Positions 1 through 64,000 of a stretch of DNA of 64,000 bases are shown piece after piece. The translations under genes and the position numbers were made by a program. Origin of the DNA: Gloeomargarita lithophora Alchichica-D10 (GTDB taxonomy: Bacteria > Cyanobacteriota > Cyanobacteriia > Gloeomargaritales > Gloeomargaritaceae); NCBI RefSeq assembly GCF_001870225.1, contig NZ_CP017675.1, positions 1,049,756-1,113,755 on the forward strand, read 5' to 3'. Positions within the stretch are counted from its first letter, which is position 1, and the number at the start of each line of letters is the position of its first letter. The notes beneath the pieces were generated by a model that was not told the origin of the DNA, did not search any database, and saw only the letters and a list, made by a program, of their open reading frames with translations.

Positions 1-147
1 TCTCTGCCGGTATCGTAAATAGTAAGGCGTGGTGAGATTATGAATCAATAACAAATCTCGGTCATCCCCTGGAGACTGCTCTAAGGGATAACGGGGATAG
101 GGGCCATAGTCAAATTGTTGCCGAATCTTTTCAAAAATTTCATCCAT
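1..147 (-). CDS. Class I SAM-dependent methyltransferase, N-terminal fragment
   Basis: Only the first 49 codons lie in the window; the gene runs off the left edge. The peptide begins MDEIFEKIRQQFDYGPYPRY and continues with an acidic PGDDRDLL segment. This opening resembles the N-terminus of cyanobacterial methyltransferases in which a short helical leader precedes the Rossmann domain. The SAM-binding motif itself is outside the window, so the family call rests on the leader alone. The gene is divergent from the phosphate-binding protein, with about 250 bp between the two starts. Confidence 0.5.
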   Translation of the reverse strand, partial: MDEIFEKIRQQFDYGPYPRYPLEQSPGDDRDLLLIHNLTTPYYLRYRQR

Positions 148-395
148 TGTTTTTAATGCCAATAAAATAAGCTTTTTCCTAAGATACCCGTAATTGTGGT
201 TAATATCCTGGCGAATGGGTTAAGAAAAATGGAAATTTTTGCCATGTCTGGATTTCTCCACGAATTCCTACTTGACATAGCTACCCCGGCAAGTTATTTG
301 TATAAACGTAGGGCTGTAATCAGTGAAAAGCTCAGGGTTAATTGTAAGATTGATTTGTAATGATTTTGTCTATCAAATCGTGGAGGTTGGTGGAA

Positions 396-1418
396 ATGGG
401 ACGTATGGGGCGTGGGTTGAAATTCTTGATATTGATGTTTAGTATCCCCCTGCTCCTGTGGGGGTGTAATTTTGGTGGCACCCAAAAGCCTGCGAGTGTT
501 GCCGTTGACGGTTCCAGCACGGTTTATCCCATCACTAAAGCGGTGGCGGAGCAATTTCAGAAAACCCAACCTAAGCTTTTAGAGGAATTAACCGTTGAAT
601 TTTCTGGGACTACCGGGGGATTCCGTAAGTTTTGCGAAGGGAAAGTTGATATTGCCAATGCTTCCCGTCCTATCAATCGAGCCGAGATGAATTTATGTAA
701 TCAAAATGATGTGCGTTACATTGAATTACCCGTTGCTTTTGATGCGCTGACAGTAGCGGTTAATAAAGATAATGACTGGGTTGATAAGTTGACGGTGCAA
801 GAATTGCGAACCATCTGGGAACCGGCGGCGGCGGGTAAGATAAAAAAATGGAATCAAGTGCGCCCGACATTTCCTGACCGTCCCTTAAATCTGTTTAGTC
901 CTGGTGAAGATTCGGGCACATTTGACTATTTCACGGAAGCGATTGTGGGTAAGGTGGATGCCAGTCGTACAGATGTGGTTTTTAGTGAAGATGACGACAT
1001 TTTAGCCCAGGGAATCATCCAAGACCCCAATGCTCTTGGCTATTTTGGCGTTGCTTATTTTGAGAAAAATCGAGACAAAATGAAAGCGGTTCCCATTGAT
1101 AATGGTAATAGTCCGGTCGCTCCCACTTTGGACAATGTATTGCTATACAAATATCGTCCCTTGACCCGCCCTTTATTTATTTATGTGAATGCGGCGAAAG
1201 CGCAAGAGAAGGAAGTTCTCAAGGATTTTGTAGGATTTTACCTGAAAAATGCGGCCAAAATTGTGCCGCAAGTTGGCTACATCCCCCTCACGGATGAACA
1301 TTATCATTTGGCAGGGGTGACTTTTTATAAGCAGGAGGTGGGTACGGTATTTGGCGGTAAAGCTGATTTCAAACTCACCTTAGAAGAATTACTGCGTAAA
1401 CAGGCTACATTTCAGTAG
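396..1418 (+). CDS. SphX/PstS-type phosphate-binding lipoprotein
   Basis: This is a periplasmic substrate-binding protein of the PstS superfamily. The DGSSTVYPIT segment near the N-terminus and the SGTTGGF and ASRPI segments are characteristic ligand-loop motifs. I chose the ATG at 396 rather than the in-frame ATG at 360 because GGAGG at 382-386 is spaced correctly for it and the protein then begins with a lipoprotein signal (hydrophobic ILMFSIPLLLWGC, lipid-bearing Cys at residue 24). No pstCAB genes follow; the next gene is convergent and overlaps its 3' end by 14 bp. The best match I recall is cyanobacterial SphX, a high-affinity phosphate-binding protein often encoded away from the permease. 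Assignment to phosphate rather than another anion is by family. Confidence 0.8.
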   Translation: MGRMGRGLKFLILMFSIPLLLWGCNFGGTQKPASVAVDGSSTVYPITKAVAEQFQKTQPKLLEELTVEFSGTTGGFRKFCEGKVDIANASRPINRAEMNLCNQNDVRYIELPVAFDALTVAVNKDNDWVDKLTVQELRTIWEPAAAGKIKKWNQVRPTFPDRPLNLFSPGEDSGTFDYFTEAIVGKVDASRTDVVFSEDDDILAQGIIQDPNALGYFGVAYFEKNRDKMKAVPIDNGNSPVAPTLDNVLLYKYRPLTRPLFIYVNAAKAQEKEVLKDFVGFYLKNAAKIVPQVGYIPLTDEHYHLAGVTFYKQEVGTVFGGKADFKLTLEELLRKQATFQ

Positions 1419-2592
1419 GGTGTTGGAGGAGTTGGGCAAAAGTTTCAAATAGAAGTTTTCGGTGTGCTAAAACATTGAAATTTGCCTCAGCAAACCGGCG
1501 GCTTTTTTGCCCTAATTCCTGGCGGAGTTCTTGGTTTTTGAGAAGCGATTCTAGGGTGGTAATTAAATTGGTTTGATCGCTGGGATTGACTACTACACCC
1601 AAATCATTTTTTGCCACATATTGGGCGGCGGCGGTTTCCTCACCGGCTAATAGGCAGAGGGGTAAACCAACACTGGCTAATTCTGTCATGCGGGAGGGGC
1701 TAGAATACCGAGCGTACCAGGATTCGGGGGTATCACAACGGTTAAAAGGAATCAGAGCTAAATCATAACTGCTTAGTTTCGCCATCAGTTCGGTTTCGGG
1801 GATAAAACCCCGGTACTGAATTTCGGCTGGTAATTGATAATTGCGTTCCTGTAAACACTGCCAGGAGCGGGGATGGGCGTACCAATGAATGGGTTGCAAA
1901 TTGGTAAATTCATGGGCTAAAATGCGCCATGCTTGAGCCAGATCATCCAGGATTTCTGTATAGCCACAGTTGCCGATGATCACCGCTCGAAAATTAGCAT
2001 CATAGGGGGAATAATTGTGTTTATAAATTGTTGGTAAATCACAGTGAAAGACGCTCACCACTGACACGGGACAGTGCAAAATCTGGCTAATGTCTGTTTG
2101 CATCGCCTCGGTTAAAGCCCAAACTTGGCTTAAATAAGGGTTAATTTTTTTCAGCAATGGGAGCATTTGGGGATCGTCCGGGTGCCAATCCAGAAAGTGC
2201 TGAATCACCGGCAGGGTATGGTTATATTGCTGTAAAATTGAAGCCAAAATTTCCAAGTCATCTCGACATAAACAGGTGGCATAAATTAAATCGGGATACC
2301 ATTTTTTGCGGTTTAGATAAGAACGAATTTCCCGCATATCCATCCCCCGGTTTTGTGGCTGAATGTGCAATAATTTCCGGCGCCAACGCCGCAATTCTGA
2401 GCGCCAATCCGTATCGTATCGTCGTACCCAAAGATGTTGGGCGAGGGCGGGTTCCCCCTGATACCCGGCAAAGACATTCCACAGATGTTCCGAGGGATAG
2501 GTGGCAAACTGATTGAGCAGGCGAGCACCGGTTCCGTGCGCCAAGGACAGGCAACCCGTGGTCAAAATCAGGATATTAGGATGCGACCCCAT
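1405..2592 (-). CDS. Glycosyltransferase, GT4-like (GT-B fold)
   Basis: A protein of about 395 residues that starts MGSHPNILILTTGCLSL, a beta-strand/glycine loop typical of GT-B N-terminal domains. The C-terminal half has the family pattern SSPSRMTELASVGLPLCLL, equivalent to the nucleotide-sugar-binding P-S-K-x-x-E-x-x-A-x-G-x-P region. It probably transfers a sugar to a cell-surface glycan, but donor and acceptor cannot be read from sequence. The start at 2592 is preferred over the longer in-frame ATG at 2616 because it matches the usual N-terminus of the fold. It overlaps the end of folP by 17 bp, so the two are probably co-transcribed. Its own end overlaps the convergent lipoprotein gene. 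Confidence 0.75.
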   Translation of the reverse strand: MGSHPNILILTTGCLSLAHGTGARLLNQFATYPSEHLWNVFAGYQGEPALAQHLWVRRYDTDWRSELRRWRRKLLHIQPQNRGMDMREIRSYLNRKKWYPDLIYATCLCRDDLEILASILQQYNHTLPVIQHFLDWHPDDPQMLPLLKKINPYLSQVWALTEAMQTDISQILHCPVSVVSVFHCDLPTIYKHNYSPYDANFRAVIIGNCGYTEILDDLAQAWRILAHEFTNLQPIHWYAHPRSWQCLQERNYQLPAEIQYRGFIPETELMAKLSSYDLALIPFNRCDTPESWYARYSSPSRMTELASVGLPLCLLAGEETAAAQYVAKNDLGVVVNPSDQTNLITTLESLLKNQELRQELGQKSRRFAEANFNVLAHRKLLFETFAQLLQHPTEM

Positions 2593-3397
2593 GACCTCGC
2601 CACAGGGCATCGGCAACTTGAATCACCTGTTTGATCTCGGCGACATCATGCACCCGCAGAATATCGGCTCCCTGGGCGATGGCGGCACAACAGGCGGCGG
2701 CGGTGCCCCATACCCGGTTTTGGGGGTCGGGTTGGTTGAGAATTTGGCCGATAAAACTTTTCCGGGAGGGGCCAACCAAAATTGGGCAATTGAGGTTTTG
2801 AAAGTGAGCTAATTCTCGCAGTAAAGTTAAATTTTGCTCGGTATTTTTGGCAAAGCCAACGCCGGGGTCAAGGATAATTTTTTCGATGCCTAATTGTTGG
2901 GCTTTGTCCCTTTGTTGGGCGAGAAATGCCCAAATTTCACCCATTAAATCCTGATAATTGGTCAGATTTTGCATGGTTTCGGACGTTCCCCGGCGGTGCA
3001 TTAATACTAGGGTTGCCCCGGAGCGGGCCACCACATGGAGGAGTTCCGGGTCGTCCGTGCCGCCGGAAACGTCATTGACCCAGGTGGCTCCGGCGGTAAT
3101 GGCCTGGGCTGCCACCAGAGAGCGGGTGGTATCCACGGAAATGGGCATGGTTATTTCAGGGGCTAAAGCCTGGACGACTGGGATCACCCGCCGTAATTCC
3201 TCCTCCAGGGAAATGATCACTGCCCCCGGACGGGTGGATTGGCCGCCAATATCCAAAATGTCGGCACCCTCGGCGACTAATTTTTTGCCCTGGTGTACTG
3301 CTGAATCTAGGTCAAAATACTGCCCACCATCGCTGAAACTATCGGGGGTAACGTTGACAATCCCCATCAGGTAGGTGCGTTTGCCCCAGGTCAGCAC
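2576..3397 (-). CDS. folP: Dihydropteroate synthase
   Basis: FolP condenses p-aminobenzoate with 6-hydroxymethyl-dihydropterin pyrophosphate in folate synthesis. The 273-residue length is normal for the family. Diagnostic motifs are visible: MGIVNVTPDSFSDGG near the N-terminus (pyrophosphate-binding loop), DIGGQSTRPGA, SVDTTR, WVNDVSGG and, toward the end, GPSRKSFIG. All expected catalytic segments are present, so it should be active. The start overlaps the stop of the upstream CheY-like gene by 7 bp, placing folP inside a minus-strand operon with the Hpt and CheY genes upstream and the glycosyltransferase downstream. Confidence 0.96.
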   Translation of the reverse strand: MLTWGKRTYLMGIVNVTPDSFSDGGQYFDLDSAVHQGKKLVAEGADILDIGGQSTRPGAVIISLEEELRRVIPVVQALAPEITMPISVDTTRSLVAAQAITAGATWVNDVSGGTDDPELLHVVARSGATLVLMHRRGTSETMQNLTNYQDLMGEIWAFLAQQRDKAQQLGIEKIILDPGVGFAKNTEQNLTLLRELAHFQNLNCPILVGPSRKSFIGQILNQPDPQNRVWGTAAACCAAIAQGADILRVHDVAEIKQVIQVADALWRGHGVAS

Positions 3398-3771
3398 CCC
3401 AACACCTCTATCGAACGTTTGACCACTTGATCCGGGTCGAAGGGCTTGGTCATATAGAGATCAGCCCCCACTTCCTGCCCCCGGACTTTATCAAATTCCT
3501 GCCCCTTGGCGGTGAGCATGATGATATACACTTCCTCAATCAGAAGTTCTTTTTTCACCCGTTGACAGACCTCAAACCCATTCATTTTGGGCATCATCAC
3601 ATCCAAAAATACCAGATTGGGGCGCTGGCTCTGGATAATGTCCAAGGCATCCAGGCCATTACTGGCGCTCAAAAGTTCGATATTGGCCTCGTCCGCCAAG
3701 TCCTCCAGGGTTTGTTCCAACAGCAGGCGAATGTGGGGTTCGTCATCCACAATCAGAATTTTCTGGGACAT
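3391..3771 (-). CDS. Single-domain response regulator (CheY-like)
   Basis: A stand-alone receiver domain of 126 residues. It has the acidic pair in LIVDDE, the phosphoacceptor Asp in VFLDVMMPKMNG, the conserved Thr in IIMLTAKG and the Lys in MTKPFD. No output domain is present, so it acts by protein contact or as a phosphate relay. Its start overlaps the stop of the Hpt gene in a TGATG arrangement, so the two are translationally coupled and the Hpt protein is the obvious phosphorelay partner. The upstream kinase is not adjacent; the hybrid CheA at 22764-27176 is one candidate in the window. Confidence 0.92.
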   Translation of the reverse strand: MSQKILIVDDEPHIRLLLEQTLEDLADEANIELLSASNGLDALDIIQSQRPNLVFLDVMMPKMNGFEVCQRVKKELLIEEVYIIMLTAKGQEFDKVRGQEVGADLYMTKPFDPDQVVKRSIEVLGC

Positions 3772-4697
3772 CAGGCGGGGCGTTTCAGGGCTTGCACCAA
3801 CAATTTCGCTAGGGCGGTCAACTGCGCCGGTTCAAAGTGGGTAATCAACAACTTGGCCGCCTCGCGGGGTTCCACGGGGATGGTAATCTGCTTGGGTGGT
3901 GCCGCCGGTGCCGCCACGGTCGGGGCAACGGTGGCCGCATCCACCCCGGCCAAACTACACAGAGTAGGGCTGGGGACAACCATCTGCGCTTTGCCTTGCT
4001 GGATCAATTCACTGGCCTGTTTTAATTCGTTCAGCAACAGCCCCGCCAGTTTCGCCAGGGGGGCGCGGGGGTTGGCTACGGCTTTTTGGGCGGTTTGGGT
4101 GAGGGTCTGCCAGGTCGTCACCCCCGGTGCCAGGGTGCCCAACCGACCGCACAAGGCGGCTACCTGCTGGGTGCGCTCCGGGGTCGCCCCCTGTTTGATC
4201 AATTCCAGCATCTGGCGCAGAACCTGCAACACCTGGGCAGAAAAATTGGCGGCTACGGCGGGTTTGCTTTCTACGGCGACCATTTCCCCGGTCAGCCGCT
4301 GGTGGAGCAGACCGAAGACCGGCTCAGCCTGTTGGAAGGCGGTTTGACCAATATCGTCCGTGAGATTGCCCTGCTCCAGGTGGCCGACCAACTCCTCTAG
4401 GGTTTCAAATCCCCGCAAAAACAGGTCTTCCGATTCCTGGTCAATGGCGGTGCCCGGTTGATCCTTGACTACCTTGAGGCAGTCTTCCAAGCGGTGGGCG
4501 GTGCGGCGAATGCTGTCATAACCCAACATGGCCGCTCCCCCTTTGATCGAGTGGGCGGCGCGGAACATTTCATTCACCATCTCATTATCTTGGGAGTTGG
4601 TCTGCAAGTTCATCAACCCCTGTTCCAAGGTTTGAAGATGTTCTTTGGCTTCTTCGATGAAGTAAACCAAAATTTTCTGTTGTTGTTCCGGCAACAT
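3771..4697 (-). CDS. Hpt-domain phosphotransfer protein
   Basis: About 308 residues. The N-terminal 110 residues form an Hpt domain with the phosphorylatable His in FRAAHSIKGGAAMLG, preceded by a helix typical of CheA P1 domains (IEEAKEHLQTLEQGLMNL). The remaining roughly 200 residues are helical, rich in Ala/Leu, and end with an alanine/proline stretch; I do not recognise a second known domain. I chose the ATG at 4697 over that at 4703 because AGGGAG lies about 8 bases upstream of it. It is coupled to the CheY-like gene downstream. The architecture (Hpt without a kinase core) suggests an intermediate in a multi-step phosphorelay, possibly for motility or phototaxis; that role is inference. 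Confidence 0.85.
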   Translation of the reverse strand: MLPEQQQKILVYFIEEAKEHLQTLEQGLMNLQTNSQDNEMVNEMFRAAHSIKGGAAMLGYDSIRRTAHRLEDCLKVVKDQPGTAIDQESEDLFLRGFETLEELVGHLEQGNLTDDIGQTAFQQAEPVFGLLHQRLTGEMVAVESKPAVAANFSAQVLQVLRQMLELIKQGATPERTQQVAALCGRLGTLAPGVTTWQTLTQTAQKAVANPRAPLAKLAGLLLNELKQASELIQQGKAQMVVPSPTLCSLAGVDAATVAPTVAAPAAPPKQITIPVEPREAAKLLITHFEPAQLTALAKLLVQALKRPA

Positions 4698-4820
4698 GAC
4701 CATTCTCCCTTGGGTAATGATGGATTGGGAAGGTGAACAGGTCTCAAGATTATGGCATCAGTGTACCGTTATTTTCCCTAAAACGGGTACTGGGCAGACC
4801 CAAATTTGGCAAAAAATTCC

Positions 4821-5117
4821 TCAGGCGGGGGGGGTGTCCTCATTGGCAGTCTCGGTTTTGCGGATATAAACCAACAAACTCTCCAAGCTGCGCCGGTAAA
4901 TGTAAGGCCAGCCCCCCTGGGTTTCAATGTCGAGTAACAAGTCATACAAATCCTGGCGGGTCTGGGGCAAAGCCACGGTAAAGGAGCCGCTTTCAATCTC
5001 CCGATGGAGGAATTCAAGCAAGCGCAGTACCGCCAGCAGAGCCACCGCATCCCCCTGGCGTTCTTGCACCACCGCCCGCACGGCTTCCTGAATCGCCTGC
5101 AATTGGGGGTCATTCAC
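4821..5117 (-). CDS. Conserved cyanobacterial hypothetical protein downstream of hom
   Basis: A 98-residue, mostly helical protein that I cannot assign to a function. I place the start at the GTG at 5117, giving an N-terminus (M)NDPQLQAIQEAVRAV. That GTG overlaps the hom stop codon as GTGA, a classic coupled arrangement. A longer in-frame reading from 5189 would lie inside hom and gives a glycine-rich, unlikely N-terminus. The sequence is rich in Leu, Arg and Glu, has no Cys, no membrane segment and no signal peptide, so it is predicted cytosolic. Coupling to homoserine dehydrogenase suggests co-expression but does not prove a role in amino-acid synthesis. Confidence 0.7.
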   Translation of the reverse strand: MNDPQLQAIQEAVRAVVQERQGDAVALLAVLRLLEFLHREIESGSFTVALPQTRQDLYDLLLDIETQGGWPYIYRRSLESLLVYIRKTETANEDTPPA

Positions 5118-6412
5118 GACCACACCCGCAACACCGTGGGAATCGCCGCCACCGCCGGAAATTGCCGGATTTCTGCCAAGGCCAGCCAAAAATTCCCCTC
5201 CCGCACCCGATGGGTGACGACCACAATTTCCGCCAGTTGTTCGTGGCTACCAATCTGGACGATGGATGCTAAACTCACTCCCTGGTCGCCAAAACAGGTG
5301 CCCAACTGGCCGATCACCCCCGGTTGATCCTGGGTCAAGATGCGGGTGTAAAAACGGGTTTGGACTGCATCCGTGGGCAGTTGGGGCATGGGGGTGGTTA
5401 ACCCTGACCCCAACAGGGGGTGGTAACCGGAATCCGCCCGCAGGGTAGCGGCCACATTCACCACGTCCCCCACCACGGCACTGGCGGTTGGCCCCGCCCC
5501 GGCCCCCGGCCCCTGGAGCATCACTTCCCCCAGGGGTTCGCCCCCCAAAACGATGGCATTTTGTACCCCCTGCACGCTGGCGAGGGGATGGTCTTGGCTG
5601 ATCAAGGTGGGATGCACCCGAATATCCAGGGCTTCCCCCTGCCGTTGCGCCAGTGCCAGCAATTTCACCTGAAACCCCAGCCGTTCGGCGTAGCGCAAAT
5701 CCACGGCTTGAATGCCGCCAATTCCTTCGCAGTACACCTGCTGACGATTGACCTGCACCCCAAAGGCCAGGGTAGCCAGGATGGCAATTTTATCAGCGGC
5801 ATCTTCCCCCTCCACATCGGCACTGGGGTCGCTCTCCGCATAGCCGAGGGACTGGGCGGTGGCCAAGGCGGTGGCAAAATCCCCCCGCCCCTGGGTCATC
5901 TGGGTGAGGATAAAATTGGTGGTGCCGTTGACAATGCCCAAAATCCGGGTGAGACGATTGGCACCCAGGGCTTGTTTGAGGGGATGAATGATGGGAATGC
6001 CGCCCCCGACGGCACCCTCCATCAGCACATAGACCCCCTGCGCCTGCGCCGCCTGGAACAGTTCCGCCCCGTGGCGTGCCATCACCGCCTTGTTGGCCGT
6101 GACCACGTGTTTTCCCTGCCCAATCGCCTGCAACATCAAGCTACGAGCCGGTTCCAAGCCCCCCAGCACCTCCACCACCAGGTCAATGGCCGGGTCATGC
6201 ACCAGGGCGGCCAAATCCGTGGTCAGCACCCCCGGTGGTAAAGACAATGTACGGGGTTTGTCTAGGGAACGTACCCCCACCCGGTGCAGGGTTAATTCGC
6301 TCAATAAAGGATGCCGTCCCTTGGGGTCGAGGAGAATCTGCGCCACCCCGGCACCCACGGTACCCAGCCCCAGCAAGCCCACCCGAATGGTTTGGTTGTT
6401 GTGGTCAGCCAT
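5114..6412 (-). CDS. hom: Homoserine dehydrogenase
   Basis: Reduces aspartate semialdehyde to homoserine on the path to threonine and methionine. The N-terminal Rossmann motif reads GLLGLGTVGAGV. The catalytic-domain segment GIVNGTTNFILT and the DPSADVEGEDAADK region match the family. A C-terminal ACT domain (TQDQPGVIGQLG) indicates feedback regulation by an amino acid, as in monofunctional bacterial enzymes. The ATG at 6412 is preferred over 6451 because GGAGGTG lies about 6 bases upstream and the resulting 432 residues match normal family length. It is followed by a coupled small hypothetical gene. Confidence 0.96.
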   Translation of the reverse strand: MADHNNQTIRVGLLGLGTVGAGVAQILLDPKGRHPLLSELTLHRVGVRSLDKPRTLSLPPGVLTTDLAALVHDPAIDLVVEVLGGLEPARSLMLQAIGQGKHVVTANKAVMARHGAELFQAAQAQGVYVLMEGAVGGGIPIIHPLKQALGANRLTRILGIVNGTTNFILTQMTQGRGDFATALATAQSLGYAESDPSADVEGEDAADKIAILATLAFGVQVNRQQVYCEGIGGIQAVDLRYAERLGFQVKLLALAQRQGEALDIRVHPTLISQDHPLASVQGVQNAIVLGGEPLGEVMLQGPGAGAGPTASAVVGDVVNVAATLRADSGYHPLLGSGLTTPMPQLPTDAVQTRFYTRILTQDQPGVIGQLGTCFGDQGVSLASIVQIGSHEQLAEIVVVTHRVREGNFWLALAEIRQFPAVAAIPTVLRVWS

Positions 6413-6473
6413 TACCCCACCTCCCCCTTTAGCATAAAGGTTTAGCCGCATAAAGGTTTAGTTGCATAGGGGC

Positions 6474-7661
6474 TTAGCTCCCCGTCGCCACTAGGCTTTT
6501 GGTCAGCCCCGCAACAGCCGCCTGGTATTGGGGGTCATTACCTGTCGTTTCTGGGGGGGTCGGCACCTCTTGGTCTGGGACAATCCCCCGCCGATGAATA
6601 TTATGGTGCGCCGGGGTTTCGTAGCGAGCCACGGACACGGCCAACCCATCCCCATTACTCAGCTTAAATACCGATTGAATTAAACCTTTACCAAAGGTGG
6701 TTTCCCCCACCAGGGTCGCCCGGTGGTTGTCCTGCAACGCCCCGGCGAGGATTTCACTGGCGCTGGCTGTCCCGTGGTTGACCAACACCACCAGGGGTTT
6801 ATCCGTCAAGGCTTTGCCCCCGGCGGTAAAATCCGTTTCCAATCCATCCCGATTTACCGTATAAACCACCGTGCCCTGGTTGAGCCATTCCTGGGCAATC
6901 TCCAAACCCGCCTGGAACAAGCCGCCCGGATTGTTGCGTAAATCCAGCACATAGCCCCCTACCCCTTGGGCTTCCAAAGCCTGAATCGCCTCGGCCATTT
7001 CCGCCGCCGACCCGGCACTAAACTGGCTGAGTTGAATGTAGCCAATCGCCCCAGGGCGCACTTCCCAGACCACCGAAGGCAGAACCACCCGCTGGCGCTC
7101 AATGGTTACCGGCCACCGTCGTTCCCCCCGCTGGAGGGTCAACACCACCCGCGTCCCCGGCAGACCCCGCATCCGGCTGGCCGCCGTATCCATATCCATC
7201 CCCAGGGTGGAAGCCCCGTCAATTGCTAATATCCGATCCCGGCTCTGAATCCCCGCCTGTGCCGCCGGAGAGCCACTAATCGGCGCCACCACCAAGGGTA
7301 CTTGCTGTTCCGTATCTAGGACAATTTGCAGACCGACCCCGGTCAATTCCCCCGCCGTCGTGGTTTGCAGATTGCGGTACTGGCTCTGGGGCAACACCCG
7401 GGTGAAGGGGTCATCCAACTGACCGAGCATCTCTTGGATCACCGTTTCGGCCTGTACCATCGTCTCTGGGGGGGATTGCAACGCCGTTTGGCGCACCGTT
7501 TGCCAATTGTGGCCGTTAAATGTGGGTTCGACGTAGGCTCGGTTGACAATGTGCCACACCTCCACCACCAGCCGCTGGGGTTCCGTCAGTGCCAGGGCGG
7601 GCTGAATCCAGGTGAAGCTCAGTACCAACAAACCCAGCCACCAACCCCACCGCCATTTCAT
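6474..7661 (-). CDS. ctpA: Carboxyl-terminal processing protease (CtpA-type)
   Basis: A 395-residue periplasmic/lumenal S41 peptidase. An N-terminal signal peptide is clear (Trp/Leu-rich core ending in PALALT). A PDZ domain follows (GVGLQI to LAIDGAS). The Ser-Lys catalytic dyad sits in GTASASEILAGALQ and FGKGLIQ. In cyanobacteria CtpA removes the C-terminal extension of photosystem II D1 so the oxygen-evolving cluster can assemble; paralogues CtpB/CtpC also exist, so the exact paralogue is not certain. It lies 61 bp downstream of hom's start on the same strand. All catalytic residues are present. Confidence 0.88.
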   Translation of the reverse strand: MKWRWGWWLGLLVLSFTWIQPALALTEPQRLVVEVWHIVNRAYVEPTFNGHNWQTVRQTALQSPPETMVQAETVIQEMLGQLDDPFTRVLPQSQYRNLQTTTAGELTGVGLQIVLDTEQQVPLVVAPISGSPAAQAGIQSRDRILAIDGASTLGMDMDTAASRMRGLPGTRVVLTLQRGERRWPVTIERQRVVLPSVVWEVRPGAIGYIQLSQFSAGSAAEMAEAIQALEAQGVGGYVLDLRNNPGGLFQAGLEIAQEWLNQGTVVYTVNRDGLETDFTAGGKALTDKPLVVLVNHGTASASEILAGALQDNHRATLVGETTFGKGLIQSVFKLSNGDGLAVSVARYETPAHHNIHRRGIVPDQEVPTPPETTGNDPQYQAAVAGLTKSLVATGS

Positions 7662-7674
7662 GCCTGACCCACCC

Positions 7675-8151
7675 CTAAAACGACAAGCCCAATTTCACCC
7701 CCAGGGCGATATGCACCACCGCCACCGCCAGGGTCGCACTGCCCAGGTAGGCGTGCAGGGTACGGGTCACCGCCTGTCCTCGCATCGCCAAAGACAAGAG
7801 GGCATTCACCGTTAGCCCCGCCAGCACCACCGTGCCAGTAACGAAATGGGGACTGTGGAGAATCTCTTGCCCCTGCATCACCAACGAGAGTACCCCGCCG
7901 CTGTAACCCGAAGCCAAAAATACATACAGCCAAGGCACCAGTTTGCGATGCTCCCCCCAGGCGGTTTGTGCCACTTGCGGGTCAGTCGCCAGCCGCCCCC
8001 GCCAGCCCGTCACTGCGGCAAAACTCCCCATAAACACCAACACAATCCCCATCATCAAGGGATGCCCCCAATGCACAATCGGTTCTGGGAAATTGAAACT
8101 CGCAAAAAAATCCGCCGCTGGTTTCAGCAGAGCCTGCACCTGAACTTCCAT
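7675..8151 (-). CDS. DUF4079-family membrane protein
   Basis: A 158-residue integral membrane protein with about four hydrophobic segments: GIVLVFMGSFAAV, VPWLYVFLASGY, GTVVLAGLTVNALLSLA and the C-terminal AVAVVHIALGVKLGL. His residues occur at HWGHP and in later segments, reminiscent of haem-ligating membrane families. This resembles DUF4079, conserved in cyanobacteria and often encoded near photosynthetic or redox genes. No biochemical function is established that I can cite. It is immediately upstream of ctpA on the same strand (13 bp gap), so the two are likely co-transcribed. Confidence 0.75.
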   Translation of the reverse strand: MEVQVQALLKPAADFFASFNFPEPIVHWGHPLMMGIVLVFMGSFAAVTGWRGRLATDPQVAQTAWGEHRKLVPWLYVFLASGYSGGVLSLVMQGQEILHSPHFVTGTVVLAGLTVNALLSLAMRGQAVTRTLHAYLGSATLAVAVVHIALGVKLGLSF

Positions 8152-8190
8152 AGGTTCTCCTCTTCGCTAGCTCTACCATAGCGTAGGGGG

Positions 8191-8970
8191 TTAGGAATCG
8201 CCGGACACTTCGTCCTTGGGTACCTGCACCACCAAGGCCGTGATATTGTCCCGACCCCCCCGCTTGCAGGCCGCATCAATCAAGGTTTGCGCCGCCCACT
8301 CCGGCGAACGCATCAACCGCAGGGTGGCGGCAATCTGCCAGTCCAGCACCTCTTCCGTCAACCCATCGCTACACAGGAGATAGCAATCCCCCGGCTCCAG
8401 GGTGAGCGAATGCACCGCCACCGGCTCCAGGTCATCCCGCCCCAAACATTGGGTGAGCAAATGCCGCCAGGGGTGGGAACGGGCTTGCATGGGGGACAAC
8501 CCCCCAGCTTCAATCGCCTGTGCCACCCAGGTGTGGTCCTGGGTGAGTTGTTCCAGGTGATTCCCCCGCAGACGGTACAACCGGGAATCCCCCACATGGC
8601 AAAACCAGCCTTGTTGCCCCCCCCCCAGTGCCAACACCACCACCGTTGTGCCCATATCCTTAATCACCGGGTTCTGCACCTGCTCAGTCAATAAATGCTC
8701 ATTCGCCCGGACAATCGCCCGCTGGATGACCTCCGCCGGGGTCTGGGTCTGCGCCCAATAGGTTTCCAGGTATAGAGCCATGATCGCCACCGTCAACTGG
8801 CTCGCCCGCTCCCCCCCCGAATAGCCCCCCATACCGTCCGCCACCATAAAAAACCGCCCCTGGGCATCCGCATGGCAGGCATCTTCGTTGTGTTGCCGGA
8901 CAACGCCGGGGTGGGAAAGGGCACTGAATTGCAACTGCATCCGCTCAAGGCTAGGGATAGCGTGTTTCAT
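8191..8970 (-). CDS. PP2C-type serine/threonine phosphatase
   Basis: A metal-dependent protein phosphatase of the PPM/Stp1 group. It shows HPGVVRQHNEDAC (first metal-binding segment), MVADGMGGYSGGE (metal-coordinating D and GG), VGDSRLYRLR, QDHTWVAQ and LLCSDGLTEEV, with GGRDNITALVV near the end. All metal-binding Asp residues are present, so it should be active. The start is uncertain: 8970 gives MKHAIPSLER, a shorter alternative at 8940 begins MQLQFSALSH, and a longer reading to 9024 is less likely. Such phosphatases reverse Ser/Thr kinase signals in cyanobacteria; the partner kinase is not in the window. Confidence 0.9.
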   Translation of the reverse strand: MKHAIPSLERMQLQFSALSHPGVVRQHNEDACHADAQGRFFMVADGMGGYSGGERASQLTVAIMALYLETYWAQTQTPAEVIQRAIVRANEHLLTEQVQNPVIKDMGTTVVVLALGGGQQGWFCHVGDSRLYRLRGNHLEQLTQDHTWVAQAIEAGGLSPMQARSHPWRHLLTQCLGRDDLEPVAVHSLTLEPGDCYLLCSDGLTEEVLDWQIAATLRLMRSPEWAAQTLIDAACKRGGRDNITALVVQVPKDEVSGDS

Positions 8971-9022
8971 AGCTTTATTATGCCAGCCCGAAATGATATA
9001 CCAAGGGATATTAAACCTAATC

Positions 9023-9148
9023 ATGGCAAAAAAACCCCCGTCCCCATTCCGTAAAATTACGGGTTTCGGAAAGCGAATGGTACAAGCAGATCAAACACCA
9101 TTAGTCAAAGTTACTAACAAATTACCAACTGAAGCACGCCCGCACTAG
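9023..9148 (+). CDS. Possible small basic protein (41 residues)
   Basis: An ATG at 9023 opens a 41-codon frame beginning MAKKPPSPFRKITGFGKRMV. The product is strongly basic at its N-terminus and has no Cys or membrane segment. No Shine-Dalgarno sequence is obvious upstream. It lies between the divergent PP2C gene and the convergent 80-residue gene and fills that gap neatly, which is the main argument for it. I do not recognise the protein; it could be chance. Confidence 0.3.
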   Translation: MAKKPPSPFRKITGFGKRMVQADQTPLVKVTNKLPTEARPH

Positions 9149-9155
9149 CGGCAAA

Positions 9156-9398
9156 TTAACGGGAAATTTGGGCATCCGGCACATACGTCCACAGGGTATA
9201 ACTGGACGGGTCTGCCACTACCAGGCAACCACGGGTATGGGAATCTAAATACTTTTGGCATTCTTTAATTGCCTGTTGGCGTTGGGTGACCCCAAAGGAA
9301 CACAACCGCTCAAAAACCTTACACCGGTACTGAATCCGCCCCGCCTCCGGGTAGGCCGCCCCAATCGGTTCCACCTCTTCAGCCGATAGGATTAACAT
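9156..9398 (-). CDS. Conserved hypothetical protein, 80 residues
   Basis: A small soluble protein beginning MLILSAEEVEPIGAAYPEAG. It has three spaced cysteines (RCKVFERLCSFG, IKECQKY and GCLVV) and ends with SSYTLWTYVPDAQ. The organisation, with a compact mixed alpha/beta pattern and no signal peptide, resembles small conserved proteins restricted to cyanobacteria. I do not recognise a function. It stands alone between the ald gene and the PP2C gene on the same strand. Confidence 0.6.
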   Translation of the reverse strand: MLILSAEEVEPIGAAYPEAGRIQYRCKVFERLCSFGVTQRQQAIKECQKYLDSHTRGCLVVADPSSYTLWTYVPDAQISR

Positions 9399-9516
9399 CG
9401 AAATTCCAACTGCTGTCTAAATCTAATGATCTTAATTATATCCCAAATAAATATACCCTAAATGAACCGCCCCAGTCCCAGACAGCCGGAATTTAGCAAC
9501 CCCACCCTAGGCAATT

Positions 9517-10596
9517 TCACCCGGAGAATAGCTCTTGTAACACCGCCGGGATCAATTTACCCCCCTGGGTATTTACCCCCCGCCCCAAAGGCGTACCCGG
9601 AGCCAATGCGTCCCGCCCCCGCTCGGCCAAATCCAGCAGATAAGGGAAAATACTTTGGTTCAACGCCTGGGTCGCCGTCCAGGGTACTGCCCCCGGCATA
9701 TTGGGCACCCCGTAATGCAATACACCATATTTTGTATAAACTGGCTCCGTGTGGGTAGTAGGCCGTAGGGTCGCCACACAGCCCCCCTGATCCACCGCCA
9801 CGTCAATAATTACGCTCCCTGGAATCATCTGTTTGACTAGGGTTTCCGGGACTAACGTGGGAGTCCGCCGCCCCGGTAATAGCACCGCCCCGATGAGTAA
9901 ATCCGCCTGGGGCACCATTTCGGCAATGTGGGTACTATTGCTATGGAGTAACTGCACCCGAAAGCCAAATAAATCCCCCAGGGCATAGAGCCGATCCAGA
10001 TTTAACTCGATAATCGTCACCTGCGCCCCCAACCCCACCGCCATCCGAGCCGCTTCCGTCCCCACCACGCCGCCGCCGAGGATCACCACCTGGGCAGGTT
10101 TTACGCCGGGAATACCCCCCAACAACACGCCCCGCCCGCCGGACTGCCGTTGCAAAAAATGGCTCCCAAACTGCACCGCCAACCGCCCCGCAATCACACT
10201 CATGGGATGCAACAGGGGCAAACGCCCATCGTTCAATTCCACCATTTCGTAGGCAATGGCAGTGGTGCCAGCCGCCAGCAGAGCTTTGACCAAATCCGGC
10301 TGTGCCGCCAAGTGCAGGTAGGTAAAGAGCAGTAAATCCTGCCGCAAAAAATCATATTCCGCCGGTAGGGGTTCTTTCACCTTCACCACCAAATCCTGTG
10401 CCCAGGCGGTCGCCGCCTCCCCGGCAATTTCTGCCCCCGCCTGTTGGTACAATTCATCCCCAAACCCCGCCCCTGCCCCCGCCTGGGTTTCCACCACCAC
10501 CGGATGTCCCTGCGCCACCAATGCGGACACGCTGGCCGGACTCAGCCCCACCCGAAACTCCTGGTCTTTGATCTCCTTGGGCACCCCAATCCGCAT
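9517..10596 (-). CDS. ald: Alanine dehydrogenase
   Basis: Catalyses NAD-dependent interconversion of alanine with pyruvate and ammonia. The 359-residue protein begins MRIGVPKEIKDQEFRVG, the canonical opening. The pyruvate-binding segment around HLAAQP and the nucleotide-binding GGGVVGTEAARMA are present, with the NMPGAVPWTATQALN segment toward the C-terminus. It appears complete. It is encoded 30 bp downstream of cysW's stop on the same strand, but the two have no known functional link. Confidence 0.95.
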   Translation of the reverse strand: MRIGVPKEIKDQEFRVGLSPASVSALVAQGHPVVVETQAGAGAGFGDELYQQAGAEIAGEAATAWAQDLVVKVKEPLPAEYDFLRQDLLLFTYLHLAAQPDLVKALLAAGTTAIAYEMVELNDGRLPLLHPMSVIAGRLAVQFGSHFLQRQSGGRGVLLGGIPGVKPAQVVILGGGVVGTEAARMAVGLGAQVTIIELNLDRLYALGDLFGFRVQLLHSNSTHIAEMVPQADLLIGAVLLPGRRTPTLVPETLVKQMIPGSVIIDVAVDQGGCVATLRPTTHTEPVYTKYGVLHYGVPNMPGAVPWTATQALNQSIFPYLLDLAERGRDALAPGTPLGRGVNTQGGKLIPAVLQELFSG

Positions 10597-10626
10597 CCCC
10601 GCCCCCAGTTGGCCGTTGAGCTTAGT

Positions 10627-11460
10627 TTATCCCTTTTGTTCCCGGTCTGACTGACCCAACAGGGCTTGCCCCGCCACCGTCCCCAGGGCAATCAGGGTCA
10701 ACAGGGATGCCCCGGCGAAGGCCGCCACGGTTTGATATTCCATATATACCCGTTCAATGTGCAGGGTGAGGGTATTGGTTTGGTTAATGATTTTCCCGGA
10801 CACCACCGCCACCGCCCCAAATTCCCCCAACGCCCGCGCCGTCGTCAAAATCACCCCGTACAACACCGCCCAGCGAATCTGGGGCAAGGTCACCCGCCAG
10901 AAAATTTGCCACCCCTGCGCCCCCAAGGTTTGCGCCGCTTCCTCCTCCTCCCGCCCAGTGGTTGCCAAAACCGGCAAAACCTCCCGCACCACAAACGGCA
11001 AAGTAATAAACATCGTGGTGAGAATAATTCCCGGCGGCGCAAAAATAATCTTTAACCCTAGCCATTCCACCCATTCTCGAAATAAGCCCACCGTCGTGCT
11101 ATAGAGCAGGATAAACATCAACCCCACGATCACCGGCGAAATCGCCAAAGGCGCATCAATCAAGGCCAAAATCAAGCCCTTCCCAGGGAGTGGATAGCGA
11201 GCCAACACCCAAGCCGTCACCAACCCCAAAGCCGTATTCACCGGCACCGCCACCCCCACCACCAGCAGGGTGAGGCCAATGGCATGGAGGGCATCCGGGC
11301 TGGTCATGCCTTGCACATACGCCCCCCAGCCCGACCCAAACGCCTGGTAAAACACATTCCCCAGGGGCAACGCCACCAGCAGTAGGAGATACAAAGCCCC
11401 AATTCCTATCAATAACCAAGCTGTCCACCCAGGGGGCGGCACCGGGCGTGTCATCGCCAT
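10627..11460 (-). CDS. cysW: Sulfate ABC transporter permease, CysW type
   Basis: An inner-membrane permease with about six transmembrane segments. The EAA loop, which contacts the ATPase, reads EEEEAAQTLGAQGWQIFWRV. The segment TARALGEFGAVAVVSGKI is typical of CysW/CysT permeases. It would pair with CysT and the ATPase CysA, with a sulfate-binding protein outside. None of these partners is in the window, whereas cyanobacteria commonly keep sbpA-cysT-cysW-cysA together. It could therefore be an orphan subunit or serve a molybdate/thiosulfate-type system. The upstream gene is divergent with 82 bp between. Confidence 0.85.
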   Translation of the reverse strand: MAMTRPVPPPGWTAWLLIGIGALYLLLLVALPLGNVFYQAFGSGWGAYVQGMTSPDALHAIGLTLLVVGVAVPVNTALGLVTAWVLARYPLPGKGLILALIDAPLAISPVIVGLMFILLYSTTVGLFREWVEWLGLKIIFAPPGIILTTMFITLPFVVREVLPVLATTGREEEEAAQTLGAQGWQIFWRVTLPQIRWAVLYGVILTTARALGEFGAVAVVSGKIINQTNTLTLHIERVYMEYQTVAAFAGASLLTLIALGTVAGQALLGQSDREQKG

Positions 11461-11542
11461 CGCAGGTCACCCTTTGCGTAAAACGTTATCTTAAAGTTAA
11501 TGAAATCATAAAATTGCCCCAAAATTGGGCTAGGGTAAACCC

Positions 11543-12739
11543 ATGCGGCTGTTGTTAATGACCGGGAAAGGCGGGGTTGGCAAAACCTCCGTAGCGGCGG
11601 CCACTGGTCTGCGCTGTGCCGAACTGGGTTACCGGACTTTAGTTTTGAGTACCGACCCAGCCCACTCCCTAGCCGATAGTTTTGACCAGCCCCTCGGCCA
11701 CGAACCCCGCCTGGTGCAACCCCACCTCTGGGGCGCAGAACTGGATGCCCTGCGGGAACTAGAACTGAATTGGGGGGCGGTGAAACGCTATGTCACGGAA
11801 GTCCTGCAAGCCCGCGGTTTAGACGGGGTACAGGCGGAAGAATTGGCCGTTTTACCGGGGATGGACGAGATTTTTGGCTTGGTGCGGGTCAAACGTCATT
11901 ACGATGAAGGTATCTATGATGTACTGATTATTGACTCGGCACCCACAGGGACGGCTTTACGCTTGTTGAGTATCCCAGAGGTGGCGGGTTGGTATATGCG
12001 TCGGTTTTACAAACCCTTGCAGGGGATGGCGCAGGTCTTGACCCCCGTATTTGAACCGATTTTCAAGCGGGTGATGGGCTTTTCCCTGCCCAATAAAGCG
12101 GTCATGGACGCACCCTACGAATTTTATGAGCAGATTGAACAGTTGGAACGGGTCTTGACCGACAATACCCGCACTTCCGTCCGTTTGGTGACCAACCCGG
12201 AAAAAATGGTGATCAAAGAATCCCTGCGGGCACACGCCTACTTGAGTTTATACAATGTCGCTACAGACATGGTGATTACCAACCGGATTTTACCCGCCCA
12301 TGTCACCGACCCCTTTTTCCAAAAATGGCAGGCCAGTCAAAATCAATACCGCCAGGAAATTCACAGCAGTTTTCACCCCCTGCCGGTGAAAGAAGTGCCC
12401 CTGTACCCAGAGGAATTGTGCGGTTTGGCGGCCTTAGAACGGTTAAAAAACACCCTGTACCCCGACGAAGACCCCACTCAAATTTATTACCAAGAACAAA
12501 CGGTCAAAGTTACCGAAATGCCCCAGGGATATTGCTTGGAATTGTACCTACCCGGCATCCCCAAAGAGCAAATTCAACTCAGTAAAACCGGCGATGAACT
12601 GAATATCCGCATCGGCAATCACCGCCGCAATATGGTTTTGCCCCAAGCCTTAGCGGGTCTGCAACCCCAAAAAGCCAGCATGGAAAATGACTATCTAAAA
12701 ATCGAATTTCCCTTTGTTGAATTGGTAGCTAATCCATGA
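11543..12739 (+). CDS. ArsA/GET3-type ATPase with C-terminal HSP20-like domain
   Basis: A 398-residue ATPase of the ArsA/TRC40 family. The deviant Walker A motif is [10 protein letters not shown] and the A-loop/switch segments [12 protein letters not shown] and [14 protein letters not shown] are intact. From about residue 318 a beta-rich segment ([33 protein letters not shown]) resembles the alpha-crystallin/HSP20-like domain recorded as a fusion in this family. ArsA relatives act in arsenite export or in delivery of tail-anchored membrane proteins; no arsB/arsR neighbours are present, so the second type of role seems likelier. Its stop overlaps the next gene's start as ATGA, indicating coupling. 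Confidence 0.88.
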
Positions 12740-13698
12740 GTTCTCCGGTCACCTTAGGCCAAACCGATATTAAAATCACGCCGCTGATTATTGGCACCTG
12801 GCAAGCGGGCAAGCGGGGCTGGGTGGACATTCAAGACCAGGACATTATCATCGCCATTCAAACCGCCTTAGAGCAGGGCATTACCACCATTGATACGGCG
12901 GAAATTTATGGGGATGGGTATAGCGAAGAATTAGTGAGTAAAGCGATAAAAAATTATCGGGGTCAAGCGGTAATTGCCACCAAGGTATTTGCCAACCATC
13001 TGGCCTACGACCAGGTACTTTTAGCTTGTGAAAATTCCCTCAAACGTTTGCAAGTTGACGTGATTGACCTGTATCAAATCCACTGGCCGAGTGGCACCTG
13101 GAATAGTGCCCTAGTTCCGATTGCCGAAACTATGCAAGCGTTGGTAAAACTCCAAGAACAGGGCAAAATCCGAGCTATTGGGGTATCAAATTTTAGTTTG
13201 GCGCAAGTAAAAGAAGCGCAACAGTATGGGGTAATTAGCAGTATTCAACCCCCCTATTCTCTATTTTGGCGAGTACCGGAGCAGGAACTTATTCCCTACT
13301 GTGTGCAACAGGGGATTTCCGTACTAGCCTATTCTTCCCTCGCCCAGGGATTACTCACTGGCAAATTTACCCTTGATCATCAATTTTCCCCGGAGGATGT
13401 GCGCTCGAAAAATATCCTATTTCAGGGGGAATTGTACCAGCAGGCTCAAGTTGCCCTCGCCCAAATGCGTCCCATCGCCGAAGCGTACCATGTTTCCCTG
13501 GGAAATCTCGCCCTGGCGTGGCTGTTGCACCAACCCCAGAGCCACGCCATCATCGGGGTACGCCACCGGGAGCAGGTTTTAGGGAATTTACCCGCCGTTA
13601 CCCTGCGGCTGAGTGCAGAGACGTTAGCTGAGATGGATCAAATTAGCCAGCCGGTGAATGATTTGATTCCCGCCGATGCCCTGCTCTGGAATTTTTAG
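12736..13698 (+). CDS. Aldo/keto reductase
   Basis: A 320-residue NADPH-dependent oxidoreductase with a TIM-barrel fold. The catalytic tetrad is recognisable: Asp and Tyr in [17 protein letters not shown], Lys in VIATKV and His in YQIHWPSG. The nucleotide-binding C-terminal segment [11 protein letters not shown] matches the AKR pattern. The substrate cannot be inferred. It is coupled to the upstream ArsA-type ATPase by a 4-bp overlap and followed by rnc after 5 bp, so a three-gene operon is likely. Confidence 0.92.
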
Positions 13699-13703
13699 CA
13701 TCT

Positions 13704-14408
13704 ATGGCTGGTGTTCCCCCCGGTTCTCGCCGGTACAATGAGTTACAAAAACTCCTACAACGGTTAAGCATTAACCCGGCGAAAATAAATTGGCACCTGC
13801 TGGATCAAGCCCTGACCCACAGCAGTTTTGACCCCCAATGTAATTACGAACCGTTGGAATTTGTCGGGGATGGGGTACTGCGATTGTTAGCGGCGGATTA
13901 CCTGTGGCACCATTACCCGCAAACGCCGGTGGGGGAATATACCGCCCTGCGTTCCGTCCTGGTGAGTAACCGCTTGTTGCGGCAGATGAGTCAGGAGTAT
14001 GGGCTGGGTGAATTTATCCTGGCGGCGACCCGGTTGAGTTCCCAGGGAGCTTGGTTGGCGGATATTCTGGAAGCGGTGGTGGGAGCTATTTATCTGAGTT
14101 TGGGTAGTGCAAATGTATTACAACCCTGTTTCTATCCCCACTGGAATCGAGAAGCCCAACGGGTACTGCAAGACCCCGCTCGGTTGAATTATAAAAATGC
14201 CCTGCAAGAATGGACACAAGAGCATTACAAAATATTGCCAATTTATGAAACAGAATCCCTGTCGGGCACGCCGGAGCGGTTCATGGCACGGGTGTATGTA
14301 CAAAAACGGTTGCTGGGGGTGGGACAGGGGGAATCCATCAAGGCGGCTCAGCAGGCGGCGGCACAACAGGCGTGGGGGGTATTGGCGGGGGATGCGGGGA
14401 TAGGTTAG
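13704..14408 (+). CDS. rnc: Ribonuclease III
   Basis: Cleaves double-stranded RNA, including rRNA precursors. The signature segment reads YEPLEFVGDGVLRLL, in place of the usual ERLEFLGDAVL; the catalytic Glu and Asp are kept. The second metal-binding site is present in DILEAVVGAIYLS. A dsRNA-binding domain follows (NYKNALQEWTQEH to IKAAQQAAAQQAW). The 234-residue length is normal. Cyanobacteria often carry several RNase III paralogues, and the Arg-to-Pro change in the signature suggests this may be one of the less canonical copies. Confidence 0.9.
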   Translation: MAGVPPGSRRYNELQKLLQRLSINPAKINWHLLDQALTHSSFDPQCNYEPLEFVGDGVLRLLAADYLWHHYPQTPVGEYTALRSVLVSNRLLRQMSQEYGLGEFILAATRLSSQGAWLADILEAVVGAIYLSLGSANVLQPCFYPHWNREAQRVLQDPARLNYKNALQEWTQEHYKILPIYETESLSGTPERFMARVYVQKRLLGVGQGESIKAAQQAAAQQAWGVLAGDAGIG

Positions 14409-14460
14409 TAGGCCATTGGGTTGTTAATTTATGTCGGATATGGCAATCTCAGACGATTTA

Positions 14461-14556
14461 TGGGCACCTCTACTTATACGAGCCAGCAGAAAGTTATCTC
14501 GCTGGAATGCAGGTATTACTGAGAAGCAGTGACGGGGGCGGTGCCCGTGCGACCCT
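14461..14556 (+). repeat. Dispersed MITE-like repeat, group 1, 3'-truncated copy
   Basis: Begins TGGGCACCTCTACTTATA, the left end shared with copies at 21420, 48472 and 55877, continues through the common interior (CAGCAGAAAGTTATCTCGCT and TATTACTGAGAA) and ends in the GC-rich core GACGGGGGCGGTGCCCGTGC. The expected right end (TAGAGGTGTCC) is missing. It lies in the rnc-M15 peptidase gap immediately upstream of a small orphan reading frame. Confidence 0.75.
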
Positions 14557-14564
14557 TTTGTTGA

Positions 14565-14720
14565 ATGTGTTGCCTGATTTTGGTGAATTGGTATAAAAAC
14601 AAGGGGCTTACCTTGCCTGTAACCCATCAGCATAAAAAAGGCCGCATAAAACAATTAGAAAAAGTGCGTAAAATTGATCCTAAAACCCTGGAAGCATTCC
14701 GCCAAAACGATACGAATTGA
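14565..14720 (+). pseudogene. Small orphan reading frame or gene remnant beside a repeat
   Basis: A 51-codon frame starting MCCLILVNWYKNKG and ending in a lysine-rich, helix-like tail (KQLEKVRKIDPKTLEAFRQ) just before the stop. The tail has codon use and composition that look coding, whereas the start is abrupt and abuts the truncated repeat. It may be the surviving 3' end of a gene cut by the repeat. Bases 14603-14630 resemble bases 27249-27285 elsewhere in the window, so part of it may itself be repeat. I do not recognise the protein. Confidence 0.3.
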
Positions 14721-14721
14721 T

Positions 14722-15471
14722 TCAACCTTTGGGTGTATTGTGGGCTTGGGCAAATACCTGTCGAGCATATTCTGAACCCACATATCGCCAGTGCCAGGGT
14801 TCGTACATTACTCCTTGGGCATTATTGGGGGGATAGGAAAGTTCAAAACCATAGGTTATGGCATTTTTTTGCAACCATTCGTAGGCACGGGTTTGACCAA
14901 AACGCTCCGTAATATCCGGTATGCCTTCCCCGGCGGCAAATCCATCCCCCAAATCAATCGCTAAACCCGTATGATGTTCACTATAACCAGGGGGGGCACT
15001 AATGCGAGCGGCGGCGATTTCTGACCCTTGCCTTTGCACTTGCCGATTGAATAAATTGGCCTGATATGCCACAGTCCGAAATCCCGAAATGGGAATGAGC
15101 CAAAGCCCCCGATCCCGCGCCGCATTCATTAACTGAAATAAGGCCAATCCCGCTGAACGTTCCATCTCCACATTGCGCTGGTATTCTTTTTGCCCATAAC
15201 TGGACATCACAATTAATTGGCTCTGGTTCACTTGTGCGTAGGGAAAATGGCCGTACTTAGTCTCAGAATTTAGCACATTTGGGGTGGACATTGGCCTGGT
15301 TTGGGGAGTTATTTCAGGGGAACTAATTGTCACAGGTGGGGGTGAATTTACAACCCTGGGGCTGGGTTGATGATTGGTAAAGTTAGTAAACCCATAAACC
15401 GATGAAATTACTAAAATTGCCGAGAACAAACTCCCCAAACTAAACCAAACCCAAGAACGCCAACGGTACAT
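14722..15471 (-). CDS. M15-family D-alanyl-D-alanine carboxypeptidase (VanY/LdcB-like)
   Basis: A 249-residue exported zinc peptidase that trims the peptide stems of peptidoglycan. An N-terminal membrane anchor is visible (SWVWFSLGSLFSAILVISSV), followed by a Pro/Thr/Ser-rich spacer. The zinc-binding motif SEHHTGLAIDLGDG carries the first His and Asp, and EPWHWRYVG carries the catalytic Glu and last zinc-binding His. All needed residues are present. It stands alone, divergent from the FMN-type gene. Confidence 0.92.
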   Translation of the reverse strand: MYRWRSWVWFSLGSLFSAILVISSVYGFTNFTNHQPSPRVVNSPPPVTISSPEITPQTRPMSTPNVLNSETKYGHFPYAQVNQSQLIVMSSYGQKEYQRNVEMERSAGLALFQLMNAARDRGLWLIPISGFRTVAYQANLFNRQVQRQGSEIAAARISAPPGYSEHHTGLAIDLGDGFAAGEGIPDITERFGQTRAYEWLQKNAITYGFELSYPPNNAQGVMYEPWHWRYVGSEYARQVFAQAHNTPKG

Positions 15472-15575
15472 ATTAAAATTGATTGGTTATCAGTGAAGGG
15501 AGCCTCGTGTAATTTTAACCATAGATTCCCCCTGACAGCAAACCCCTATTATTTCGCAAATTCACCACAGAGCCG

Positions 15576-16151
15576 ATGATCCTTGCCCCCTGGCGCACCC
15601 CCCTCGCCCGTGCCCTGCATCGCAACCGTTCCCTACCCCACAGCCGCTACGCTCAACTGGCGACCGTTGACCCCCAAGGTTGTCCCCACAACCGCAGTAT
15701 TGTTTTCCGGGGTTTTCCGGCGGATACCAACACCCTAGAATTTATCACCGACCAGCGCAGTGAAAAAGTCAGCCAGATTTACCAAAACCCCTGGGGCGAA
15801 CTGTGTTGGTACTTCCCCCACACCCGGGAGCAATTTCGCTTGGCAGGAGAATTACAAATTATAGATAACTCTAGTACGGAAAGCCCCACGCAAACTGCCC
15901 GTCAGCACCGGTGGCAAAGCCTCTCTGATACGAGCCGCCAACAATTTACCTGGCCGCATCCAGGCCATCCCCGCACCGGAGATTTAACCACTGATGTCCC
16001 CGACCCCACCACCCCGCCGGACTCTTTTTGTTTACTCTGGTTGCATCCCCAACGGGTGGATCATCTGGAATTGCGGGGGACTCCCCAAAATCGGTACTGC
16101 TATCAACAAGACAAAAACCAGACATGGACAGTACAGGAAATCAATCCCTAA
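15576..16151 (+). CDS. Pyridoxamine 5'-phosphate oxidase-like FMN protein (Alr4036-type)
   Basis: A 191-residue split-barrel flavoprotein. It begins MILAPWRTPLARALHRNRSL; this and the segments ATVDPQGCPHNRSIVFRGF, FITDQRSEKVSQI, WYFPHTREQFRLAG and the C-terminal WLHPQRVDHLELRG match the cyanobacterial/plant Alr4036-type FMN-binding branch. The role is uncertain; family relatives are annotated as pyridoxamine phosphate oxidase-like, but activity on vitamin B6 is not assured. It is convergent with the BMC-like gene, with 5 bp between stops. Confidence 0.85.
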   Translation: MILAPWRTPLARALHRNRSLPHSRYAQLATVDPQGCPHNRSIVFRGFPADTNTLEFITDQRSEKVSQIYQNPWGELCWYFPHTREQFRLAGELQIIDNSSTESPTQTARQHRWQSLSDTSRQQFTWPHPGHPRTGDLTTDVPDPTTPPDSFCLLWLHPQRVDHLELRGTPQNRYCYQQDKNQTWTVQEINP

Positions 16152-16156
16152 GGTGG

Positions 16157-16798
16157 CTATTCCTTGGCTTCTAAACCCGAAAGACCCACGCCCTGTAATT
16201 GCTCAATCGCCGCTAAAGCCGCCCGGGAACCCGCCAAAATATCCCGTTCTTCGCCCCCCAAATAGACCCGCCCAAAACTGCCAAAGGGTTGCACTTCTAA
16301 GATATTAATCAAAGCAGCTTTTTCCGCTTCATTGGCCGCTAGGGGCGCATAGGCCGCCGGTTCTACTTCCAAAATGTATAGCGTTTGTCCCGCCGAAATC
16401 ATTTGCCCCCGCCGCATCCGGTTAATCAGTTGGGCTTGGTGGGGGTCGAGGTTGCGAATCACCTGACTGGACACCACCCGCGGTTTCAGCCGTTGCTGTT
16501 CCCGGACACCCAAAGCCGCCAAAATCGCCTGCCCCGCCGAACGGACTTCCCCTTGACGGCTGGCGTGAATCTCTAATAAACCGTACAAGCGCTCCACCAC
16601 CTGCACCCCAGGCCGCACCGAATTGGATTTCAACGCCACATCGGTAATGCGGTTGATCTCAATGCCCGGAGAAATTTCTACCCACAGGGACGCATCCCCT
16701 GGTAGCGGCAAAAACCCCGAAGACACGGTGCCCAGGTAGGCCGCATACTGGGATTGCAGGCTATCAATATAGACATAACTACGAAGAATTGCACCCAC
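16157..16798 (-). CDS. Tandem BMC-like domain protein
   Basis: I read two degenerate copies of the bacterial-microcompartment shell fold. The first covers [20 protein letters not shown] through [17 protein letters not shown] and AGQAILAAL; the second ends [19 protein letters not shown] with a helix [16 protein letters not shown] place the start at the GTG at 16798, giving (M)[14 protein letters not shown], which matches the N-terminus I recall for this cyanobacterial family; a TTG reading to 16930 is probably too long and would overlap the ado promoter region. It is not a canonical CcmK/CcmO. Function is not established; the neighbourhood (divergent from ado-aar) does not by itself show a link to alkane synthesis. 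Confidence 0.6.
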
Positions 16799-16916
16799 GC
16801 CTTGGCTGTCCAGGGGATTACCATACCCCAGTGTAAGGGGAACCGGTGGTGAATTTTTGCACGCTGACCGGGATTCTGATAGAGTGAAAGGACTGGTCGG
16901 CTCTCCTGCGATCCGG

Positions 16917-16940
16917 TATAATTTCGCCAAAACTTAAGGA
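16917..16940 (+). promoter_or_regulatory. Candidate -10 element and ribosome-binding region of ado
   Basis: TATAAT occurs at 16917-16922 and AAGGAG at 16935-16940, upstream of the ado ATG at 16954. No good -35 hexamer is visible at 17 bp spacing. The spacing of AAGGAG to the start is about 13 bases, longer than ideal. It is a candidate only. Confidence 0.4.
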
Positions 16941-16953
16941 GTGATGTGCAATC

Positions 16954-17640
16954 ATGGTGGACAGCGTAGCAACCCTGGATTTTCAGAGCGATATTTATCG
17001 GGATGCCTACAGTCGGATCAATGGCATTGTGATTGAAGGGGAACAGGAGGCGGCGGATAATTATATTCAGATTGCCGAATTGCTCGCTGACCGCCGGGAG
17101 GAGTTGTTATCTTTATCCAAGATGGAAAGCCGTCACAAGAAAGGTTTTGAAGCCTGTGGCCGTAATTTGCGGGTCACCCCAGATTTGCCTTTTGCCAAGG
17201 AATTTTTCAAGGGTTTGCATGACAATTTTCAGAAGGCTTTTGCGGTGGGTGATGTGGTCACTTGTCTGCTGATTCAAGCCTTAATCATCGAAGCCTTTGC
17301 CATTTCTGCCTACAACATTTATATTCCCGTGGCTGACCCCTTCGCCCGCAAAATTACCGAAGGCGTGGTCAAGGATGAATATCTGCATCTGAACTTTGGT
17401 CAGCAGTGGTTGAAAGCCCATTTTGTAGAGGTGAAAGACCGTTTGAAACAGGCCAATCGGGAAAATCTCCCCCTAGTTTGGCGGATGCTGAATGGGGTAG
17501 AGCAGGATGCGGCACAATTGGGCATGGAAAAGGCGGCAATGGTGGAAGATTTCCTAATCTCCTACGGGGATGCCCTAGCAGACATCGGCTTCACCATGCG
17601 AGAAGTGATGCAACTGACGGCGATGGGGCTGGCCGCCTAG
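16954..17640 (+). CDS. ado: Aldehyde deformylating oxygenase
   Basis: Converts fatty aldehydes to alkanes plus formate, using a di-iron centre. The 228-residue protein has the ferritin-like helices and metal ligands in [16 protein letters not shown] (first Glu), [16 protein letters not shown] (Glu and His), [14 protein letters not shown] (Glu) and [15 protein letters not shown] (Glu and His). Length and motif order match the well-studied cyanobacterial enzymes. It is followed by aar in the same orientation after 93 bp, the standard cyanobacterial arrangement. It receives its aldehyde from the aar product. Confidence 0.97.
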
Positions 17641-17733
17641 CTCTGGGGTTTTATCACCAATTTTGTCCATAACTACCGCACCCGAGGGCAATTTTAGCTA
17701 TCCTGGGTAGGGTGCATTCTGGGAACGCAATCT

Positions 17734-18753
17734 ATGTTTGGATTAATCGGTCATTTGACAAATTTAGAACACGCCCAGTCCATTGCCGATGAGTTGGGTT
17801 ACCCGGAATACGCGGAACAGGGGTTGGATTTTTGGTGTATGGCACCCCCGCAAATTGTGGATGAAATCAAAGTGCGGAGCATCACCGGGCAAGTCATTGA
17901 AGGCCGGTATGTGGAGTCCTGTTTTTTGCCAGAAATGCTCTCCCAAAATCGGTTTAAAGCCGCCACTCGTAAAGTAGTGAATGCGATGGCTCATGCCCAA
18001 AAATATGACATAGACATTACGGCTTTGGGGGGCTTTACTTCGATTATTTTTGAAAATTTTAATTTAGACCAAATCCGAGATATTCGCAATGTTTCCCTGG
18101 ATTTTAGTCGGTTCACCACCGGTAATACCCACACCGCTTATGTGATTACTCGGCAGATTGAATTGGTTGCCCCAAAGCTAGGTATTGACCTGGAGCGGGC
18201 GAGCATTTTAGTCTGCGGGGCAACAGGAGATATTGGCAGTGGTGTATGTCGTTGGTTAGCCCATCGGTTTCCCCAGGTTGATTTAATTTTGGTTGCCCGC
18301 AATCAACAACGCTTGCAAGAATTTCAACAGGAATTGGGCACAGGTCGGGTATTACCTTTGGCGACGGGATTGCCCCTGGCGGATGTGATTGTTTGGGTGG
18401 CAAGTATGCCCAAAGGTATGGAAATTAATCCTGTGGAATTAAAACATCCCTGTTTAATTATTGATGGGGGGTATCCCAAAAATCTGGGCACCCAAATTCA
18501 ACATCCGGGGGTGCGGGTTTTGAATGGGGGGATAGTGGAACATTCCTTAGATATTGATTGGAAAATTATGAAATTACTGAATTATGACGTACCCAAACGG
18601 CAGTTATTTGCCTGTTTTGCAGAGGCGATGTTATTGGAATTTGAGGGGTGGCATACCAATTTTTCCTGGGGTCGCAATCAGATTTCTTTAGAGAAAATGG
18701 CGCAAATTGGTGCCGCTTCCGTGAAACATGGATTTCGTCCTTTATTAACTTAG
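17734..18753 (+). CDS. aar: Long-chain acyl-[acyl-carrier-protein] reductase
   Basis: Reduces acyl-ACP to the fatty aldehyde used by ado, with NADPH. It begins [20 protein letters not shown], the canonical opening. The nucleotide-binding motif is [17 protein letters not shown], and the [12 protein letters not shown] segment surrounds the conserved region. The essential Cys (acyl-enzyme) falls in VESCFLPEM further toward the N-terminus, consistent with the family. At 339 residues it is complete. The pair ado-aar is intact here and should be functional. Confidence 0.96.
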
Positions 18754-18777
18754 TTGTGCGGACTTTAGGTGAATCGA

Positions 18778-19562
18778 ATGTCAAATAGTATTGACTTAGA
18801 CCACCTAATTGCCCAATTAGTACAGCGAACGGTGCAATTACTTGAATGCTCTCAGGAAGAACTACGTCAAATTCAGTGGCAAGATGGCGAAGCAAATACG
18901 GATAGTGGCTACTCACAACTGGCTCAGGAAAAATTCCAAGAAGTTTTCAATCAATTGGCAGGAGAAAATCCTGGGATTCGGCTGGAAAAATGTGCATCGC
19001 CTGATGTTAGTTTTTCTATCAGGTCAAATTCAAGTTTATTAACGGGTAAGATATAGCTAAGTAGAGTAAGGTTGTCGTCTCAAGATTTCGGAAAACCAAT
19101 GCGGGGCGGTGCCCTGCGACCCATGTTATTATGTCAACCTTTACGTGTTTAGCTATAGAACTCAAAAGTTGTAAAGCTAATCCTATTAGACCTACGGTTA
19201 TCCCTGGTTCTACTATTGCTACATTAGACTTGAATATGTGGGTGATATTTTGTCGTCGCTCCTCGAATAATCAAAACTTTGAATTTAGATATGGTCGTTA
19301 TTTCCGTGGGATTTTTGATAGCCCCACCGTTTTATTTCAAGACCGTACTCCCCGTCCTCGTATTAATTGGGATGGTTATCAGAGCGTGAATGAAGCACCA
19401 AAACTGGAAAAAATGGATGCCTCTAGTGGCTGGGTCAAAAGATATGCCCAAGCTGCAGTAAATCGAATTTCCAGAGAACATCCGGTCAATTATTCATGGC
19501 AGGATGACCTAGTTAAGGAAATCATTAAAATTGCTAGAGAAAAGGGAATCACTGGGGAATAA
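18778..19562 (+). pseudogene. Type II restriction endonuclease gene interrupted by a 104-bp element
   Basis: Two frames are two halves of one gene. The first (18778-19053) reads MSNSIDLDHLIAQLVQRTV and ends SLLTGKI, then a stop supplied by the insertion. The second continues ELKSCKANPIRP in a shifted frame from 19158 to 19562. Deleting 19054-19157 joins them in frame as TGKI-ELKSC, giving about 227 residues. The joined sequence has a PD-(D/E)xK pattern: PDV about 20 residues before IELKS. The insertion falls between catalytic D and ExK, so no active enzyme is expected. The gene converges on a cytosine methyltransferase with 2 bp between stops, which supports the restriction-enzyme identity. 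Specificity is unknown. Confidence 0.85.
19054..19157 (+). mobile_element. 104-bp MITE-like insertion, TATAGCTAA ends
   Basis: TATAGCTAA at 19052-19060 is matched by its inverse TTAGCTATA at 19149-19157. The target looks like TA (or ATA) duplicated at both sides, as for IS630/Tc1-type transposition. The interior has the GC-rich core GGGGCGGTGCCCTGCGACCC also found in group-1 repeats of the window. It has no coding capacity. Coordinates include one copy of the target duplication. Confidence 0.8.
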
Positions 19563-19564
19563 AA

Positions 19565-20857
19565 CTAGGAAACTAATTGGATTTTTTCTGGTTCACATTT
19601 AGCAGTATCTATGAACAATTGATGCCAAATCATCTCCAATCTTTTAGCGAAGTGATAGGCAAGGAATGGGGGTACGGCGTTGCCAATTAATTTGTAACTG
19701 CTACTTGCCCCCAAACGAAAATCATCATTTGTTTCCCTGACAAACTCATAATCATCGGGAAAAGTTTGAATTCTGGCGCACTCGCGAACCGTCAATCGCC
19801 GTTCAATCCAACCTTTTGCCAACTCGTCTAAATAACGACCACCCCGTTCTCGTGATAGTCTCCTATATTCAATATTGCCGTGATGTTCAGCTCTGATTGT
19901 CGGTGCTAAGCCATCTAAATTGACTTCAATTTGTCCTTGAGTTTTGCCGCAGTATTTAGCCTTAGAATACTTGCTCTGAGCTAAATCTATTGAATTGTAT
20001 TCCGGTTCAGGTAAATCAATAAGTAGGGAGCGTAGGGTTGGATAGGGTAGCAAAAGATCATCCCATAACAGCGGTAAATTATTTTCTCTTTTATGCGTTG
20101 GTGTAGGAAAAGGATCAAAATTAGGGGGAATAATTTCTTGTTTTAGTGCCCAAATTGCCTCTGGTTTCAGATATTGACGATTAAACCCTATAAAAAAGAT
20201 GCGCTCTCGACTTTGGGGAATGCCATAATCAGGAGCAAATAAAACTTTTGCCATCACCATATAGCCTTTCTGTCCCACTGAACTAAAGTCGGCTTCAATC
20301 GTTTCTTTTGCATTTCTTAAAGACACTAAGCCTTTCACATTTTCTGCAATAAAAACCTTTGGTTCGGTAATAGAAATTACTTTTTTCATCCATTGGTATA
20401 GTTGACCACGATTTTCTTTCTTTGCATCTTCGGATAACGCCAACAATTGACCCGTATGACTTTTATGGGATTGAAAACCTTTACGTTTACCCGCCACACT
20501 AAAATCTTGACAAGGAAAACCACCGGTTACGACATCAATTTTTTCGGGAAAACTGAAACGGCCTTGTTCAAAATTCTTGACCAAATTTACAATGCTATCT
20601 AAATGAAAGGTATTAGGGTCAATCCCCCGTTTAGAAAAGTAGCCTATCCAGGCATTTTTGGCCGCCTTTACAATATCATTAGCAAATACAATTTCAAAAC
20701 TATTTCTACAGAGTAAAACTTGATCGTTTGCTAGTTCTGTATCAATCCACGCATTGTTTGAGGGATGGAGGAGAAATTTAGGTAAAGCGAATGCCCCATC
20801 AAAACCCAAATCCATGCCACCACAACCAGAAAACAGTGACAAAATCCGTTTAGACAT
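19565..20857 (-). CDS. DNA (cytosine-5-)-methyltransferase, now orphan
   Basis: A 430-residue C5 methyltransferase. Motif I is LSLFSGCGGMDLGF, the catalytic PCQ loop is TGGFPCQDFSVAGKRKGF, motif VI is FIAENVKGL, motif VIII is DYGIPQSRERIFFIGF, and the C-terminal motifs IX/X are RLTVRECARIQTFPDDY and YKLIGNAVPPFLA. All motifs are intact. It presumably protected DNA from the convergent restriction enzyme, whose gene is now split. An active methyltransferase beside a dead nuclease leaves DNA methylation without restriction. The recognition sequence cannot be read from the protein. Upstream lies a short inverted repeat that could control it. Confidence 0.95.
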   Translation of the reverse strand: MSKRILSLFSGCGGMDLGFDGAFALPKFLLHPSNNAWIDTELANDQVLLCRNSFEIVFANDIVKAAKNAWIGYFSKRGIDPNTFHLDSIVNLVKNFEQGRFSFPEKIDVVTGGFPCQDFSVAGKRKGFQSHKSHTGQLLALSEDAKKENRGQLYQWMKKVISITEPKVFIAENVKGLVSLRNAKETIEADFSSVGQKGYMVMAKVLFAPDYGIPQSRERIFFIGFNRQYLKPEAIWALKQEIIPPNFDPFPTPTHKRENNLPLLWDDLLLPYPTLRSLLIDLPEPEYNSIDLAQSKYSKAKYCGKTQGQIEVNLDGLAPTIRAEHHGNIEYRRLSRERGGRYLDELAKGWIERRLTVRECARIQTFPDDYEFVRETNDDFRLGASSSYKLIGNAVPPFLAYHFAKRLEMIWHQLFIDTAKCEPEKIQLVS

Positions 20858-20890
20858 TTAGTTTAATGTGTCGGTTCTATGTTATCTAAT

Positions 20891-20908
20891 CAACTAATTA
20901 GCTAGTTG
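20891..20908. promoter_or_regulatory. Inverted repeat upstream of the methyltransferase gene
   Basis: CAACTA, six bases, then TAGTTG form a perfect 6-bp inverted repeat, about 35 bp upstream of the methyltransferase start, in an AT-rich stretch likely to contain its promoter. Methyltransferases and controller proteins of restriction systems often bind such sites, but no controller gene is present here. Chance occurrence is possible. Confidence 0.3.
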
Positions 20909-20950
20909 TCAATATATGTAATTATATCAATCCTATTTAAGTTTTGAACA

Positions 20951-20990
20951 GCGCTCGCAGGGGCACCGTCCCCGAACTTGGTTCTTCTGA
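20951..20990 (-). repeat. Partial repeat resembling the group-1 core
   Basis: GCGCTCGCAGGGGCACCGTC followed by a TTCTTCTGA segment parallels the reverse-orientation copy at 55877-56002 (GGTCGCAGGGGGGCACC and GTTCTTCTCAGTAAT). No terminal inverted repeats are visible, so it is a decayed fragment. The rest of the 20858-21083 gap has no gene I can support; its right part (TATAGCTCTTTAGC near 21042) weakly echoes the left end of the 19054 element. Confidence 0.45.
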
Positions 20991-21083
20991 ATATCTGTAT
21001 GCCTACGGCACGCAAGCTAACGCCAATTGGGTGGGATTGCTATAGCTCTTTAGCGTATATTGGTTGTAGCGTTCTTCAAGATT

Positions 21084-21314
21084 ATGGCGCAGACCCAACG
21101 CAAGCCGGTTTACATTTTACCTCAGCACCATAATACTTTACATTGTATTGCTTACGAGCGGCGGTGTAATCTTTCCGATGTCCTAGACAGTGTTTTAGAA
21201 ATGACTGATTGGGAGCAGATAACCCAGAAAGCCAGCACGAAGCCAGTATTGAGACTGAAGGAACGATCAGATGTTTATCAAGTAAGTCGTAAGCCACCTG
21301 AAGCGCCGTCTTGA
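21084..21314 (+). CDS. Hypothetical protein, 76 residues
   Basis: The frame begins MAQTQRKPVYILPQHHNTL at the ATG at 21084; a TTG at 21060 would extend it. A central helix pair, LHCIAYERRCNLSDVLDSVL, has the spacing of a ribbon-helix-helix or small DNA-binding module, but this is only a resemblance. The C-terminus is basic (RLKERSDVYQVSRKP). It sits between the methyltransferase promoter region and a tRNA gene. No clear ribosome-binding site is present. Real but unassigned, or possibly a fragment. Confidence 0.45.
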   Translation: MAQTQRKPVYILPQHHNTLHCIAYERRCNLSDVLDSVLEMTDWEQITQKASTKPVLRLKERSDVYQVSRKPPEAPS

Positions 21315-21339
21315 GCTAATGTTATGATCTGGTCTGTAT

Positions 21340-21412
<73 letters not shown>

Positions 21413-21419
21413 TTACACT

Positions 21420-21529
21420 TAAGGACACCTCTATTTATTTGCAATGATAGAGAACTATCTCACTAGAAGCCTGATTTTTAGGAGAACCAATAACGGGGGC
21501 GGTGCGACCTATTTTTAGAGGTGTCCGTA
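21420..21529 (+). mobile_element. Group-1 MITE-like repeat with perfect terminal inverted repeats
   Basis: GGACACCTCTA at 21423-21433 is matched exactly by TAGAGGTGTCC at 21516-21526. TA dinucleotides flank both ends one base further out, consistent with TA-target insertion. The interior keeps ATCTCACTAGAAGCC and the GC-rich core ACGGGGGCGGTGCGACC. It lies just downstream of the tRNA-Thr and has no coding capacity. It is the cleanest complete copy of the group in the window. Confidence 0.85.
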
Positions 21530-21637
21530 GGTTGGACTTGCTAAGTTCATATCCTAAAACCTGTCAAACAGGTTCTATAGACAATAATGAATACCCCGTC
21601 CTATGATGAATCTAGTATTTACGTTGTCTTAGTATTC

Positions 21638-22414
21638 ATGCGTAGGTGGGCGTGGCTAACATCCGTTTTCCTAAGCGTGGGATGGGTTCTGCCCGTTCAG
21701 GCCACGGTGATCATGCGGGTCTTTTTGACCCAGACGGGGGGGATTTTGCCACTGGGGAGTTCGACCCCGGCGCAGGTGCTTGACCCCCAGGGGCGTTTGG
21801 TGACCAACATCCCGGCGATGGGGCGGGTACAGGGGCAAGTCAGCGGCGGGCAGGTCACCTTAGCAGGTCATAAAGCTCCCTTTCTTTGGGTGCAACCCAG
21901 CACCGGGGGCTACGTTTATGTGGGCAATGGCTGGTACCGGGGGCGGGTACTCCTGTTGGTACGCAACGGGTTGAGTGTGATTAATTATGTGGATTTGGAG
22001 GAATATTTGTACAGCGTGGTGGGGGCGGAAATGTACTCCCATTGGCCTGCATCAGCTTTGCAAGCCCAGGCGGTGGCGGCCCGCTCCTATGCAGTGACCA
22101 AGCGGATTCAGCCGGTGGATAAGTATTACGATTTGGGTACCACCGAACGCCATCAGGTCTATAAGGGGGTCGGTTCCGAACAGCCCACCACCCGTGCCGC
22201 CGTCAATGCCACCCGGGGGCAGGTTTTGACCTACAAAGGCGGCGTGGTTTTGACCCAGTATGCGGCCAACGATAGTATTGTGCGTAATGTATTTGGGGGG
22301 CGGGGGATGAGCCAGCAACGGGCTTATGAACTCGCCAAGCAGCAGTACAGTTACCTGCAAATTTTGAGCTATTTTTATCCCGGTACCCGCTTGGGACGGA
22401 TTCATGGGTATTGA
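21638..22414 (+). CDS. SpoIID/LytB-domain exported protein
   Basis: The ATG at 21638 gives a clear signal peptide (MRRWAWLTSVFLSVGWVLPV ending QA); in-frame codons upstream to 21587 are unlikely to be used. The SpoIID domain spans VINYVDLEEYLYSVVGAEM, LQAQAVAARSYA and the C-terminal GGRGMSQQRAYELAK. Members cleave glycan strands denuded of peptide in Bacillus sporulation; cyanobacterial relatives are proposed cell-wall remodelling enzymes. The catalytic Glu region (EM) is kept. About 258 residues. It is monocistronic, preceded by repeat sequence and followed by the small PetM-like gene. Confidence 0.88.
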   Translation: MRRWAWLTSVFLSVGWVLPVQATVIMRVFLTQTGGILPLGSSTPAQVLDPQGRLVTNIPAMGRVQGQVSGGQVTLAGHKAPFLWVQPSTGGYVYVGNGWYRGRVLLLVRNGLSVINYVDLEEYLYSVVGAEMYSHWPASALQAQAVAARSYAVTKRIQPVDKYYDLGTTERHQVYKGVGSEQPTTRAAVNATRGQVLTYKGGVVLTQYAANDSIVRNVFGGRGMSQQRAYELAKQQYSYLQILSYFYPGTRLGRIHGY

Positions 22415-22463
22415 GGCGACCTTTTCGCTATGATCAAGGGTGATGTTATGGGGATAGAGGGTG

Positions 22464-22604
22464 ATGGCCGCAGAAATTTTTAGTCAGGCAAGTGTGATTT
22501 TTGCCATGGTGTTGGTGGGGATTGTCACCGGGTTTGTGTTAATTAAACTCTCCGGGGAGTCCTCGGCGGGACGGCTGTTCAAAATTACCAGTAAAGAAGA
22601 ATAA
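22464..22604 (+). CDS. petM: PetM-like small membrane subunit (cytochrome b6f)
   Basis: A 46-residue peptide beginning MAAEIFSQASVIFAMVLVGI. It has one transmembrane helix (VIFAMVLVGIVTGFVLIKL) flanked by the pattern (S/A)xE at the N-terminus and LIKLSGE after the helix, which matches the PetM pattern of the cytochrome b6f complex. A GAGGGTG sequence just upstream serves as ribosome-binding site. It extends about ten residues past the usual PetM end (SSAGRLFKITSKEE), so another single-helix photosynthetic subunit cannot be excluded. A hairpin terminator follows. Confidence 0.6.
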   Translation: MAAEIFSQASVIFAMVLVGIVTGFVLIKLSGESSAGRLFKITSKEE

Positions 22605-22614
22605 TGGTGGCAAT

Positions 22615-22652
22615 GGGGAAGGGGCTAAAACCGTCCTTTCCCCTAGTTTTTT
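22615..22652 (+). terminator. Candidate intrinsic terminator after the PetM-like gene
   Basis: GGGGAAGG at 22615 can pair with CCTTTCCCC ending at 22643, with one bulged base and an 11-base loop, followed by TAGTTTTTT. It lies 11 bp after the stop codon, where a terminator would be expected. Confidence 0.6.
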
Positions 22653-22763
22653 GGGAAGTTGTGCGACTGTAAATTACGTCCCTTGCGTTCGCTCTACTCC
22701 TTACCCAATCATCAATTTAGCGATTAACCAATCCTGTTTATTTTACCTCTAATTCCTGTTCCC

Positions 22764-25700
22764 ATGAGTAACCCACCTCAAGATGAAATCACCGCCTATT
22801 TTCGAGCCGAAGTGCCGGGGCTGTTGGCGGCAATAGAAACGGGTTTATTGGGATTGCGGCAGGATCACTCGGTACCTGCCTACTACCGGTTGTTGCGGGC
22901 GGCGCATTCGCTGAAAGGGGGAGCGGCCAGTGTTTCTATGTATAGCATTCAAACCTTGGCGCAATGTTTGGAAGATGTGTTTCAAACCCTATTAGCCCAG
23001 TCGGATACGGATGTAGAATTAATTGAAGATTTATTATTGCAGGGATTTGATTGTTTACGTTTACCCCTATCCCAATGGTTGAAAACCGGGCTATGTGACC
23101 CGGATTTTGGTTTGCGCCGCGCCAAGGTGATTTATGCCCAATTAACCGATCTATTGGGGCCGGTGCCAGTGACGATGCAGCCGGTCAGTGCTGATGACTT
23201 AGGGGTGGATGTCACCCAGACCATTTTTGAGCATGATATTGCTCCCAAAATAGCGGAAATTGAAGTGTTGTTGTCTGCGTCATCACCCTCATCCTTAGCT
23301 GGAGAACTGCGGGCGCAATTTGATTTGCTGAGCGGTTTGGGGGAAATGCTACATTTGCGGGGATTGAGTCAAATTAGTCGGGTGGTGATCCAGGCATTGA
23401 TTGACCATCCTGAACAGGCCGTTGTGATTGGGGAATTGGCTCTGCGGGATTTGCAAGCGGTGCTGGGGGGTCGTCACCAAGGGGGGGAACCCAGTTTTGA
23501 ATTGCTCACTTGGGCGCAAACGGCTCAGGGGACAGGGGAATTATTAGCTGAAATGGATGATAAGCCCCAAATACAATCGCCAATCCCGTCCGAAGCCCCA
23601 TTATTTTGGGATGAAATTGGCGATGACACTATCCACCAAGTTACGGAAAATTTAACAGATTTATACCCAGCAGAATCACTAGAATCTACCTTATTTTGGG
23701 ATGAAATTGTTGACCTTACCACTCCCCAAATCAATGCCCTAGAACCCGAACCTTCAACCGATTTATTCTGGGCAGAAATGGGTGAAATTCCTGCACAAGA
23801 ACCATCCCCAATCCCAGATATTCCCACGGATTTGTTCGGGGTAGAAACGCCGGAATCTGATCTAACTGAACCCCTAGAACCCCCATCGTTTTGGGATGAG
23901 ATTGACTACACGACTACGCCGCAATTAAATCATCCTGAACCGGAACCTTCAACCGATTCATTTTGGGAAGAGATTAACGAAAATACACCATCCCCATCCG
24001 GTTGGGAAGATATAGGTTTCGAGCCAAATCAGGAATTAAATACTCCAGAACCAGACAATGCTACGGATTCATTCTGGGGGGAAATTGATGAGATTATTCA
24101 ACCAGAACCACCTCTGGAATCAGAGAGTCTCACGAATTTATCCTGGGAAGAAGTCAACGCAAATAATCAATTGGAACCCACGGCATCATTTTGGGAAGAA
24201 ATCAATTTTGAAACCACGCCGCAATCAAGTGATTCAGAATCAAACAATTTAACCGATTCATTCTGGCAAGAAATGGGAGAGATTGCGGAACCCTCCCCAG
24301 AAATTTGGGCAGAAAACCATCAAGAAGTAGAATTAAACCCAGTCGCTCCCCTTTGGACTGGGCCAGCCTTACCCCCCGATGCGGCGATCAACCCGGAAGC
24401 CCTAGAATTTTTTGCCCAGGAAGCCCAGGATTTGCTACAGGAATTGGAATCGGGCTTGCTGACCCTACGCCAAAACCATGACATTCCCCACATCCATGCC
24501 CTGATGCGGGCGGCGCATTCGATTAAGGGGGGAGCCGCTACCGTTGGGTTACCGGTGATTCAGGTGATTGCCCATCGTTTGGAAAATGCCCTGCAAATCC
24601 TCTACCAGTGGCCGGGGGAATTGGATGTGCCCTTGGAAGAAGCCCTTTTGCACGCCTGCGATACCCTGCGCCAGCCCCTCCAATCCCAGTTGGCGGGGGA
24701 GAATTTTAATCTGGATACCGTACTGCATAATGCCGAACAAGCCTTTTTACAACTGGAACAAATTCTTGGCCCGACGGAACCCACGGGTGGGGATGCCTAT
24801 ATGCCCTCGTCCCAGGATTTGGGCGTGGATATGACGGCCACGATTTTTAGCGGGGATATTCAGCAGGGGTTGGAGCGGTTGGGGGAATGCTTGGCGCAAC
24901 CGGTGGGGGATTGGGTCGCCGAAGTCACCGGTCAGTTGGAAGTGTTTGCCAATTTGGGGGAATTGTTGAATTTATCGGGCTGGCGGGCGGTTTGTGAAGC
25001 GGGATCAACGGCACTGGCACAGCATCCTGACCAGGCCATCGCCATTACTCAGGTACTCCTGCGGGATTTGCGCCAAGGGTACGCTCAGGTCATGGGGGGT
25101 GAACGGGAATATGGGGGGGCAGTTAGCCCAGAATTGCAAGCCTTTTTAGCAGAAAATGTACCATTATTTGCAGTACCAGAATCTCAACCAGAATCAACGA
25201 CCCCAGAGCCACCCACCCAGGTTTTAACCCAAGCAAATATCAGTACATTATTTGACCAACTACCCCCGGCGATGGATGGTATTGCCCCTCCGCCCGTTGC
25301 ACCTGTCACCCCAAAAGTTGCGGAAACCCAACCGCAGGCGGGACGGGGAGCCATTGTGCGGGTAGAAGTCAGCCGTTTGGAGCGGTTGAATAATTTAATT
25401 GGGGAATTGGTGATTCAAGAAAACGGTTCTTTTTTATATCAACAACAGCTACAAAAACTGGTGCAAACCTTTGGGCAACGGTTAAATAAATTTGAAACCA
25501 TCGGTCAGATGTTAGAAGATACCGCTGACCAATTAACATTAACCACCAACTCAATTAACGCTCCAAATAGTGAATTTGACCCCCTACAAATGGATTCGTA
25601 CAATCAACTATACACCTGGGTACAAACGGTGATCGAAGAAATCGCCCAGGTGGGAGAAGTCCTGCGGGATATGGGTTTGATTACCCAGCAGTCCCAGGAA

Positions 25701-27176
25701 AATTTGCGTAAAAAGCAACAAACCCTCAAACAAATTCGGGGGGATTTGCTTTGGATTCGCATGGTGCCCTTGCAGGAAGTGCTACAGAGGTTTCCCCGCA
25801 TGGTACGGGATTTGTGCGTGCAGCATCACAAGCAAGTAGAAGTGCGCTTAATGGGAGCCAATACCCTGGTGGATAAAGCGGTTTTAGAAAAGCTAACCGA
25901 CCCTTTAGTGCATTTAGTTCGGAATGCCTTTGATCATGGAATTGAATCCCCACAAATTCGCAGTCAACAGGGCAAAAATCCCGCAGGTGAAATTCAAATT
26001 CAAGCCTATTATCGGGGGAATCAAACCTATATTACGGTCGGGGATGATGGGCAAGGGGTTAACCTAGAACGGGTACGGCAAAAAGCGATGGAAAAGCAGA
26101 TTTTCACCCCGGAGCAGGGTTCCCATGCCAGTCAGACAGAACTGTTAAATTGCTTGTTTACGCCGGGATTTTCGACCGCCGCTACCGTGAGTGATTTGTC
26201 CGGGCGGGGGGTGGGTTTAGATGTGGTGCGCCTGCAAATTCAAGAACTCAAAGGCACAGTTCACATTCAGACGGAACCGGGGCAGGGGACGACGTTTACG
26301 ATTCGTTTACCCCTGACTTTGACCATTACCAAATTACTGGTTTTCAGTTTGGAACGCCGGTGGTTTGCCCTGGCGGTGGATAGCTTGGCGGCGATTGTGA
26401 CGGTAAATGAGGCGGCGGTGGTGACCATGCAGGGGCGGCAGTTGTACCGGTGGCAGGGGCGGTTGGTGCCCATGATTCCGCCGTCGGTGCTGGAGTATCG
26501 TTATCCCGTGCGGTGGGCGGCTGGGGAGGGGGCGGGCTTGACCCTACCGGCGGGACAGGGGCGACCTTTGTTGTTATTAAGTGTAAATAATGAAATTTAT
26601 GGTCTGGAAATTGACCAGATTTTGTTAGAACAAGATTTAGTTATTAAACCCTTTAGTGGACTGCTTGCGCCCCCGGATTATCTTTATGGCTGTACGATTT
26701 TGGGGGATGGTCGTCTGGTGCCGGTGCTGGATGGAATCGGGTTAGTCAACCATTGGTTACGCACGCCGGAAGTGGGGGCGGTGGTGGCAAAAGCACCCAT
26801 TCAAAATGTACAGCAAACGGAAATTTTAGTGGTGGATGATTCCCTGACAATTCGGGGGACGCTGGGGAAAATGTTGACCAAACATGGTTATCGGGTGCAT
26901 ACCGCCGCCGATGGTCGGGAAGCCCTGGAATTATTAGCCCAAAATCCCCAAATTCAGGCTATATTTTCCGATGTAGAAATGCCCCGCATGAATGGCTTTG
27001 AATTTCTCAGTGCCTGTCGTCAAGACCAGCGTTATCAGAGCTTACCGATTATTATGCTCACCTCACGGGCGGGGGAAAAACACCAAAAGATGGCGCAGAA
27101 TTTGGGTTGTAGTGCCTATCTCACCAAGCCTTACCTGGAACCGGATTTGCTGGCAACGCTCCAGAAATTTGTTTAA
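22764..27176 (+). CDS. Hybrid CheA-type histidine kinase with two Hpt domains and a receiver
   Basis: A 1470-residue signalling protein. Order: Hpt1 (residues 1-110, AAHSLKGGAASV), an acidic linker of FWxEI repeats (about 280-520), Hpt2 (about 540-660, AAHSIKGGAATV), dimerisation and HATPase (N box HLVRNAFDHGIE near 1047, GDDGQGV, GRGVGLDVV near 1145), a CheW-like domain (about 1170-1320) and a C-terminal receiver (VVDDSLTIRGTL, SDVEMPRMNGFEF, Lys in LTKPY). All phosphotransfer residues are present. It resembles PilL/TaxAY-type kinases controlling type IV pili or phototaxis. No CheW or chemoreceptor gene is adjacent; the PatA-like/CheY pair at 41293-42853 and the Hpt/CheY pair at 3391-4697 are possible partners. 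Confidence 0.93.
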   Translation: MSNPPQDEITAYFRAEVPGLLAAIETGLLGLRQDHSVPAYYRLLRAAHSLKGGAASVSMYSIQTLAQCLEDVFQTLLAQSDTDVELIEDLLLQGFDCLRLPLSQWLKTGLCDPDFGLRRAKVIYAQLTDLLGPVPVTMQPVSADDLGVDVTQTIFEHDIAPKIAEIEVLLSASSPSSLAGELRAQFDLLSGLGEMLHLRGLSQISRVVIQALIDHPEQAVVIGELALRDLQAVLGGRHQGGEPSFELLTWAQTAQGTGELLAEMDDKPQIQSPIPSEAPLFWDEIGDDTIHQVTENLTDLYPAESLESTLFWDEIVDLTTPQINALEPEPSTDLFWAEMGEIPAQEPSPIPDIPTDLFGVETPESDLTEPLEPPSFWDEIDYTTTPQLNHPEPEPSTDSFWEEINENTPSPSGWEDIGFEPNQELNTPEPDNATDSFWGEIDEIIQPEPPLESESLTNLSWEEVNANNQLEPTASFWEEINFETTPQSSDSESNNLTDSFWQEMGEIAEPSPEIWAENHQEVELNPVAPLWTGPALPPDAAINPEALEFFAQEAQDLLQELESGLLTLRQNHDIPHIHALMRAAHSIKGGAATVGLPVIQVIAHRLENALQILYQWPGELDVPLEEALLHACDTLRQPLQSQLAGENFNLDTVLHNAEQAFLQLEQILGPTEPTGGDAYMPSSQDLGVDMTATIFSGDIQQGLERLGECLAQPVGDWVAEVTGQLEVFANLGELLNLSGWRAVCEAGSTALAQHPDQAIAITQVLLRDLRQGYAQVMGGEREYGGAVSPELQAFLAENVPLFAVPESQPESTTPEPPTQVLTQANISTLFDQLPPAMDGIAPPPVAPVTPKVAETQPQAGRGAIVRVEVSRLERLNNLIGELVIQENGSFLYQQQLQKLVQTFGQRLNKFETIGQMLEDTADQLTLTTNSINAPNSEFDPLQMDSYNQLYTWVQTVIEEIAQVGEVLRDMGLITQQSQENLRKKQQTLKQIRGDLLWIRMVPLQEVLQRFPRMVRDLCVQHHKQVEVRLMGANTLVDKAVLEKLTDPLVHLVRNAFDHGIESPQIRSQQGKNPAGEIQIQAYYRGNQTYITVGDDGQGVNLERVRQKAMEKQIFTPEQGSHASQTELLNCLFTPGFSTAATVSDLSGRGVGLDVVRLQIQELKGTVHIQTEPGQGTTFTIRLPLTLTITKLLVFSLERRWFALAVDSLAAIVTVNEAAVVTMQGRQLYRWQGRLVPMIPPSVLEYRYPVRWAAGEGAGLTLPAGQGRPLLLLSVNNEIYGLEIDQILLEQDLVIKPFSGLLAPPDYLYGCTILGDGRLVPVLDGIGLVNHWLRTPEVGAVVAKAPIQNVQQTEILVVDDSLTIRGTLGKMLTKHGYRVHTAADGREALELLAQNPQIQAIFSDVEMPRMNGFEFLSACRQDQRYQSLPIIMLTSRAGEKHQKMAQNLGCSAYLTKPYLEPDLLATLQKFV
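23601..24320 (+). repeat. Coding repeat: degenerate FWxEI motif array inside CheA
   Basis: About twelve copies of an (L/S)FW(D/E/G/A/Q)E(I/M/V) motif recur at irregular intervals of roughly 18 to 25 residues, for example PLFWDEIGD, TLFWDEIVD, DLFWAEMGE, PSFWDEIDY, DSFWEEINE, DSFWGEIDE, NLSWEEVNA, ASFWEEINF, DSFWQEMGE. They are separated by Pro/Glu/Ser/Thr-rich acidic spacers. Nucleotide-level repetition is imperfect, so this is protein-level selection rather than a recent DNA duplication. Confidence 0.85.
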
Positions 27177-27182
27177 TCCCAG

Positions 27183-27301
27183 GAAAATTACAGTTACAGC
27201 GTTTTTTTAGTAGATGACATACCGACTCAATGCTAAAGCACCTGTAAAATAAGGGACTTAAGCCCCTTGCCCGTACCCCGTCAGCGTGAAAATTACAGTT
27301 A
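27183..27301 (+). repeat. 14-bp direct repeats bounding about 90 bp between CheA and TPS-CHAT genes
   Basis: GAAAATTACAGTTA occurs at 27183-27196 and again at 27288-27301, 105 bp apart. Between them lies GGGACTTAAGCCCCTTGCCC, similar to bases near 14603, so the segment may be a small inserted repeat with a long target duplication, or a recombination product. The remaining 27302-27409 is an AT-rich leader that presumably holds the promoter of the downstream gene. Confidence 0.45.
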
Positions 27302-27409
27302 ATTGCATTCTGGTTATCGCCCCTTGCCAGATAAGATGTCTCCCCATAAGATAAATTCAGGTGAGGGATAAACCTAATTCCTGTGGTGTAACAGTGTAAG
27401 GAGTTTGAT

Positions 27410-30400
27410 ATGCGCCAGCTACTGTACGGTACGGTTTTAGGTAGCTTTATTGTTCTACAGGGCAGCGTAGGGTTAGCCCAACGGATTACCCCAGCGAGTG
27501 ATGGCACCGGCACGCAGATAAATCGTTATGGCAACCGCACCGACATCACGGGTGGACAGCGGGCGGGGCGCAATTTATTTCATAGCTTTGGGCAATTTAA
27601 TGTAGATGCGGGGAATATCGCCAATTTTTTGGCCGCCCCCAATTTGCAAAATATCCTGGCGCGGGTGACGGGGGGTTCCGCTTCCTATATCAATGGCGTG
27701 ATTCAAGTGACGGGCGGCAATCCCAATTTGTACTTGATGAACCCGGCGGGGATTGTGTTTGGGCAAGGGGCGAGTTTGAATGTGCCCGCTTCGTTTACGG
27801 CGACTACGGCGGATAGGATCATGTTTCCCGGCGGTAGTTTTAATGCCAGCGGCGTGAATAACTACAGCCAACTGGCGGGGGAACCGATTGGGTTTGCCTT
27901 TGACCGCAAAGACCCGGCAGCGATTATCAATGAAGGCAAATTAAGCGTCAATCCGGGGCAAAGTGTGAGTTTGGTTGCCGGTCAAGTGATTAATACGGGG
28001 ACGGTGCAGGCACCGGGGGGGAATATCACCATTGCCGCCGTGCCGGGAGAAAATCTAGTGCGGTTGTCCCAAACCGGGCAGTTGTTAAGTTTAGAATTTA
28101 ACCCCCAACAGGCCGCCCAGATGATGGACAACCAGGGGAATATCCCCACCACTCGTTTGCCGGAGTTGCTCACCGGGGGCGGGGTGACAACGGTTACCCA
28201 AAATAACAATGGCACGGTGAGTGTGGCGGGTGCCAATTTGCAAATTCCTACGACTACAGGAACCACAATTGTTTCGGGTGTATTAGACGTTTCTAGTGCC
28301 AGTCAAACCGGTGGCAACGTGGGGGTATTTGGCACCCAAATCGCTTTAGCAAACAGTGAAATTAACGCTTCAGGATTTACGGGGGGCGGTGAGATTTTGG
28401 TGGGGGGTGAATTTCAGGGTAAAGGCACACAGCCCAATGCCCAATATACGTTTGTCAGTAAAGACTCCAAATTGACTGCCGATGCGATTAGCTCTGGCAA
28501 TGGCGGGCGAGTGATTGTGTGGGCGGATAAGGCCACGGATTTTCGGGGAACGATCACCGCCAAGGGGGGACAGAACGGTGGGGATGGGGGATTTGTGGAA
28601 GTATCGGGGAAAGAGAGCTTAGGGTTCACGGGGAATGTGAATACCTCCGCTCCCCAGGGCAAAAAAGGTACCCTCCTGCTCGACCCGGAGAATATTATTG
28701 TACTGGGGCTTGTTGGGGCTGATGATGCGGAATTGCCGGAGATTTTCTTTGACGACCGTCCGGGCGAAACCCTCACGATTGGGTCAAGCAATTTAATTGC
28801 CCAATTGTTTCTAAATGATGTGATTTTACAGGCCACCAATAATATCACTTTTAATGCTGATTTAGTGAGCACTTTTGGCGATACGACCCTATTTGCCGAT
28901 GCGGGTAATACGATTACGGTGAATAATCAAATCTCTGGCTCTGGTCTTAGTCTGGATTTCTTTGCTGGTAATGCGATCAATGTCAATGCGTTGATTTCGC
29001 TATCCAATGGGGAGGTGAATTTGAGTGCCGGGAGTGTAAGTACCCAAAATATCTTCGCCACGGAAGGGATTTTTGTGGATGCGGGGGGGAGTATTAGCAC
29101 CGGGAATTTGCAAACTTCCGGCGCAGATGTGATTCTATCGAGTGGGTCGGGTTTTATTGATCCGGGTAGCTTGAGTTTCAACTTTGGCGGTGGGGGCAAT
29201 ATCCAAACCGGCAATATCACCACATTTGGCGGAGATATTGAAATTGCTACGGGCGGGGGCACCATCAGCACGGGGATTTTGCGTTCGAGTGCTTCGTCTT
29301 CTGGGGATGCGGGCTTTATTGGTTTAATTGCGCCTGGGGATATTCAAACCGGTTTTATTCAAGCGGAAGCCCCCAATGGTTCGGGTGGGGATGTATTCAT
29401 CATCAGTACGAACAATGTCCGTATTCAAGGGATGAGTTCTTTTGGATTTAGCATTAGTACCGCTGGGGGTGCCGGGGGTGGGGAGATTTTTATCCTGCAT
29501 GGGGGGCAAAATTTCTTTACTATCGGTGATGCGAGTACCAACGGGACAACCGGGGCAATTACAACTGGACAATTTACCCTCTCGCCTTTTCAGCAGTTTT
29601 ACACCCGATTTTTGGGTAATATCAGCATTGTTTCTTTATTTGATGGCGGCGTGGGAAGTGATTTATTTGGCACAGAATTTTATGGCCTCGATTTTGATTT
29701 GGGGTTAGATGCCATTGAGGATGTCGAGTTTGATGATTTAGATTTTAGCCGCTTAGATATTGCGGAAGCCTTGGGGGCGGGCGACTATGCGGCCATTTTG
29801 GCTTTAGATACCTTATTTGGCAATGAATTTAGCCGCTTTTTAGGGGTGAACTCGGTTAATGACTTAAATTCGGTAGAAGCGATTGGCAATATGCTCAGTC
29901 GTTTGGCGCAGGAAACCGGTAAAAAACCGGCAATTATCTATCTCATGGTGGATGAGCAGCAGTTGAGTATCGCCGCTGTCACGCCGGGGAGCCGTACCGG
30001 GGTGGCCGGGCCGGGGATTCTCAAGTTTGACCCCGGTTTGTTCTCTTCTACCCAGCCTTTGCAGTACCTTGCCCAGCAGGAGGCGAAAATTCAGCCGGTG
30101 GTGCGGGGGATTCCCGAAGCAAAACGAGCTAATCTCATGCCTGTCGTTGAGCGATTCCTAACTGCCCTCAAAGATCCGCGCCAGCGCACCAGTGATGCTT
30201 ATCTAAAAGATGCCCAGCAGTTGTACCGGTGGCTGGTGGCTCCGATTGAAAGCGAACTGCAAGCCCAGGGGATTAATACCCTGATGTTCTCCATGGACGG
30301 TGGCCTGCGGTTATTGCCGGTGGCGGCGTTACATGATGGCAAGCAGTTTTTGGTAGAAAAATACAGCACCGCTCTGATTCCCAGCGTGAATTTAATTGAT

Positions 30401-31093
30401 ACCCGCTACCGGAATATCCGGGATACGCGGGTGTTGGCGATGGGTGCCGATACCTTCACCAATCAAACCCCCCTACCGGCGGTGCCGACGGAATTGAAAG
30501 TGATTTTAGAAGAATGGCCGGGGCAGTCGTTTTTGAATCAAGAATTTACCGTCCAACGCTTGACCCAGGAGCGGTTGCAGGGCGGTTATCCCATCATTCA
30601 CTTGGCGACCCATGCGGATTTTGCCCCTGGACGGTTGACCAATTCCTACATTGAATTTGGCAACAGTCAACGTTTGAATTTACCCCAGGTGCGGGAACTG
30701 CCCCTGCGGGAACCGACTCCGGTGGAATTGTTTACCCTGAGTGCCTGTCGGACTTCCGTGGGGGATGTGAGTTCCGAGTTGGGATTTGCGGGTTTAGCGG
30801 TGCAGTCCGGGGTAAAAAGTGCAACCGCATCCCTGTGGTATGTGTCGGACGAGGGCACCCTGGCTCTGATGAGTGAGTTTTATAAAAATCTGCGCCAAGC
30901 CCCGATTAAAGCAGAAGCCCTGCGGCAGGCGCAAATTGCTATGTTACAGGGAAAAGTCACCATCAAAGGCGGTGAATTGCGGGGGGTGCGGGGTGGGATT
31001 CCGGTGCCGCCCGCAATTGCCCAACGGGGGGATCAGATTCTCAGCCATCCCTACTACTGGGCGGCGTTTACGATGATTGGAAGCCCGTGGTAG
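27410..31093 (+). CDS. Secreted TPS (filamentous haemagglutinin-type) protein with C-terminal CHAT domain
   Basis: A 1227-residue protein starting MRQLLYGTVLGSFIVLQGSV with a signal peptide ending near GLAQ; AAGGAG precedes the ATG. Residues about 25-290 form the TPS secretion domain (GNPNLYLMNPAGIVFGQGAS, NPNL and GIVFG motifs). A long beta-helix-like, Gly/Asn-rich stalk follows. From about residue 900 a CHAT protease domain is present with catalytic His (IHLATHADF) and Cys (TLSACRTSVGD). TPS-CHAT fusions occur in cyanobacteria; the natural role is not established. A TpsB outer-membrane partner is not in the window. The caspase-like dyad is intact, suggesting an active secreted peptidase. 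Confidence 0.9.
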   Translation: MRQLLYGTVLGSFIVLQGSVGLAQRITPASDGTGTQINRYGNRTDITGGQRAGRNLFHSFGQFNVDAGNIANFLAAPNLQNILARVTGGSASYINGVIQVTGGNPNLYLMNPAGIVFGQGASLNVPASFTATTADRIMFPGGSFNASGVNNYSQLAGEPIGFAFDRKDPAAIINEGKLSVNPGQSVSLVAGQVINTGTVQAPGGNITIAAVPGENLVRLSQTGQLLSLEFNPQQAAQMMDNQGNIPTTRLPELLTGGGVTTVTQNNNGTVSVAGANLQIPTTTGTTIVSGVLDVSSASQTGGNVGVFGTQIALANSEINASGFTGGGEILVGGEFQGKGTQPNAQYTFVSKDSKLTADAISSGNGGRVIVWADKATDFRGTITAKGGQNGGDGGFVEVSGKESLGFTGNVNTSAPQGKKGTLLLDPENIIVLGLVGADDAELPEIFFDDRPGETLTIGSSNLIAQLFLNDVILQATNNITFNADLVSTFGDTTLFADAGNTITVNNQISGSGLSLDFFAGNAINVNALISLSNGEVNLSAGSVSTQNIFATEGIFVDAGGSISTGNLQTSGADVILSSGSGFIDPGSLSFNFGGGGNIQTGNITTFGGDIEIATGGGTISTGILRSSASSSGDAGFIGLIAPGDIQTGFIQAEAPNGSGGDVFIISTNNVRIQGMSSFGFSISTAGGAGGGEIFILHGGQNFFTIGDASTNGTTGAITTGQFTLSPFQQFYTRFLGNISIVSLFDGGVGSDLFGTEFYGLDFDLGLDAIEDVEFDDLDFSRLDIAEALGAGDYAAILALDTLFGNEFSRFLGVNSVNDLNSVEAIGNMLSRLAQETGKKPAIIYLMVDEQQLSIAAVTPGSRTGVAGPGILKFDPGLFSSTQPLQYLAQQEAKIQPVVRGIPEAKRANLMPVVERFLTALKDPRQRTSDAYLKDAQQLYRWLVAPIESELQAQGINTLMFSMDGGLRLLPVAALHDGKQFLVEKYSTALIPSVNLIDTRYRNIRDTRVLAMGADTFTNQTPLPAVPTELKVILEEWPGQSFLNQEFTVQRLTQERLQGGYPIIHLATHADFAPGRLTNSYIEFGNSQRLNLPQVRELPLREPTPVELFTLSACRTSVGDVSSELGFAGLAVQSGVKSATASLWYVSDEGTLALMSEFYKNLRQAPIKAEALRQAQIAMLQGKVTIKGGELRGVRGGIPVPPAIAQRGDQILSHPYYWAAFTMIGSPW

Positions 31094-31119
31094 TGGGTAT
31101 TTTAGCTGTGTGATGGGGA

Positions 31120-31191
31120 AGCCGGTGATGAGATTTGAACTCACGACCGCTCGATTACGAATCGAGTGCTCTACCACTGAGCTACACCGGC
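31120..31191 (-). tRNA. tRNA-Thr (anticodon CGT)
   Basis: A 72-base cloverleaf on the minus strand. The acceptor GCCGGTG pairs with CACCGGC, the D arm is GCTCAGTGGTAGAGC, the anticodon loop TTCGTAA gives anticodon CGT, and the T loop is TTCAAAT. CCA is not encoded. It reads ACG threonine codons, complementing the TGT isoacceptor at 21340. Confidence 0.96.
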
Positions 31192-31231
31192 ATTTAGAAT
31201 ACAAGAATATCAAAATTTAGCGGTAAAACGC

Positions 31232-31513
31232 ATGGCGAACCGAGACGAGGAGCAGTTACTCCGGTTGCAGGCGGAAGCCCAGGCTCCCTACCGGGGTTTG
31301 CGGCAGTTTATTTATCTGGCCTTTGCCCTGTCCGGGTTGGCGGGGGCGTTTGTTTTTGCTACGGATGTGCTGGCGGGGGATGGGAATCTGCGTACTGGGT
31401 TGAATTTGCTTTTGCAGTTGGGGCTGGTGGGGGCGATGACCTGGCTCTGGCGCTGGGAGCAACGCCATGGTCAGCGGCACAAAGAACAAATGCGGCGGGA
31501 TCGGTTAAGATAA
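31232..31513 (+). CDS. DUF3493 / Low-PSII-accumulation-type small membrane protein
   Basis: A 93-residue protein beginning MANRDEEQLLRLQAEAQAPY. Two hydrophobic segments (FIYLAFALSGLAGAFVFAT and NLLLQLGLVGAMTWLW) are followed by a basic tail (RWEQRHGQRHKEQMRRDRLR). The start sequence and two-helix plan match DUF3493, which in plants is found in LPA1/Rep27-type proteins needed for photosystem II assembly. The cyanobacterial protein lacks their TPR part. Gap to rel is 34 bp, so the two may be co-transcribed. Confidence 0.75.
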   Translation: MANRDEEQLLRLQAEAQAPYRGLRQFIYLAFALSGLAGAFVFATDVLAGDGNLRTGLNLLLQLGLVGAMTWLWRWEQRHGQRHKEQMRRDRLR

Positions 31514-31547
31514 GATTTACATAAATTCATCTGGGTGGATGGTTTGA

Positions 31548-33737
31548 GTGGATGCGGTAGCAACGATTTCCCAACCCATTGATTGTCCTCCATGGTTACA
31601 GGAACTAAACCGGCAGTCCAACCCGGACACGGTTTTGATGGTCAAAGCCTTTGAATTTGCGGAACGATTGCACCGGGGACAAAAGCGCAAATCCGGTGAG
31701 GATTATATTATTCATCCGGCGGCGGTGGCGGGGCTGTTGTGGGATTTGGGGGGGGATGCCCAGATGGTGTGCGCCGGTTTTTTGCATGACATTTTGGAGG
31801 ATACCCAGGTGACGGCGGCCACCCTCACCCAGGAGTTTGGTTCCGAGGTGAGCCGCTTGGTGGAGGGGGTGACGAAGCTTTCTAAATTCAGTTTTTCCAG
31901 TAAGACCGAGCGGCAGGCGGAGAGTTTTCGGCGGATGTTTTTGGCGATGGCGCAGGATATTCGGGTGATTGTGGTCAAATTGGCCGACCGTTTACACAAT
32001 ATGCGGACATTGGAGTACCTATCTCCTGAGGCGCAACAACGGATCGCCCTGGAAACCTTGGATATTTTTGCCCCCTTGGCGAATCGGTTGGGAATTTGGC
32101 GCTTTAAGTGGGAATTGGAGGATTGTGCGTTTAAGTACCTGGAGCCGGAATCCTACCGGCAAATGCAGCAGTATGTGACGGAAAAACGGGCGGACCGGGA
32201 AGACCAAATCGAGCGGGTGGTGGGTCAGTTAGGGGGGCGTTTGCGGGAGGTGGGGATTGGGTCACAGGAAATTACGGGGCGACCGAAACACCTGTACGGC
32301 ATTTTCCAAAAAATGCAACGCCAACAAAAGGAATTTCACGAAATTATGGATGTGGCCGCCGTGCGGATTATCGTGAATACAATGGATGAATGTTATCGGG
32401 CGTTGGCGGTAGTCCACAACAGTTTTACGCCGGTGCCGGGGCGGTTTAAGGATTATGTGGGTTTACCAAAACCCAACCATTACCAATCACTCCATACTGT
32501 GGTAATCGGGCCGCAGGGTAAACCCTTGGAGGTGCAAATTCGCACCCTGGCGATGCACTATGTGGCGGAGTACGGGATTGCCGCCCACTGGAAATATAAG
32601 GAAGCGGGCAGTGGTGCCAAAACCAAGGGAGCGGATGAACGGTTTACCTGGTTGCGGCAGTTGCTGGAGTGGCAACACGACCTGAAAGATGCCCAGGAGT
32701 ACGTTGACAACGTTAGGGATAATTTTTTCGACCAGGAAGTCTATGTGTTTACCCCCAAGGGGGATGTGCTGGACTTGACGGCGGGGGCAACGCCGGTGGA
32801 TTTTGCCTACCGGATTCATACGGAGGTGGGCAACCACTGTTGGGGGGCGCGGGTGAATGGGCGGTTGGTGCCCCTGCATACGCCCCTACGCAATGGGGAT
32901 ATTGTGGACATTCTCACGCGGGAAACGGCCCGCCCCAGCTTGGATTGGTTGAATTTTACCGTTACCAATACCGCCCGCAATCGCATCCGCCAGTGGTACA
33001 AAAAACTCAACCGGGAAGACCACATTGCCCAGGGGAAAGCCCTCTTGGAAACGGAATTGGGGCGTAGTGGGCTGGATAATTTACTCAAATCCGAGGTCAT
33101 GGCGACGGTCGCCCAACGGTGCAATTATCCCCAGGTGGATGACCTGGTGGCCGCCCTAGGCTATGGGGAAGTGAGCTTGAACCAGGTGATTGGCCGCTGG
33201 CAGGAGGTGGTCAAGCAGCAAACCGAAGTGGCCGCCCCCGATGAATTGCCCCCCCTCGGCAAATCCACCAGCACCGGGGAAATTGCCGGACTCCAGGGGT
33301 TGGCGCACCATCTGGCGCAATGTTGCCACCCCATCCCGGATGAAGCAATTATCGGCGTGGTCACCTTGGGCGGGCGGGGGATTTCCATCCATCGCCAAGG
33401 CTGTGTCAATCTCAAAGCCATCCCGGTGGAACGGCTGTTGCCCGTGGGTTGGGCGGGGGTAACCACCAGCCAGGAGTACCAAACCTATCCCGCCCTGATT
33501 CAGGTGACGGTGATTGACCGGGTGGGGGTGCTCAAAGACATTCTCAGCCGCTTGAGTGACCAGCGGATCAACGTCAGCGATGTCCACATGACCACCCGTG
33601 CCAACCAAACGGCGGTGATTACCCTAAGGGTGGATGTGCAGAACCTGGCTCAGTTGGAAACCGCCCTCAGCCATGTCCGCAAAATCAGCGATGTTCTGCA
33701 CCTGCACCGCCTGGGGCACGAAAGCAAACCGGATTAG
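31548..33737 (+). CDS. rel: Bifunctional (p)ppGpp synthetase/hydrolase (RelA/SpoT homologue)
   Basis: A 729-residue stringent-response enzyme. The hydrolase HD domain shows RHxxP-equivalent HPAAVAGLLWDL and FLHDILEDT. The synthetase domain shows RFKDYVGLPKPNHYQSLHT and LEVQIRT. A TGS domain (VYVFTPKGDVLDLTAG) and a C-terminal ACT domain (IQVTVIDRVGVLKDIL) follow. Both activities look intact, typical of single long RSH enzymes in cyanobacteria. The start is a GTG at 31548. Its 3' end overlaps the convergent ComFB-like gene by 4 bp. Confidence 0.95.
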   Translation: MDAVATISQPIDCPPWLQELNRQSNPDTVLMVKAFEFAERLHRGQKRKSGEDYIIHPAAVAGLLWDLGGDAQMVCAGFLHDILEDTQVTAATLTQEFGSEVSRLVEGVTKLSKFSFSSKTERQAESFRRMFLAMAQDIRVIVVKLADRLHNMRTLEYLSPEAQQRIALETLDIFAPLANRLGIWRFKWELEDCAFKYLEPESYRQMQQYVTEKRADREDQIERVVGQLGGRLREVGIGSQEITGRPKHLYGIFQKMQRQQKEFHEIMDVAAVRIIVNTMDECYRALAVVHNSFTPVPGRFKDYVGLPKPNHYQSLHTVVIGPQGKPLEVQIRTLAMHYVAEYGIAAHWKYKEAGSGAKTKGADERFTWLRQLLEWQHDLKDAQEYVDNVRDNFFDQEVYVFTPKGDVLDLTAGATPVDFAYRIHTEVGNHCWGARVNGRLVPLHTPLRNGDIVDILTRETARPSLDWLNFTVTNTARNRIRQWYKKLNREDHIAQGKALLETELGRSGLDNLLKSEVMATVAQRCNYPQVDDLVAALGYGEVSLNQVIGRWQEVVKQQTEVAAPDELPPLGKSTSTGEIAGLQGLAHHLAQCCHPIPDEAIIGVVTLGGRGISIHRQGCVNLKAIPVERLLPVGWAGVTTSQEYQTYPALIQVTVIDRVGVLKDILSRLSDQRINVSDVHMTTRANQTAVITLRVDVQNLAQLETALSHVRKISDVLHLHRLGHESKPD

Positions 33738-34126
33738 CCAAACCAGTGGGATGGCTCCTGCCCGGCCACCATGACGCTGGGAATATGCTGGCGAATCCAC
33801 TCACTCCGCAGTCGTAAAATATCCTGAATCCCCTGATGGAGCAGTTTCTCAATCTCTAAACGGCGTGCCGTGCAAGACCGCCGCCCCGACCACTCCCGCT
33901 CCATCGCCACATACATTCCCGCATTGGGTAAATGGTTGAGCACATAGGCCACCAACTCCTGCCGCAAATCGGGAATTGCAAAGGCTTGTTGATAAGGATA
34001 ATGGGGATAGCTGTCCAACACCGCTTCCACTTCGCTGACGATCAACTGCTCATTCAGGTTCACCACTGTCTTCATCATGACCGGCACCCGCAACGAAAGT
34101 ACCAGGGCAATGCCCTTCCGCTTCAT
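33734..34126 (-). CDS. ComFB-family protein (c-di-nucleotide receptor type)
   Basis: About 130 residues. The core VNLNEQLIVSEVEAVLDSYP, AIPDLRQELVAYVLNHLP and a Cys-containing segment RRSCTARRLEIEKLLHQGI match ComFB-like proteins. Members in cyanobacteria such as CdgR are reported as receptors for cyclic di-nucleotides influencing cell size, competence or motility. The start is uncertain: 34126 gives a hydrophobic leader, while methionines at 34078/34075 would start MKTVVNLNEQ directly. It is divergent from the alpha/beta hydrolase. Confidence 0.75.
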   Translation of the reverse strand: MKRKGIALVLSLRVPVMMKTVVNLNEQLIVSEVEAVLDSYPHYPYQQAFAIPDLRQELVAYVLNHLPNAGMYVAMEREWSGRRSCTARRLEIEKLLHQGIQDILRLRSEWIRQHIPSVMVAGQEPSHWFG

Positions 34127-34245
34127 CTTGGCATAGTATTAAGAAGACATTAAGAAAACCTCGTCCTCCCCAGCCAATTTTTTTTACGATAAAAAACTAG
34201 TCATAAAACCTTTTATATCCAGGGATTTAACGGAAATCAACGCAG

Positions 34246-34262
34246 TACATCAGCCTGATGTA
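34246..34262. promoter_or_regulatory. 17-bp palindrome in a divergent intergenic region
   Basis: TACATCAG-C-CTGATGTA is a perfect 8-bp inverted repeat with a 1-base centre. It lies 120 bp upstream of the ComFB-like gene and 144 bp upstream of the alpha/beta hydrolase, in a 279-bp AT-rich divergent region. Its symmetry suggests an operator for a dimeric regulator, but no cognate regulator is adjacent. No T-run follows, so it is not a terminator. Confidence 0.4.
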
Positions 34263-34405
34263 TGCCAAGACATATGCCAACCTTTTTACTTAAATTGTAT
34301 TTACAAAAATGCCCCCTGTGCCCATGAAATACGCCCCGTTACCCAAATTTACATAAGCACAAATTTGTTTAGTAAACTTTAAGTAGTAGATTACGATTTT
34401 GCAAT

Positions 34406-35284
34406 ATGGATTATATTTGGCGGGGGTATCCCATTCGTTATCAACGGGCGGGGGCGGCGGGGGCGCCGGTGGTGTTGGTGCATGGGTTTGGGGCTTCGAG
34501 TGACCATTGGCGGCACAATTTGGCTGTGCTGGGGCAACATCACCAGGCGTTTGCCTTGGATTTGTTGGGCTTTGGCGGGTCGGCAAAACCCCTACCCGGA
34601 ACCGATATTACCTACACCTTTGAAACGTGGGGGGCGTTGGTGGCGGATTTTATCCGGGAGGTGGTGGGGCAACCGGCGGCGGTGGCGGGCAATTCCATCG
34701 GTGGGATTGTGGCGTTGCAGGCGGCGGTGTTTGCTCCTGAGCGGGTAACCCAGGTGGCATTGCTCAACCCTTCTTTGCGTTTATTGCATCGGCGCAAACG
34801 TCAGGAGTTACCCTGGTATCGCCGTTGGGGGGCGCCCCTATTTCAAAATCTTTTGGGCTGGGAACCGTTTGGGGTGTGGTTTTTCCAGCGGTTGGCGCAA
34901 CCAAGAGTGATTCGCCAGGTTTTACAGCAAGCCTATGCTCGCCGGAAATCAGTTACCGATGAATTGGTGCAATTACTATACAAACCCTCCCAAGACCCAG
35001 GGGCGGCGCAGGTGTTTCTGGCGTTTGTGCGCTACAGTGATGGGCCATTACTCGCAGATTTACTGCCCCAGGTGACCTGCCCGGTGTTGCTGGTTTGGGG
35101 GGAAGCTGACCCCTGGGAGCCATTAGCTCTGGGCAAAAATCTGGCGGCGCAATTCCCGCAGGTTATAGAATTTATCACCCTGCCCGGAGTCGGCCATTGT
35201 CCCCAGGATGAGGCTCCGGAGTTGGTCAATCCCCTGCTGTTGGCTTGGCTGAACGCTCAATCTTCACCGCTTGGCAAGGTTTGA
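34406..35284 (+). CDS. Alpha/beta-fold hydrolase
   Basis: A 292-residue soluble hydrolase. The oxyanion segment VLVHGFGASSDHWR, nucleophile elbow GNSIGGIVA (Ser), acid loop VWGEADPWEP (Asp) and GVGHCPQDE (His) complete the triad. The cap region is basic (LHRRKRQELPWYRRW). This type is widespread in cyanobacteria and plant chloroplasts, where some relatives act on chlorophyll derivatives or lipids; the substrate here is not determinable. Its end overlaps the convergent next gene by 28 bp. Confidence 0.9.
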   Translation: MDYIWRGYPIRYQRAGAAGAPVVLVHGFGASSDHWRHNLAVLGQHHQAFALDLLGFGGSAKPLPGTDITYTFETWGALVADFIREVVGQPAAVAGNSIGGIVALQAAVFAPERVTQVALLNPSLRLLHRRKRQELPWYRRWGAPLFQNLLGWEPFGVWFFQRLAQPRVIRQVLQQAYARRKSVTDELVQLLYKPSQDPGAAQVFLAFVRYSDGPLLADLLPQVTCPVLLVWGEADPWEPLALGKNLAAQFPQVIEFITLPGVGHCPQDEAPELVNPLLLAWLNAQSSPLGKV

Positions 35285-35823
35285 ATCCGTTGTTGGCGGC
35301 GGTTGACTGCCCGGTAAATCCGTTCGGCGACCCCCGGTAGATGCTGTTCAAATTCCAGCAAAAACCGTTCATCATCGGATTCATCCCCTGGGTCTTGGCC
35401 GGTGGCGAGGGTTTTTTGCAAACGGGGCAGGGCTTTCTCGTCCACAATTTTCACCAGGGCATCCAAACAGCGCAAAAACTGCCGCTCCGTGAGTAGGGAG
35501 TCCTCCAAGGGAAATTCAATCATGGCGCGCACTTCCCCGTCGCTGGGGTCGTATTCCCACTGCAACATTTTGGTTTCCCAGGAGATGGTGAGCAACGTCT
35601 GCAAAGCCGCTCCCAAATGCGGATGGTCTTTGAGGCCACTCACCACCTGGGGGGCATAAATTTTGAAAAACTCCCCCTCCTCCTCCAGGGCAATCACAAT
35701 CAATAAGTTATCCAAATTCGTCGCCTGAACCCCAGTGACAACCCGACCCTCTTCAGTTCTGACATCGTAAACCCACCCCAGCCCATCCAGGTAGCTGACA
35801 ATCTGCGCCAGCGTTGCCGCCAT
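35257..35823 (-). CDS. Conserved cyanobacterial protein with YbjN/secretion-chaperone-like fold
   Basis: 188 residues, soluble and acidic. The pattern of an N-terminal helix, a beta meander (NLLIVIALEEEGEFFKIYAPQ) and central helix (HPHLGAALQTLLTISWETKM) followed by WEYDPSDGEVRAMIEFPLED resembles YbjN-type folds. The C-terminal 60 residues are charged and helical (ERFLLEFEQHLPGVAERIY). I do not know its function. It lies 30 bp downstream of the NTRC gene on the same strand, so co-transcription is plausible. Confidence 0.65.
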   Translation of the reverse strand: MAATLAQIVSYLDGLGWVYDVRTEEGRVVTGVQATNLDNLLIVIALEEEGEFFKIYAPQVVSGLKDHPHLGAALQTLLTISWETKMLQWEYDPSDGEVRAMIEFPLEDSLLTERQFLRCLDALVKIVDEKALPRLQKTLATGQDPGDESDDERFLLEFEQHLPGVAERIYRAVNRRQQRIQTLPSGED

Positions 35824-35853
35824 AAGCCCCCCACGACACGCAATAACCCTATT

Positions 35854-37227
35854 TTACCTCGATGTGACGGCCAGACACCGCTGAATGGCCTCCCGGTACT
35901 CACTTTTAGACTTTACCCCCCGCCATTCCTGGAGACGTTCCTTGCGCTGGAACAAATGCACCGTCGGCGTTCCCGTTACCCCGGCGGCTTCAGCAATCTC
36001 CGGGTCTTGGTCAATATCAATCAGGACAAAGTACATCTGGTCGGTAAATTCCTGCACCATTTTTTCCAGGATGGGCTTGAGGGAACGGCAGGGGCCACAA
36101 CTGGGGGCTTTGTACATCACCAACAGGGGTTTTTCCGTGCTGTGGTAGAGCTTACGCAGGGCAAAACTCCCGGTTTGCATGGTTAAATGCGGGTTAAATT
36201 CTGCGCTTTTCTCAGGCACAGGATTGGCCGCCGCTGGGGTTACGGTGGCACTCACCGGGGCGGTAAATTCCTGAGCCAAATCCTGCTCCGCCAACCACCG
36301 TTCCGCCAAGAGCGCCGCCATACAGCCCGTCCCCGCCGCCGTGACTGCCTGCCGGTATTCATGATCCTGCACATCCCCGCAGGCAAATACCCCTGGGACG
36401 CTGGTGGCAACGGAACCCGGTCGGGTAACGACATAGCCCGTGGCATCCAGTTCAATCTGCCCCTGGAACAAATCCGTGTTGGGGGTATGCCCAATGGCGT
36501 AAAACAAGCCCCCCACCGCCAAATCCTGCTCCTGCTGGGTTTGCTTATTTCGCACCCGCACCCCGCTCAACGTGCCATTGCCAAATACATCCACCGCCTC
36601 CGTATGCCAATGCACCGTAATTTTGGCATGGCGCAACACCCGCTCCTGCATGGTCTTACTCGCCCGCAGCCGGTCAGAACGCACCAGCAAATGCACCTGG
36701 GCACCATACTTCGTCAAATAAACCGCCTCCTCGCAGGCCGTGTCCCCACCCCCAATCACCGCCAATTCCACCCCCCGAAACAGCGGTGAAGCCCCATCAC
36801 AAATGGCACAGGCGGAGATGCCCAAATTCCAAAACTTCGCTTCCGAGGGCAGGTGCAACCGTTTGGCCGTCGCCCCCGTGGCAATAATCACCGTCTGCGC
36901 CCGCAGTTCCCGCTCCGCCGCTTGCAAAACAAAAGGCCGCTGGCGCAAATCCACGCGAATTACATCCTCCGGGATCAACTCCGCCCCCCAGCGTACCGCC
37001 TGCGCCTGCATCCGCTCCATCAACTCCGGCCCCGTCAATCCTGCGGGAAAGCCAGGAAAATTCTCCACCTCCGCCGTCGTCATCAACTGCCCCCCCGCTG
37101 GGCCACCCCGCTCAAACCCCGTAAATACCACCGGCTTGAGGTTGGCTCGCCCCGCATAAATCGCCGCCGTATAACCCGCCGGCCCGGAGCCAATGATCAC
37201 CACATTTTCCACAACAGGGCTACCCAT
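35854..37227 (-). CDS. NADPH thioredoxin reductase fused to thioredoxin (NTRC)
   Basis: 457 residues. Residues 1-315 are a thioredoxin reductase: FAD-binding [18 protein letters not shown], redox-active CAIC in [14 protein letters not shown]-binding [10 protein letters not shown] and [10 protein letters not shown]. Residues about 345-455 are a thioredoxin domain with active site [12 protein letters not shown]. This NTRC fusion reduces 2-Cys peroxiredoxin and other targets with NADPH in cyanobacteria and chloroplasts. Both CxxC sites are intact. It is divergent from the tRNA-Pro gene. Confidence 0.95.
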
Positions 37228-37324
37228 GCCAATTCAAACTCATAACGACTATGAGTAATAGTGTAAACGAAGGAGCAGGGCAGTGGCAAGGGAATGATTT
37301 AGGTTATGATAATGAAGCCAGTTT

Positions 37325-37398
37325 CGGGGCGTAGCGCAGCTTGGTAGCGCACCACTTTGGGGTAGTGGGGGTCGTGGGTTCAAATCCCGCCGCTCCGA
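37325..37398 (+). tRNA. tRNA-Pro (anticodon GGG)
   Basis: A 74-base cloverleaf. The acceptor CGGGGCG pairs with CGCTCCG through one G-T wobble. The anticodon stem is CCACT/AGTGG with loop TTGGGGT, giving anticodon GGG. The T arm is GTGGG-TTCAAAT-CCCGC. CCA is not encoded. It reads CCC/CCU proline codons. A truncated integrase gene lies just downstream, so this tRNA may be an old integration site. Confidence 0.95.
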
Positions 37399-37506
37399 TA
37401 GGCTTTCTAAGCCCCTTTCACCCGCTAGACAACATATTTCACCGTTATTCCATTAGTACACAAGGTATTGATTAGAACTGATTTGGATGGTTTAGGATGG
37501 ATTTGG

Positions 37507-37935
37507 ATGAATAAAACTGGATCAGGCAATATGGAGCTTGTGCAGGCGGGGGGTAAGGGCAAGGTAGCGATTTACCGCCGGGACGGACTTTACTGGTTGC
37601 GGTGGAGCTACGGGGGCAAGCGGTACAGCTTGTCGGTGGGGCATTCCCAGACCAAGCCCGCCAGGGCATTAGCGGCCAAGATTGAAACCGACATGGCGGC
37701 GGGGCATTTTGATGCCACCCTGGAAACCGACAGGCCAAAAGTGGATCAAAAAGTGGATCAGGGCTTTGACGGCTTGCGTGGCGGAGCTATTCCAGTCTTA
37801 GGCACCCTGGAGCTATGGGAGCAGTTCACCGAGTCCCGGCGGCAAGAGGGCACCAGTGGAACAACGATAGCGGCCAAGTATCAGCCCATGACTGCCAATC
37901 TAAGCCGGTGGGAGCAAGACATAGATTCAAAATGA
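37507..37935 (+). pseudogene. Truncated tyrosine-recombinase (integrase) N-terminus
   Basis: About 142 residues. The segment KVAIYRRDGLYWLRWSYGGK followed by YSLSVGHS matches the arm-type DNA-binding domain (DUF3596-like) of tyrosine recombinases. It continues into the start of a core-binding-like region (LELWEQFTESRRQ, TTIAAKYQPMTANLSRW) and stops. The catalytic domain with the R-H-R-Y residues is absent, whereas full enzymes are about 350-400 residues. It sits 109 bp after tRNA-Pro, the classic position for an integrase of a tRNA-targeting element. No second copy of the tRNA end is visible nearby, so the rest of the element has been lost. Confidence 0.75.
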
Positions 37936-37955
37936 CTTTGGCACAACAAAATAAC

Positions 37956-38008
37956 GTTATCCGGTCGCCTGAGAATACCGGCTGAAACCATGGGCATAAG
38001 CGGATAAC
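37956..38008. other. Inverted repeat between integrase remnant and P-type ATPase gene
   Basis: GTTATCCG at 37956-37963 is matched by CGGATAAC at 38001-38008, 37 bases apart. It lies between convergent reading frames. No U-rich tract follows, so a classic terminator is unlikely; it could be an end of a lost element. Low significance alone. Confidence 0.3.
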
Positions 38009-38009
38009 C

Positions 38010-40274
38010 CTACCCCTGCAACTCCTGCTGATGATGCAAATGGTCTTCCTCAATAAACAGAGCCTCCTGATCCAGATGGCCGTGGAGTACCGGTAGCGCT
38101 TCCCCCGGCCCCAGCAAAGGCCGTAACCCATTCAGTTCTGCCAAAATTGCCGAGCCATTGTTGATCACAATCGCCAAAATCGGGTCGAGGGCAAAGAATA
38201 TCCCCGCCAACAATGCCCCCAGGTTGGGAATTGCCACAATCAGCGTGTTTTCCCAAATCACATCCATCGTATAGCGAGCCACCTTGACCGCCTGGATCAA
38301 ACCCCGCAGGTCATTTTCCATCAGCACCACATCCGCCGTTTCCCGGGCAATATCCGTCGCCCCGCCAAAGGAAATGGACGCATCCGCATAGGCCAAAGCC
38401 GCCGAGTCGTTAATGCCATCGCCACAAAAGCCCACCACCCGTCCCTGATCATGGATGGCTTTGACGACCTCGACCTTCCGTTCCGGGAATGCCTCCCCAT
38501 AGACCCGCTCCGGCGCAATTCCCACCTCCGTAGCCACCGCATTCGCTACCCGCTTGACATCCCCGCTGAGCATATAGGGGGCAATGCGGAGCTTTTGCAA
38601 TTCTTGAATCACGCCTGCCGTTTCCGGGCGCAGGGGGTCACGGTAAAGAATCACCCCCAGCAAAATCCCCTCGGCGGCCACATATACGGGCGAATAACTA
38701 CCGGTTTTAATATCCGGGTGCGCCTGCTCAAAACTTTGCACCGCCACCCCCATTTGCGCCATGAGCCGATGGCTCCCCACCAGGATTTCCCGGTCCCGAA
38801 TCACCGCCACTACCCCCATGCCGACCCGGTACTCCCAACTGTCGCACTTCCCTGGTTCAATGCCTTTTTCCCGGGCATGACGCACAATTGCCTCCGCCAC
38901 CGGATGGGTCAACCCCTGTTCCGCCGTCGCCGCCAATTCCAAAACCGCCGCCACGGTTTCCCCACAACCCGGAGCCAAACGTACCTCGGTGACCCGTGCC
39001 TGTCCCCTGGTGAGGGTGCCGGTTTTGTCAAACACCACCGCATCCACCCGCGCCAACATCTCAATCGCCCGGCCACTGCGGATAAATACCCCATTGCGCG
39101 CCGCATAGGTCAAGGCCGATAAAATCGCCGTCGGCACCGACACCCGAATCCCCGTGCCAAAATCCAACGTAATCAAAGCAATCGCCCGCTGGGCATCCCC
39201 GGTCAACCCCCACACCGCCCCACCGATCAGCAGGGTGGGCACCACCGCCTGGTTCGCCACCAACGCCGCATAATTTTCCACCCGGGTGTCATGCACCGGA
39301 GCCGATTCCATCAAAGAAACAATCATCCCCGCCCGGGTTTCATTCCCGGTGCGCTCCGTCAAAATACAGGCCGTCCCATCCACCACCAAGGTTGAAGCAA
39401 ACACCTCATCCCCGGTTTCCCGCCGCACCGGCACCGATTCCCCCGTGAGCTTGCACTGGTCAATCACCACCGTACCCCGCAGGAGATAGCCATCCACCGG
39501 CACCTGATCCCCCGGATACACCAACACATGATCCCCCGGCACCACCGCCCGCACCGAGATTTCCATCTCCTGACCATCCCGCTCCACCCGCACCGTCTGG
39601 TTCAAACAATCCAACAGGTCGAGGCTTGCCCGGTCGGTACCCCGCGCCGTCATATCCCGAATCACCTCCCCACCCTCGATCAAATTCAACATAAACGTCG
39701 GGGCAAAGTAATGACCCTGGAGCGTATGGGCACTCAAGGCCAACACATCCAAAAAGTCAATGTTCAACTGCTGATCCTGGACAATCCCCTCCCAGGCTCG
39801 TTGAAATACCGGCACCGCAGCGGCAAAAATCAACCCCGCCACCAAAATTTCCGGGATGGGGAAGCCCAGCAACAGCACCAAACTCAGCACCAAGCTCAGA
39901 ACCGGCAATCCCAACCGTTCCCAGTAGTCAACCCCATGGGCCGCCCCTTGGGTTCCTTTCGCCGGGGGGGGATTTTGGATCACCCCAAAAATCTCCTCCT
40001 GCACCTGCGTTACTGCCAAATCCGGGTCATAATCCACCACCACCGCCCGGGCATCGAGGTTGACCCGTACCTCATGCACCCCAATAATTTTGGTTAACCC
40101 CTGTGCCAACCGCACCCGATAGGACTCGTCGTAGGCCACCTGCGGCACATACAAACGGAACCGACCTGGCAACCAATGCTTGACTTGGTAATGAACTTGT
40201 TCAACCGAAATACTGGCAGAAACCGGAGTAAATTGTACGGAAGTTTGGACAGGACGGGGTTGGGTGCTGGTCAT
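38010..40274 (-). CDS. P1B-type heavy-metal ATPase without a CPC motif
   Basis: About 754 residues from the ATG at 40274; in-frame codons to 40409 are probably not used. It has an HMA-like N-terminal region (LPGRFRLYVPQV to HEVRVNLDARAVVVDY), the phosphorylation motif FDKTGTLTRGQ, the P1B-specific HP (LTHPVAEAIV), TGES and the hinge GDGINDSAALA. In the membrane metal-binding position where CPC is usual it reads DFGTGIRVSVPTAILSAL. It resembles a group of P1B pumps with altered intramembrane ligands; the transported metal cannot be deduced. It lies just beyond the integrase remnant but its composition is like neighbouring genes. Confidence 0.88.
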   Translation of the reverse strand: MTSTQPRPVQTSVQFTPVSASISVEQVHYQVKHWLPGRFRLYVPQVAYDESYRVRLAQGLTKIIGVHEVRVNLDARAVVVDYDPDLAVTQVQEEIFGVIQNPPPAKGTQGAAHGVDYWERLGLPVLSLVLSLVLLLGFPIPEILVAGLIFAAAVPVFQRAWEGIVQDQQLNIDFLDVLALSAHTLQGHYFAPTFMLNLIEGGEVIRDMTARGTDRASLDLLDCLNQTVRVERDGQEMEISVRAVVPGDHVLVYPGDQVPVDGYLLRGTVVIDQCKLTGESVPVRRETGDEVFASTLVVDGTACILTERTGNETRAGMIVSLMESAPVHDTRVENYAALVANQAVVPTLLIGGAVWGLTGDAQRAIALITLDFGTGIRVSVPTAILSALTYAARNGVFIRSGRAIEMLARVDAVVFDKTGTLTRGQARVTEVRLAPGCGETVAAVLELAATAEQGLTHPVAEAIVRHAREKGIEPGKCDSWEYRVGMGVVAVIRDREILVGSHRLMAQMGVAVQSFEQAHPDIKTGSYSPVYVAAEGILLGVILYRDPLRPETAGVIQELQKLRIAPYMLSGDVKRVANAVATEVGIAPERVYGEAFPERKVEVVKAIHDQGRVVGFCGDGINDSAALAYADASISFGGATDIARETADVVLMENDLRGLIQAVKVARYTMDVIWENTLIVAIPNLGALLAGIFFALDPILAIVINNGSAILAELNGLRPLLGPGEALPVLHGHLDQEALFIEEDHLHHQQELQG

Positions 40275-40480
40275 ATCAGGTAGAGAAAAAGCACAGTTTC
40301 CTAACACCATAGCACCAAAATCCCAGCCGTCCAAGGGGAAAACGACTCGATAAAAACCGCAGATTTTGCCACCGCTCGCTAGGGTTAAATTGCCCTCAAA
40401 AATTGTCATCCTGGCTACCAGACCTGGAACCTACCCAGGGCGGGTTCGTCTTTCAGAAGCCTACGGATGTGAGGAAACCC

Positions 40481-41194
40481 ATGGAACTAAGGCACAACGC
40501 ACAGAATTACCGAGGCCAAAGGCACCAAACCATCTGGTGCTTGGGTCTGCTAGTCGTGAGCCTATGGCCGGGGATGCCCAGTGCTTTGGCTCAGGGACGC
40601 GAACGGGTCTTAGAGGTGACGGGACAAGGCACCATTAGCCTACCGGCGCAATTCACGGAAGTAGAACTGGGGGTAGAAATCCGGGGGAATAACGCCAACC
40701 AAGTGCAAACAGAAATTGCCCAACGGCTGGATAAAATTATCCAAACCCTGCGCCAAAAACCCGCCGAAAAACTCACCACCACCGGGGTACAACTTTTCCC
40801 CTTCTACGGCGAACGGCAACAATTGCTGGGTTTTGTCGGGCGCAATACCGTACGGTTTCGTTTACCCATTACCCAAACCGGCGCCGTATTAGATGAATTA
40901 GTCCGCCAGGGGGTGAATCAAATTACCCGCCTGAGTTTTGTGGCCAGCGAGCAAGCCCTGGAGCAGGGGCGGACGCAGGCGTTGCAAGCGGCGGTGCAGG
41001 ATGCCCAAAAGCAAGCCCAGGCGGTTTTACAAGTCCTGCAACTCACCCCCAAGGAAGTGGTGGGCATCACCATCCTGGATACCAGTGCCCCCGCTCCCCG
41101 CGGTTTTGCCCTGGCGGAAGCCCGCGTGAACACGCCGATTGTGGGTGGGGAGCAGCTTGTCCAAGCCCAAGTTAAGGTCGAAATCCGCTATTAG
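40481..41194 (+). CDS. SIMPL-domain (DUF541) exported protein
   Basis: The ATG at 40481 is supported by GAGG 8 bases upstream and gives about 237 residues. A signal peptide is visible (TIWCLGLLVVSLWPGMPSAL ending AQ). The mature part begins RERVLEVTGQGTISLPAQ, the typical SIMPL opening, and has QALQAAVQDAQKQAQAVLQ and a C-terminal VQAQVKVEIRY. Function of the family is unclear; relatives affect signalling or outer-membrane stability. Divergent from the ATPase gene. Confidence 0.88.
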   Translation: MELRHNAQNYRGQRHQTIWCLGLLVVSLWPGMPSALAQGRERVLEVTGQGTISLPAQFTEVELGVEIRGNNANQVQTEIAQRLDKIIQTLRQKPAEKLTTTGVQLFPFYGERQQLLGFVGRNTVRFRLPITQTGAVLDELVRQGVNQITRLSFVASEQALEQGRTQALQAAVQDAQKQAQAVLQVLQLTPKEVVGITILDTSAPAPRGFALAEARVNTPIVGGEQLVQAQVKVEIRY

Positions 41195-41292
41195 GCTGGA
41201 AAATTGCCCCGGGGGTTAAGTTTTCGTTAAATAAGCTACATTTGTGCCAGGGGAACTTGTGGGCATAATTAATTTACGGTTAAGAGCTAGTA

Positions 41293-42450
41293 GTGAAAAC
41301 AGTCGCCTCTCCCTACAAGGCACTCCAGGAATTGGCCTCCCGGGATTTAACGGGTTGTCTGACGGTACATGACCCCTGCGTGGCAGGCATGGCGTGGTCT
41401 TTGTACGTTGGCGGCCAGCGTTTGTATTATGCCAGTAGCATTGCTGGACAAAAAGAACGTTTGTCTAGTCTTCTTTGCCGCCTGCGCCCCGACTTGGAGT
41501 GGCCTTCCTTGGCGGCATTGGATGCGGAACCGGCTTGGTTGCGGGAGTGGTGGCAGGGGAAAGCGTTGCCCCTGGGGGAATTGCGCCAGTTGGTGACCCG
41601 GTTGAGCCAGGAAGCCTTGATCCAGGCGGTGGCGATTCCCAAAGCCCCGATTGATTTTCAGCGCAATGTCCAACCCAACCCCATTTTAATTACCCCGCCC
41701 TGGCAGGATTTGCTGGCAACGGTGCGCCAACAGGTGTATGGCTGGCAGTTGGTGCGGGGGCAGGGCTTGTCCCCCCTGAGTCGCTTGTATCTGGATATGG
41801 CGCAGGTGGGGGCGTTTTGTGATTTTTGGGAGCAGACCCAGGACACCCCGGAGTACCGGCAGTTTTGGGAGCGGCAAACCCTGGCGGCCTGGATTCAGTT
41901 GTTTGGTCAAAAACTGTGCGTTTATGAATTTTCCGCTGTGGTGCGGGTTTCTCCCCTAGAGTTGGCCACCCGGGTGCGGGGATTGGTGGGGACGGGAACT
42001 CTGGTGAGCTTGCCCTTCCAGAGTCCAGCACCGGTGGTAGAGGCGGCTCCCGCCCAGCCCAAACCGGTGGTGGCCTGTATTGACGACAGCAAGGCGGTAC
42101 AGCGGCAGGTGCAGATGACGTTGGAGTTGGAGGGCTATGACATTTTGGGAATTACCGAACCGGCACGGGCATTGACGACCCTGGTGCGGCGGCGACCGGA
42201 AGTGATTTTGATGGATATTAATATGCCGGATATTGATGGTTATGAATTGTGTCGGATGTTGCGCCAATCCCGGCAGTTGAAGGATGTGCCCATTCTCATG
42301 CTCACCGGGCGGGATGGGTTGATTGACCGGCTGCGGGCGCAGTTGGTGGGGGCCAATTCTTATCTAACGAAACCCTTTGCCCCGGAGCAGTTGACCCAGG
42401 CGGTGCAGAAATTGATCCACTCCCCCTCGGCAAATGGTATAAGCTCGTAA
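41293..42450 (+). CDS. PatA-like response regulator (PATAN plus receiver)
   Basis: 385 residues from a GTG start. The first 250 residues resemble a PATAN-type domain (LTGCLTVHDP, SLYVGGQRLYYASS, LSRLYLDMAQVGAFCDF). A receiver domain follows: CIDDSKAVQRQVQ, phosphoacceptor in ILMDINMPDIDGYEL, Thr in LMLTGRD, Lys in YLTKPFA. It resembles PixG/PilG/PatA proteins, which act with CheY-like partners and CheA-type kinases in phototaxis and pilus control. The CheY-like gene follows by 22 bp, as in pilG-pilH, but no cheW or mcp gene is adjacent. Confidence 0.88.
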   Translation: MKTVASPYKALQELASRDLTGCLTVHDPCVAGMAWSLYVGGQRLYYASSIAGQKERLSSLLCRLRPDLEWPSLAALDAEPAWLREWWQGKALPLGELRQLVTRLSQEALIQAVAIPKAPIDFQRNVQPNPILITPPWQDLLATVRQQVYGWQLVRGQGLSPLSRLYLDMAQVGAFCDFWEQTQDTPEYRQFWERQTLAAWIQLFGQKLCVYEFSAVVRVSPLELATRVRGLVGTGTLVSLPFQSPAPVVEAAPAQPKPVVACIDDSKAVQRQVQMTLELEGYDILGITEPARALTTLVRRRPEVILMDINMPDIDGYELCRMLRQSRQLKDVPILMLTGRDGLIDRLRAQLVGANSYLTKPFAPEQLTQAVQKLIHSPSANGISS

Positions 42451-42472
42451 TGGAGATTTTTGGGGCAAGGCG

Positions 42473-42853
42473 ATGGCGGAGTTGACCGCCACCAAGACCA
42501 TTCTCTTGGTGGAAGATGGGCGGGCGGAACAACAGTTGATCGCTGGTTTGTTGTCCCAGGTGGGATTTGAGGTGGTGGCCTTTGACGGGGTGGAACCCGC
42601 TTGGGCGTGGCTGAATGAACATACTCCGGCCTTGGTGCTTTTGGATATTGTCATGGCGGGTCAAAGTGGTTTAGACCTGTGCCGGATGATCCGTGCCCGC
42701 CCGGAATTTAGCCAGGTGCCGATTGTTTTTTGTACCTCGAAAAACCAGGAATTTGACCGGTTTTGGGCGATGCGCCAGGGGGGCAATGCCTACATTACCA
42801 AACCCTTTGCCCCCAAGGAATTGGTGGCCGTTGTGCAACAGTATGTGAAATGA
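42473..42853 (+). CDS. Single-domain response regulator (PilH/PixH-like)
   Basis: 126 residues. Receiver signatures are ILLVEDGRAEQQL, phosphoacceptor in LLDIVMAGQSG, and Lys in YITKPFA; the conserved Thr/Ser is in VFCTSKNQEF. One of the N-terminal acidic pair is kept as ED. It forms a pair with the PatA-like gene just upstream. The stop overlaps the next gene's start as ATGA. Confidence 0.9.
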   Translation: MAELTATKTILLVEDGRAEQQLIAGLLSQVGFEVVAFDGVEPAWAWLNEHTPALVLLDIVMAGQSGLDLCRMIRARPEFSQVPIVFCTSKNQEFDRFWAMRQGGNAYITKPFAPKELVAVVQQYVK

Positions 42854-43431
42854 GTATGGCTTTTGTTGATACAAATTTTAGCGGTTCCCCGCTTTTGGCG
42901 CTGGCAATTCCCACCCTGGGGGAATTTGCCCAGGCCGCACAAATCATGGGTAGTTTAACGCTTCTGTTCGCCCTGGTGACCCTGGTGGGGTTTGGATTTC
43001 GCTGGGGCATCCGGTTTCGGTTGGTGGGGATTACGGGGTTTATGGCGGTTCTGACCGGGGGCTTGTTTGCCCTGGGATTAACCCCGGTGACCCGCACGGT
43101 GTTACCCAACGCCAGCCGTTATACCACGGTGTATGACGGGGGGGCTACCCAGGCGGTGATTGCGGTGGCGGGGGATTTGAGTCAGGCACAACTGACGGCA
43201 ACGTTGCAACAGGCGGCTAATAATCTATTTTCCTACGGTCGTTTGGCAACGGGGGATGCGGTCTTGACGGTACGGGCACGGACGTTGCTCCACCCGGCAC
43301 CGGGGGTGACGGAACCGGTTTATTTGGGGCAGGTGCGCCGTTCCCTGCGGCAGAGGCAAGACCCGGCGATGGTGGTAGAATTGAATACCCCGGCGTTAGA
43401 TCGGGTCAATCGGGTCTTAGCAGGTTCTTAA
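42850..43431 (+). CDS. ycf51: Ycf51 family membrane protein
   Basis: 193 residues. The N-terminal half contains two to three hydrophobic helices (AQIMGSLTLLFALVTLVGFG and LVGITGFMAVLTGGLFALGL). The C-terminal half is soluble (TRYT-like VYDGGATQAVIAVAGDL, LFSYGRLATGDAVLTVRA). This matches Ycf51 (DUF2518), encoded in some plastids and all typical cyanobacteria, with no established function. I use the ATG at 42850, coupled to the receiver gene by ATGA; the longer frame upstream lies inside that gene. Confidence 0.82.
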   Translation: MSMAFVDTNFSGSPLLALAIPTLGEFAQAAQIMGSLTLLFALVTLVGFGFRWGIRFRLVGITGFMAVLTGGLFALGLTPVTRTVLPNASRYTTVYDGGATQAVIAVAGDLSQAQLTATLQQAANNLFSYGRLATGDAVLTVRARTLLHPAPGVTEPVYLGQVRRSLRQRQDPAMVVELNTPALDRVNRVLAGS

Positions 43432-43458
43432 ACCGTTACCAATGTTAAATCCTTAGCA

Positions 43459-44550
43459 ATGACTGAGTTGGTGATTGCTCCCCGTGCGGTTCTGCGGGGA
43501 AGAAACTTAATTCCCCAGTGTCGGGAACGCTTGGCCGCCCTGACGGAACATTGTCTGTTGGTGGGCGGCGCAACCAGTGGGAATTTGGTGCTGTCCCGGT
43601 TGCGGTCGGCGGGAATTGCCCCGGTGTCCGTGGTCACCCTCCGGGAATGCACCGAAGCCCAGCGCCAAGAACTTGCCCAGGTGATTGCCAGCCAGGGTAT
43701 CGCCGGGGTGATCGCCGGTGGGGGGGGCAAAGCCCTGGATGCGGGCAAACTCGCCGCCCACGATGCCAATTTGCCGGTGGTTACCATCCCCACCACGGGA
43801 GCCACCTGTGCCGCTTGGACGGCCTTGAGCAATCTTTATTCCCCGGCGGGAGCCTTTCAGTCCGATGTACCCCTGCGTACTTGCCCCGAACTATTACTTT
43901 TGGACTATGACCTGATTCAAACGGCGCCCCCCCGTACCCTGGTGGCGGGGATTGGGGATGCCCTCGCCAAATGGTACGAGGCCGCTGTGAGCAGTGGTGA
44001 ATCCGGCGATACTCCCGTAGTAATGGCGGTACAACAGGCCAGGGTTTTGCGGGACATTTTACTGCAAAAAGCCGTACCTGCTCTCAAAGAACCGGGGGGG
44101 CAAACCTGGCAGGAAGTCGTGGATGCTACCGTACTGATGGCGGGGTTAATGGGCGGGGTCGGCGGAGCGTCATGCCGCACGGTGGCCGCCCATGCAGTCC
44201 ACAATGGCCTGACCCACTGGCCGCAGACCCACCGCTGGTATCACGGGGAAAAAGTAGCCTTTGGCATTTTGGTACAGTTGCGCCTGGAGGAAGCCCAGGG
44301 GTATCCCTTGGCGGGGGTGGCGCGGGCGCAGTTGCTAAATTTGTATAGACAAATTGATTTACCTTGTACTTTGAGTGACTTGGGGTTAGGGGCGTTGGTT
44401 CCAGAGGAATTGTTGGCACTGGCGCAGGTGATTTGCCAACCGGGGAGTGATATACACCGTTTGCCCTTTGGGGTGACCCCGGTGCAGGTGGTGCAGGCTC
44501 TGCAAACGACTACCCAACCCTGGGCAAAAACCCAGGTACCGGCAGGATAA
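43459..44550 (+). CDS. Iron-containing (glycerol-type) alcohol dehydrogenase
   Basis: 363 residues in the GldA/iron-ADH superfamily. NAD-binding segments are AGGGGKALDAGKLAAH and VTIPTTGATCAAWTALS. Metal ligands are visible: Asp in GIGDALAKWYEA, His in AAHAVHNGL and His in YHGEKVAFG. The natural substrate may be glycerol or another polyol; cyanobacterial copies are poorly characterised. The 3' end overlaps the convergent protease-like gene by 41 bp. Confidence 0.88.
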   Translation: MTELVIAPRAVLRGRNLIPQCRERLAALTEHCLLVGGATSGNLVLSRLRSAGIAPVSVVTLRECTEAQRQELAQVIASQGIAGVIAGGGGKALDAGKLAAHDANLPVVTIPTTGATCAAWTALSNLYSPAGAFQSDVPLRTCPELLLLDYDLIQTAPPRTLVAGIGDALAKWYEAAVSSGESGDTPVVMAVQQARVLRDILLQKAVPALKEPGGQTWQEVVDATVLMAGLMGGVGGASCRTVAAHAVHNGLTHWPQTHRWYHGEKVAFGILVQLRLEEAQGYPLAGVARAQLLNLYRQIDLPCTLSDLGLGALVPEELLALAQVICQPGSDIHRLPFGVTPVQVVQALQTTTQPWAKTQVPAG

Positions 44551-45853
44551 TCGCCAAAAATAACCCCAACGCCAACAGCCCCAAGGCATCCCGCCAGGGG
44601 TCGAGTTCGCTCACATCATTCAACACCGGCGGCGGTAAACTAGGTATCAACAAAAGCAATACACCCCACCCCCGTAACCAGGGCTGTACCTGCCAACCCA
44701 ACAGCAAAATCAATCCCTTGGTCACCCAGCCCCACCGCCGTGCCGCCCGCCGTCCCACCAGGCCATGCAACAAGCGTCCCCCGTCCAAACGCCCCACCGG
44801 GGTCAACTGCAGAGCCAACAAACCCAAACCCGCCACCCCCGCCCAGGCGACCGGATGGAGTTGTAACCCCATCCCCAGCGTTAATTCGCCGCTCCACGCC
44901 CAGCGGCTCAACCCCCACACCAGCAAAGAATGACCGGGCAAAAATCCCCCCGGACGCAAGCGGGAATGCCCCAAACCCCACAGCAACAGCAACAGGGTCA
45001 CCGCCAAGGCCAACCCCAGCCCCACCAGCGTCCGATCCACCAACGCCCGCCGGTGGGGTAAAGGTTCCGCCAGCCCCCCATAGGTGCCCAACACCCCCGG
45101 CCATAAGGGGAACGGGATCACCCACGGCCAAGCCCGCCTGACCCGATAACGGCGCAACACCCAGCCTTGACCCACTTCGCGGGCAACCAGGATTGCCAGC
45201 ACAGAGACACCATAGGTCCAGCCCAAGGGTTGGGAAATGCCCAAGTGGGGCGCAGTCAACGTCATTGCGGCACCCAAACCCAAGCCCAGACTGCCCAAAC
45301 CCCACAACCAGCCATAGGCCAGCGGGGCGGGCACTCGACGCGGCACCAGGGCGAATACGGGCTGATGATCCCGGTTTGATTCCAAAATCAACCAAAACCT
45401 TTGCCCCAGCAGGGTGTGAATTTTTGACTCCACCACGGGGTACGCCTCGGCGGCCATTACCCGTAAACGGCCATAGCACAGCACCACCCCGTCCCGTTGG
45501 TCAATCCGTTGCAGGGGATAAATTTCCCAGGGGAAACATTGGCGCAGATGCGTTAATTCCGCTGCCGTCAGGGGCGTTGGTTCCCCCGTCTGTAAAGCCA
45601 GGTGTGCCCCCCCGCCGCCTTGTTTCACCAAAATTAAATAAAACAGGCCGCTGAGCATAAACGGCACCACCACCAACAAAGCAGGCAGGGATTGCTGTTC
45701 CCCGTGCAACCAGACCCACAAGCCCACCACCAACCCCGGCAACATCAACACCGCCCACAGCAGCCACCAGGGCGTGCGGCTGAGATGGCGCACATGGTGC
45801 CACACTAGAAGAAAAGTCGTCAACGCCAACAATCCCAAGGCCACCCATGTCAT
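44510..45853 (-). CDS. Site-2 protease homologue lacking the zinc-binding HExxH motif
   Basis: A 447-residue membrane protein with many hydrophobic helices, in the EGY/sll0862-like branch. A soluble domain (ALVPRRVPAPLAYG preceding helices) and the C-terminal LTPVGRLDGGRLLHGLVGRR (equivalent to NPxPxxxLDGG) confirm the family. Where active members have HExxH it reads AREVGQGWV near residue 228: both His are replaced, only the Glu kept. The Asp of LDGG remains. It is therefore probably catalytically inactive, like plant EGY3. Its start codon overlaps the divergent MBL gene's start. Confidence 0.85.
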   Translation of the reverse strand: MTWVALGLLALTTFLLVWHHVRHLSRTPWWLLWAVLMLPGLVVGLWVWLHGEQQSLPALLVVVPFMLSGLFYLILVKQGGGGAHLALQTGEPTPLTAAELTHLRQCFPWEIYPLQRIDQRDGVVLCYGRLRVMAAEAYPVVESKIHTLLGQRFWLILESNRDHQPVFALVPRRVPAPLAYGWLWGLGSLGLGLGAAMTLTAPHLGISQPLGWTYGVSVLAILVAREVGQGWVLRRYRVRRAWPWVIPFPLWPGVLGTYGGLAEPLPHRRALVDRTLVGLGLALAVTLLLLLWGLGHSRLRPGGFLPGHSLLVWGLSRWAWSGELTLGMGLQLHPVAWAGVAGLGLLALQLTPVGRLDGGRLLHGLVGRRAARRWGWVTKGLILLLGWQVQPWLRGWGVLLLLIPSLPPPVLNDVSELDPWRDALGLLALGLFLAIILPVPGFLPRVG

Positions 45854-46527
45854 TGTTGCTTATATCCCCAAAAACCATACTGGACGGGGTGTTTGCCTTT
45901 CCCCCCCACCGGCACACCCTGGGCGGCAGTAGCTATTTTATTTTAGGCGAGATACTGGGTCTGTCTGGGAATCTTTTGATTGACTGTCCCGCCAAGGAAT
46001 TTCAACCCTGGTGCCACGCCCAAGGGGGAGTACAGCATTTACTCATCACCCACCGGGACGGAGCCGACCAAATCCCCCAATGGCAACAGGCATTTCAATG
46101 CCCGGTTCACACCCACCAACAGGAAGCCTACCTCTATCCCGGCCTGTGGGTGCATCCCTTTGCCCAAACCTTTGCCGTGATGCCGGGAATTACCATGATC
46201 TGGACACCGGGGTACAGCCCAGGGAGCAGTTGTGTTTACCTAGAGCGGCTGGGGGGTGTCCTGTTCACCGGGCGGCATTTGCTCCCCAACCCCCAGGGAG
46301 CCATTAGCCTGCTGTCCACCCGCAAAACCTTCCATTGGCCGCGACAACAACGCAGTCTCCGGGGCTTAAAAAACTGGTTGGGGGAGCGACCCGTGGGGTA
46401 CTTTTGTCCCGGAGCCAATACCGGCTTTCTGCGGGGGCAAGGCTGGGCAACCCCAGACCCGGGGACGGACTGGTATGATGAAATTATGGGACGGCTTTCC
46501 CCGCATGTCCCCCAGGTGAGGCAGTGA
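45847..46527 (+). CDS. MBL-fold (metallo-beta-lactamase-like) protein, divergent metal site
   Basis: 226 residues. The fold is suggested by the N-terminal beta segment and by LLITHRDGADQIP (family THxHxDH), WTPGYSPGSSCVYL (family TPGHTPGS) and VLFTGRHLL (family FTGDxL). Several metal ligands differ: the first motif keeps H and D but lacks the later histidines, and the second has Y for H. It may be an altered-metal or non-catalytic member; cyanobacterial/plant homologues often have the THRD variant. The 5' end overlaps the divergent gene's start by 7 bp; the 3' end is coupled to the next gene by GTGA. Confidence 0.75.
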   Translation: MSLLLISPKTILDGVFAFPPHRHTLGGSSYFILGEILGLSGNLLIDCPAKEFQPWCHAQGGVQHLLITHRDGADQIPQWQQAFQCPVHTHQQEAYLYPGLWVHPFAQTFAVMPGITMIWTPGYSPGSSCVYLERLGGVLFTGRHLLPNPQGAISLLSTRKTFHWPRQQRSLRGLKNWLGERPVGYFCPGANTGFLRGQGWATPDPGTDWYDEIMGRLSPHVPQVRQ

Positions 46528-47594
46528 CCAGTCGTTTTTTGTTTGTGGGTTCTACCCAGGCGTACAGTGGCAAATCCACCGCTATCCTCGGTATTGCCCA
46601 ACAACTCCAAGCCCGCCAGTTCCGAGTCGGTTATGGCAAACCCGTGGGCAACAGTCGGGTGACCACCGACCCCGTTCCCCTGGATATGGATGGGCATTTG
46701 TGCGCCCGGGTTCTCAACCTGCCGCCGCCATGTCTGGCTCCCACGTTGGTTTTTTTAGAAGATTGGCTCAAACAGCCCCATTTGCTCCCCCAGGCGGCTC
46801 CGCTCACGGCGGCACTGGCGGATTATCAGCATTTGACCACCCCGGACGTGATGCTTTTGGAAGCCCCGGCCAATTTACACGAAGGGCATTTGTTTGGTTT
46901 GGGTTTGGCGCAAATGGCGGCGACCTTGGATGCGGGGATTGTGCTGGTGGTGCGGTTCCAATCCCTACTCTTGCTGGATGAATTGCTCATGGCTCAGGAA
47001 CATCTGGGCGAACGCCTGCTGGGTGTACTGCTGAATGCGGTACCAACGGATCAACCGGTGCAGGAAATCCTGGTGCCCATGCTGGAACAACGGGGGATAC
47101 CGGTGCTGGGGGTTTTGCCCCGCAGTCGGTTGTTACGCAGTGTGCGGGTGGGGGAATTGGCGCACCATTTGCAGGCGCAGGTGGTGTGTTGTCCCGAACG
47201 GATGGATTTGCTGGTGGAACACCTGTCCATCGGTGCCATGAGCGTCAATGCCGCCCTGGATTACTTTCGCCAGGGGGTGAATATGGTGGTAATCACCGGC
47301 AGTGGCCGCACGGATATTCAACTGGCCGCCCTGGAAGCCTCCACCCAATGCCTGGTTTTGACCGGCTCCAATCCCACCCACCCGATGGTTTTAAGCCGGG
47401 CGGAGGAGATGGAAATTCCCCTGCTGATGGTGGACATGGACACCCTGACGGCGGTGGAAACCATTGAACGCACCTTTGAGCAAGTGCGGTTGCAGGAGCC
47501 GGTGAAAATTCAATATGTGCAACAAATGATGGCGCAATACCTAGACACGGAACGGTTACTCAGCCGTTGGGGTTACCCATGCCCCAGCGGTTAA
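46524..47594 (+). CDS. DRTGG-domain protein with BioD/Pta-like N-terminal ATPase fold
   Basis: 356 residues from a GTG start coupled to the previous stop. The P-loop reads GSTQAYSGKSTAILG; the N-terminal 210 residues resemble the dethiobiotin synthetase-like domain found in front of phosphotransacetylase. The C-terminal 130 residues form a DRTGG domain (IGAMSVNAALDYFRQGVNMV, VITGSGRTDIQLAALEA). The phosphotransacetylase catalytic domain is absent, so a stand-alone regulatory or nucleotide-binding role is likely. It overlaps the following small gene by 16 bp. Confidence 0.82.
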   Translation: MTSRFLFVGSTQAYSGKSTAILGIAQQLQARQFRVGYGKPVGNSRVTTDPVPLDMDGHLCARVLNLPPPCLAPTLVFLEDWLKQPHLLPQAAPLTAALADYQHLTTPDVMLLEAPANLHEGHLFGLGLAQMAATLDAGIVLVVRFQSLLLLDELLMAQEHLGERLLGVLLNAVPTDQPVQEILVPMLEQRGIPVLGVLPRSRLLRSVRVGELAHHLQAQVVCCPERMDLLVEHLSIGAMSVNAALDYFRQGVNMVVITGSGRTDIQLAALEASTQCLVLTGSNPTHPMVLSRAEEMEIPLLMVDMDTLTAVETIERTFEQVRLQEPVKIQYVQQMMAQYLDTERLLSRWGYPCPSG

Positions 47595-47803
47595 TGCCCC
47601 GTTTGGGTTCCCAGTGGACAGCCCGCCAGAGCACCTGGGGTTGGTGCCACTTTCAGGTGAAAAATATCCGCCGTAAAGCCCAATTCACCTTTGTGGAAAT
47701 GGTGGCTGTGTGTGACCCCAAGGTGCGATTTTGGCTCAATGCCCAACAATTAGCCGACCGGGAACTGTGGCAACCGGGCTGGCAACCCCTCCATTCCCAG
47801 TAA
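47579..47803 (+). CDS. Trp-rich small conserved protein (TIGR02450/DUF2389 type)
   Basis: 74 residues starting MPQRLMPRLGSQWTARQSTW. The pattern GSxWTA followed by W-x-HFxVKNI and VEMVAVCDP matches the tryptophan-rich cyanobacterial/marine family TIGR02450. Six tryptophans are present. No function is established. It is translated from within the end of the DRTGG gene and overlaps trmD tail-to-tail by 54 bp. Confidence 0.75.
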   Translation: MPQRLMPRLGSQWTARQSTWGWCHFQVKNIRRKAQFTFVEMVAVCDPKVRFWLNAQQLADRELWQPGWQPLHSQ

Positions 47804-48460
47804 ATCCGGGCGACGTTCTTGAGTCCGTTGTTGCTGTTGCGCCGTGCGCCACTCGGCGATGGCCTGGTGGTTCCCGGAGCGGAGAATCTCCGGCACCGGC
47901 CAACCCCGAAATTCCGGCGGGCGCGTATATTGGGGATACTCTAATAACAATTCACTAAAACTTTCCGAGATTAGAGAGGCGGCTTTACCCACCGTTCCTG
48001 GCAATAACCGCAGTACGCCATTGATAATCGTCAATGCCGGAATTTCCCCACTGGTCAAGACAAAATCTCCCAGGGAAATTTCCCGATCTACCAAATAACG
48101 AATCCGCTCATCAAACCCTTCATAAGCCCCACAAATCAACACCAACTGCTGATAATTTGTCCAGGTATGGAAATGGGCTTGGGTAAGGCGTTCCCCCTGG
48201 GGCGTGAGTAAAATAATTTCCCTGGGTTTCAGTTGGGGCAAAGATTCCACCGCACTAAAAATCGGTTCTGGTTTGAGTACCATTCCCACCCCACCCCCGT
48301 AGGGTTCATCATCCACCCGTTGATGTTTGTCCATCGTAAAATTACGGGGATTGGTATAAATTACGGTGGCAATTTCCTTTGCCAATGCCTTACCCATCAA
48401 CCCTTGGGATAGGGGGCTGGTAAAAAATTCTGGGAACAGAGTAATTACATCAAAACGCAT
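47750..48460 (-). CDS. trmD: tRNA (guanine-N1-)-methyltransferase
   Basis: Methylates G37 of tRNAs using SAM. The 236-residue SPOUT enzyme begins MRFDVITLFPEFF, with DDEPYGGGVGMVLKPEP, the SAM knot VLICGAYEGFDERI and REISLGDFVLTSGEIPAL. All characteristic segments are present. Its upstream region is occupied by a compound of mobile repeats starting 12 bp before the start codon, so its promoter may lie within or beyond them. Confidence 0.96.
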   Translation of the reverse strand: MRFDVITLFPEFFTSPLSQGLMGKALAKEIATVIYTNPRNFTMDKHQRVDDEPYGGGVGMVLKPEPIFSAVESLPQLKPREIILLTPQGERLTQAHFHTWTNYQQLVLICGAYEGFDERIRYLVDREISLGDFVLTSGEIPALTIINGVLRLLPGTVGKAASLISESFSELLLEYPQYTRPPEFRGWPVPEILRSGNHQAIAEWRTAQQQQRTQERRPDLLGMEGLPARLPQFPVG

Positions 48461-48471
48461 AAAATTTAGTG

Positions 48472-48767
48472 TGGAACACCTCTACTTATTCGCAATTATA
48501 GAGAATTATCTCGCTAGAGGCCATCTCTATTCATTTGCACCAGCAGAAAATTACAGTCTTTTAAGTAGTTATGGGATATAGTTGAAATCCCTCTCGCCGT
48601 AGATCAATCATGCTGATAGCTTGCGTGGCGTAGCCATGCTTTTAGAATAATCAAGGTTTTTTGTATCCCTTAATTTACAAATAGACTGTAACTCGCTGGA
48701 ATGCCAGTATTACTGAGAACCAGGGACGGGGGCGGTGCCCCTGCGACCTATTTTTAGAAGTGTCCTA
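48472..48767 (+). mobile_element. Compound group-1 MITE-like repeats, with a nested insertion
   Basis: It opens with GGAACACCTCTACTTATT and a partial D-type unit (GAGAATTATCTCGCTAGAGG), then restarts with ATCTCTATTCATTTGCACCA, continues as the group consensus (CAGCAGAAAATTA then ACTCGCTGGAATGCCAGTAT after a nested insertion), passes the core GACGGGGGCGGTGCCCC and ends TAGAAGTGTCCTA. It lies in the trmD-truncated gene gap and directly abuts the 181-bp element. Confidence 0.75.
48552..48690 (+). mobile_element. Nested MITE-like element, TACAGTCT ends
   Basis: TACAGTCT at 48552-48559 is inverted exactly as AGACTGTA at 48683-48690. It interrupts the group-1 consensus between AGAAA(A/G)TTA and CTCGCTGG, where uninterrupted copies at 14461 and 55877 read straight through. 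Outermost TA at both ends fits TA-target duplication. No coding capacity. Confidence 0.75.
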
Positions 48768-48768
48768 T

Positions 48769-48949
48769 TGGGACTTTATAAGTTTTAAGCCCTAAAACAG
48801 GCTCAAGCTCAAGCACGACAGGCAAAACACATCGACAAGGTAAAAATGGCTGGAACCCAGTCGCATCAAGAAAATATGCTGATCGAGGTAAAACAATTGC
48901 TGTGTCTAGGTCTGAGGCCGTTTAGGAGCCAGTTTCTCTCAAAGTCCCA
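48769..48949 (+). mobile_element. 181-bp MITE-like element, copy 1
   Basis: Bounded by TGGGACTTT and AAAGTCCCA, a perfect 9-bp inverted repeat. I see no difference from the copy at 55386-55566. The left neighbour is CTAT, the right TTAA, so no matching target duplication remains. The right boundary is immediately followed by coding-like sequence. It has no plausible gene of its own. Confidence 0.85.
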
Positions 48950-49293
48950 TTAAGCGAAAGGAAAAAGTCTTAATTGATGAATGTATTCACATTTTCACTA
49001 AAAAAAAGAGATTCGGAGTTGTTCCCTGTTCAGAAATTACAACTATAGAGCTTAGTATAAGTGATGAACTTTATGGGGGAACATCAGAAAGAGAAATGTA
49101 CGAGGTAATTCATATTAATTTTTTTGTGAGAGATAGAGAAGAGTTTGCGAGTGTTATTCTAAAAGTAAATTGCGAGCTTAGGTCTGAGTTTAGTTGTATT
49201 GAACAAATAGTTAATAGGTTACAGTCTCATACCAGTTTACCCCAGAGTGTTTTTAAGTTTAGTTTTCACAGCTTTTTAGGAGTAGAGAGATAA
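48950..49293 (+). pseudogene. 5'-truncated gene of unknown function
   Basis: An open frame runs without interruption from the edge of the 181-bp element to the stop at 49293, with no usable start until the ATG at 49096. Segments include VLIDECIHIFTKKKRFG, TIELSISDELYGGTSEREM and VNRLQSHTSLPQ. Codon use and low GC (unlike the surroundings) suggest a horizontally acquired gene that lost its 5' end when the element inserted or recombined. The protein is not recognised. If translated from 49096 it would be 65 residues. Confidence 0.5.
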
Positions 49294-49435
49294 CAAATCA
49301 CTGCACCCGACCCTATGGTAAGCTATTAATATTATTCAAAGTCATTGACGGCGGGTGAGTTTAACCGTTATGTCGAAATCCTAGCCGGAATCCCGAAATC
49401 ACGCTACAAGGGAAGAAAGTACCCCCGAAGTGAGC

Positions 49436-50785
49436 ATGGCGACTGCCTCCGGTTTTGATAGCCAACACCCCCCGTCCCAGGCGGTGATTGATACCTGTGT
49501 GCATTGCGGGTTTTGTTTGACCACCTGCCCCAGCTACCGGGTTTTGGGGACGGAGATGGATTCCCCCCGGGGGCGCATTTACCAAATGAATGCCATTAAC
49601 CAGGGGGAAATTGGTCTGGGCATGGCAACGGTGAGCCATTTTGATAGTTGTTTGGGCTGTCTGGCCTGTGTCACGGCCTGCCCTTCGGGGGTGCGTTATG
49701 ACGAGTTGATTGGTGCCACCCGTGCCCAAATTCAACGGAATGTTTCCCGGTCGGGGTGGGAAATGTTGGTGCGGGGAGTGATCTTTCAGTTATTTCCCTA
49801 CCCGGAACGCCTGCGTTGGGTGGCACCATTCCTCTGGCTTTATCAAAAAATGGGCTGGCAACGGTGGCTACCGGGGTTGTTGGGTCGCATTTCTCCCCCC
49901 CTAGGGGCGATGGCGGGGGCATTGCCGCCGTTGAAATTCTCCCAACTGTTGCCCCAACCTTGGCCGGAGGTACTGCCCGCCCAGGGAACCCGCCGCTACC
50001 GGGTAGGGGTGATTTTGGGCTGTGTGCAAAGGTTATTCAACCCCCAGGTGAATGAGGCGACCGTGCGGGTACTGCGGGCGGTGGGCTGTGAGGTGGTTAT
50101 CCCGCCCCAGCAGGGGTGTTGCGCCGCCTTGCCCCAGCACCAGGGGGAAACCGCCCAGGCGCAAACCCTGGCTCGCTGGATGATTGATAGTTTTCGCCAT
50201 TATCAATTAGATGCGATTCTCATCAACGCCTCCGGGTGCGGCCACACGTTGAAGGAATACGGGCACATTTTGGCCGATGACCCAGAGTATCGGGAACGTG
50301 CCCAGGCGTTTAGCCGCCAAGTCAAAGATGTGCAGGAATTTCTGGCTCAAATTGATTTGGGGGTGCCCCTGTATCCCCTGGCGGATAAGCCCTTGAGCGT
50401 GGTTTATCAAGATGCCTGCCACATGATCCACGGTCAAAAAATCAGCCTGCAACCGAGGCAATTATTGCGCCAGATTCCGGGGGTAGAACTGCGGGAACCT
50501 TGGGATGCGGCCTTGTGTTGCGGGAGCGCCGGAGTCTATAGCTTTCTCCAGCCGGAAACCGCCCAGGATTTGGGTCGCCAAAAGGTGATGAATTTACTCA
50601 ATACCGGGGCGCAGGTGATTGCTTCCGCTAACATTGGCTGTACGGTGCAAATTCAGCAGTACCTGCGGGAACGGACGGCCAGGGTGCCGGTGTATCATCC
50701 GGTGCAATTGCTCGACCAGGCCATGCGCCGCCTACCGTTGCAGAATGTCCGCCACCCGAGGCAGGCCGATTTGGTCAGAGCTTAA
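49436..50785 (+). CDS. glcF: Glycolate oxidase/dehydrogenase iron-sulfur subunit
   Basis: About 450 residues. Two 4Fe-4S motifs are visible in CVHCGFCLTTCPSY and CLGCLACVTACPSG. Two CCG domains follow (GCVQRLF to QQGCCAALPQHQGE, and QDACHMIHGQ to ALCCGSAGVYSF). GlcF carries electrons from GlcD in photorespiratory glycolate oxidation. The glcD/glcE genes are not in the window. An alternative GTG start at 49430 exists. Its 3' end overlaps the convergent secreted protein gene by 54 bp. Confidence 0.9.
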   Translation: MATASGFDSQHPPSQAVIDTCVHCGFCLTTCPSYRVLGTEMDSPRGRIYQMNAINQGEIGLGMATVSHFDSCLGCLACVTACPSGVRYDELIGATRAQIQRNVSRSGWEMLVRGVIFQLFPYPERLRWVAPFLWLYQKMGWQRWLPGLLGRISPPLGAMAGALPPLKFSQLLPQPWPEVLPAQGTRRYRVGVILGCVQRLFNPQVNEATVRVLRAVGCEVVIPPQQGCCAALPQHQGETAQAQTLARWMIDSFRHYQLDAILINASGCGHTLKEYGHILADDPEYRERAQAFSRQVKDVQEFLAQIDLGVPLYPLADKPLSVVYQDACHMIHGQKISLQPRQLLRQIPGVELREPWDAALCCGSAGVYSFLQPETAQDLGRQKVMNLLNTGAQVIASANIGCTVQIQQYLRERTARVPVYHPVQLLDQAMRRLPLQNVRHPRQADLVRA

Positions 50786-51256
50786 ATTCAGCGGATAGCC
50801 CAACTGCTTGGCCTTTTGGGTCATGGCGGGGCTGAATACATCCTGGTTATAAACGCTGTGACACACGCCCCAGTAAACGGGGTAAGCATTTTGGTTGTAG
50901 CCAAAGGATTCGCCGCCCGGATTGAGTAAATGGGCGAGATAACCGGCTCCGGCTGGATTGCGAAAGATAAAGGCGGGGCGAGTCCGGGAGCAGTACACAT
51001 AGTCTTGGCTCCGCTCACCCAATTGCGCTGGGGGTTTGCCATCCATCGGCCAAGAACGGCGACCCACGGTGACTTGATACAAACGACCCTGGGGGGTTTG
51101 TTGTTCCAGACGAGTGCCCAAAACTTGACTTTCCCAGCATTGCCCCTGGCGACAGTCGGACTGGACAATGGGTTTCACCCCGCCGCCCTGGGGTTGGGCA
51201 AGCACCGGCAAAGCTACAAATAGCAAACCGATAGGGATTAAAACGGTGAGATTCAT
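50732..51256 (-). CDS. Secreted hypothetical protein
   Basis: About 174 residues. A signal peptide (MNLTVLIPIGLLFVALPVLA, cut before QPQ) is followed by a Cys-containing domain: CRQGQCWES, YVYCSRTRPAFIF and YWGVCHSVYNQDVF. Four conserved-looking cysteines suggest disulfide bonds in the periplasm. The domain RLYQVTVGRRSWPMDG is followed by LNPGGESFGYNQNAYPVYWG. I do not recognise a named family; it looks like conserved cyanobacterial exported proteins. Confidence 0.7.
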   Translation of the reverse strand: MNLTVLIPIGLLFVALPVLAQPQGGGVKPIVQSDCRQGQCWESQVLGTRLEQQTPQGRLYQVTVGRRSWPMDGKPPAQLGERSQDYVYCSRTRPAFIFRNPAGAGYLAHLLNPGGESFGYNQNAYPVYWGVCHSVYNQDVFSPAMTQKAKQLGYPLNLSSDQIGLPRVADILQR

Positions 51257-51298
51257 CATTTCCTAAAAATAAACAGGACAAGTACCACCATCCTAGCG

Positions 51299-51321
51299 AG
51301 GCACGGCCAAATCCGGGTGGG
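51299..51321. repeat. Short repeat R1 (resembles LysR gene 3' end)
   Basis: AGGCACGGCCAAATCCGGGT followed by GGG. The same 23 bp recur at 52086-52108 (one mismatch) and at 52793-52815, the last inside the LysR coding end. Read on the minus strand it encodes HPDLAVP then a residue and a stop, as in LysR. Confidence 0.8.
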
Positions 51322-51431
51322 GGTGGAATTCAAATCCCCAGCACCGATGAACACCGGAGAAAGTGGAGTTTATGGGTTTGGTGGGATTATTCTATGATGA
51401 GAACCCCTGACAAGTTTTGGTAGAAATTAAG

Positions 51432-51653
51432 ATGACAACCACGGAGATGGAAATCCTCAAAATCCTTCGCCAGTTACCCCCACCGGCTTTGGCTGAAGTC
51501 AAAGTCTTTTTGGATTTTTTGTCCTGGCGTTATCAAACGACCCCGATGCCATCCCAGCACCGGGGGATTGAAATGCTGGCGGCCATGCGGGGCAAAGCAA
51601 CGGCGGGGATGACAACCGATGAAATCCTTGAACTCACCCGGGGTGCCGGATGA
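51432..51653 (+). CDS. Antitoxin-like small protein (VapB/DUF2281-type)
   Basis: 73 residues starting MTTTEMEILKILRQLPPPAL. The N-terminal segment EILKILRQLPPPALAEVKVF and following FLSWR resemble DUF2281-type antitoxins, helical with a dimerising N-terminus. A C-terminal acidic helix (TTDEILELTRG) would contact the toxin. Its stop overlaps the toxin start as ATGA, the classic arrangement. Confidence 0.7.
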   Translation: MTTTEMEILKILRQLPPPALAEVKVFLDFLSWRYQTTPMPSQHRGIEMLAAMRGKATAGMTTDEILELTRGAG

Positions 51654-52057
51654 GCGGTTTCCTGGTGGATAGCAATGTCCTCCTCGATGTTTTGACCGCC
51701 GACCCAACGTGGTTTGAGTGGTCAGCGGCACAACTAGCTGACTGTACTGAACGGGGCAGATTGCTGATCAACCCGATTATCTATGCGGAAGTTTCAATCG
51801 GATTTACGCACAAGGAAGAACTAGAATCGGCGTTACCTCCAGCTTTTTTTGAGCGTGAATCTCTACCTTATGAAGCGGCATTTTTGGCAGGAAAGGCTTT
51901 TTTGAGCTATCGGCGAAAAGGTGGTGAACGCCGCTCGCCATTGCCGGATTTTTACATCGGTGCCCATGCAGTAATTGCAGAACATATCTTACTAACCAGG
52001 GATGCAACTCGCTATCGCACTTACTTCCCGGAAGTTTCCCTGATTGCCCCTGCCTGA
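51650..52057 (+). CDS. PIN-domain toxin (VapC-like)
   Basis: 135 residues. Acidic residues of the nuclease site are present: FLVDSNVLLDVL (first Asp), NPIIYAEVSIGF (Glu), LPDFYIGAHAV (third Asp) and LLTRDATRYRTYFP (fourth Asp). PIN toxins cleave RNA, often tRNA, until neutralised. It is coupled to the antitoxin upstream. The module lies between repeats R1 and R2. Confidence 0.88.
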   Translation: MSGFLVDSNVLLDVLTADPTWFEWSAAQLADCTERGRLLINPIIYAEVSIGFTHKEELESALPPAFFERESLPYEAAFLAGKAFLSYRRKGGERRSPLPDFYIGAHAVIAEHILLTRDATRYRTYFPEVSLIAPA

Positions 52058-52080
52058 CTAGCGCATCCGCACTGCCCTCC

Positions 52081-52110
52081 TAACCAGGCACCGCCAAATC
52101 CGGGTGGGAT
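52081..52110. repeat. Short repeat R2 between two toxin-antitoxin modules
   Basis: TAACCAGGCACCGCCAAATC continues CGGGTGGGAT; it matches R3 (52788-52817) at 29 of 30 bases. The minus-strand reading encodes SSHPDLAVPG then stop, almost identical to the LysR tail. Confidence 0.8.
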
Positions 52111-52169
52111 GAGGGTTGAAGTCCCAGTCGTCAACAGCAACGAACAGCAGGCGGAAGCCCAAATCATTA

Positions 52170-52502
52170 CTAAGTCAACACCAAAAGGCTTTCCATTGTG
52201 CTACTTTCAAACCGAATGATCATGTTCAAATTATCTCTCAAAATTTGAATAATCTTTGATGTCGGGCAATTTCCAACTCGCAGATAAACAAACTTGGGTG
52301 GATGACCATAGAGTAAACTGCGCTGATGAAAATCAGAATCTTTGGAAACAATCATAAAACCATTTGTCTTGGCATATTCCCAGATCACAGCATCGTCTGT
52401 ATTGATCAATCCTAGCGTCTTGACATGGTCAGAATTCGGATACAGATCGACAATTCTGTGAATTATTCGGTCAGACAGATTTTCATCTAGCAGAAGTTTC
52501 AC
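52170..52502 (-). CDS. DUF5615 PIN-like toxin
   Basis: 110 residues beginning MKLLLDENLSDRIIHRIVDL. The LLDENLS motif, HVKTLGLINTDDAVIWEYAK and VSKDSDFHQRS carry the conserved acidic residues of DUF5615 nucleases. It follows the DUF433 antitoxin with an ATGA overlap, forming the known DUF433/DUF5615 toxin-antitoxin pair. It is the second toxin in tandem with the VapC module. Confidence 0.88.
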   Translation of the reverse strand: MKLLLDENLSDRIIHRIVDLYPNSDHVKTLGLINTDDAVIWEYAKTNGFMIVSKDSDFHQRSLLYGHPPKFVYLRVGNCPTSKIIQILRDNLNMIIRFESSTMESLLVLT

Positions 52503-52723
52503 ATCGCTGCCATAAATAACCTTTTTTCACGGTCAGCGGCAAAGGCAAGACAAGCCTTAATATCCTCGGAAGTGAGTTCAGAAAAATCCTCCAAAATCTC
52601 CTCTTCGCTCATCCCACTTGCCAAGTATTCTAGGATGTCATACACCGTGATTCGCATACCCCGAATACAGGGCTTGCCACTCCGTTTTCCAGGTTCAATT
52701 GTAATGATATGTTGGTAGTCCAT
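52499..52723 (-). CDS. DUF433 antitoxin
   Basis: 74 residues. IITIEPGKRSGKPCIRGMRI followed by TVYDILEYLASGMSEEEILE is the DUF433 signature, a winged-helix-like DNA-binding antitoxin. It precedes and overlaps the DUF5615 toxin start. It probably binds its own promoter. Confidence 0.92.
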   Translation of the reverse strand: MDYQHIITIEPGKRSGKPCIRGMRITVYDILEYLASGMSEEEILEDFSELTSEDIKACLAFAADREKRLFMAAM

Positions 52724-52786
52724 AAAAGCGGCAGGAAAGAGAATACTTGTCTATATTCTATCCATGTTTCCCTAAACACTGTTATC

Positions 52787-53698
52787 TTAACCAGGCACGG
52801 CCAAATCCGGGTGGGATTGGAAGGCTCTCGCCAAAAAATCAATCAAACAATGGATGCGGCGGGGCACGTAGGGTTGCTTCACATACACCGCATGGATAGG
52901 CATACTCAAGGGCGCATAATCCGGCAACAGCGGTCGCAGGGGATTGTCCCGGTCATATTCCTCTGGCTCAAACAACCAACTGGGAGTTAGCGCCACCCCC
53001 ATCCCCGCCAAAGTGGCCGCCCGCACCCCCACGGAGCTATCCACCCGCACCCGCCCCTGCACCGGCGTACTGATCAAACGCCCTTTGCCCTGGTATTCCC
53101 AATGGTTGCCCGTCAACAAACGGGTATAGACAATGCACTCATGTTTTGTCAAATCCTGGGGCATTTCCGGTTGGCCGCAACGATCCAGGTAGGTTTGCCG
53201 CGCCACGGTTATCCGTCTGGTTGTGCCAATCAACCGCTCCACCAACCGGCGATCCCGTTGTCCCCCGATGCGAATCGCCACATCCACCCCCTGCTCCCAA
53301 AGATTCACAAAACCATCATCCAGGGTAAGCTGGACATCCACCTGGGGATATTCGCTCAAAAACTTGGACAGCAGGGGAATAATCTGCCGTTGACCAAACG
53401 CCACCGAACAATTTAGGCGTAACTGCCCCGCCGGTTCATCGTTGCCCTTGACACTGGCTTCCGCCGCCGCCATTGCCCCCAAAATATCATGGCAATGTTC
53501 ATAAAAGCGTTCCCCCTCTTCCGTCAAAACCAGCGAACGGGTAGAGCGGAGCAACAATCGCACCCCCAAGTCGTCTTCTAGGGCGGCCAACTGCTTACTT
53601 ACCGTGGGTTGGGTGGTTCCCAAGGTTTTGGCTACGGTAGAAAGGTTCCCCATTTCCACAATCCGCACAAAGGTCTGAATGCAAGCGAGACGGTCCAT
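52787..53698 (-). CDS. LysR-family transcriptional regulator
   Basis: 303 residues. The N-terminal helix-turn-helix is RIVEMGNLSTVAKTLGTTQP and TVSKQLAALEDDLGVRLLLR. The C-terminal substrate domain begins GQLRLNCSVAFGQRQIIPLL, ending in SHPDLAVPG. It probably regulates the glutathione-transferase gene just upstream on the same strand or another stress gene; the ligand is unknown. The last nine codons coincide with repeat R3, so the C-terminus may have been altered by repeat insertion or the repeats derived from it. Confidence 0.92.
   Translation of the reverse strand: MDRLACIQTFVRIVEMGNLSTVAKTLGTTQPTVSKQLAALEDDLGVRLLLRSTRSLVLTEEGERFYEHCHDILGAMAAAEASVKGNDEPAGQLRLNCSVAFGQRQIIPLLSKFLSEYPQVDVQLTLDDGFVNLWEQGVDVAIRIGGQRDRRLVERLIGTTRRITVARQTYLDRCGQPEMPQDLTKHECIVYTRLLTGNHWEYQGKGRLISTPVQGRVRVDSSVGVRAATLAGMGVALTPSWLFEPEEYDRDNPLRPLLPDYAPLSMPIHAVYVKQPYVPRRIHCLIDFLARAFQSHPDLAVPG
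52788..52817. repeat. Short repeat R3 inside the LysR coding end
   Basis: TAACCAGGCACGGCCAAATC and CGGGTGGGAT. It covers the stop and last nine codons of the LysR gene and matches R1 and R2. It forms the right boundary of the DUF433/DUF5615 module. Confidence 0.85.
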
Positions 53699-53776
53699 CA
53701 GATGGCTTACCAGATTTTTTTAAGATTACATTAAGAATCCGTACAAGCTGAAACATTGGATTGATGTCCAACTTGA

Positions 53777-54742
53777 TCAGATGCACCCCATCCCCTCCCG
53801 TCCGTGGGGAAGCATTAAATCAATCAGCGGCCCAGCCGGCACAATGCGAGTGGGGTTAATCGTGGCATGACTTTGGTAATAATGACCCTTGATATGTTCC
53901 ATATTCACCGTTGCCGCCATCCCCGGCATTTGATACAGTTCCCGCACATAGGCCCAGAGGTGGGAATAGTCAACCAAACGGCGCAGATTACACTTGAAAT
54001 GCCCTACATAAACCGGGTCAAATCGTACCAACGTGGTAAACAATCGCCAGTCCGCTTCCGTCAGTTGCGCTCCCAATAGATAACGATGGGTAGCCAGATG
54101 TACTTCCAACCAATCTAAAGTGGCGAATAGGGGTTGAATCGCCTCATCATAGGCAGACTGAGAAGTGGCAAACCCACAGCGATATACGCCATTATTTACC
54201 GTGTGATAAATCCGTTCATTGATGGCATCAATCTCCGGGCGCAAGCTCAACGGATAATAATCCCCCGGCGTAGTTCCCAGTTGGTCAAACGCCTGGTTAA
54301 ACATCCGAATAATTTCCGAAGATTCGTTATTAACGATGGTTTGGGTCTGCTGATCCCACAGCACCGGCACCGTGACTCGCCCCGTGTAATGGGGGTCGGC
54401 TTGGGTATAAATTTCATGCAAATAATGCGCCTGAAAAATCGGGTCAGGGATAACCCCAACCGCCGGTGTAAACGTCCACCCCTGTTCCCCCATCAACCAA
54501 TTCACTACCGAAATAGAAATGAGTGATTCCAACCCTTTCAGGGCACGGAAAATCAAAGTCCGATGTGCCCAGGGACAGGCATAGGAAACGTAGAGGTGAT
54601 AGCGACCCGATTCAGCAATATATTGCCCCACATCGGCAGTGATCCAGTGGCGAAATTGCGCTTCTTGGCGGACAAATCGCCCACCGGTACTGGTGGTTTC
54701 ATACCATTGATCATGCCAAACGCCATCCATTAAGAGTCCCAT
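53777..54742 (-). CDS. Xi-class glutathione S-transferase (glutathionyl-hydroquinone reductase)
   Basis: 321 residues. The thioredoxin-fold N-terminus has the catalytic Cys in YACPWAHRTLIFRA; the C-terminal helical domain has LLGAQLTEADWRLFTTLVRF. The length and CPWAHR motif indicate the Xi class (YqjG/ECM4-like), which reduces glutathionyl-hydroquinones. All main residues are present. The LysR gene lies 78 bp downstream in the same orientation. Confidence 0.9.
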   Translation of the reverse strand: MGLLMDGVWHDQWYETTSTGGRFVRQEAQFRHWITADVGQYIAESGRYHLYVSYACPWAHRTLIFRALKGLESLISISVVNWLMGEQGWTFTPAVGVIPDPIFQAHYLHEIYTQADPHYTGRVTVPVLWDQQTQTIVNNESSEIIRMFNQAFDQLGTTPGDYYPLSLRPEIDAINERIYHTVNNGVYRCGFATSQSAYDEAIQPLFATLDWLEVHLATHRYLLGAQLTEADWRLFTTLVRFDPVYVGHFKCNLRRLVDYSHLWAYVRELYQMPGMAATVNMEHIKGHYYQSHATINPTRIVPAGPLIDLMLPHGREGMGCI

Positions 54743-54791
54743 CGTTTTGCCATCAGTGCAGAATTTATATGTAATTGAGTCATTTTAGCTT

Positions 54792-55813
54792 CTAGGAATT
54801 TGATTGGGAGCGAGCCTGTGCCTCAGGAATCCATTTTTTCTGAAGGAGTTTCTGAATATCATTTTGAATTGCATCTAGGTCAAGTTCCACCCCTTGCCAT
54901 GCTAATATATTATTGCCTCGTAGCAGAATAGTACCATCATAAAGTTGGAAAATAAAGGTGTAGTCAGCTACGGTCTTATTCATATTCCATATAGAATTGT
55001 CCTTAATATCAAACAAAGAAAAGTATTTTTTGTCCACAAAAAAAGCATTGGTAATAGTCGTTGCAATCAACTCATACCCTTTCTTACGAGCAAGATGAAT
55101 CAATGCCGCCAGCGATGAACCTTGATTAACTGACATATCCCTAGGTTGCACAAATTCAACTTGATGGGGAATCGTTGGATTGAACTCAATCAATACTAAT
55201 TTTGGTCGGTAGGTTTGTAAGGAATCCCAAATATGCCAATCATTGCCATCTACATCAATAGAAATCAGATCAAAATCTTTAGGGACCGGAGTTTGGATGA
55301 AAATACTATCCAGACTATTCTCTCCTTCAAAACTCACTAATCTACGAGCACAGATTACCTGTGGATGATCCTCATATCGTTCTATTGGGACTTTATAAGT
55401 TTTAAGCCCTAAAACAGGCTCAAGCTCAAGCACGACAGGCAAAACACATCGACAAGGTAAAAATGGCTGGAACCCAGTCGCATCAAGAAAATATGCTGAT
55501 CGAGGTAAAACAATTGCTGTGTCTAGGTCTGAGGCCGTTTAGGAGCCAGTTTCTCTCAAAGTCCCACTATCAGTTTTTGGTAACTATCCAAGCGAGCTTC
55601 AATCTGGACAGAATACCAGCCTTTTTGGTTAATTAAGGTGTGGGTATTACTCAAATTGAATCCATCACCCGCCCCAAACTCAACGCAAAAATAATCATCC
55701 TGCTGGGGCAGAATCTCAAAGATTTTAGCAATAATTCCATCTTCACCGTATTGGGAAGTGATATTGTGGGCATAAGAATTTAACCAATCATTATTCAGGG
55801 GTGGGTTGGTCAT
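54792..55813 (-). pseudogene. FkbM-like methyltransferase gene split by a 181-bp element
   Basis: Two parts of one gene. The 5' part (from ATG 55813) reads MTNPPLNNDWLNSYAHNITS and includes the SAM-binding segment CVEFGAGDGFNLSNT, then DSYQKLI before running into the element. The 3' part resumes ERYEDHPQVICARRLVSF and contains the DLISIDVDGNDWHIW motif of FkbM-like methyltransferases. Deleting the element and one CTAT copy joins KLI-ERYED exactly. The 3' part can still be read from a TTG in the element (MPVVLELEPVLGLKTYK), giving a chimeric frame with doubtful function. Confidence 0.85.
55386..55566 (+). mobile_element. 181-bp MITE-like element, copy 2, inside the methyltransferase gene
   Basis: Ends TGGGACTTT and AAAGTCCCA form a perfect 9-bp inverted repeat; CTAT stands on both sides (55382-55385 and 55567-55570), a likely 4-bp target duplication. 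I compared it base by base with copy 1 and saw no differences. No transposase is encoded. Confidence 0.9.
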
Positions 55814-55876
55814 GATTTTCTTAATTGAATTACTACATTTAGTAAAGCATAGGGATAGGTGTTGTGGTCAAGCTAT

Positions 55877-56002
55877 TTAAGGAGCACCTCTATAAATTGC
55901 AAATTAGCGGTCGCAGGGGGGCACCCCCCGTTCTTCTCAGTAATACCGGCATTCTAGCGAGATGACTTTCTGCTGGTTGAAATAAATAGAGGTGTTCTTT
56001 AA
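55877..56002 (-). mobile_element. Group-1 MITE-like repeat, reverse orientation
   Basis: The left end TTAAGGAGCACCTCTATAAA and right end TTTATAGAGGTG-like AATAAATAGAGGTGTTCTTT are imperfect inverted repeats flanked by TTAA. Interior segments are the reverse complement of the 14461 copy (TTCTTCTCAGTAATACCGGC, CTAGCGAGATGACTTTCTGC). The rest of the 55814-56102 gap has no gene. Confidence 0.8.
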
Positions 56003-56102
56003 CACGGGCTTTTTTTGATTTAATTTATGCCGTCGCTCTTGTTCATCCTAGAATCCTTTTTATCCCATTTTTTTTCTCCGTTATTTATTCAAATTATCTC
56101 GG

Positions 56103-56618
56103 TTACCCATAGGTAATCAGGGTTTCCACCGGCGCCGGGGGCAGTTGTTTGCGCCCGCCCAAACCCGCCAATTCGATGACAAAACCAAACCCCACCAATT
56201 CCCCCTGCGCCTGATGCACCAATTCCCCCACCGCCCGGGCTGTCCCCCCGGTGGCCAGCAGGTCATCCACCACCAGCACCCGTTGATGGGGCTGAATGCC
56301 GTCTTGGTGAATTTCCAAGCGGTCAGTGCCGTACTCCAGGGCGTACTCCCGCTGATGCACCGGCCCCGGCAATTTTCCCGGTTTCCGCACCGGCACAAAC
56401 CCACAGCCCAGGGTGTAGGCCAGGGGTACACCAAAAATAAAGCCCCGGGATTCGGGCCCCACCACCGCATCAATCCCCCAACCCTGAAACCGGCGGGTCA
56501 ATTCATCAATGGTGAACCGTAGCCCCTGGGGGTGCGCCAACAAAGTAGTAATATCCCGAAATAAAATGCCCGGTTGGGGAAAATTGGGAATGTCCCGGAT
56601 CAGGGTTTGCAAATCCAT
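56103..56618 (-). CDS. apt: Adenine phosphoribosyltransferase
   Basis: 171 residues. It salvages adenine to AMP using [19 protein letters not shown] is the canonical N-terminal segment, and the PRPP-binding motif is [31 protein letters not shown] precedes the flexible loop. Complete. Encoded 37 bp downstream of uvrA in the reverse direction is none; it is the downstream partner of uvrA's region on the minus strand. Confidence 0.95.
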
Positions 56619-56655
56619 AAAAATCCCGGTAGATGAACTGGCTTTTTATTATCCC

Positions 56656-59520
56656 CTATGCGGGGGTATTTGCCGTGAATTTGGGGGGCGGATGGTGCGC
56701 CAACACGGTTTTTAGGTAACGCCCCGTGTGGGAATGGGGATGCGCCGCCACCTGCTCCGGGGTTCCCACAGCCACCATTTGCCCCCCCCGATGTCCCCCT
56801 TCTGGCCCTAAATCAATCACCCAATCACAACAGCGAATCACATCCAAATTATGTTCAATCACCAACACCGTATTGCCCTTATCCACCAACCGCTGAATAA
56901 TATCCACCAACCGATGCACATCATAAAAAGATAACCCCGTGGTGGGTTCATCAATCAAATATAAGGTTTTGCCGGTGGCCCGCCGGGATAATTCCGTAGC
57001 GAGTTTAATCCGCTGGGCTTCTCCCCCCGATAACGTAGGTGCGGTCTGTCCCAAACGAATATATCCCAAGCCCACATCCACCAAGGTTTGTAACCGATTC
57101 ACCGCCTGGGGAATGGCATCAAAAAAACCACAGGCTTCCTCCACCGTCATCTCCAATACATCGGCAATGGATTGGCCTTTATATTTCACTTCTAAGGTTT
57201 CCCGACTGTAACGTTTGCCCTGGCACACATCGCACTGGACATACACATTGGGAAGGAAGTTCATTTCGATCACATTTACCCCTTGACCGCCACAGGCTTC
57301 ACAGCGTCCCCCCTTAAGATTGAAGGAAAAATGGCCTGCTTTGTAGCCCCTGGCCTTAGCCGCCGGAGTTTCTGCAAACAGGGCACGAATGGCATCAAAG
57401 GTGCCCGTATAGGTGGCGGAATTGGAACGGGGAGTGCGGCCAATGGGGGACTGGTCAATGACGATCACCTTGTCTAGGGCATCTAACCCGTGAATCGCTT
57501 TTAGTTCGCTGGGAAAAGGGATTTTTTGACCGAAGTGATGGGACAAGGCGGGATGCAATAATTCATTAACCAGGGTAGATTTTCCTGACCCGGATACCCC
57601 CGTCACACAGACAAACATCCCCAGGGGAATAGCCACATCAATATGTTGTAAATTGTGGCGGTGGGCATCTTTCAAGCGCAGGGTTTTACCATTCCCCGTT
57701 CGGCGTTGCGTTGGCGTGAAAATTTCCTTGCGCCGGGACAAATAAGCCCCCGTCAATGAATCAGGATGGGCTAATAGTTTGGGCAAATTTCCTTGGACAA
57801 CAATCTGCCCCCCATGCACCCCCGCCCCCGGTCCAATATCTACTAAGTGATCCGCACTGGTGATGGTTTCTTCATCATGCTCGACCACAATCAACGTATT
57901 GCCCAAATCCCGCAGGCGTTTCAGAGTTGTTAATAACCGGCCATTATCCCGCTGATGAAGACCAATACTGGGTTCATCCAACACATACAAAACCCCAGTT
58001 AAACCGGAGCCAATTTGCGTGGCTAAACGAATCCGTTGCGCCTCCCCCCCGGAGAGGGTCATGGCCGCCCGGTCTAAAGTTAAATAATCCAACCCCACAT
58101 CCAACAAAAATTGCAGGCGTGCCCGAATTTCTTTTAATACCAAATGGGCAATCTGTGCCTGCCGGGGTGTGAGTTCCAACCGGTCAAGTAGATATAAACA
58201 TTCCTGCACGGAAATTTGGGTCAAATCCGTGATCCGATAGCCCCCCAAACGCACCGCCAAAGCCTCCGGTTTTAAGCGGGCACCGTGACAGACGGGACAG
58301 GGGGAATCTAACCGATATTGATCCAGTTTTTGTTGCACCAATTCGGAACCAGCCTCCCGATACTGTCGCTCTAAAATCCCCAATACTCCCTCGTATTTTT
58401 TCCAAAATCCCCGGTTGGATTGGTAGAGAGAATCCCCCTCTACCCAAATGGGTTCTTCCGCACCGTTTAAGATGATTTCCTGCTGTTCGGGGGTTAATTG
58501 GCACCAGGGGGTAGGTAACGCAAATCCGTAGGTCAAACCCAAACTGTGCAATAAACTTAAATAATAATCATGGGGTTTATCCGACCAGGGGGCAATGGCT
58601 TGGTATAAAGGTAACTTGGGATCAGGGATCACCAATTCTGCGCTGAATCGCCGGAGAAAACCCAGCCCATGACATTCTGGGCACGCCCCGTAGGGAGAAT
58701 TAAAGGAAAATAATCGAGGAGACAATTCCGACATCACCGCCCCATGCTCTGGGCAGGCAAAATTCTCTGAAAAGACCACATCCCGCCAATTTTCCCCCTC
58801 TTGAATACTGACCATAACCACCCCTTCCCCATGTTTGAGACAAGTGGTGAGCGAATCAATCAATCGGGTTTGCAAGTCGGGTTTGAGCACCAAACGATCG
58901 ACAACAATTTCCAGGCGATGATTGTGATTTTTATCCAGTTTGGGTACCTCGGCCAAAGGATATACTTTGCCATTCACCCGCACCCGGGCAAAGCCATTTT
59001 GACTGATATTCGCCAAGACCTTTTGATGGGTACCCTTTTTCCCTTTGACAATCGGGGCTAACAGTTGAAACCGGGTTCCTTCTGAGAAATGTAAAATTTG
59101 ATCGGCAATTTGATCCACGGTTTGGGGGCTGATATTATGATCACACACGGGGCAATGGGGCACCCCCGCCCGCCCAAAAAGCAGACGTAAATAATCGTAA
59201 ATTTCCGTCACCGTCCCCACCGTAGAACGGGGGTTGTGGGAAGTGGATTTCTGGTCAATGGAAATGGCTGGACTTAACCCTTCAATCGCATCCACATCCG
59301 GTTTGTCCAACTGTCCCAAAAACTGGCGGGCGTAGGAACTTAGGGACTCTACATACCGCCGTTGTCCTTCGGCAAAAATCGTATCAAACGCTAGGGATGA
59401 TTTCCCGGAACCCGACACCCCGGTAAACACAATCAGTTGATTGCGGGGCAGTTCCAAATCCACATTTTTCAGATTGTGCTGGCGGGCACCCCGAATCCGA
59501 ATTACCCCACTGCCGCCCAT
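56656..59520 (-). CDS. uvrA: Excinuclease ABC subunit A
   Basis: About 954 residues. The damage-recognition ATPase of nucleotide excision repair, with two ABC modules. Walker A motifs are GVSGSGKSSLAFD and GVSGSGKSTLVNE, signature motifs LSGGEAQRIRLATQIGS and LSGGEAQRIKLATEL, and zinc-binding cysteines occur in CPVCHGARL and CEACGGQG/CDVCQGKRY. I use the ATG at 59520 (MGGSGVIRIRG); a further in-frame codon at 59535 gives a slightly longer leader. Complete. Confidence 0.97.
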   Translation of the reverse strand: MGGSGVIRIRGARQHNLKNVDLELPRNQLIVFTGVSGSGKSSLAFDTIFAEGQRRYVESLSSYARQFLGQLDKPDVDAIEGLSPAISIDQKSTSHNPRSTVGTVTEIYDYLRLLFGRAGVPHCPVCDHNISPQTVDQIADQILHFSEGTRFQLLAPIVKGKKGTHQKVLANISQNGFARVRVNGKVYPLAEVPKLDKNHNHRLEIVVDRLVLKPDLQTRLIDSLTTCLKHGEGVVMVSIQEGENWRDVVFSENFACPEHGAVMSELSPRLFSFNSPYGACPECHGLGFLRRFSAELVIPDPKLPLYQAIAPWSDKPHDYYLSLLHSLGLTYGFALPTPWCQLTPEQQEIILNGAEEPIWVEGDSLYQSNRGFWKKYEGVLGILERQYREAGSELVQQKLDQYRLDSPCPVCHGARLKPEALAVRLGGYRITDLTQISVQECLYLLDRLELTPRQAQIAHLVLKEIRARLQFLLDVGLDYLTLDRAAMTLSGGEAQRIRLATQIGSGLTGVLYVLDEPSIGLHQRDNGRLLTTLKRLRDLGNTLIVVEHDEETITSADHLVDIGPGAGVHGGQIVVQGNLPKLLAHPDSLTGAYLSRRKEIFTPTQRRTGNGKTLRLKDAHRHNLQHIDVAIPLGMFVCVTGVSGSGKSTLVNELLHPALSHHFGQKIPFPSELKAIHGLDALDKVIVIDQSPIGRTPRSNSATYTGTFDAIRALFAETPAAKARGYKAGHFSFNLKGGRCEACGGQGVNVIEMNFLPNVYVQCDVCQGKRYSRETLEVKYKGQSIADVLEMTVEEACGFFDAIPQAVNRLQTLVDVGLGYIRLGQTAPTLSGGEAQRIKLATELSRRATGKTLYLIDEPTTGLSFYDVHRLVDIIQRLVDKGNTVLVIEHNLDVIRCCDWVIDLGPEGGHRGGQMVAVGTPEQVAAHPHSHTGRYLKTVLAHHPPPKFTANTPA

Positions 59521-59547
59521 AGACCCCGCCCCCAAAGTTGTCCCATT

Positions 59548-59904
59548 CTAGCGTGTCGCCGGGGTCTGCAAGACCTGAAACAAAATCGAATTGATCAGCC
59601 CCAGGGCAATCGGAGCCACCAGGGCACTCAGCCAATTTTTGAGCTTGAATCCCTCGACCAAACTGGCCGCCAACCCAAAAATAATTGCATTGATCACAAA
59701 GGTAAATAAACCCAGGGTCAAAATAGTCAAAGGTAGGCTCAAAACAAACAAAATGGGTCGGATCAAAGCATTAAGCAACCCCAAGGCCAAGGCCGTCCAC
59801 AGAGCCGTGCCAAAGCCATCTAAAGTCACCCCCAGGGGCAATTTAGAAATCAACCACAGGCTTAACCCATTCACCACCCACGTTATGACCAGTTGCGTGA
59901 ACAT
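59548..59904 (-). CDS. Phage-holin-family (four-helix) membrane protein
   Basis: 118 residues with about four transmembrane segments (LVITWVVNGLSLWLIS, LWTALALGLLNALIRPILFV, LPLTILTLGLFTFVINAIIF, ALVAPIALGLINSILF). The NALIRPIL and TILTLGLF motifs define this family (Pfam phage holin family 4-type, YvlD). The name is by homology; members are common chromosomal genes of unknown function, not necessarily phage. It is 12 bp upstream of uvrA. Confidence 0.88.
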   Translation of the reverse strand: MFTQLVITWVVNGLSLWLISKLPLGVTLDGFGTALWTALALGLLNALIRPILFVLSLPLTILTLGLFTFVINAIIFGLAASLVEGFKLKNWLSALVAPIALGLINSILFQVLQTPATR

Positions 59905-59952
59905 AGCGGCATTGCTCCCCCTGCTTTGTCAGTTGCCTGAATGATTTTCATT

Positions 59953-61119
59953 TTACGATCCTTGGGATGGGGCTAACAGCAGTTCCCGCAGATACCCCCG
60001 CGCCCGCTGGGGTGCCTCGTGATACAGTTCCAAAAATCGGGCTTTTTTCTCCGGGGTATCCAGCAAATCCCGGTTACTGCGGGCAATCGCCTCCCCCGCC
60101 CACTGCACCGCCCCTTCCCCGGAATAGAACTGACTGCGTACGGATTCCACACATTCCTCCCGGCTGGGTTTGTGGTGAAACACCCGGGTATGATTCGCCA
60201 TCCGCAGGACATCCCGCTGGGGGTCAATCCGCCAATTCCCCTGCTCGTCCTGCTTCCAGAGATTGGCCTTCGCCCCGGCGGCCTCCTGATCCTCCGCCGC
60301 AAATTGCCGCATTCCAGCGCTTCTTCTGATGTTCCCCGCCACCACCGTCGCCGCCGCTTGGTCAATCAACAAACAACATTCAATCGAGGTCAACTGCCGT
60401 CCCACCGCCTGATTGAGAATCCCGGCCACCCGGGGAAACAACTGGGGCAGTAAAGCCGGATTGGCAATCCCCCCAAAACCCTTCAGCACCTCCCCCTTGG
60501 GACGCACCTGGCTCAAATCCACGGTGAGGTGCCAAACCCCCTCTGCGCTCGGTTCACTCGCCAGTTCCAGCAAACTTTGATACGCCTGCACCCAACCCCG
60601 GCGCGAATCCCCCACCCGGACGGTGACCTGCCCCCCTTGGCGTGCCACCTGGGTCAATTTTTCCCGTGCCTCGGCGGGTTTATCCCCCGGTTGCCCTAGC
60701 ATCGTCACCTGCAATCGGGTGGTAATCGGGGGTAATTGATTAAAATACTCTGCCTCCAGCACCGCCCCCGTCCCCGAACCCTGCATCGCCAAATCCATCA
60801 TCAAGCCAAAGCCCCGCCAATCCCTGATCCGCTGGGAGGTGCAATTGTAGGCACCGGAAAAATTCTCCGGCTGGTGAATCCAATCCGTCCCCCCCACCCA
60901 CAGCCACCGCCCGGAAGTCAAGGCTTTTAACTGTTGTTGCATCTCCAAAACCAGGGCTTGTTCGGCGGGGGTAAAGTTTCCTAGGGTGGCTAAATCCTGT
61001 ACCGTCCGCTCACACACCTGCTCCCAGGATTCCCGTACCCCCTGGAAACGGCGGCTGTAGGTGCGGAAAAATACGGGATAGGCGCAGGGAGCGGCCAGCA
61101 ACCGGGGAGATTCAGACAT
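59953..61119 (-). CDS. nrdJ: Ribonucleotide reductase class II (NrdJ), N-terminal half only
   Basis: 388 residues from the ATG at 61119. The sequence follows cyanobacterial adenosylcobalamin-dependent ribonucleotide reductases closely: AYPVFFRTYSRRFQG, SGRWLWVGGTDWI, NFSGAYNCTSQ, GAVLEAEYFNQLPPI, IRRSAGMRQFA, MANHTRVFHHKP and FYSGEGAVQWAGEAIARSN. It then stops after GYLRELLLAPSQGS. The NPCGE active-site segment, the second catalytic Cys region and the whole C-terminal half (about 350 residues) are missing and are not found downstream. No intein motif is present at the end. It is either a truncated gene or one part of a split enzyme encoded elsewhere. Confidence 0.88.
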   Translation of the reverse strand: MSESPRLLAAPCAYPVFFRTYSRRFQGVRESWEQVCERTVQDLATLGNFTPAEQALVLEMQQQLKALTSGRWLWVGGTDWIHQPENFSGAYNCTSQRIRDWRGFGLMMDLAMQGSGTGAVLEAEYFNQLPPITTRLQVTMLGQPGDKPAEAREKLTQVARQGGQVTVRVGDSRRGWVQAYQSLLELASEPSAEGVWHLTVDLSQVRPKGEVLKGFGGIANPALLPQLFPRVAGILNQAVGRQLTSIECCLLIDQAAATVVAGNIRRSAGMRQFAAEDQEAAGAKANLWKQDEQGNWRIDPQRDVLRMANHTRVFHHKPSREECVESVRSQFYSGEGAVQWAGEAIARSNRDLLDTPEKKARFLELYHEAPQRARGYLRELLLAPSQGS

Positions 61120-61268
61120 ACCAACCCTTAACAAACGAAATGAACACTATCTTAAAACTTTAACCGATACCCCCGGATTAAATGATGCCTTGCCAGCGAG
61201 GAGAATTTTTAGGATACAGTACAATAGAGAGCTACTGTGTTCCTAATGACAGACTTTTTTCTAATTTC

Positions 61269-61544
61269 ATGCCCAATTCCATAACCGGCGAATCCTATTT
61301 GAACCACCCCAATTTCGGTCTGTTGTACCGGATTTGTCGCCTGGGGGATGGGAGCGAATTGTATATGACCCTGTACGCCCACCGGCTTTTTTTTCATGTG
61401 CATTATCTCGCCGAGTCCCTGGATGTGGAACCCGTCAGCCGCAATCAAGCCCGGATGCTACTAGAAATGCACCTGCGGGAACTGCGGCGGCTCGACAAAA
61501 CCCAAGAATACCAAAAACTGCAAAAGGTAGAAAAACAAATGTAG
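61269..61544 (+). CDS. pipX: PipX, PII-interacting coactivator of NtcA
   Basis: 91 residues from the ATG at 61269; in-frame codons from 61182 would add an unlikely leader. The core SYLNHPNFGLLYRICRLGD and ELYMTLYAHRLFFHV and SRNQARMLLEMHLRELRRL match PipX, which binds either PII (GlnB) or the nitrogen regulator NtcA according to carbon/nitrogen state. It precedes pipY by 16 bp, the conserved cyanobacterial pair. An AT-rich TACAAT box lies upstream around 61220. Confidence 0.93.
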   Translation: MPNSITGESYLNHPNFGLLYRICRLGDGSELYMTLYAHRLFFHVHYLAESLDVEPVSRNQARMLLEMHLRELRRLDKTQEYQKLQKVEKQM

Positions 61545-61560
61545 CATGAGCCAAATGTAA

Positions 61561-62226
61561 ATGAGTGAGGACACCCTTCCCCAACGATTGCAGGCCATCC
61601 AAGGCCGCATCCCTTCCCCAGTGCGCCTGGTGTGCGTCACCAAGCAGGTTCCCATCCCAGTCATCCGCCAAGCCTATGCCTTAGGATTGCGAGATTTTGG
61701 CGAAAATCGGGTGCAAGAAGCCCAGGTCAAAGCCCAGGCGTTAGCCGACCTGCCCGACATCACCTGGCACCTGATCGGCCACCTACAAAGCAACAAAGCC
61801 CGCGCCGCCCTGCAACTATTCCCCTGGATTCATAGCGTTGACAGCCTCGCCATCGCCCAAAAACTTGACCAACTCAACCAAACCCTCGCCCAACCAGCGC
61901 AACTCCTGCTCCAGGTGAAACTCCGCCCCGACCCCCAGAAATACGGCTGGACCGTACCCGAATTGCACGCCGCCCTCCCCGCCCTGAGCCAGTTGCAACA
62001 CGTCAAAATTGTCGGTTTGATGACCATCCTGCCCCTGGGACTATCCCCCGGCGAACGCCAGCACCTATTTAGCGAACTGCCCGCCCTGGGTGCCCAACTC
62101 CAGCCCCACCTGCCCCTCCGGGAATATTCTATGGGGATGTCCGATGACTACCCCCAAGCCCTCGCCGCCGGAGCCACCATGATCCGCCTCGGTCGGGGTC
62201 TATTTGGGGAACGCCCCCTGCCTTAA
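61561..62226 (+). CDS. pipY: PipY, YggS-family PLP-homeostasis protein
   Basis: 221 residues. The PLP-binding Lys is in RLVCVTKQVP. Other segments are RDFGENRVQEAQVKAQAL, TWHLIGHLQSNKARAAL, LQHVKIVGLMTILPLG and SMGMSDDYPQALAAGATMIR followed by LGRGLFGERP. Such proteins maintain pyridoxal phosphate balance. In cyanobacteria pipY is co-transcribed with pipX; the 16-bp spacing here agrees. Complete. Confidence 0.95.
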   Translation: MSEDTLPQRLQAIQGRIPSPVRLVCVTKQVPIPVIRQAYALGLRDFGENRVQEAQVKAQALADLPDITWHLIGHLQSNKARAALQLFPWIHSVDSLAIAQKLDQLNQTLAQPAQLLLQVKLRPDPQKYGWTVPELHAALPALSQLQHVKIVGLMTILPLGLSPGERQHLFSELPALGAQLQPHLPLREYSMGMSDDYPQALAAGATMIRLGRGLFGERPLP

Positions 62227-62761
62227 GGTTTTGTGTTTTAGATAACGCACTCTCCCCTAAGCCTGCGCTAAAATAAAAAATCACCATTTTTACTGCGTAT
62301 CCCCCATGACAACTCCCAGCTATTCCTGTATCCTGCCGCACCCAAATATCCCCGCCAAGGCCAACCCAGTGACCTTGGGCACCCCCAACTCAGGGCAACC
62401 ACACCTTAAAAAAACATGAAAATCACCGCCCCGTTTTGCCCCCATATCAGTATAATTACTTAGTCGAATACATAAAGAAGGGTTCTGTCTCTGCCCCTAA
62501 AATTTGGAAATTTTGCCGGGATGTGTTGAATTTTGTTAAAAAAACGGTTACTGTTCAGGTATCATCAGTTTTATTGAAGTACATTGGTAGGCTAATACCC
62601 AGACAATCACCTTCTGTGGTTACGGGTAAACATTCGGTGGATAACCGGATTTGCCCCTTGACCAACCCCAAGCCCCCTCCTCGACACCTGTTATGTTCTC
62701 TACAGTTGATGTGCTAAATGTTTGCTAACCCCCTTATGCCTGTGACAGGAGCCTATACCCC
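62227..62761. other. 535-bp region between pipY and sepF without a supported gene
   Basis: I find no convincing gene. A 37-codon frame from 62306 (MTTPSYSCILPH) and a 93-codon frame from 62436 exist but have poor starts and codon use. A TATAAT hexamer at 62451-62456 could mark a promoter for a long sepF leader. The region is AT-richer than its flanks. A non-coding RNA is possible but no known family is recognised. Confidence 0.5.
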
Positions 62762-63325
62762 ATGCAATTATTAAAGAGACTCCGGGACTTGGTGAGCCTT
62801 GGTGAACCGGTGGAGTATGATTATGACCCTGGTCAACACCAAACACCTGTGCCCCCAATGTCCAGTGCCCCGGATTACCGCGACCCTCCCCGGCGGCGGG
62901 AACGGACACCGTTGGCTACCCCTTCTGAACCCTCTACCCCCCGTAATGTGATGAACAACGTGATCGGTTTGCCCACTGCCCATCCCAACTCGTTTGAAGT
63001 CATGGTGATGGAACCCCGTTCCTTTGAGGAGATGCCCCAGGCGATCCAAGCCCTGCGGGAGCGCAAGTCGGTGGTATTGAATGTGACGTTGATGGAGCCG
63101 GATTTGGCGCAACGGGCGGTGGATTTTGTGGCGGGGGGCACCTATGCCATAGATGGTCACCAGGAGCGGTTGGGGGAAAGCATTTTTCTTTTTACCCCCA
63201 ACGGGGTGCAGGTGAGTACCCGTACCTCGGCACCCAATTCCGCCCCGGCGGAAGCCTCTAGTTCCCTGCGGAACACACCGCCGATTTGGACACCGGAGGC
63301 CATGCCTGCCTATCTGGCGCAGTAA
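62762..63325 (+). CDS. sepF: SepF (Cdv2) cell-division protein
   Basis: 187 residues. The N-terminal amphipathic helix ([14 protein letters not shown]) binds membrane, followed by a Pro/Arg-rich linker and the conserved domain [40 protein letters not shown] and [20 protein letters not shown]. It anchors FtsZ to the membrane. It is followed by proC after 11 bp, the conserved sepF-proC order seen downstream of pipY-type genes. Confidence 0.95.
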
Positions 63326-63336
63326 TTGGTTAATCC

Positions 63337-64000
63337 ATGACCTATCGTTTGGGAGTAATTGGCGGGGGGCGCATGGGGTCAGCCCTGGTTGCGGGTTTAT
63401 TGGCGGAAAAAATTTACACTCCCGCCGAAATCATCATCAGCCATCCCCGTCCCGAACGGCGGCAATTTTGGGCAGATACCTACGGGGTGGGGGTAAGCGG
63501 GGACAATCCAACGGCGGCGGCGGCGAGCCAGGTGGTACTGGTGGCGGTCAAACCCCAGCAATTTGCCCAGGTGGGGCTAGATTTACAGGGGAGTAATCCT
63601 GGGGCAGTTTATATTTCCGTCCTGGCGGGGACAACGTTGGCGACTTTAGAAACCGCCGTACCGGGACGACCCTGGGTGCGAGCCATGCCCAATACGCCAG
63701 TGCAGGTGCGCTCCGGGATGACCGCCTTGGCCTGGGGTGGTCAGGTTAGCGAACCGCAACAGCAATGGGCGGTGCAATTATTTAAGGCGGTGGGGCAGGT
63801 GGTGTGCGTCCCAGAAACCTATCTGAATGGGGTAACGGCCTTAGCGGGTTCCGGGCCGGGGTATGTGGCCCTGCTGGTGGAAGCACTGATTGATGGGGGG
63901 GTGCTGGTGGGACTACCGAGGGCATTGGCGACCCAGTTGGCGTTGCAAACGATTTTGGGAACGGCGCAGTTATTACAACAGCAGTCGCTAAGTCCGGCGG
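63337..64000 (+). CDS. proC: Pyrroline-5-carboxylate reductase, 5' part
   Basis: Only the first 221 codons lie in the window; the frame is open to the right edge. The NADPH-binding motif is LGVIGGGRMGSALVAGL, and VAVKPQQFAQVG, RAMPNTPVQVRSGMTAL and ALAGSGPGYVALLVEALIDG are typical of ProC. It catalyses the last step of proline synthesis. It follows sepF with an 11-bp gap in the usual order. Confidence 0.95.
   Translation, partial: MTYRLGVIGGGRMGSALVAGLLAEKIYTPAEIIISHPRPERRQFWADTYGVGVSGDNPTAAAASQVVLVAVKPQQFAQVGLDLQGSNPGAVYISVLAGTTLATLETAVPGRPWVRAMPNTPVQVRSGMTALAWGGQVSEPQQQWAVQLFKAVGQVVCVPETYLNGVTALAGSGPGYVALLVEALIDGGVLVGLPRALATQLALQTILGTAQLLQQQSLSPA

What the first reader, a model, noticed from the sequence alone, without database searches (positions are those of the whole stretch)
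18778..19562. A 104-bp mobile element splits a restriction-enzyme gene exactly between the catalytic D and ExK, leaving an orphan methyltransferase
Seen: removing 19054-19157 joins two frames without a stop (TGKI-ELKSC), the insertion has 9-bp inverted ends, and TA/ATA is duplicated. Established: PD-(D/E)xK enzymes need D and ExK; C5-methyltransferases with PCQ are protective partners. Inference: the enzyme is dead, the methyltransferase remains and can continue to methylate DNA without restriction. This captures one route by which restriction systems become orphan methyltransferases.
Basis: partly seen in the sequence, partly recalled or inferred. Interest (0 to 1): 0.85.

Follow-up and report, generated by a model that had tools for sequence, protein, structure and literature searches.

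The report
Transposon-broken restriction gene beside intact methyltransferase
In this cyanobacterium a 102-base jumping element, present in dozens of near-identical copies in the genome, has landed in the active site of a DNA-cutting restriction gene and split it while the neighbouring protective methyltransferase stayed intact: a very clean snapshot of a well-known route to orphan methyltransferases.

Summary
A 102-bp element (19054-19155) with a TA target duplication splits one reading frame (18778-19562) just before the codon for E96 of P78-D79...E96-L97-K98. The element belongs to a MITE family with 44 matches in this genome, 26 of them identical to this copy. Its ends match an intact IS630-family transposon in a sister species. 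The parent gene is real: uninterrupted homologues occur in four cyanobacteria, a Psychrobacter plasmid and a viral contig. All read straight through the junction, keep PD...ELK, and sit tail-to-tail with a homologous C5-methyltransferase, as here. The pair is therefore a type II restriction-modification module; literature predicts CGCG for the Psychrobacter relative. The methyltransferase keeps its catalytic motifs. The rest of the broken gene has no other lesion and keeps 30 of 33 residues invariant in the other homologues, so inactivation looks recent. Not shown: that the methyltransferase is active, which site it methylates, that the fragments cannot reassemble, or that the loss was selected. 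Stepwise loss starting with the endonuclease, and MITE disruption of genes in cyanobacteria, are both published. This is a well-resolved new example, not a new mechanism.

The parts
18778..19053 (+). N-terminal part of the restriction-endonuclease gene, with P78-D79; runs into TAG inside the element. Alternative start GTG 18769; AGGTGA upstream of ATG 18778.
   Evidence: Frame joins to the 3' part; homologous to the intact endonucleases of L059, L064, L066, L067, L063 and L153.
19052..19053 (.). TA target-site copy, left
   Evidence: TA on both sides of every parsed copy.
19054..19155 (+). 102-bp MITE, IS630-derived, imperfect inverted ends TAGCTAA...AAGGTTG
   Evidence: 44 matches in the genome, 26 identical; ends match those of an intact IS630 in a sister species.
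19156..19157 (.). TA target-site copy, right
19158..19562 (+). C-terminal part of the restriction-endonuclease gene, beginning with E96-L97-K98; no further lesion
19131..19562 (+). ORF starting at an ATG inside the MITE (MSTFTCLAI-ELKSC...), in frame with the C-terminal part; no Shine-Dalgarno-like sequence seen; probably not meaningful
   Evidence: ORF list and direct reading.
19565..20857 (-). C5-cytosine DNA methyltransferase, 430 aa, apparently intact: FSGCGGMDLGF, PCQ, ENV, QxRxR, GNAVPP all kept
   Evidence: Pfam PF00145 E=3.2e-54; 68% and 55% identical to the partner methyltransferases of L059 and pP60P2; 169 of 176 residues invariant in the other five are kept.

Best explanation
A type II restriction-modification module (PD-(D/E)xK endonuclease convergent with a C5-methyltransferase) was acquired between an acyl-ACP reductase gene and a tRNA-Thr gene. 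Later, in the same wave that spread dozens of near-identical copies, an IS630-mobilised 102-bp MITE inserted at a TA inside the endonuclease gene. It put an in-frame TAG and 102 foreign bases between the catalytic Asp and the Glu-x-Lys, which ends restriction. The methyltransferase gene is untouched, so it has become an orphan able to go on methylating its site (predicted CGCG). Shown: the insertion, the element family, the homologous intact modules and the intact methyltransferase frame. Inferred: loss of activity, continued methylation and the target site.
For: Frame rejoins exactly on removal of 104 bp. 44 copies in the genome, 26 identical, all parsed copies TA-flanked. An intact IS630 (HTH_Tnp_IS630 + DDE_3) in sister species G006 has ends TATAGCTAAGCTGACAAAGGTTGACAT and TATAGCTAAGCCGTTTAAGATTGTCAT, close to the MITE's two ends. 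Intact endonuclease homologues (53-56%, 39-40% and about 28% identity) are each convergent with a homologous methyltransferase. P78, D79, E96, L97 and K98 are invariant in all seven sequences. The module is absent from six congeners, and in three of them the acyl-ACP reductase gene is followed directly by the same tRNA-Thr. The broken gene keeps 30 of 33 residues invariant elsewhere and has no second lesion.
Against: No activity data. No strain of the same species without the insertion was held. AlphaFold models of an intact homologue were too poor (pLDDT 35 and 39) to confirm the PD-(D/E)xK fold. The endonuclease matches no Pfam, NCBIfam or PADLOC family and no PDB sequence. CGCG avoidance, which might have supported the predicted site, is at least as strong in congeners lacking the module.
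Confidence: 0.9

Rival explanations
1. The two fragments are both translated (the C-terminal one from the ATG that the MITE supplies at 19131) and reassemble into a split but active, or weakly active, endonuclease.
For: An in-frame ATG inside the MITE opens a 143-codon ORF; both halves are otherwise undamaged and keep conserved residues.
Against: No Shine-Dalgarno-like sequence before that ATG. The break lies between two active-site residues that sit on adjacent core strands in known PD-(D/E)xK folds (general knowledge). No homologue is naturally split. Lack of decay is equally explained by recency.
Confidence: 0.04
2. The insertion is a reversible switch: precise excision at the TA restores the endonuclease in some cells.
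For: The element is of a recently amplified family and one TA left behind would restore the frame.
Against: IS630/Tc1-type excision is generally imprecise (general knowledge). No autonomous copy with these ends was found among the three DDE_3 genes of this genome. No heterogeneity data.
Confidence: 0.04
3. The whole module is dead: the methyltransferase is silent or inactive as well.
For: No expression or methylation data exist here to exclude it.
Against: Full-length frame with all motifs, keeping 169 of 176 residues invariant in the other five.
Confidence: 0.1

Closest known systems
Type II R-M module of Psychrobacter plasmid pP60P2 (ORF5/ORF6; PMC3632715), whose endonuclease was reported as similar to a Moraxella catarrhalis BC1 enzyme predicted to recognise CGCG
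   Same: Homologous endonuclease (30%) and methyltransferase (55%), genes convergent and adjacent, PD...ELK conserved.
   Different: Uninterrupted; plasmid-borne; longer endonuclease (299 aa).
MITE-disrupted genes, and disrupted R-M genes, of Anabaena sp. 90 (PMC3542288)
   Same: Cyanobacterial MITEs, mostly intergenic (132 of 147), with 15 inside ORFs; the paper separately reports disrupted R-M genes.
   Different: Different MITE family (type II there); I did not read that paper's tables to see whether a MITE was the cause in an R-M gene.
IS630-family insertion sequences and cyanobacterial MITEs such as Nezha (Zhou et al. 2008, cited in PMC10969869)
   Same: Short, non-autonomous, TA duplication, ends shared with an IS630 transposon.
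   Different: Sequence not compared with Nezha here.
Decay of R-M systems to orphan methyltransferases by prior loss of the endonuclease (PMC6471742 and Seshasayee et al. 2012, cited there)
   Same: Endonuclease lost first, methyltransferase kept.
   Different: Here the inactivating event itself is visible.

Membership tests
Type II restriction-modification system | Endonuclease gene paired with a methyltransferase gene | tested here: met
   Convergent pair conserved in L059, L063, L064, L066, L067 and L153.
Type II restriction-modification system | Endonuclease cuts and methyltransferase protects the same site | not testable with these tools
   No activity data; CGCG is a published prediction for a relative.
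PD-(D/E)xK nuclease | Conserved PD...(D/E)xK residues | tested here: met
   P78, D79, E96, K98 invariant in 7 sequences.
PD-(D/E)xK nuclease | PD-(D/E)xK fold | tested here: inconclusive
   AlphaFold pLDDT 35 and 39; no fold search made.
C5-cytosine DNA methyltransferase | Family profile and catalytic PCQ, ENV, QxRxR motifs | tested here: met
   PF00145 E=3.2e-54, TIGR00675 above cut-off; motifs kept.
Orphan methyltransferase | No functional cognate endonuclease | tested here: inconclusive
   Cognate gene split through the active site; absence of activity not assayed. The genome has another R-M module (Eco47II type).
MITE of the IS630 family | Short, multi-copy, no transposase, inverted ends, TA duplication | tested here: met
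MITE of the IS630 family | Ends shared with an autonomous IS630 transposon | tested here: met
   Met in sister species G006; not found at the three DDE_3 genes of this genome, where one stretch beside a matching end is withheld as N.

The most novel reading that the evidence does not exclude
The MITE has not killed the enzyme but made a split or switchable restriction system: its own ATG starts the C-terminal half, and either reassembly of the halves or precise excision gives occasional restriction under a constantly active methyltransferase.
Probability: 0.05. Interest if true: 0.65.

Novelty: new member of a known kind. Interest (0 to 1): 0.3.

Why it matters
It catches the first step of endonuclease loss with the cause still in place, in a module whose intact relatives have the same gene order. 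The endonuclease family has no Pfam or NCBIfam model, so the alignment made here would help annotate it. The free methyltransferase could be tested for methylation, and the strain for transformability.

Tried and rejected
Fold prediction of the intact homologue L059: mean pLDDT 35 (single sequence) and 39 (with the two window fragments), so no fold search was made. Sequence and profile searches against PDB for the endonuclease gave nothing significant. Phage records: none. CGCG avoidance as evidence for specificity: the window has 34 CGCG against 228 expected, and the genome elsewhere a ratio of 0.22, but congeners without the module have 0.11 and 0.07. Genomes with the module have 0.19-0.34 and four other cyanobacteria without it 0.70-0.84. 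So it hints at CGCG but is not specific to this module. Autonomous parent in the own genome: three DDE_3 genes lack the ends. Preference for genes: of 37 copies examined, only 5 interrupt an open frame of at least 150 codons with at least 50 on each side, this one included, so most copies are outside genes.

Full report
Setting. The window lies in a complete 3.05-Mb genome (G000).

The insertion. The frame from ATG 18778 runs into TAG at the first codon of the insert. Taking out 104 bp gives one open frame of 226 aa (229 aa from GTG 18769) ending at 19562. The mobile unit is 102 bp with a TA duplication. Every parsed copy is flanked by TA on both sides, with otherwise unrelated flanks. The 104-bp query has 44 matches in the genome, 26 of them identical, and its end pattern occurs 108 times with none in the reversed control. 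Related copies of 77-84% identity are abundant in congeners G002 and G004. The palindromic RNA fold is stronger than in shuffles (z = -2.8), as expected of inverted ends. The high identity of the copies shows a recent burst.

The element's family. In sister species G006, a two-frame IS630 transposase (HTH_Tnp_IS630, DDE_3) is bracketed by TATAGCTAAGCTGACAAAGGTTGACAT and TATAGCTAAGCCGTTTAAGATTGTCAT. The MITE ends are TATAGCTAAACACGTAAAGGTTGACAT and TATAGCTAAGTAGAGTAAGGTTGTCGT. The three DDE_3 genes of the own genome lack such ends. One unpaired matching end there adjoins a stretch withheld as N, which I did not pursue.

The interrupted gene. Neither half alone has a significant family match. 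The uninterrupted homologues settle what it was. A Coleofasciculaceae MAG (L059) has a 219-aa protein 55% identical, read in one frame straight through the junction (KKIELKSCK against GK-I/ELKSCK), and a convergent methyltransferase 68% identical to the one here. Three further cyanobacterial genomes, a Psychrobacter plasmid and an IMG/VR contig show the same pair in the same convergent order. P78-D79 and E96-L97-K98 are invariant in all seven. The insertion lies after codon 95, directly before E96. The pP60P2 pair was described as a type II R-M system whose endonuclease resembles one predicted to recognise CGCG (PMC3632715).

The partner. The methyltransferase has all catalytic motifs and keeps 169 of 176 residues that are invariant in the other five; the broken endonuclease keeps 30 of 33. 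Intact family members score similarly, so neither gene shows decay beyond the insertion, and the break is probably recent.

History. None of six congeners has the endonuclease or a close methyltransferase. In G001, G003 and G006 the acyl-ACP reductase gene is followed at once by the tRNA-Thr (TGT) gene, which lies 2.6 kb further in the window. The module was therefore probably gained in this lineage and then broken. The module genes are 39-40% G+C against 53% for the window.

How it works. Shown: the stop codon and 102 bp between D79 and E96. Inferred from knowledge of PD-(D/E)xK enzymes: no activity. A cell survives loss of the endonuclease, because the genome is still methylated and nothing cuts it, whereas loss of the methyltransferase first would expose the genome to cutting. 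Stepwise loss that begins with the endonuclease is established (PMC6471742). Whether the loss was selected or neutral cannot be told: of 37 copies examined only five interrupt substantial frames.

CGCG. CGCG is the most avoided palindromic tetramer in the window (0.15 of expectation) and in five other stretches (0.22). It is 0.19-0.34 in three genomes with intact modules and 0.70-0.84 in four without, but 0.11 and 0.07 in congeners G002 and G004, which lack this module. The avoidance therefore does not prove the site and needs another cause in the congeners.

Verdict. The case is an unusually clean example of a known process.

Noticed in passing
whole window; L154-L173: CGCG is strongly avoided in this genome (0.15-0.22 of expectation), and even more in congeners G002 and G004 (0.11, 0.07) that lack the R-M module; the cause there is unexplained. 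GGCC is the next most avoided.
   Followed up: partly
20923-21045: A second, unrelated dispersed repeat (about 122 bp) with 46 matches in the genome, beside the methyltransferase gene.
   Followed up: no
L153:3968-6131 (IMGVR_UViG_3300023174_004581): A viral contig carries a homologous endonuclease with a convergent C5-methyltransferase; the methyltransferase has a weak C2H2 zinc-finger match at its N terminus (E=0.002, below cut-off).
   Followed up: partly
L109:387-2430 (own genome, about 2.41 Mb): An apparently intact second R-M module, Eco47II-type endonuclease (PF09553, E=5e-89) with a C5-methyltransferase; a similar pair exists in congener G002.
   Followed up: partly
L046, L054 (own genome, 1441.9 kb and 140.8 kb): Copies of the MITE inserted into or next to each other, giving tandem arrays.
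   Followed up: no
L125 (own genome, about 615.6-617.0 kb): A stretch of about 1.4 kb withheld as N lies next to an unpaired MITE-like end.
   Followed up: no

What the first reader, a model, noticed from the sequence alone, without database searches (positions are those of the whole stretch)
54792..55813. Precise split of an FkbM-like methyltransferase by a 181-bp element
Seen: deleting 55386-55566 plus one CTAT restores a continuous frame KLI-ERYED with no change. The element has 9-bp perfect inverted ends and a 4-bp direct duplication. Inference: this is a recent insertion, since the second copy in the window looks identical and the host gene has no other lesions.
Basis: seen in the sequence. 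Interest (0 to 1): 0.8.

Follow-up and report, generated by a model that had tools for sequence, protein, structure and literature searches.

The report
Small jumping-DNA insert in methyltransferase gene
A 181-base, protein-less jumping DNA element, present in about 38 near-identical places in this one cyanobacterial genome, has landed in and broken a methyltransferase-like gene; this is a clean example of a well-known kind of event.

Summary
55386-55566 is a 181-bp element with 9/9-bp terminal inverted repeats (TGGGACTTT...AAAGTCCCA), flanked by CTAT at 55382-55385 and 55567-55570. Taking out the element plus one CTAT gives an unbroken 278-codon reading frame. Seven homologues from other phyla run through the site without an insert.

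The element is a MITE. The same 3.05-Mb genome holds 34 full-length and about 5 partial copies, 97.8-100% identical, in several subfamilies. Of 33 full copies with readable flanks, 28 carry an exact 4-bp duplication, all NTAN. Natural empty sites exist in the genome: a repeat paralogue, and a CRISPR array whose neighbouring repeats lack the insert. No other genome searched has the element.

The likeliest mechanism is mobilisation in trans by an IS701-type transposase (inferred). The finding is real but ordinary: a new MITE family of a known kind, with a recent burst. The FkbM label is borderline (just under the Pfam cut-off).

The parts
55386..55566 (+). MITE, 181 bp, copy 2 of the window (G000:1105141-1105321)
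   Evidence: 9/9 TIR, no transposase ORF, 34 full genome copies
55386..55394 (+). left terminal inverted repeat TGGGACTTT
55558..55566 (-). right terminal inverted repeat (AAAGTCCCA on + strand)
55382..55385 (.). target-site duplication CTAT, left copy
55567..55570 (.). target-site duplication CTAT, right copy
54792..55385 (-). 3' part of the interrupted methyltransferase gene (197 codons and stop)
   Evidence: joined frame; weak PF05050
55571..55813 (-). 5' part of the interrupted methyltransferase gene (ATG at 55813)
   Evidence: joined frame; homologues aligned through
48769..48949 (+). identical MITE, copy 1 of the window (G000:1098524-1098704), no target duplication (CTAT / TTAA)

Best explanation
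[quoted passage not shown] It inserted at a CTAT target in a methyltransferase-like gene, duplicated the 4 bp, and split the gene by a frameshift and stop. Shown: insertion anatomy, copy number, the 4-bp NTAN duplication, natural empty sites, and absence from all other genomes searched. Inferred: it has no transposase of its own and was moved in trans by an IS701-family DDE transposase that recognises ends beginning xGGGACT and cuts at NTAN with a 4-bp stagger; two copies of such an IS lie in the same genome. The copies spread in one or more recent bursts from several master sequences. The methyltransferase is therefore probably inactive now, unless a fragment works alone.
For: 39 matches in the genome, 34 full length. 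28 of 33 full copies with readable flanks have an exact 4-bp duplication and 28/28 of these read NTAN. Seven copies are identical, and the 13-copy subfamily is identical within itself. Empty sites: L037 (TSD ATAG) against the paralogous repeat at L083 that reads straight through the site; a CRISPR array with the insert in one repeat (CTAA|MITE|CTAA) and about 20 neighbouring repeats without it. MT homologues align without a gap at the site. Helper: a cyanobacterial IS701 element with perfect 16-bp ends CGGGACTTAAACAAAA and TSD TTAG (NCBIfam IS701 324.8 bits); its transposase is 80% identical to two loci in the own genome, whose visible ends are TGGGACTCAAAG with NTAN neighbours GTAT and CTAA; plasmid relatives duplicate TTAG, GTAG, ATAA.
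Against: The MITE and the resident IS701 share only 7 terminal bases exactly; subterminal similarity is weak (shuffle p 0.02-0.05), so the MITE is not a plain internal deletion of that IS. Large parts of both IS701 copies are withheld (N), so it cannot be seen whether either encodes a full transposase, and the far ends are unseen. IS5-group elements are also said to use 4-bp YTAR targets (my recollection); the IS5-like element looked at in this genome has other ends.
Confidence: 0.93

Rival explanations
1. The MITE is moved by a transposase of another family (IS5 group or an IS since lost or withheld), and the shared TGGGACT with the resident IS701 is coincidence.
For: Only 7 terminal bases are shared exactly; the genome also has IS5-like and IS630-like transposases.
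Against: The IS5-like element has different ends (TAGGTCGTGTTGATCTT). IS701-type ends carry xGGGACT plus the same 4-bp NTAN duplication in several genomes. The published IS701 consensus has ACT at end positions 5-7 and exactly 4-bp duplications (PMC2266710), which the MITE fits.
Confidence: 0.2
2. The element is a domesticated repeat that adds a functional module (protein extension, promoter, or programmed frameshift) to the methyltransferase rather than a lesion.
For: One minus-strand frame is open from inside the element into the C-terminal part of the gene (216-codon ORF from a TTG).
Against: 185 added bases shift the frame; the 5' part stops 3 codons after the last native residue; homologues have no insert; the same element sits in unrelated genes and in CRISPR arrays.
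Confidence: 0.03
3. The element is a fixed structural or REP-type repeat and the target duplications are chance.
For: The RNA folds somewhat better than shuffles (z -2.0 and -2.5).
Against: 28/33 exact 4-bp duplications against about 1/256 each by chance, plus empty sites.
Confidence: 0.01

Closest known systems
IS701 family (IS4-related DDE insertion sequences; cyanobacterial subgroup with CGGGACTTAAACAAAA ends)
   Same: Ends xGGGACT, exact 4-bp target duplication of NTAN type, cyanobacterial host, resident in the same genome
   Different: The MITE is 181 bp, encodes no transposase, shares only 7 exact terminal bases with the resident IS and no clear interior
Other prokaryotic MITEs, e.g. Chunjie of Geobacter uraniireducens (178-235 bp, 37 further copies with conserved ends, one disrupting an operon) and Nezha of cyanobacteria (review PMC10969869)
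   Same: Size, copy number, inverted ends plus duplication, occasional gene disruption
   Different: No sequence relation was tested; the ends and target reported here were not found in the papers read

Membership tests
MITE | Short (<~600 bp), no transposase gene | tested here: met
   181 bp; no ORF that could encode a transposase
MITE | Terminal inverted repeats | tested here: met
   9/9 perfect
MITE | Target-site duplication | tested here: met
   28 of 33 full copies with readable flanks, 4 bp
MITE | Multiple dispersed copies | tested here: met
   34 full + ~5 partial
MITE | Mobilised by a transposase in trans | not testable with these tools
   needs a transposition assay
IS701-type non-autonomous derivative | 4-bp target duplication | tested here: met
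   family value in PMC2266710
IS701-type non-autonomous derivative | Ends matching a resident IS701 element | tested here: inconclusive
   TGGGACT shared, then divergence; p 0.02-0.05 for the next 33 bp
IS701-type non-autonomous derivative | Interior is a deletion remnant of an IS701 element | tested here: inconclusive
   no blastn similarity beyond 9-10 bp, but only one end of the resident IS is readable
FkbM methyltransferase (PF05050) | Score over the curated cut-off | tested here: not met
   21.9 bits against 22.7, E 2e-4, over residues 105-171; no NCBIfam match

The most novel reading that the evidence does not exclude
The MITE burst is a main recent shaper of this genome's accessory and defence loci: copies interrupt two CRISPR arrays, an N6-adenine DNA methylase gene, an integrase-like gene and others, more often than random landing would give. 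The excess was not tested.
Probability: 0.08. Interest if true: 0.45.

Novelty: new member of a known kind. Interest (0 to 1): 0.22.

Why it matters
It gives a clean natural gene knock-out and a young MITE family (judged young by copy identity) with a plausible helper in a small cyanobacterial genome. Most of its value is for annotation: the two half-genes around 55.4 kb should be called one pseudogene, and about 38 repeats in this genome get a name. MITEs paired with the IS701 family appear little described: only two papers in the searched library hold both terms, and neither is on this subject by title and abstract.

Tried and rejected
Looked for an autonomous element with exact TGGGACTTT ends around every genome occurrence of that 9-mer: only MITEs and MITE composites. 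The Pfam profile PF13546, used as a stand-in for IS701 transposases, found nothing in the own genome; this was misleading, because most of the transposase region of both IS701 copies is withheld; a transposase from another cyanobacterium found them. The IS5-like and IS630-like elements were considered as helpers; the IS5-like one has other ends, and IS630 elements duplicate TA only (my recollection). A phylum-wide DNA search gave only short matches, weak in E-value, outside the own genome. Exact-pattern scans of genome and viral collections, and similarity searches of plasmids and phages, gave none. The 1254592 copy at first looked like a longer relative with another left end; it is an older MITE holding another repeat and a second MITE.

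Full report
Observation. Reading 55380-55573 on the + strand gives TT-CTAT-TGGGACTTT...AAAGTCCCA-CTAT-CAG. The 9-mer occurs four times in the 64-kb window, only at the ends of the two copies, against 0.85 expected. Joining the gene across the element and one CTAT gives 278 codons and a stop with nothing else changed; unjoined, the frame from the ATG ends three codons after the last native residue.

Genome context. The window lies in a single-contig genome of 3,049,282 bases; that it is a cyanobacterium is inferred from its relatives and matches. The size agrees with my recollection of Gloeomargarita lithophora; this was not tested. The element has 39 matches there, 34 of full length. Full copies fall into subfamilies by shared substitutions relative to the window copy: 13 identical copies with 48A/67G/76T, 7 identical to the window's, 4 with 48A/149A, 3 with 14A/48A/90T, and singletons. 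Thus several master sequences amplified, recently enough that most copies have no private change (inference).

Insertion signature. Of 33 full copies with readable flanks, 28 have an exact 4-bp duplication. All 28 have T and A at the two middle positions; the first base is C in 15, A 6, T 4, G 3; the last is G 12, A 8, T 8, never C. Copies without a match, such as window copy 1 at 48769-48949 (CTAT/TTAA), may come from recombination between copies or from later change (inference). Two natural empty sites in the same genome show the event directly. The copy at 869.9 kb lies in ...AACAGCATAG|MITE|ATAGGGAAAAC..., while a paralogous repeat near 2190.8 kb reads straight through. The copy at 1396.5 kb lies in one repeat of a CRISPR array, CTCCTAA|MITE|CTAAGAATG, whose neighbouring repeats read CTCCTAAGAATG.

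Distribution. None of 38 other genomes near the window's, six of the same genus, holds the element. A draw of 386 genomes of the phylum gave only short, weak matches besides the own genome. Plasmid and phage similarity searches and exact-pattern scans of genome and viral contigs gave none. The tools warn that records of this very genome may be left out of some collections.

Host gene. The joined 278-residue protein has homologues at 47-50% identity in planctomycete, verrucomicrobial and proteobacterial metagenome-assembled genomes, and a more distant one (35%) in a Lachnospiraceae genome. All seven run through QKLI|ERYED without an insert. PF05050 (FkbM) matches at 21.9 bits, just under its cut-off of 22.7, so 'FkbM-like' is fair and 'FkbM' is not proved. 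The gene is 38% G+C in a 53% G+C window. In the genus only one other genome (G002) keeps a trace, a 93-bp tail of the gene at another place. The gene is therefore patchy and probably dispensable (inference).

Helper. A survey of PF13546 (DDE_5) transposases in the class turned up one element (L118) with perfect 16-bp ends CGGGACTTAAACAAAA and TSD TTAG. Its transposase is IS701 family by NCBIfam. The same protein finds two loci in the own genome at 80-81% identity over its last 133 residues. Their visible ends read TGGGACTCAAAG (the longer stretch TGGGACTCAAAGAAAAATCAAGCCC), with GTAT and CTAA next to them. Related plasmid elements mostly end in CGGGACTTA with TTAG, GTAG or ATAA duplications. 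A published survey gives IS701 exactly 4-bp duplications and a terminal consensus with ACT at positions 5-7 (PMC2266710), which TGGGACTTT fits. I therefore think it most likely (about 75-80%) that an IS701-family transposase moves this MITE. The interior of the MITE does not resemble the visible IS, and the subterminal likeness is weak, so cross-mobilisation, or origin from a diverged IS701 relative, is likelier than simple deletion of the resident IS. Much of both IS copies is withheld, so their coding capacity is unknown.

Confidence. The figure of 0.93 is for the MITE-insertion reading as a whole; the IS701 helper step alone stands at about 0.75-0.8, and its main rival at 0.2.

Verdict. Real, precise, recent, and ordinary: a new family of a known kind of element.

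Noticed in passing
L022 1405-3132 (G000 ~1396.4-1398.1 kb), MITE at 1501-1681: A MITE copy sits inside one repeat of a CRISPR array (repeat GTTTCAATCCTCATTCACTCCTAAGAATGAATGCAAT, about 20 copies in the stretch read).
   Followed up: partly
L033 (G000:2204314-2205494), MITE at 501-681: Another MITE copy sits in a spacer of a second CRISPR array (repeat GTGCTCAACGCCTTACGGCATCAAAGGAATTGGAAC).
   Followed up: partly
L002, L006, L026, L029 (MITE at 1501-1681 in each): Further copies split open frames: glutaredoxin/MauE-like, photolyase FAD-domain, N6-adenine DNA methylase and phage-integrase-family genes.
   Followed up: partly
window 48689-48759, 14495-14565, 55909-55961: A GC-rich dispersed repeat of about 70 bp, also found near MITE copies (7 of 33 within 200 bp); nature unknown.
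   Followed up: partly
L067 6893-7374 (G000:1254592-1255073): Nested stack: an older MITE (TSD ATAA) holds a ~115-bp repeat of another family and a second MITE (TSD CTAT).
   Followed up: partly
L098 1501-1593 (G002:442731-442823): A same-genus genome keeps only a 93-bp 3' relic of the methyltransferase gene, in a different gene neighbourhood.
   Followed up: partly
L074 2551-2789 (G000:2062250-2062488): A MITE with an internal tandem duplication of its last ~58 bp (239 bp in all), still flanked by CTAT on both sides.
   Followed up: no
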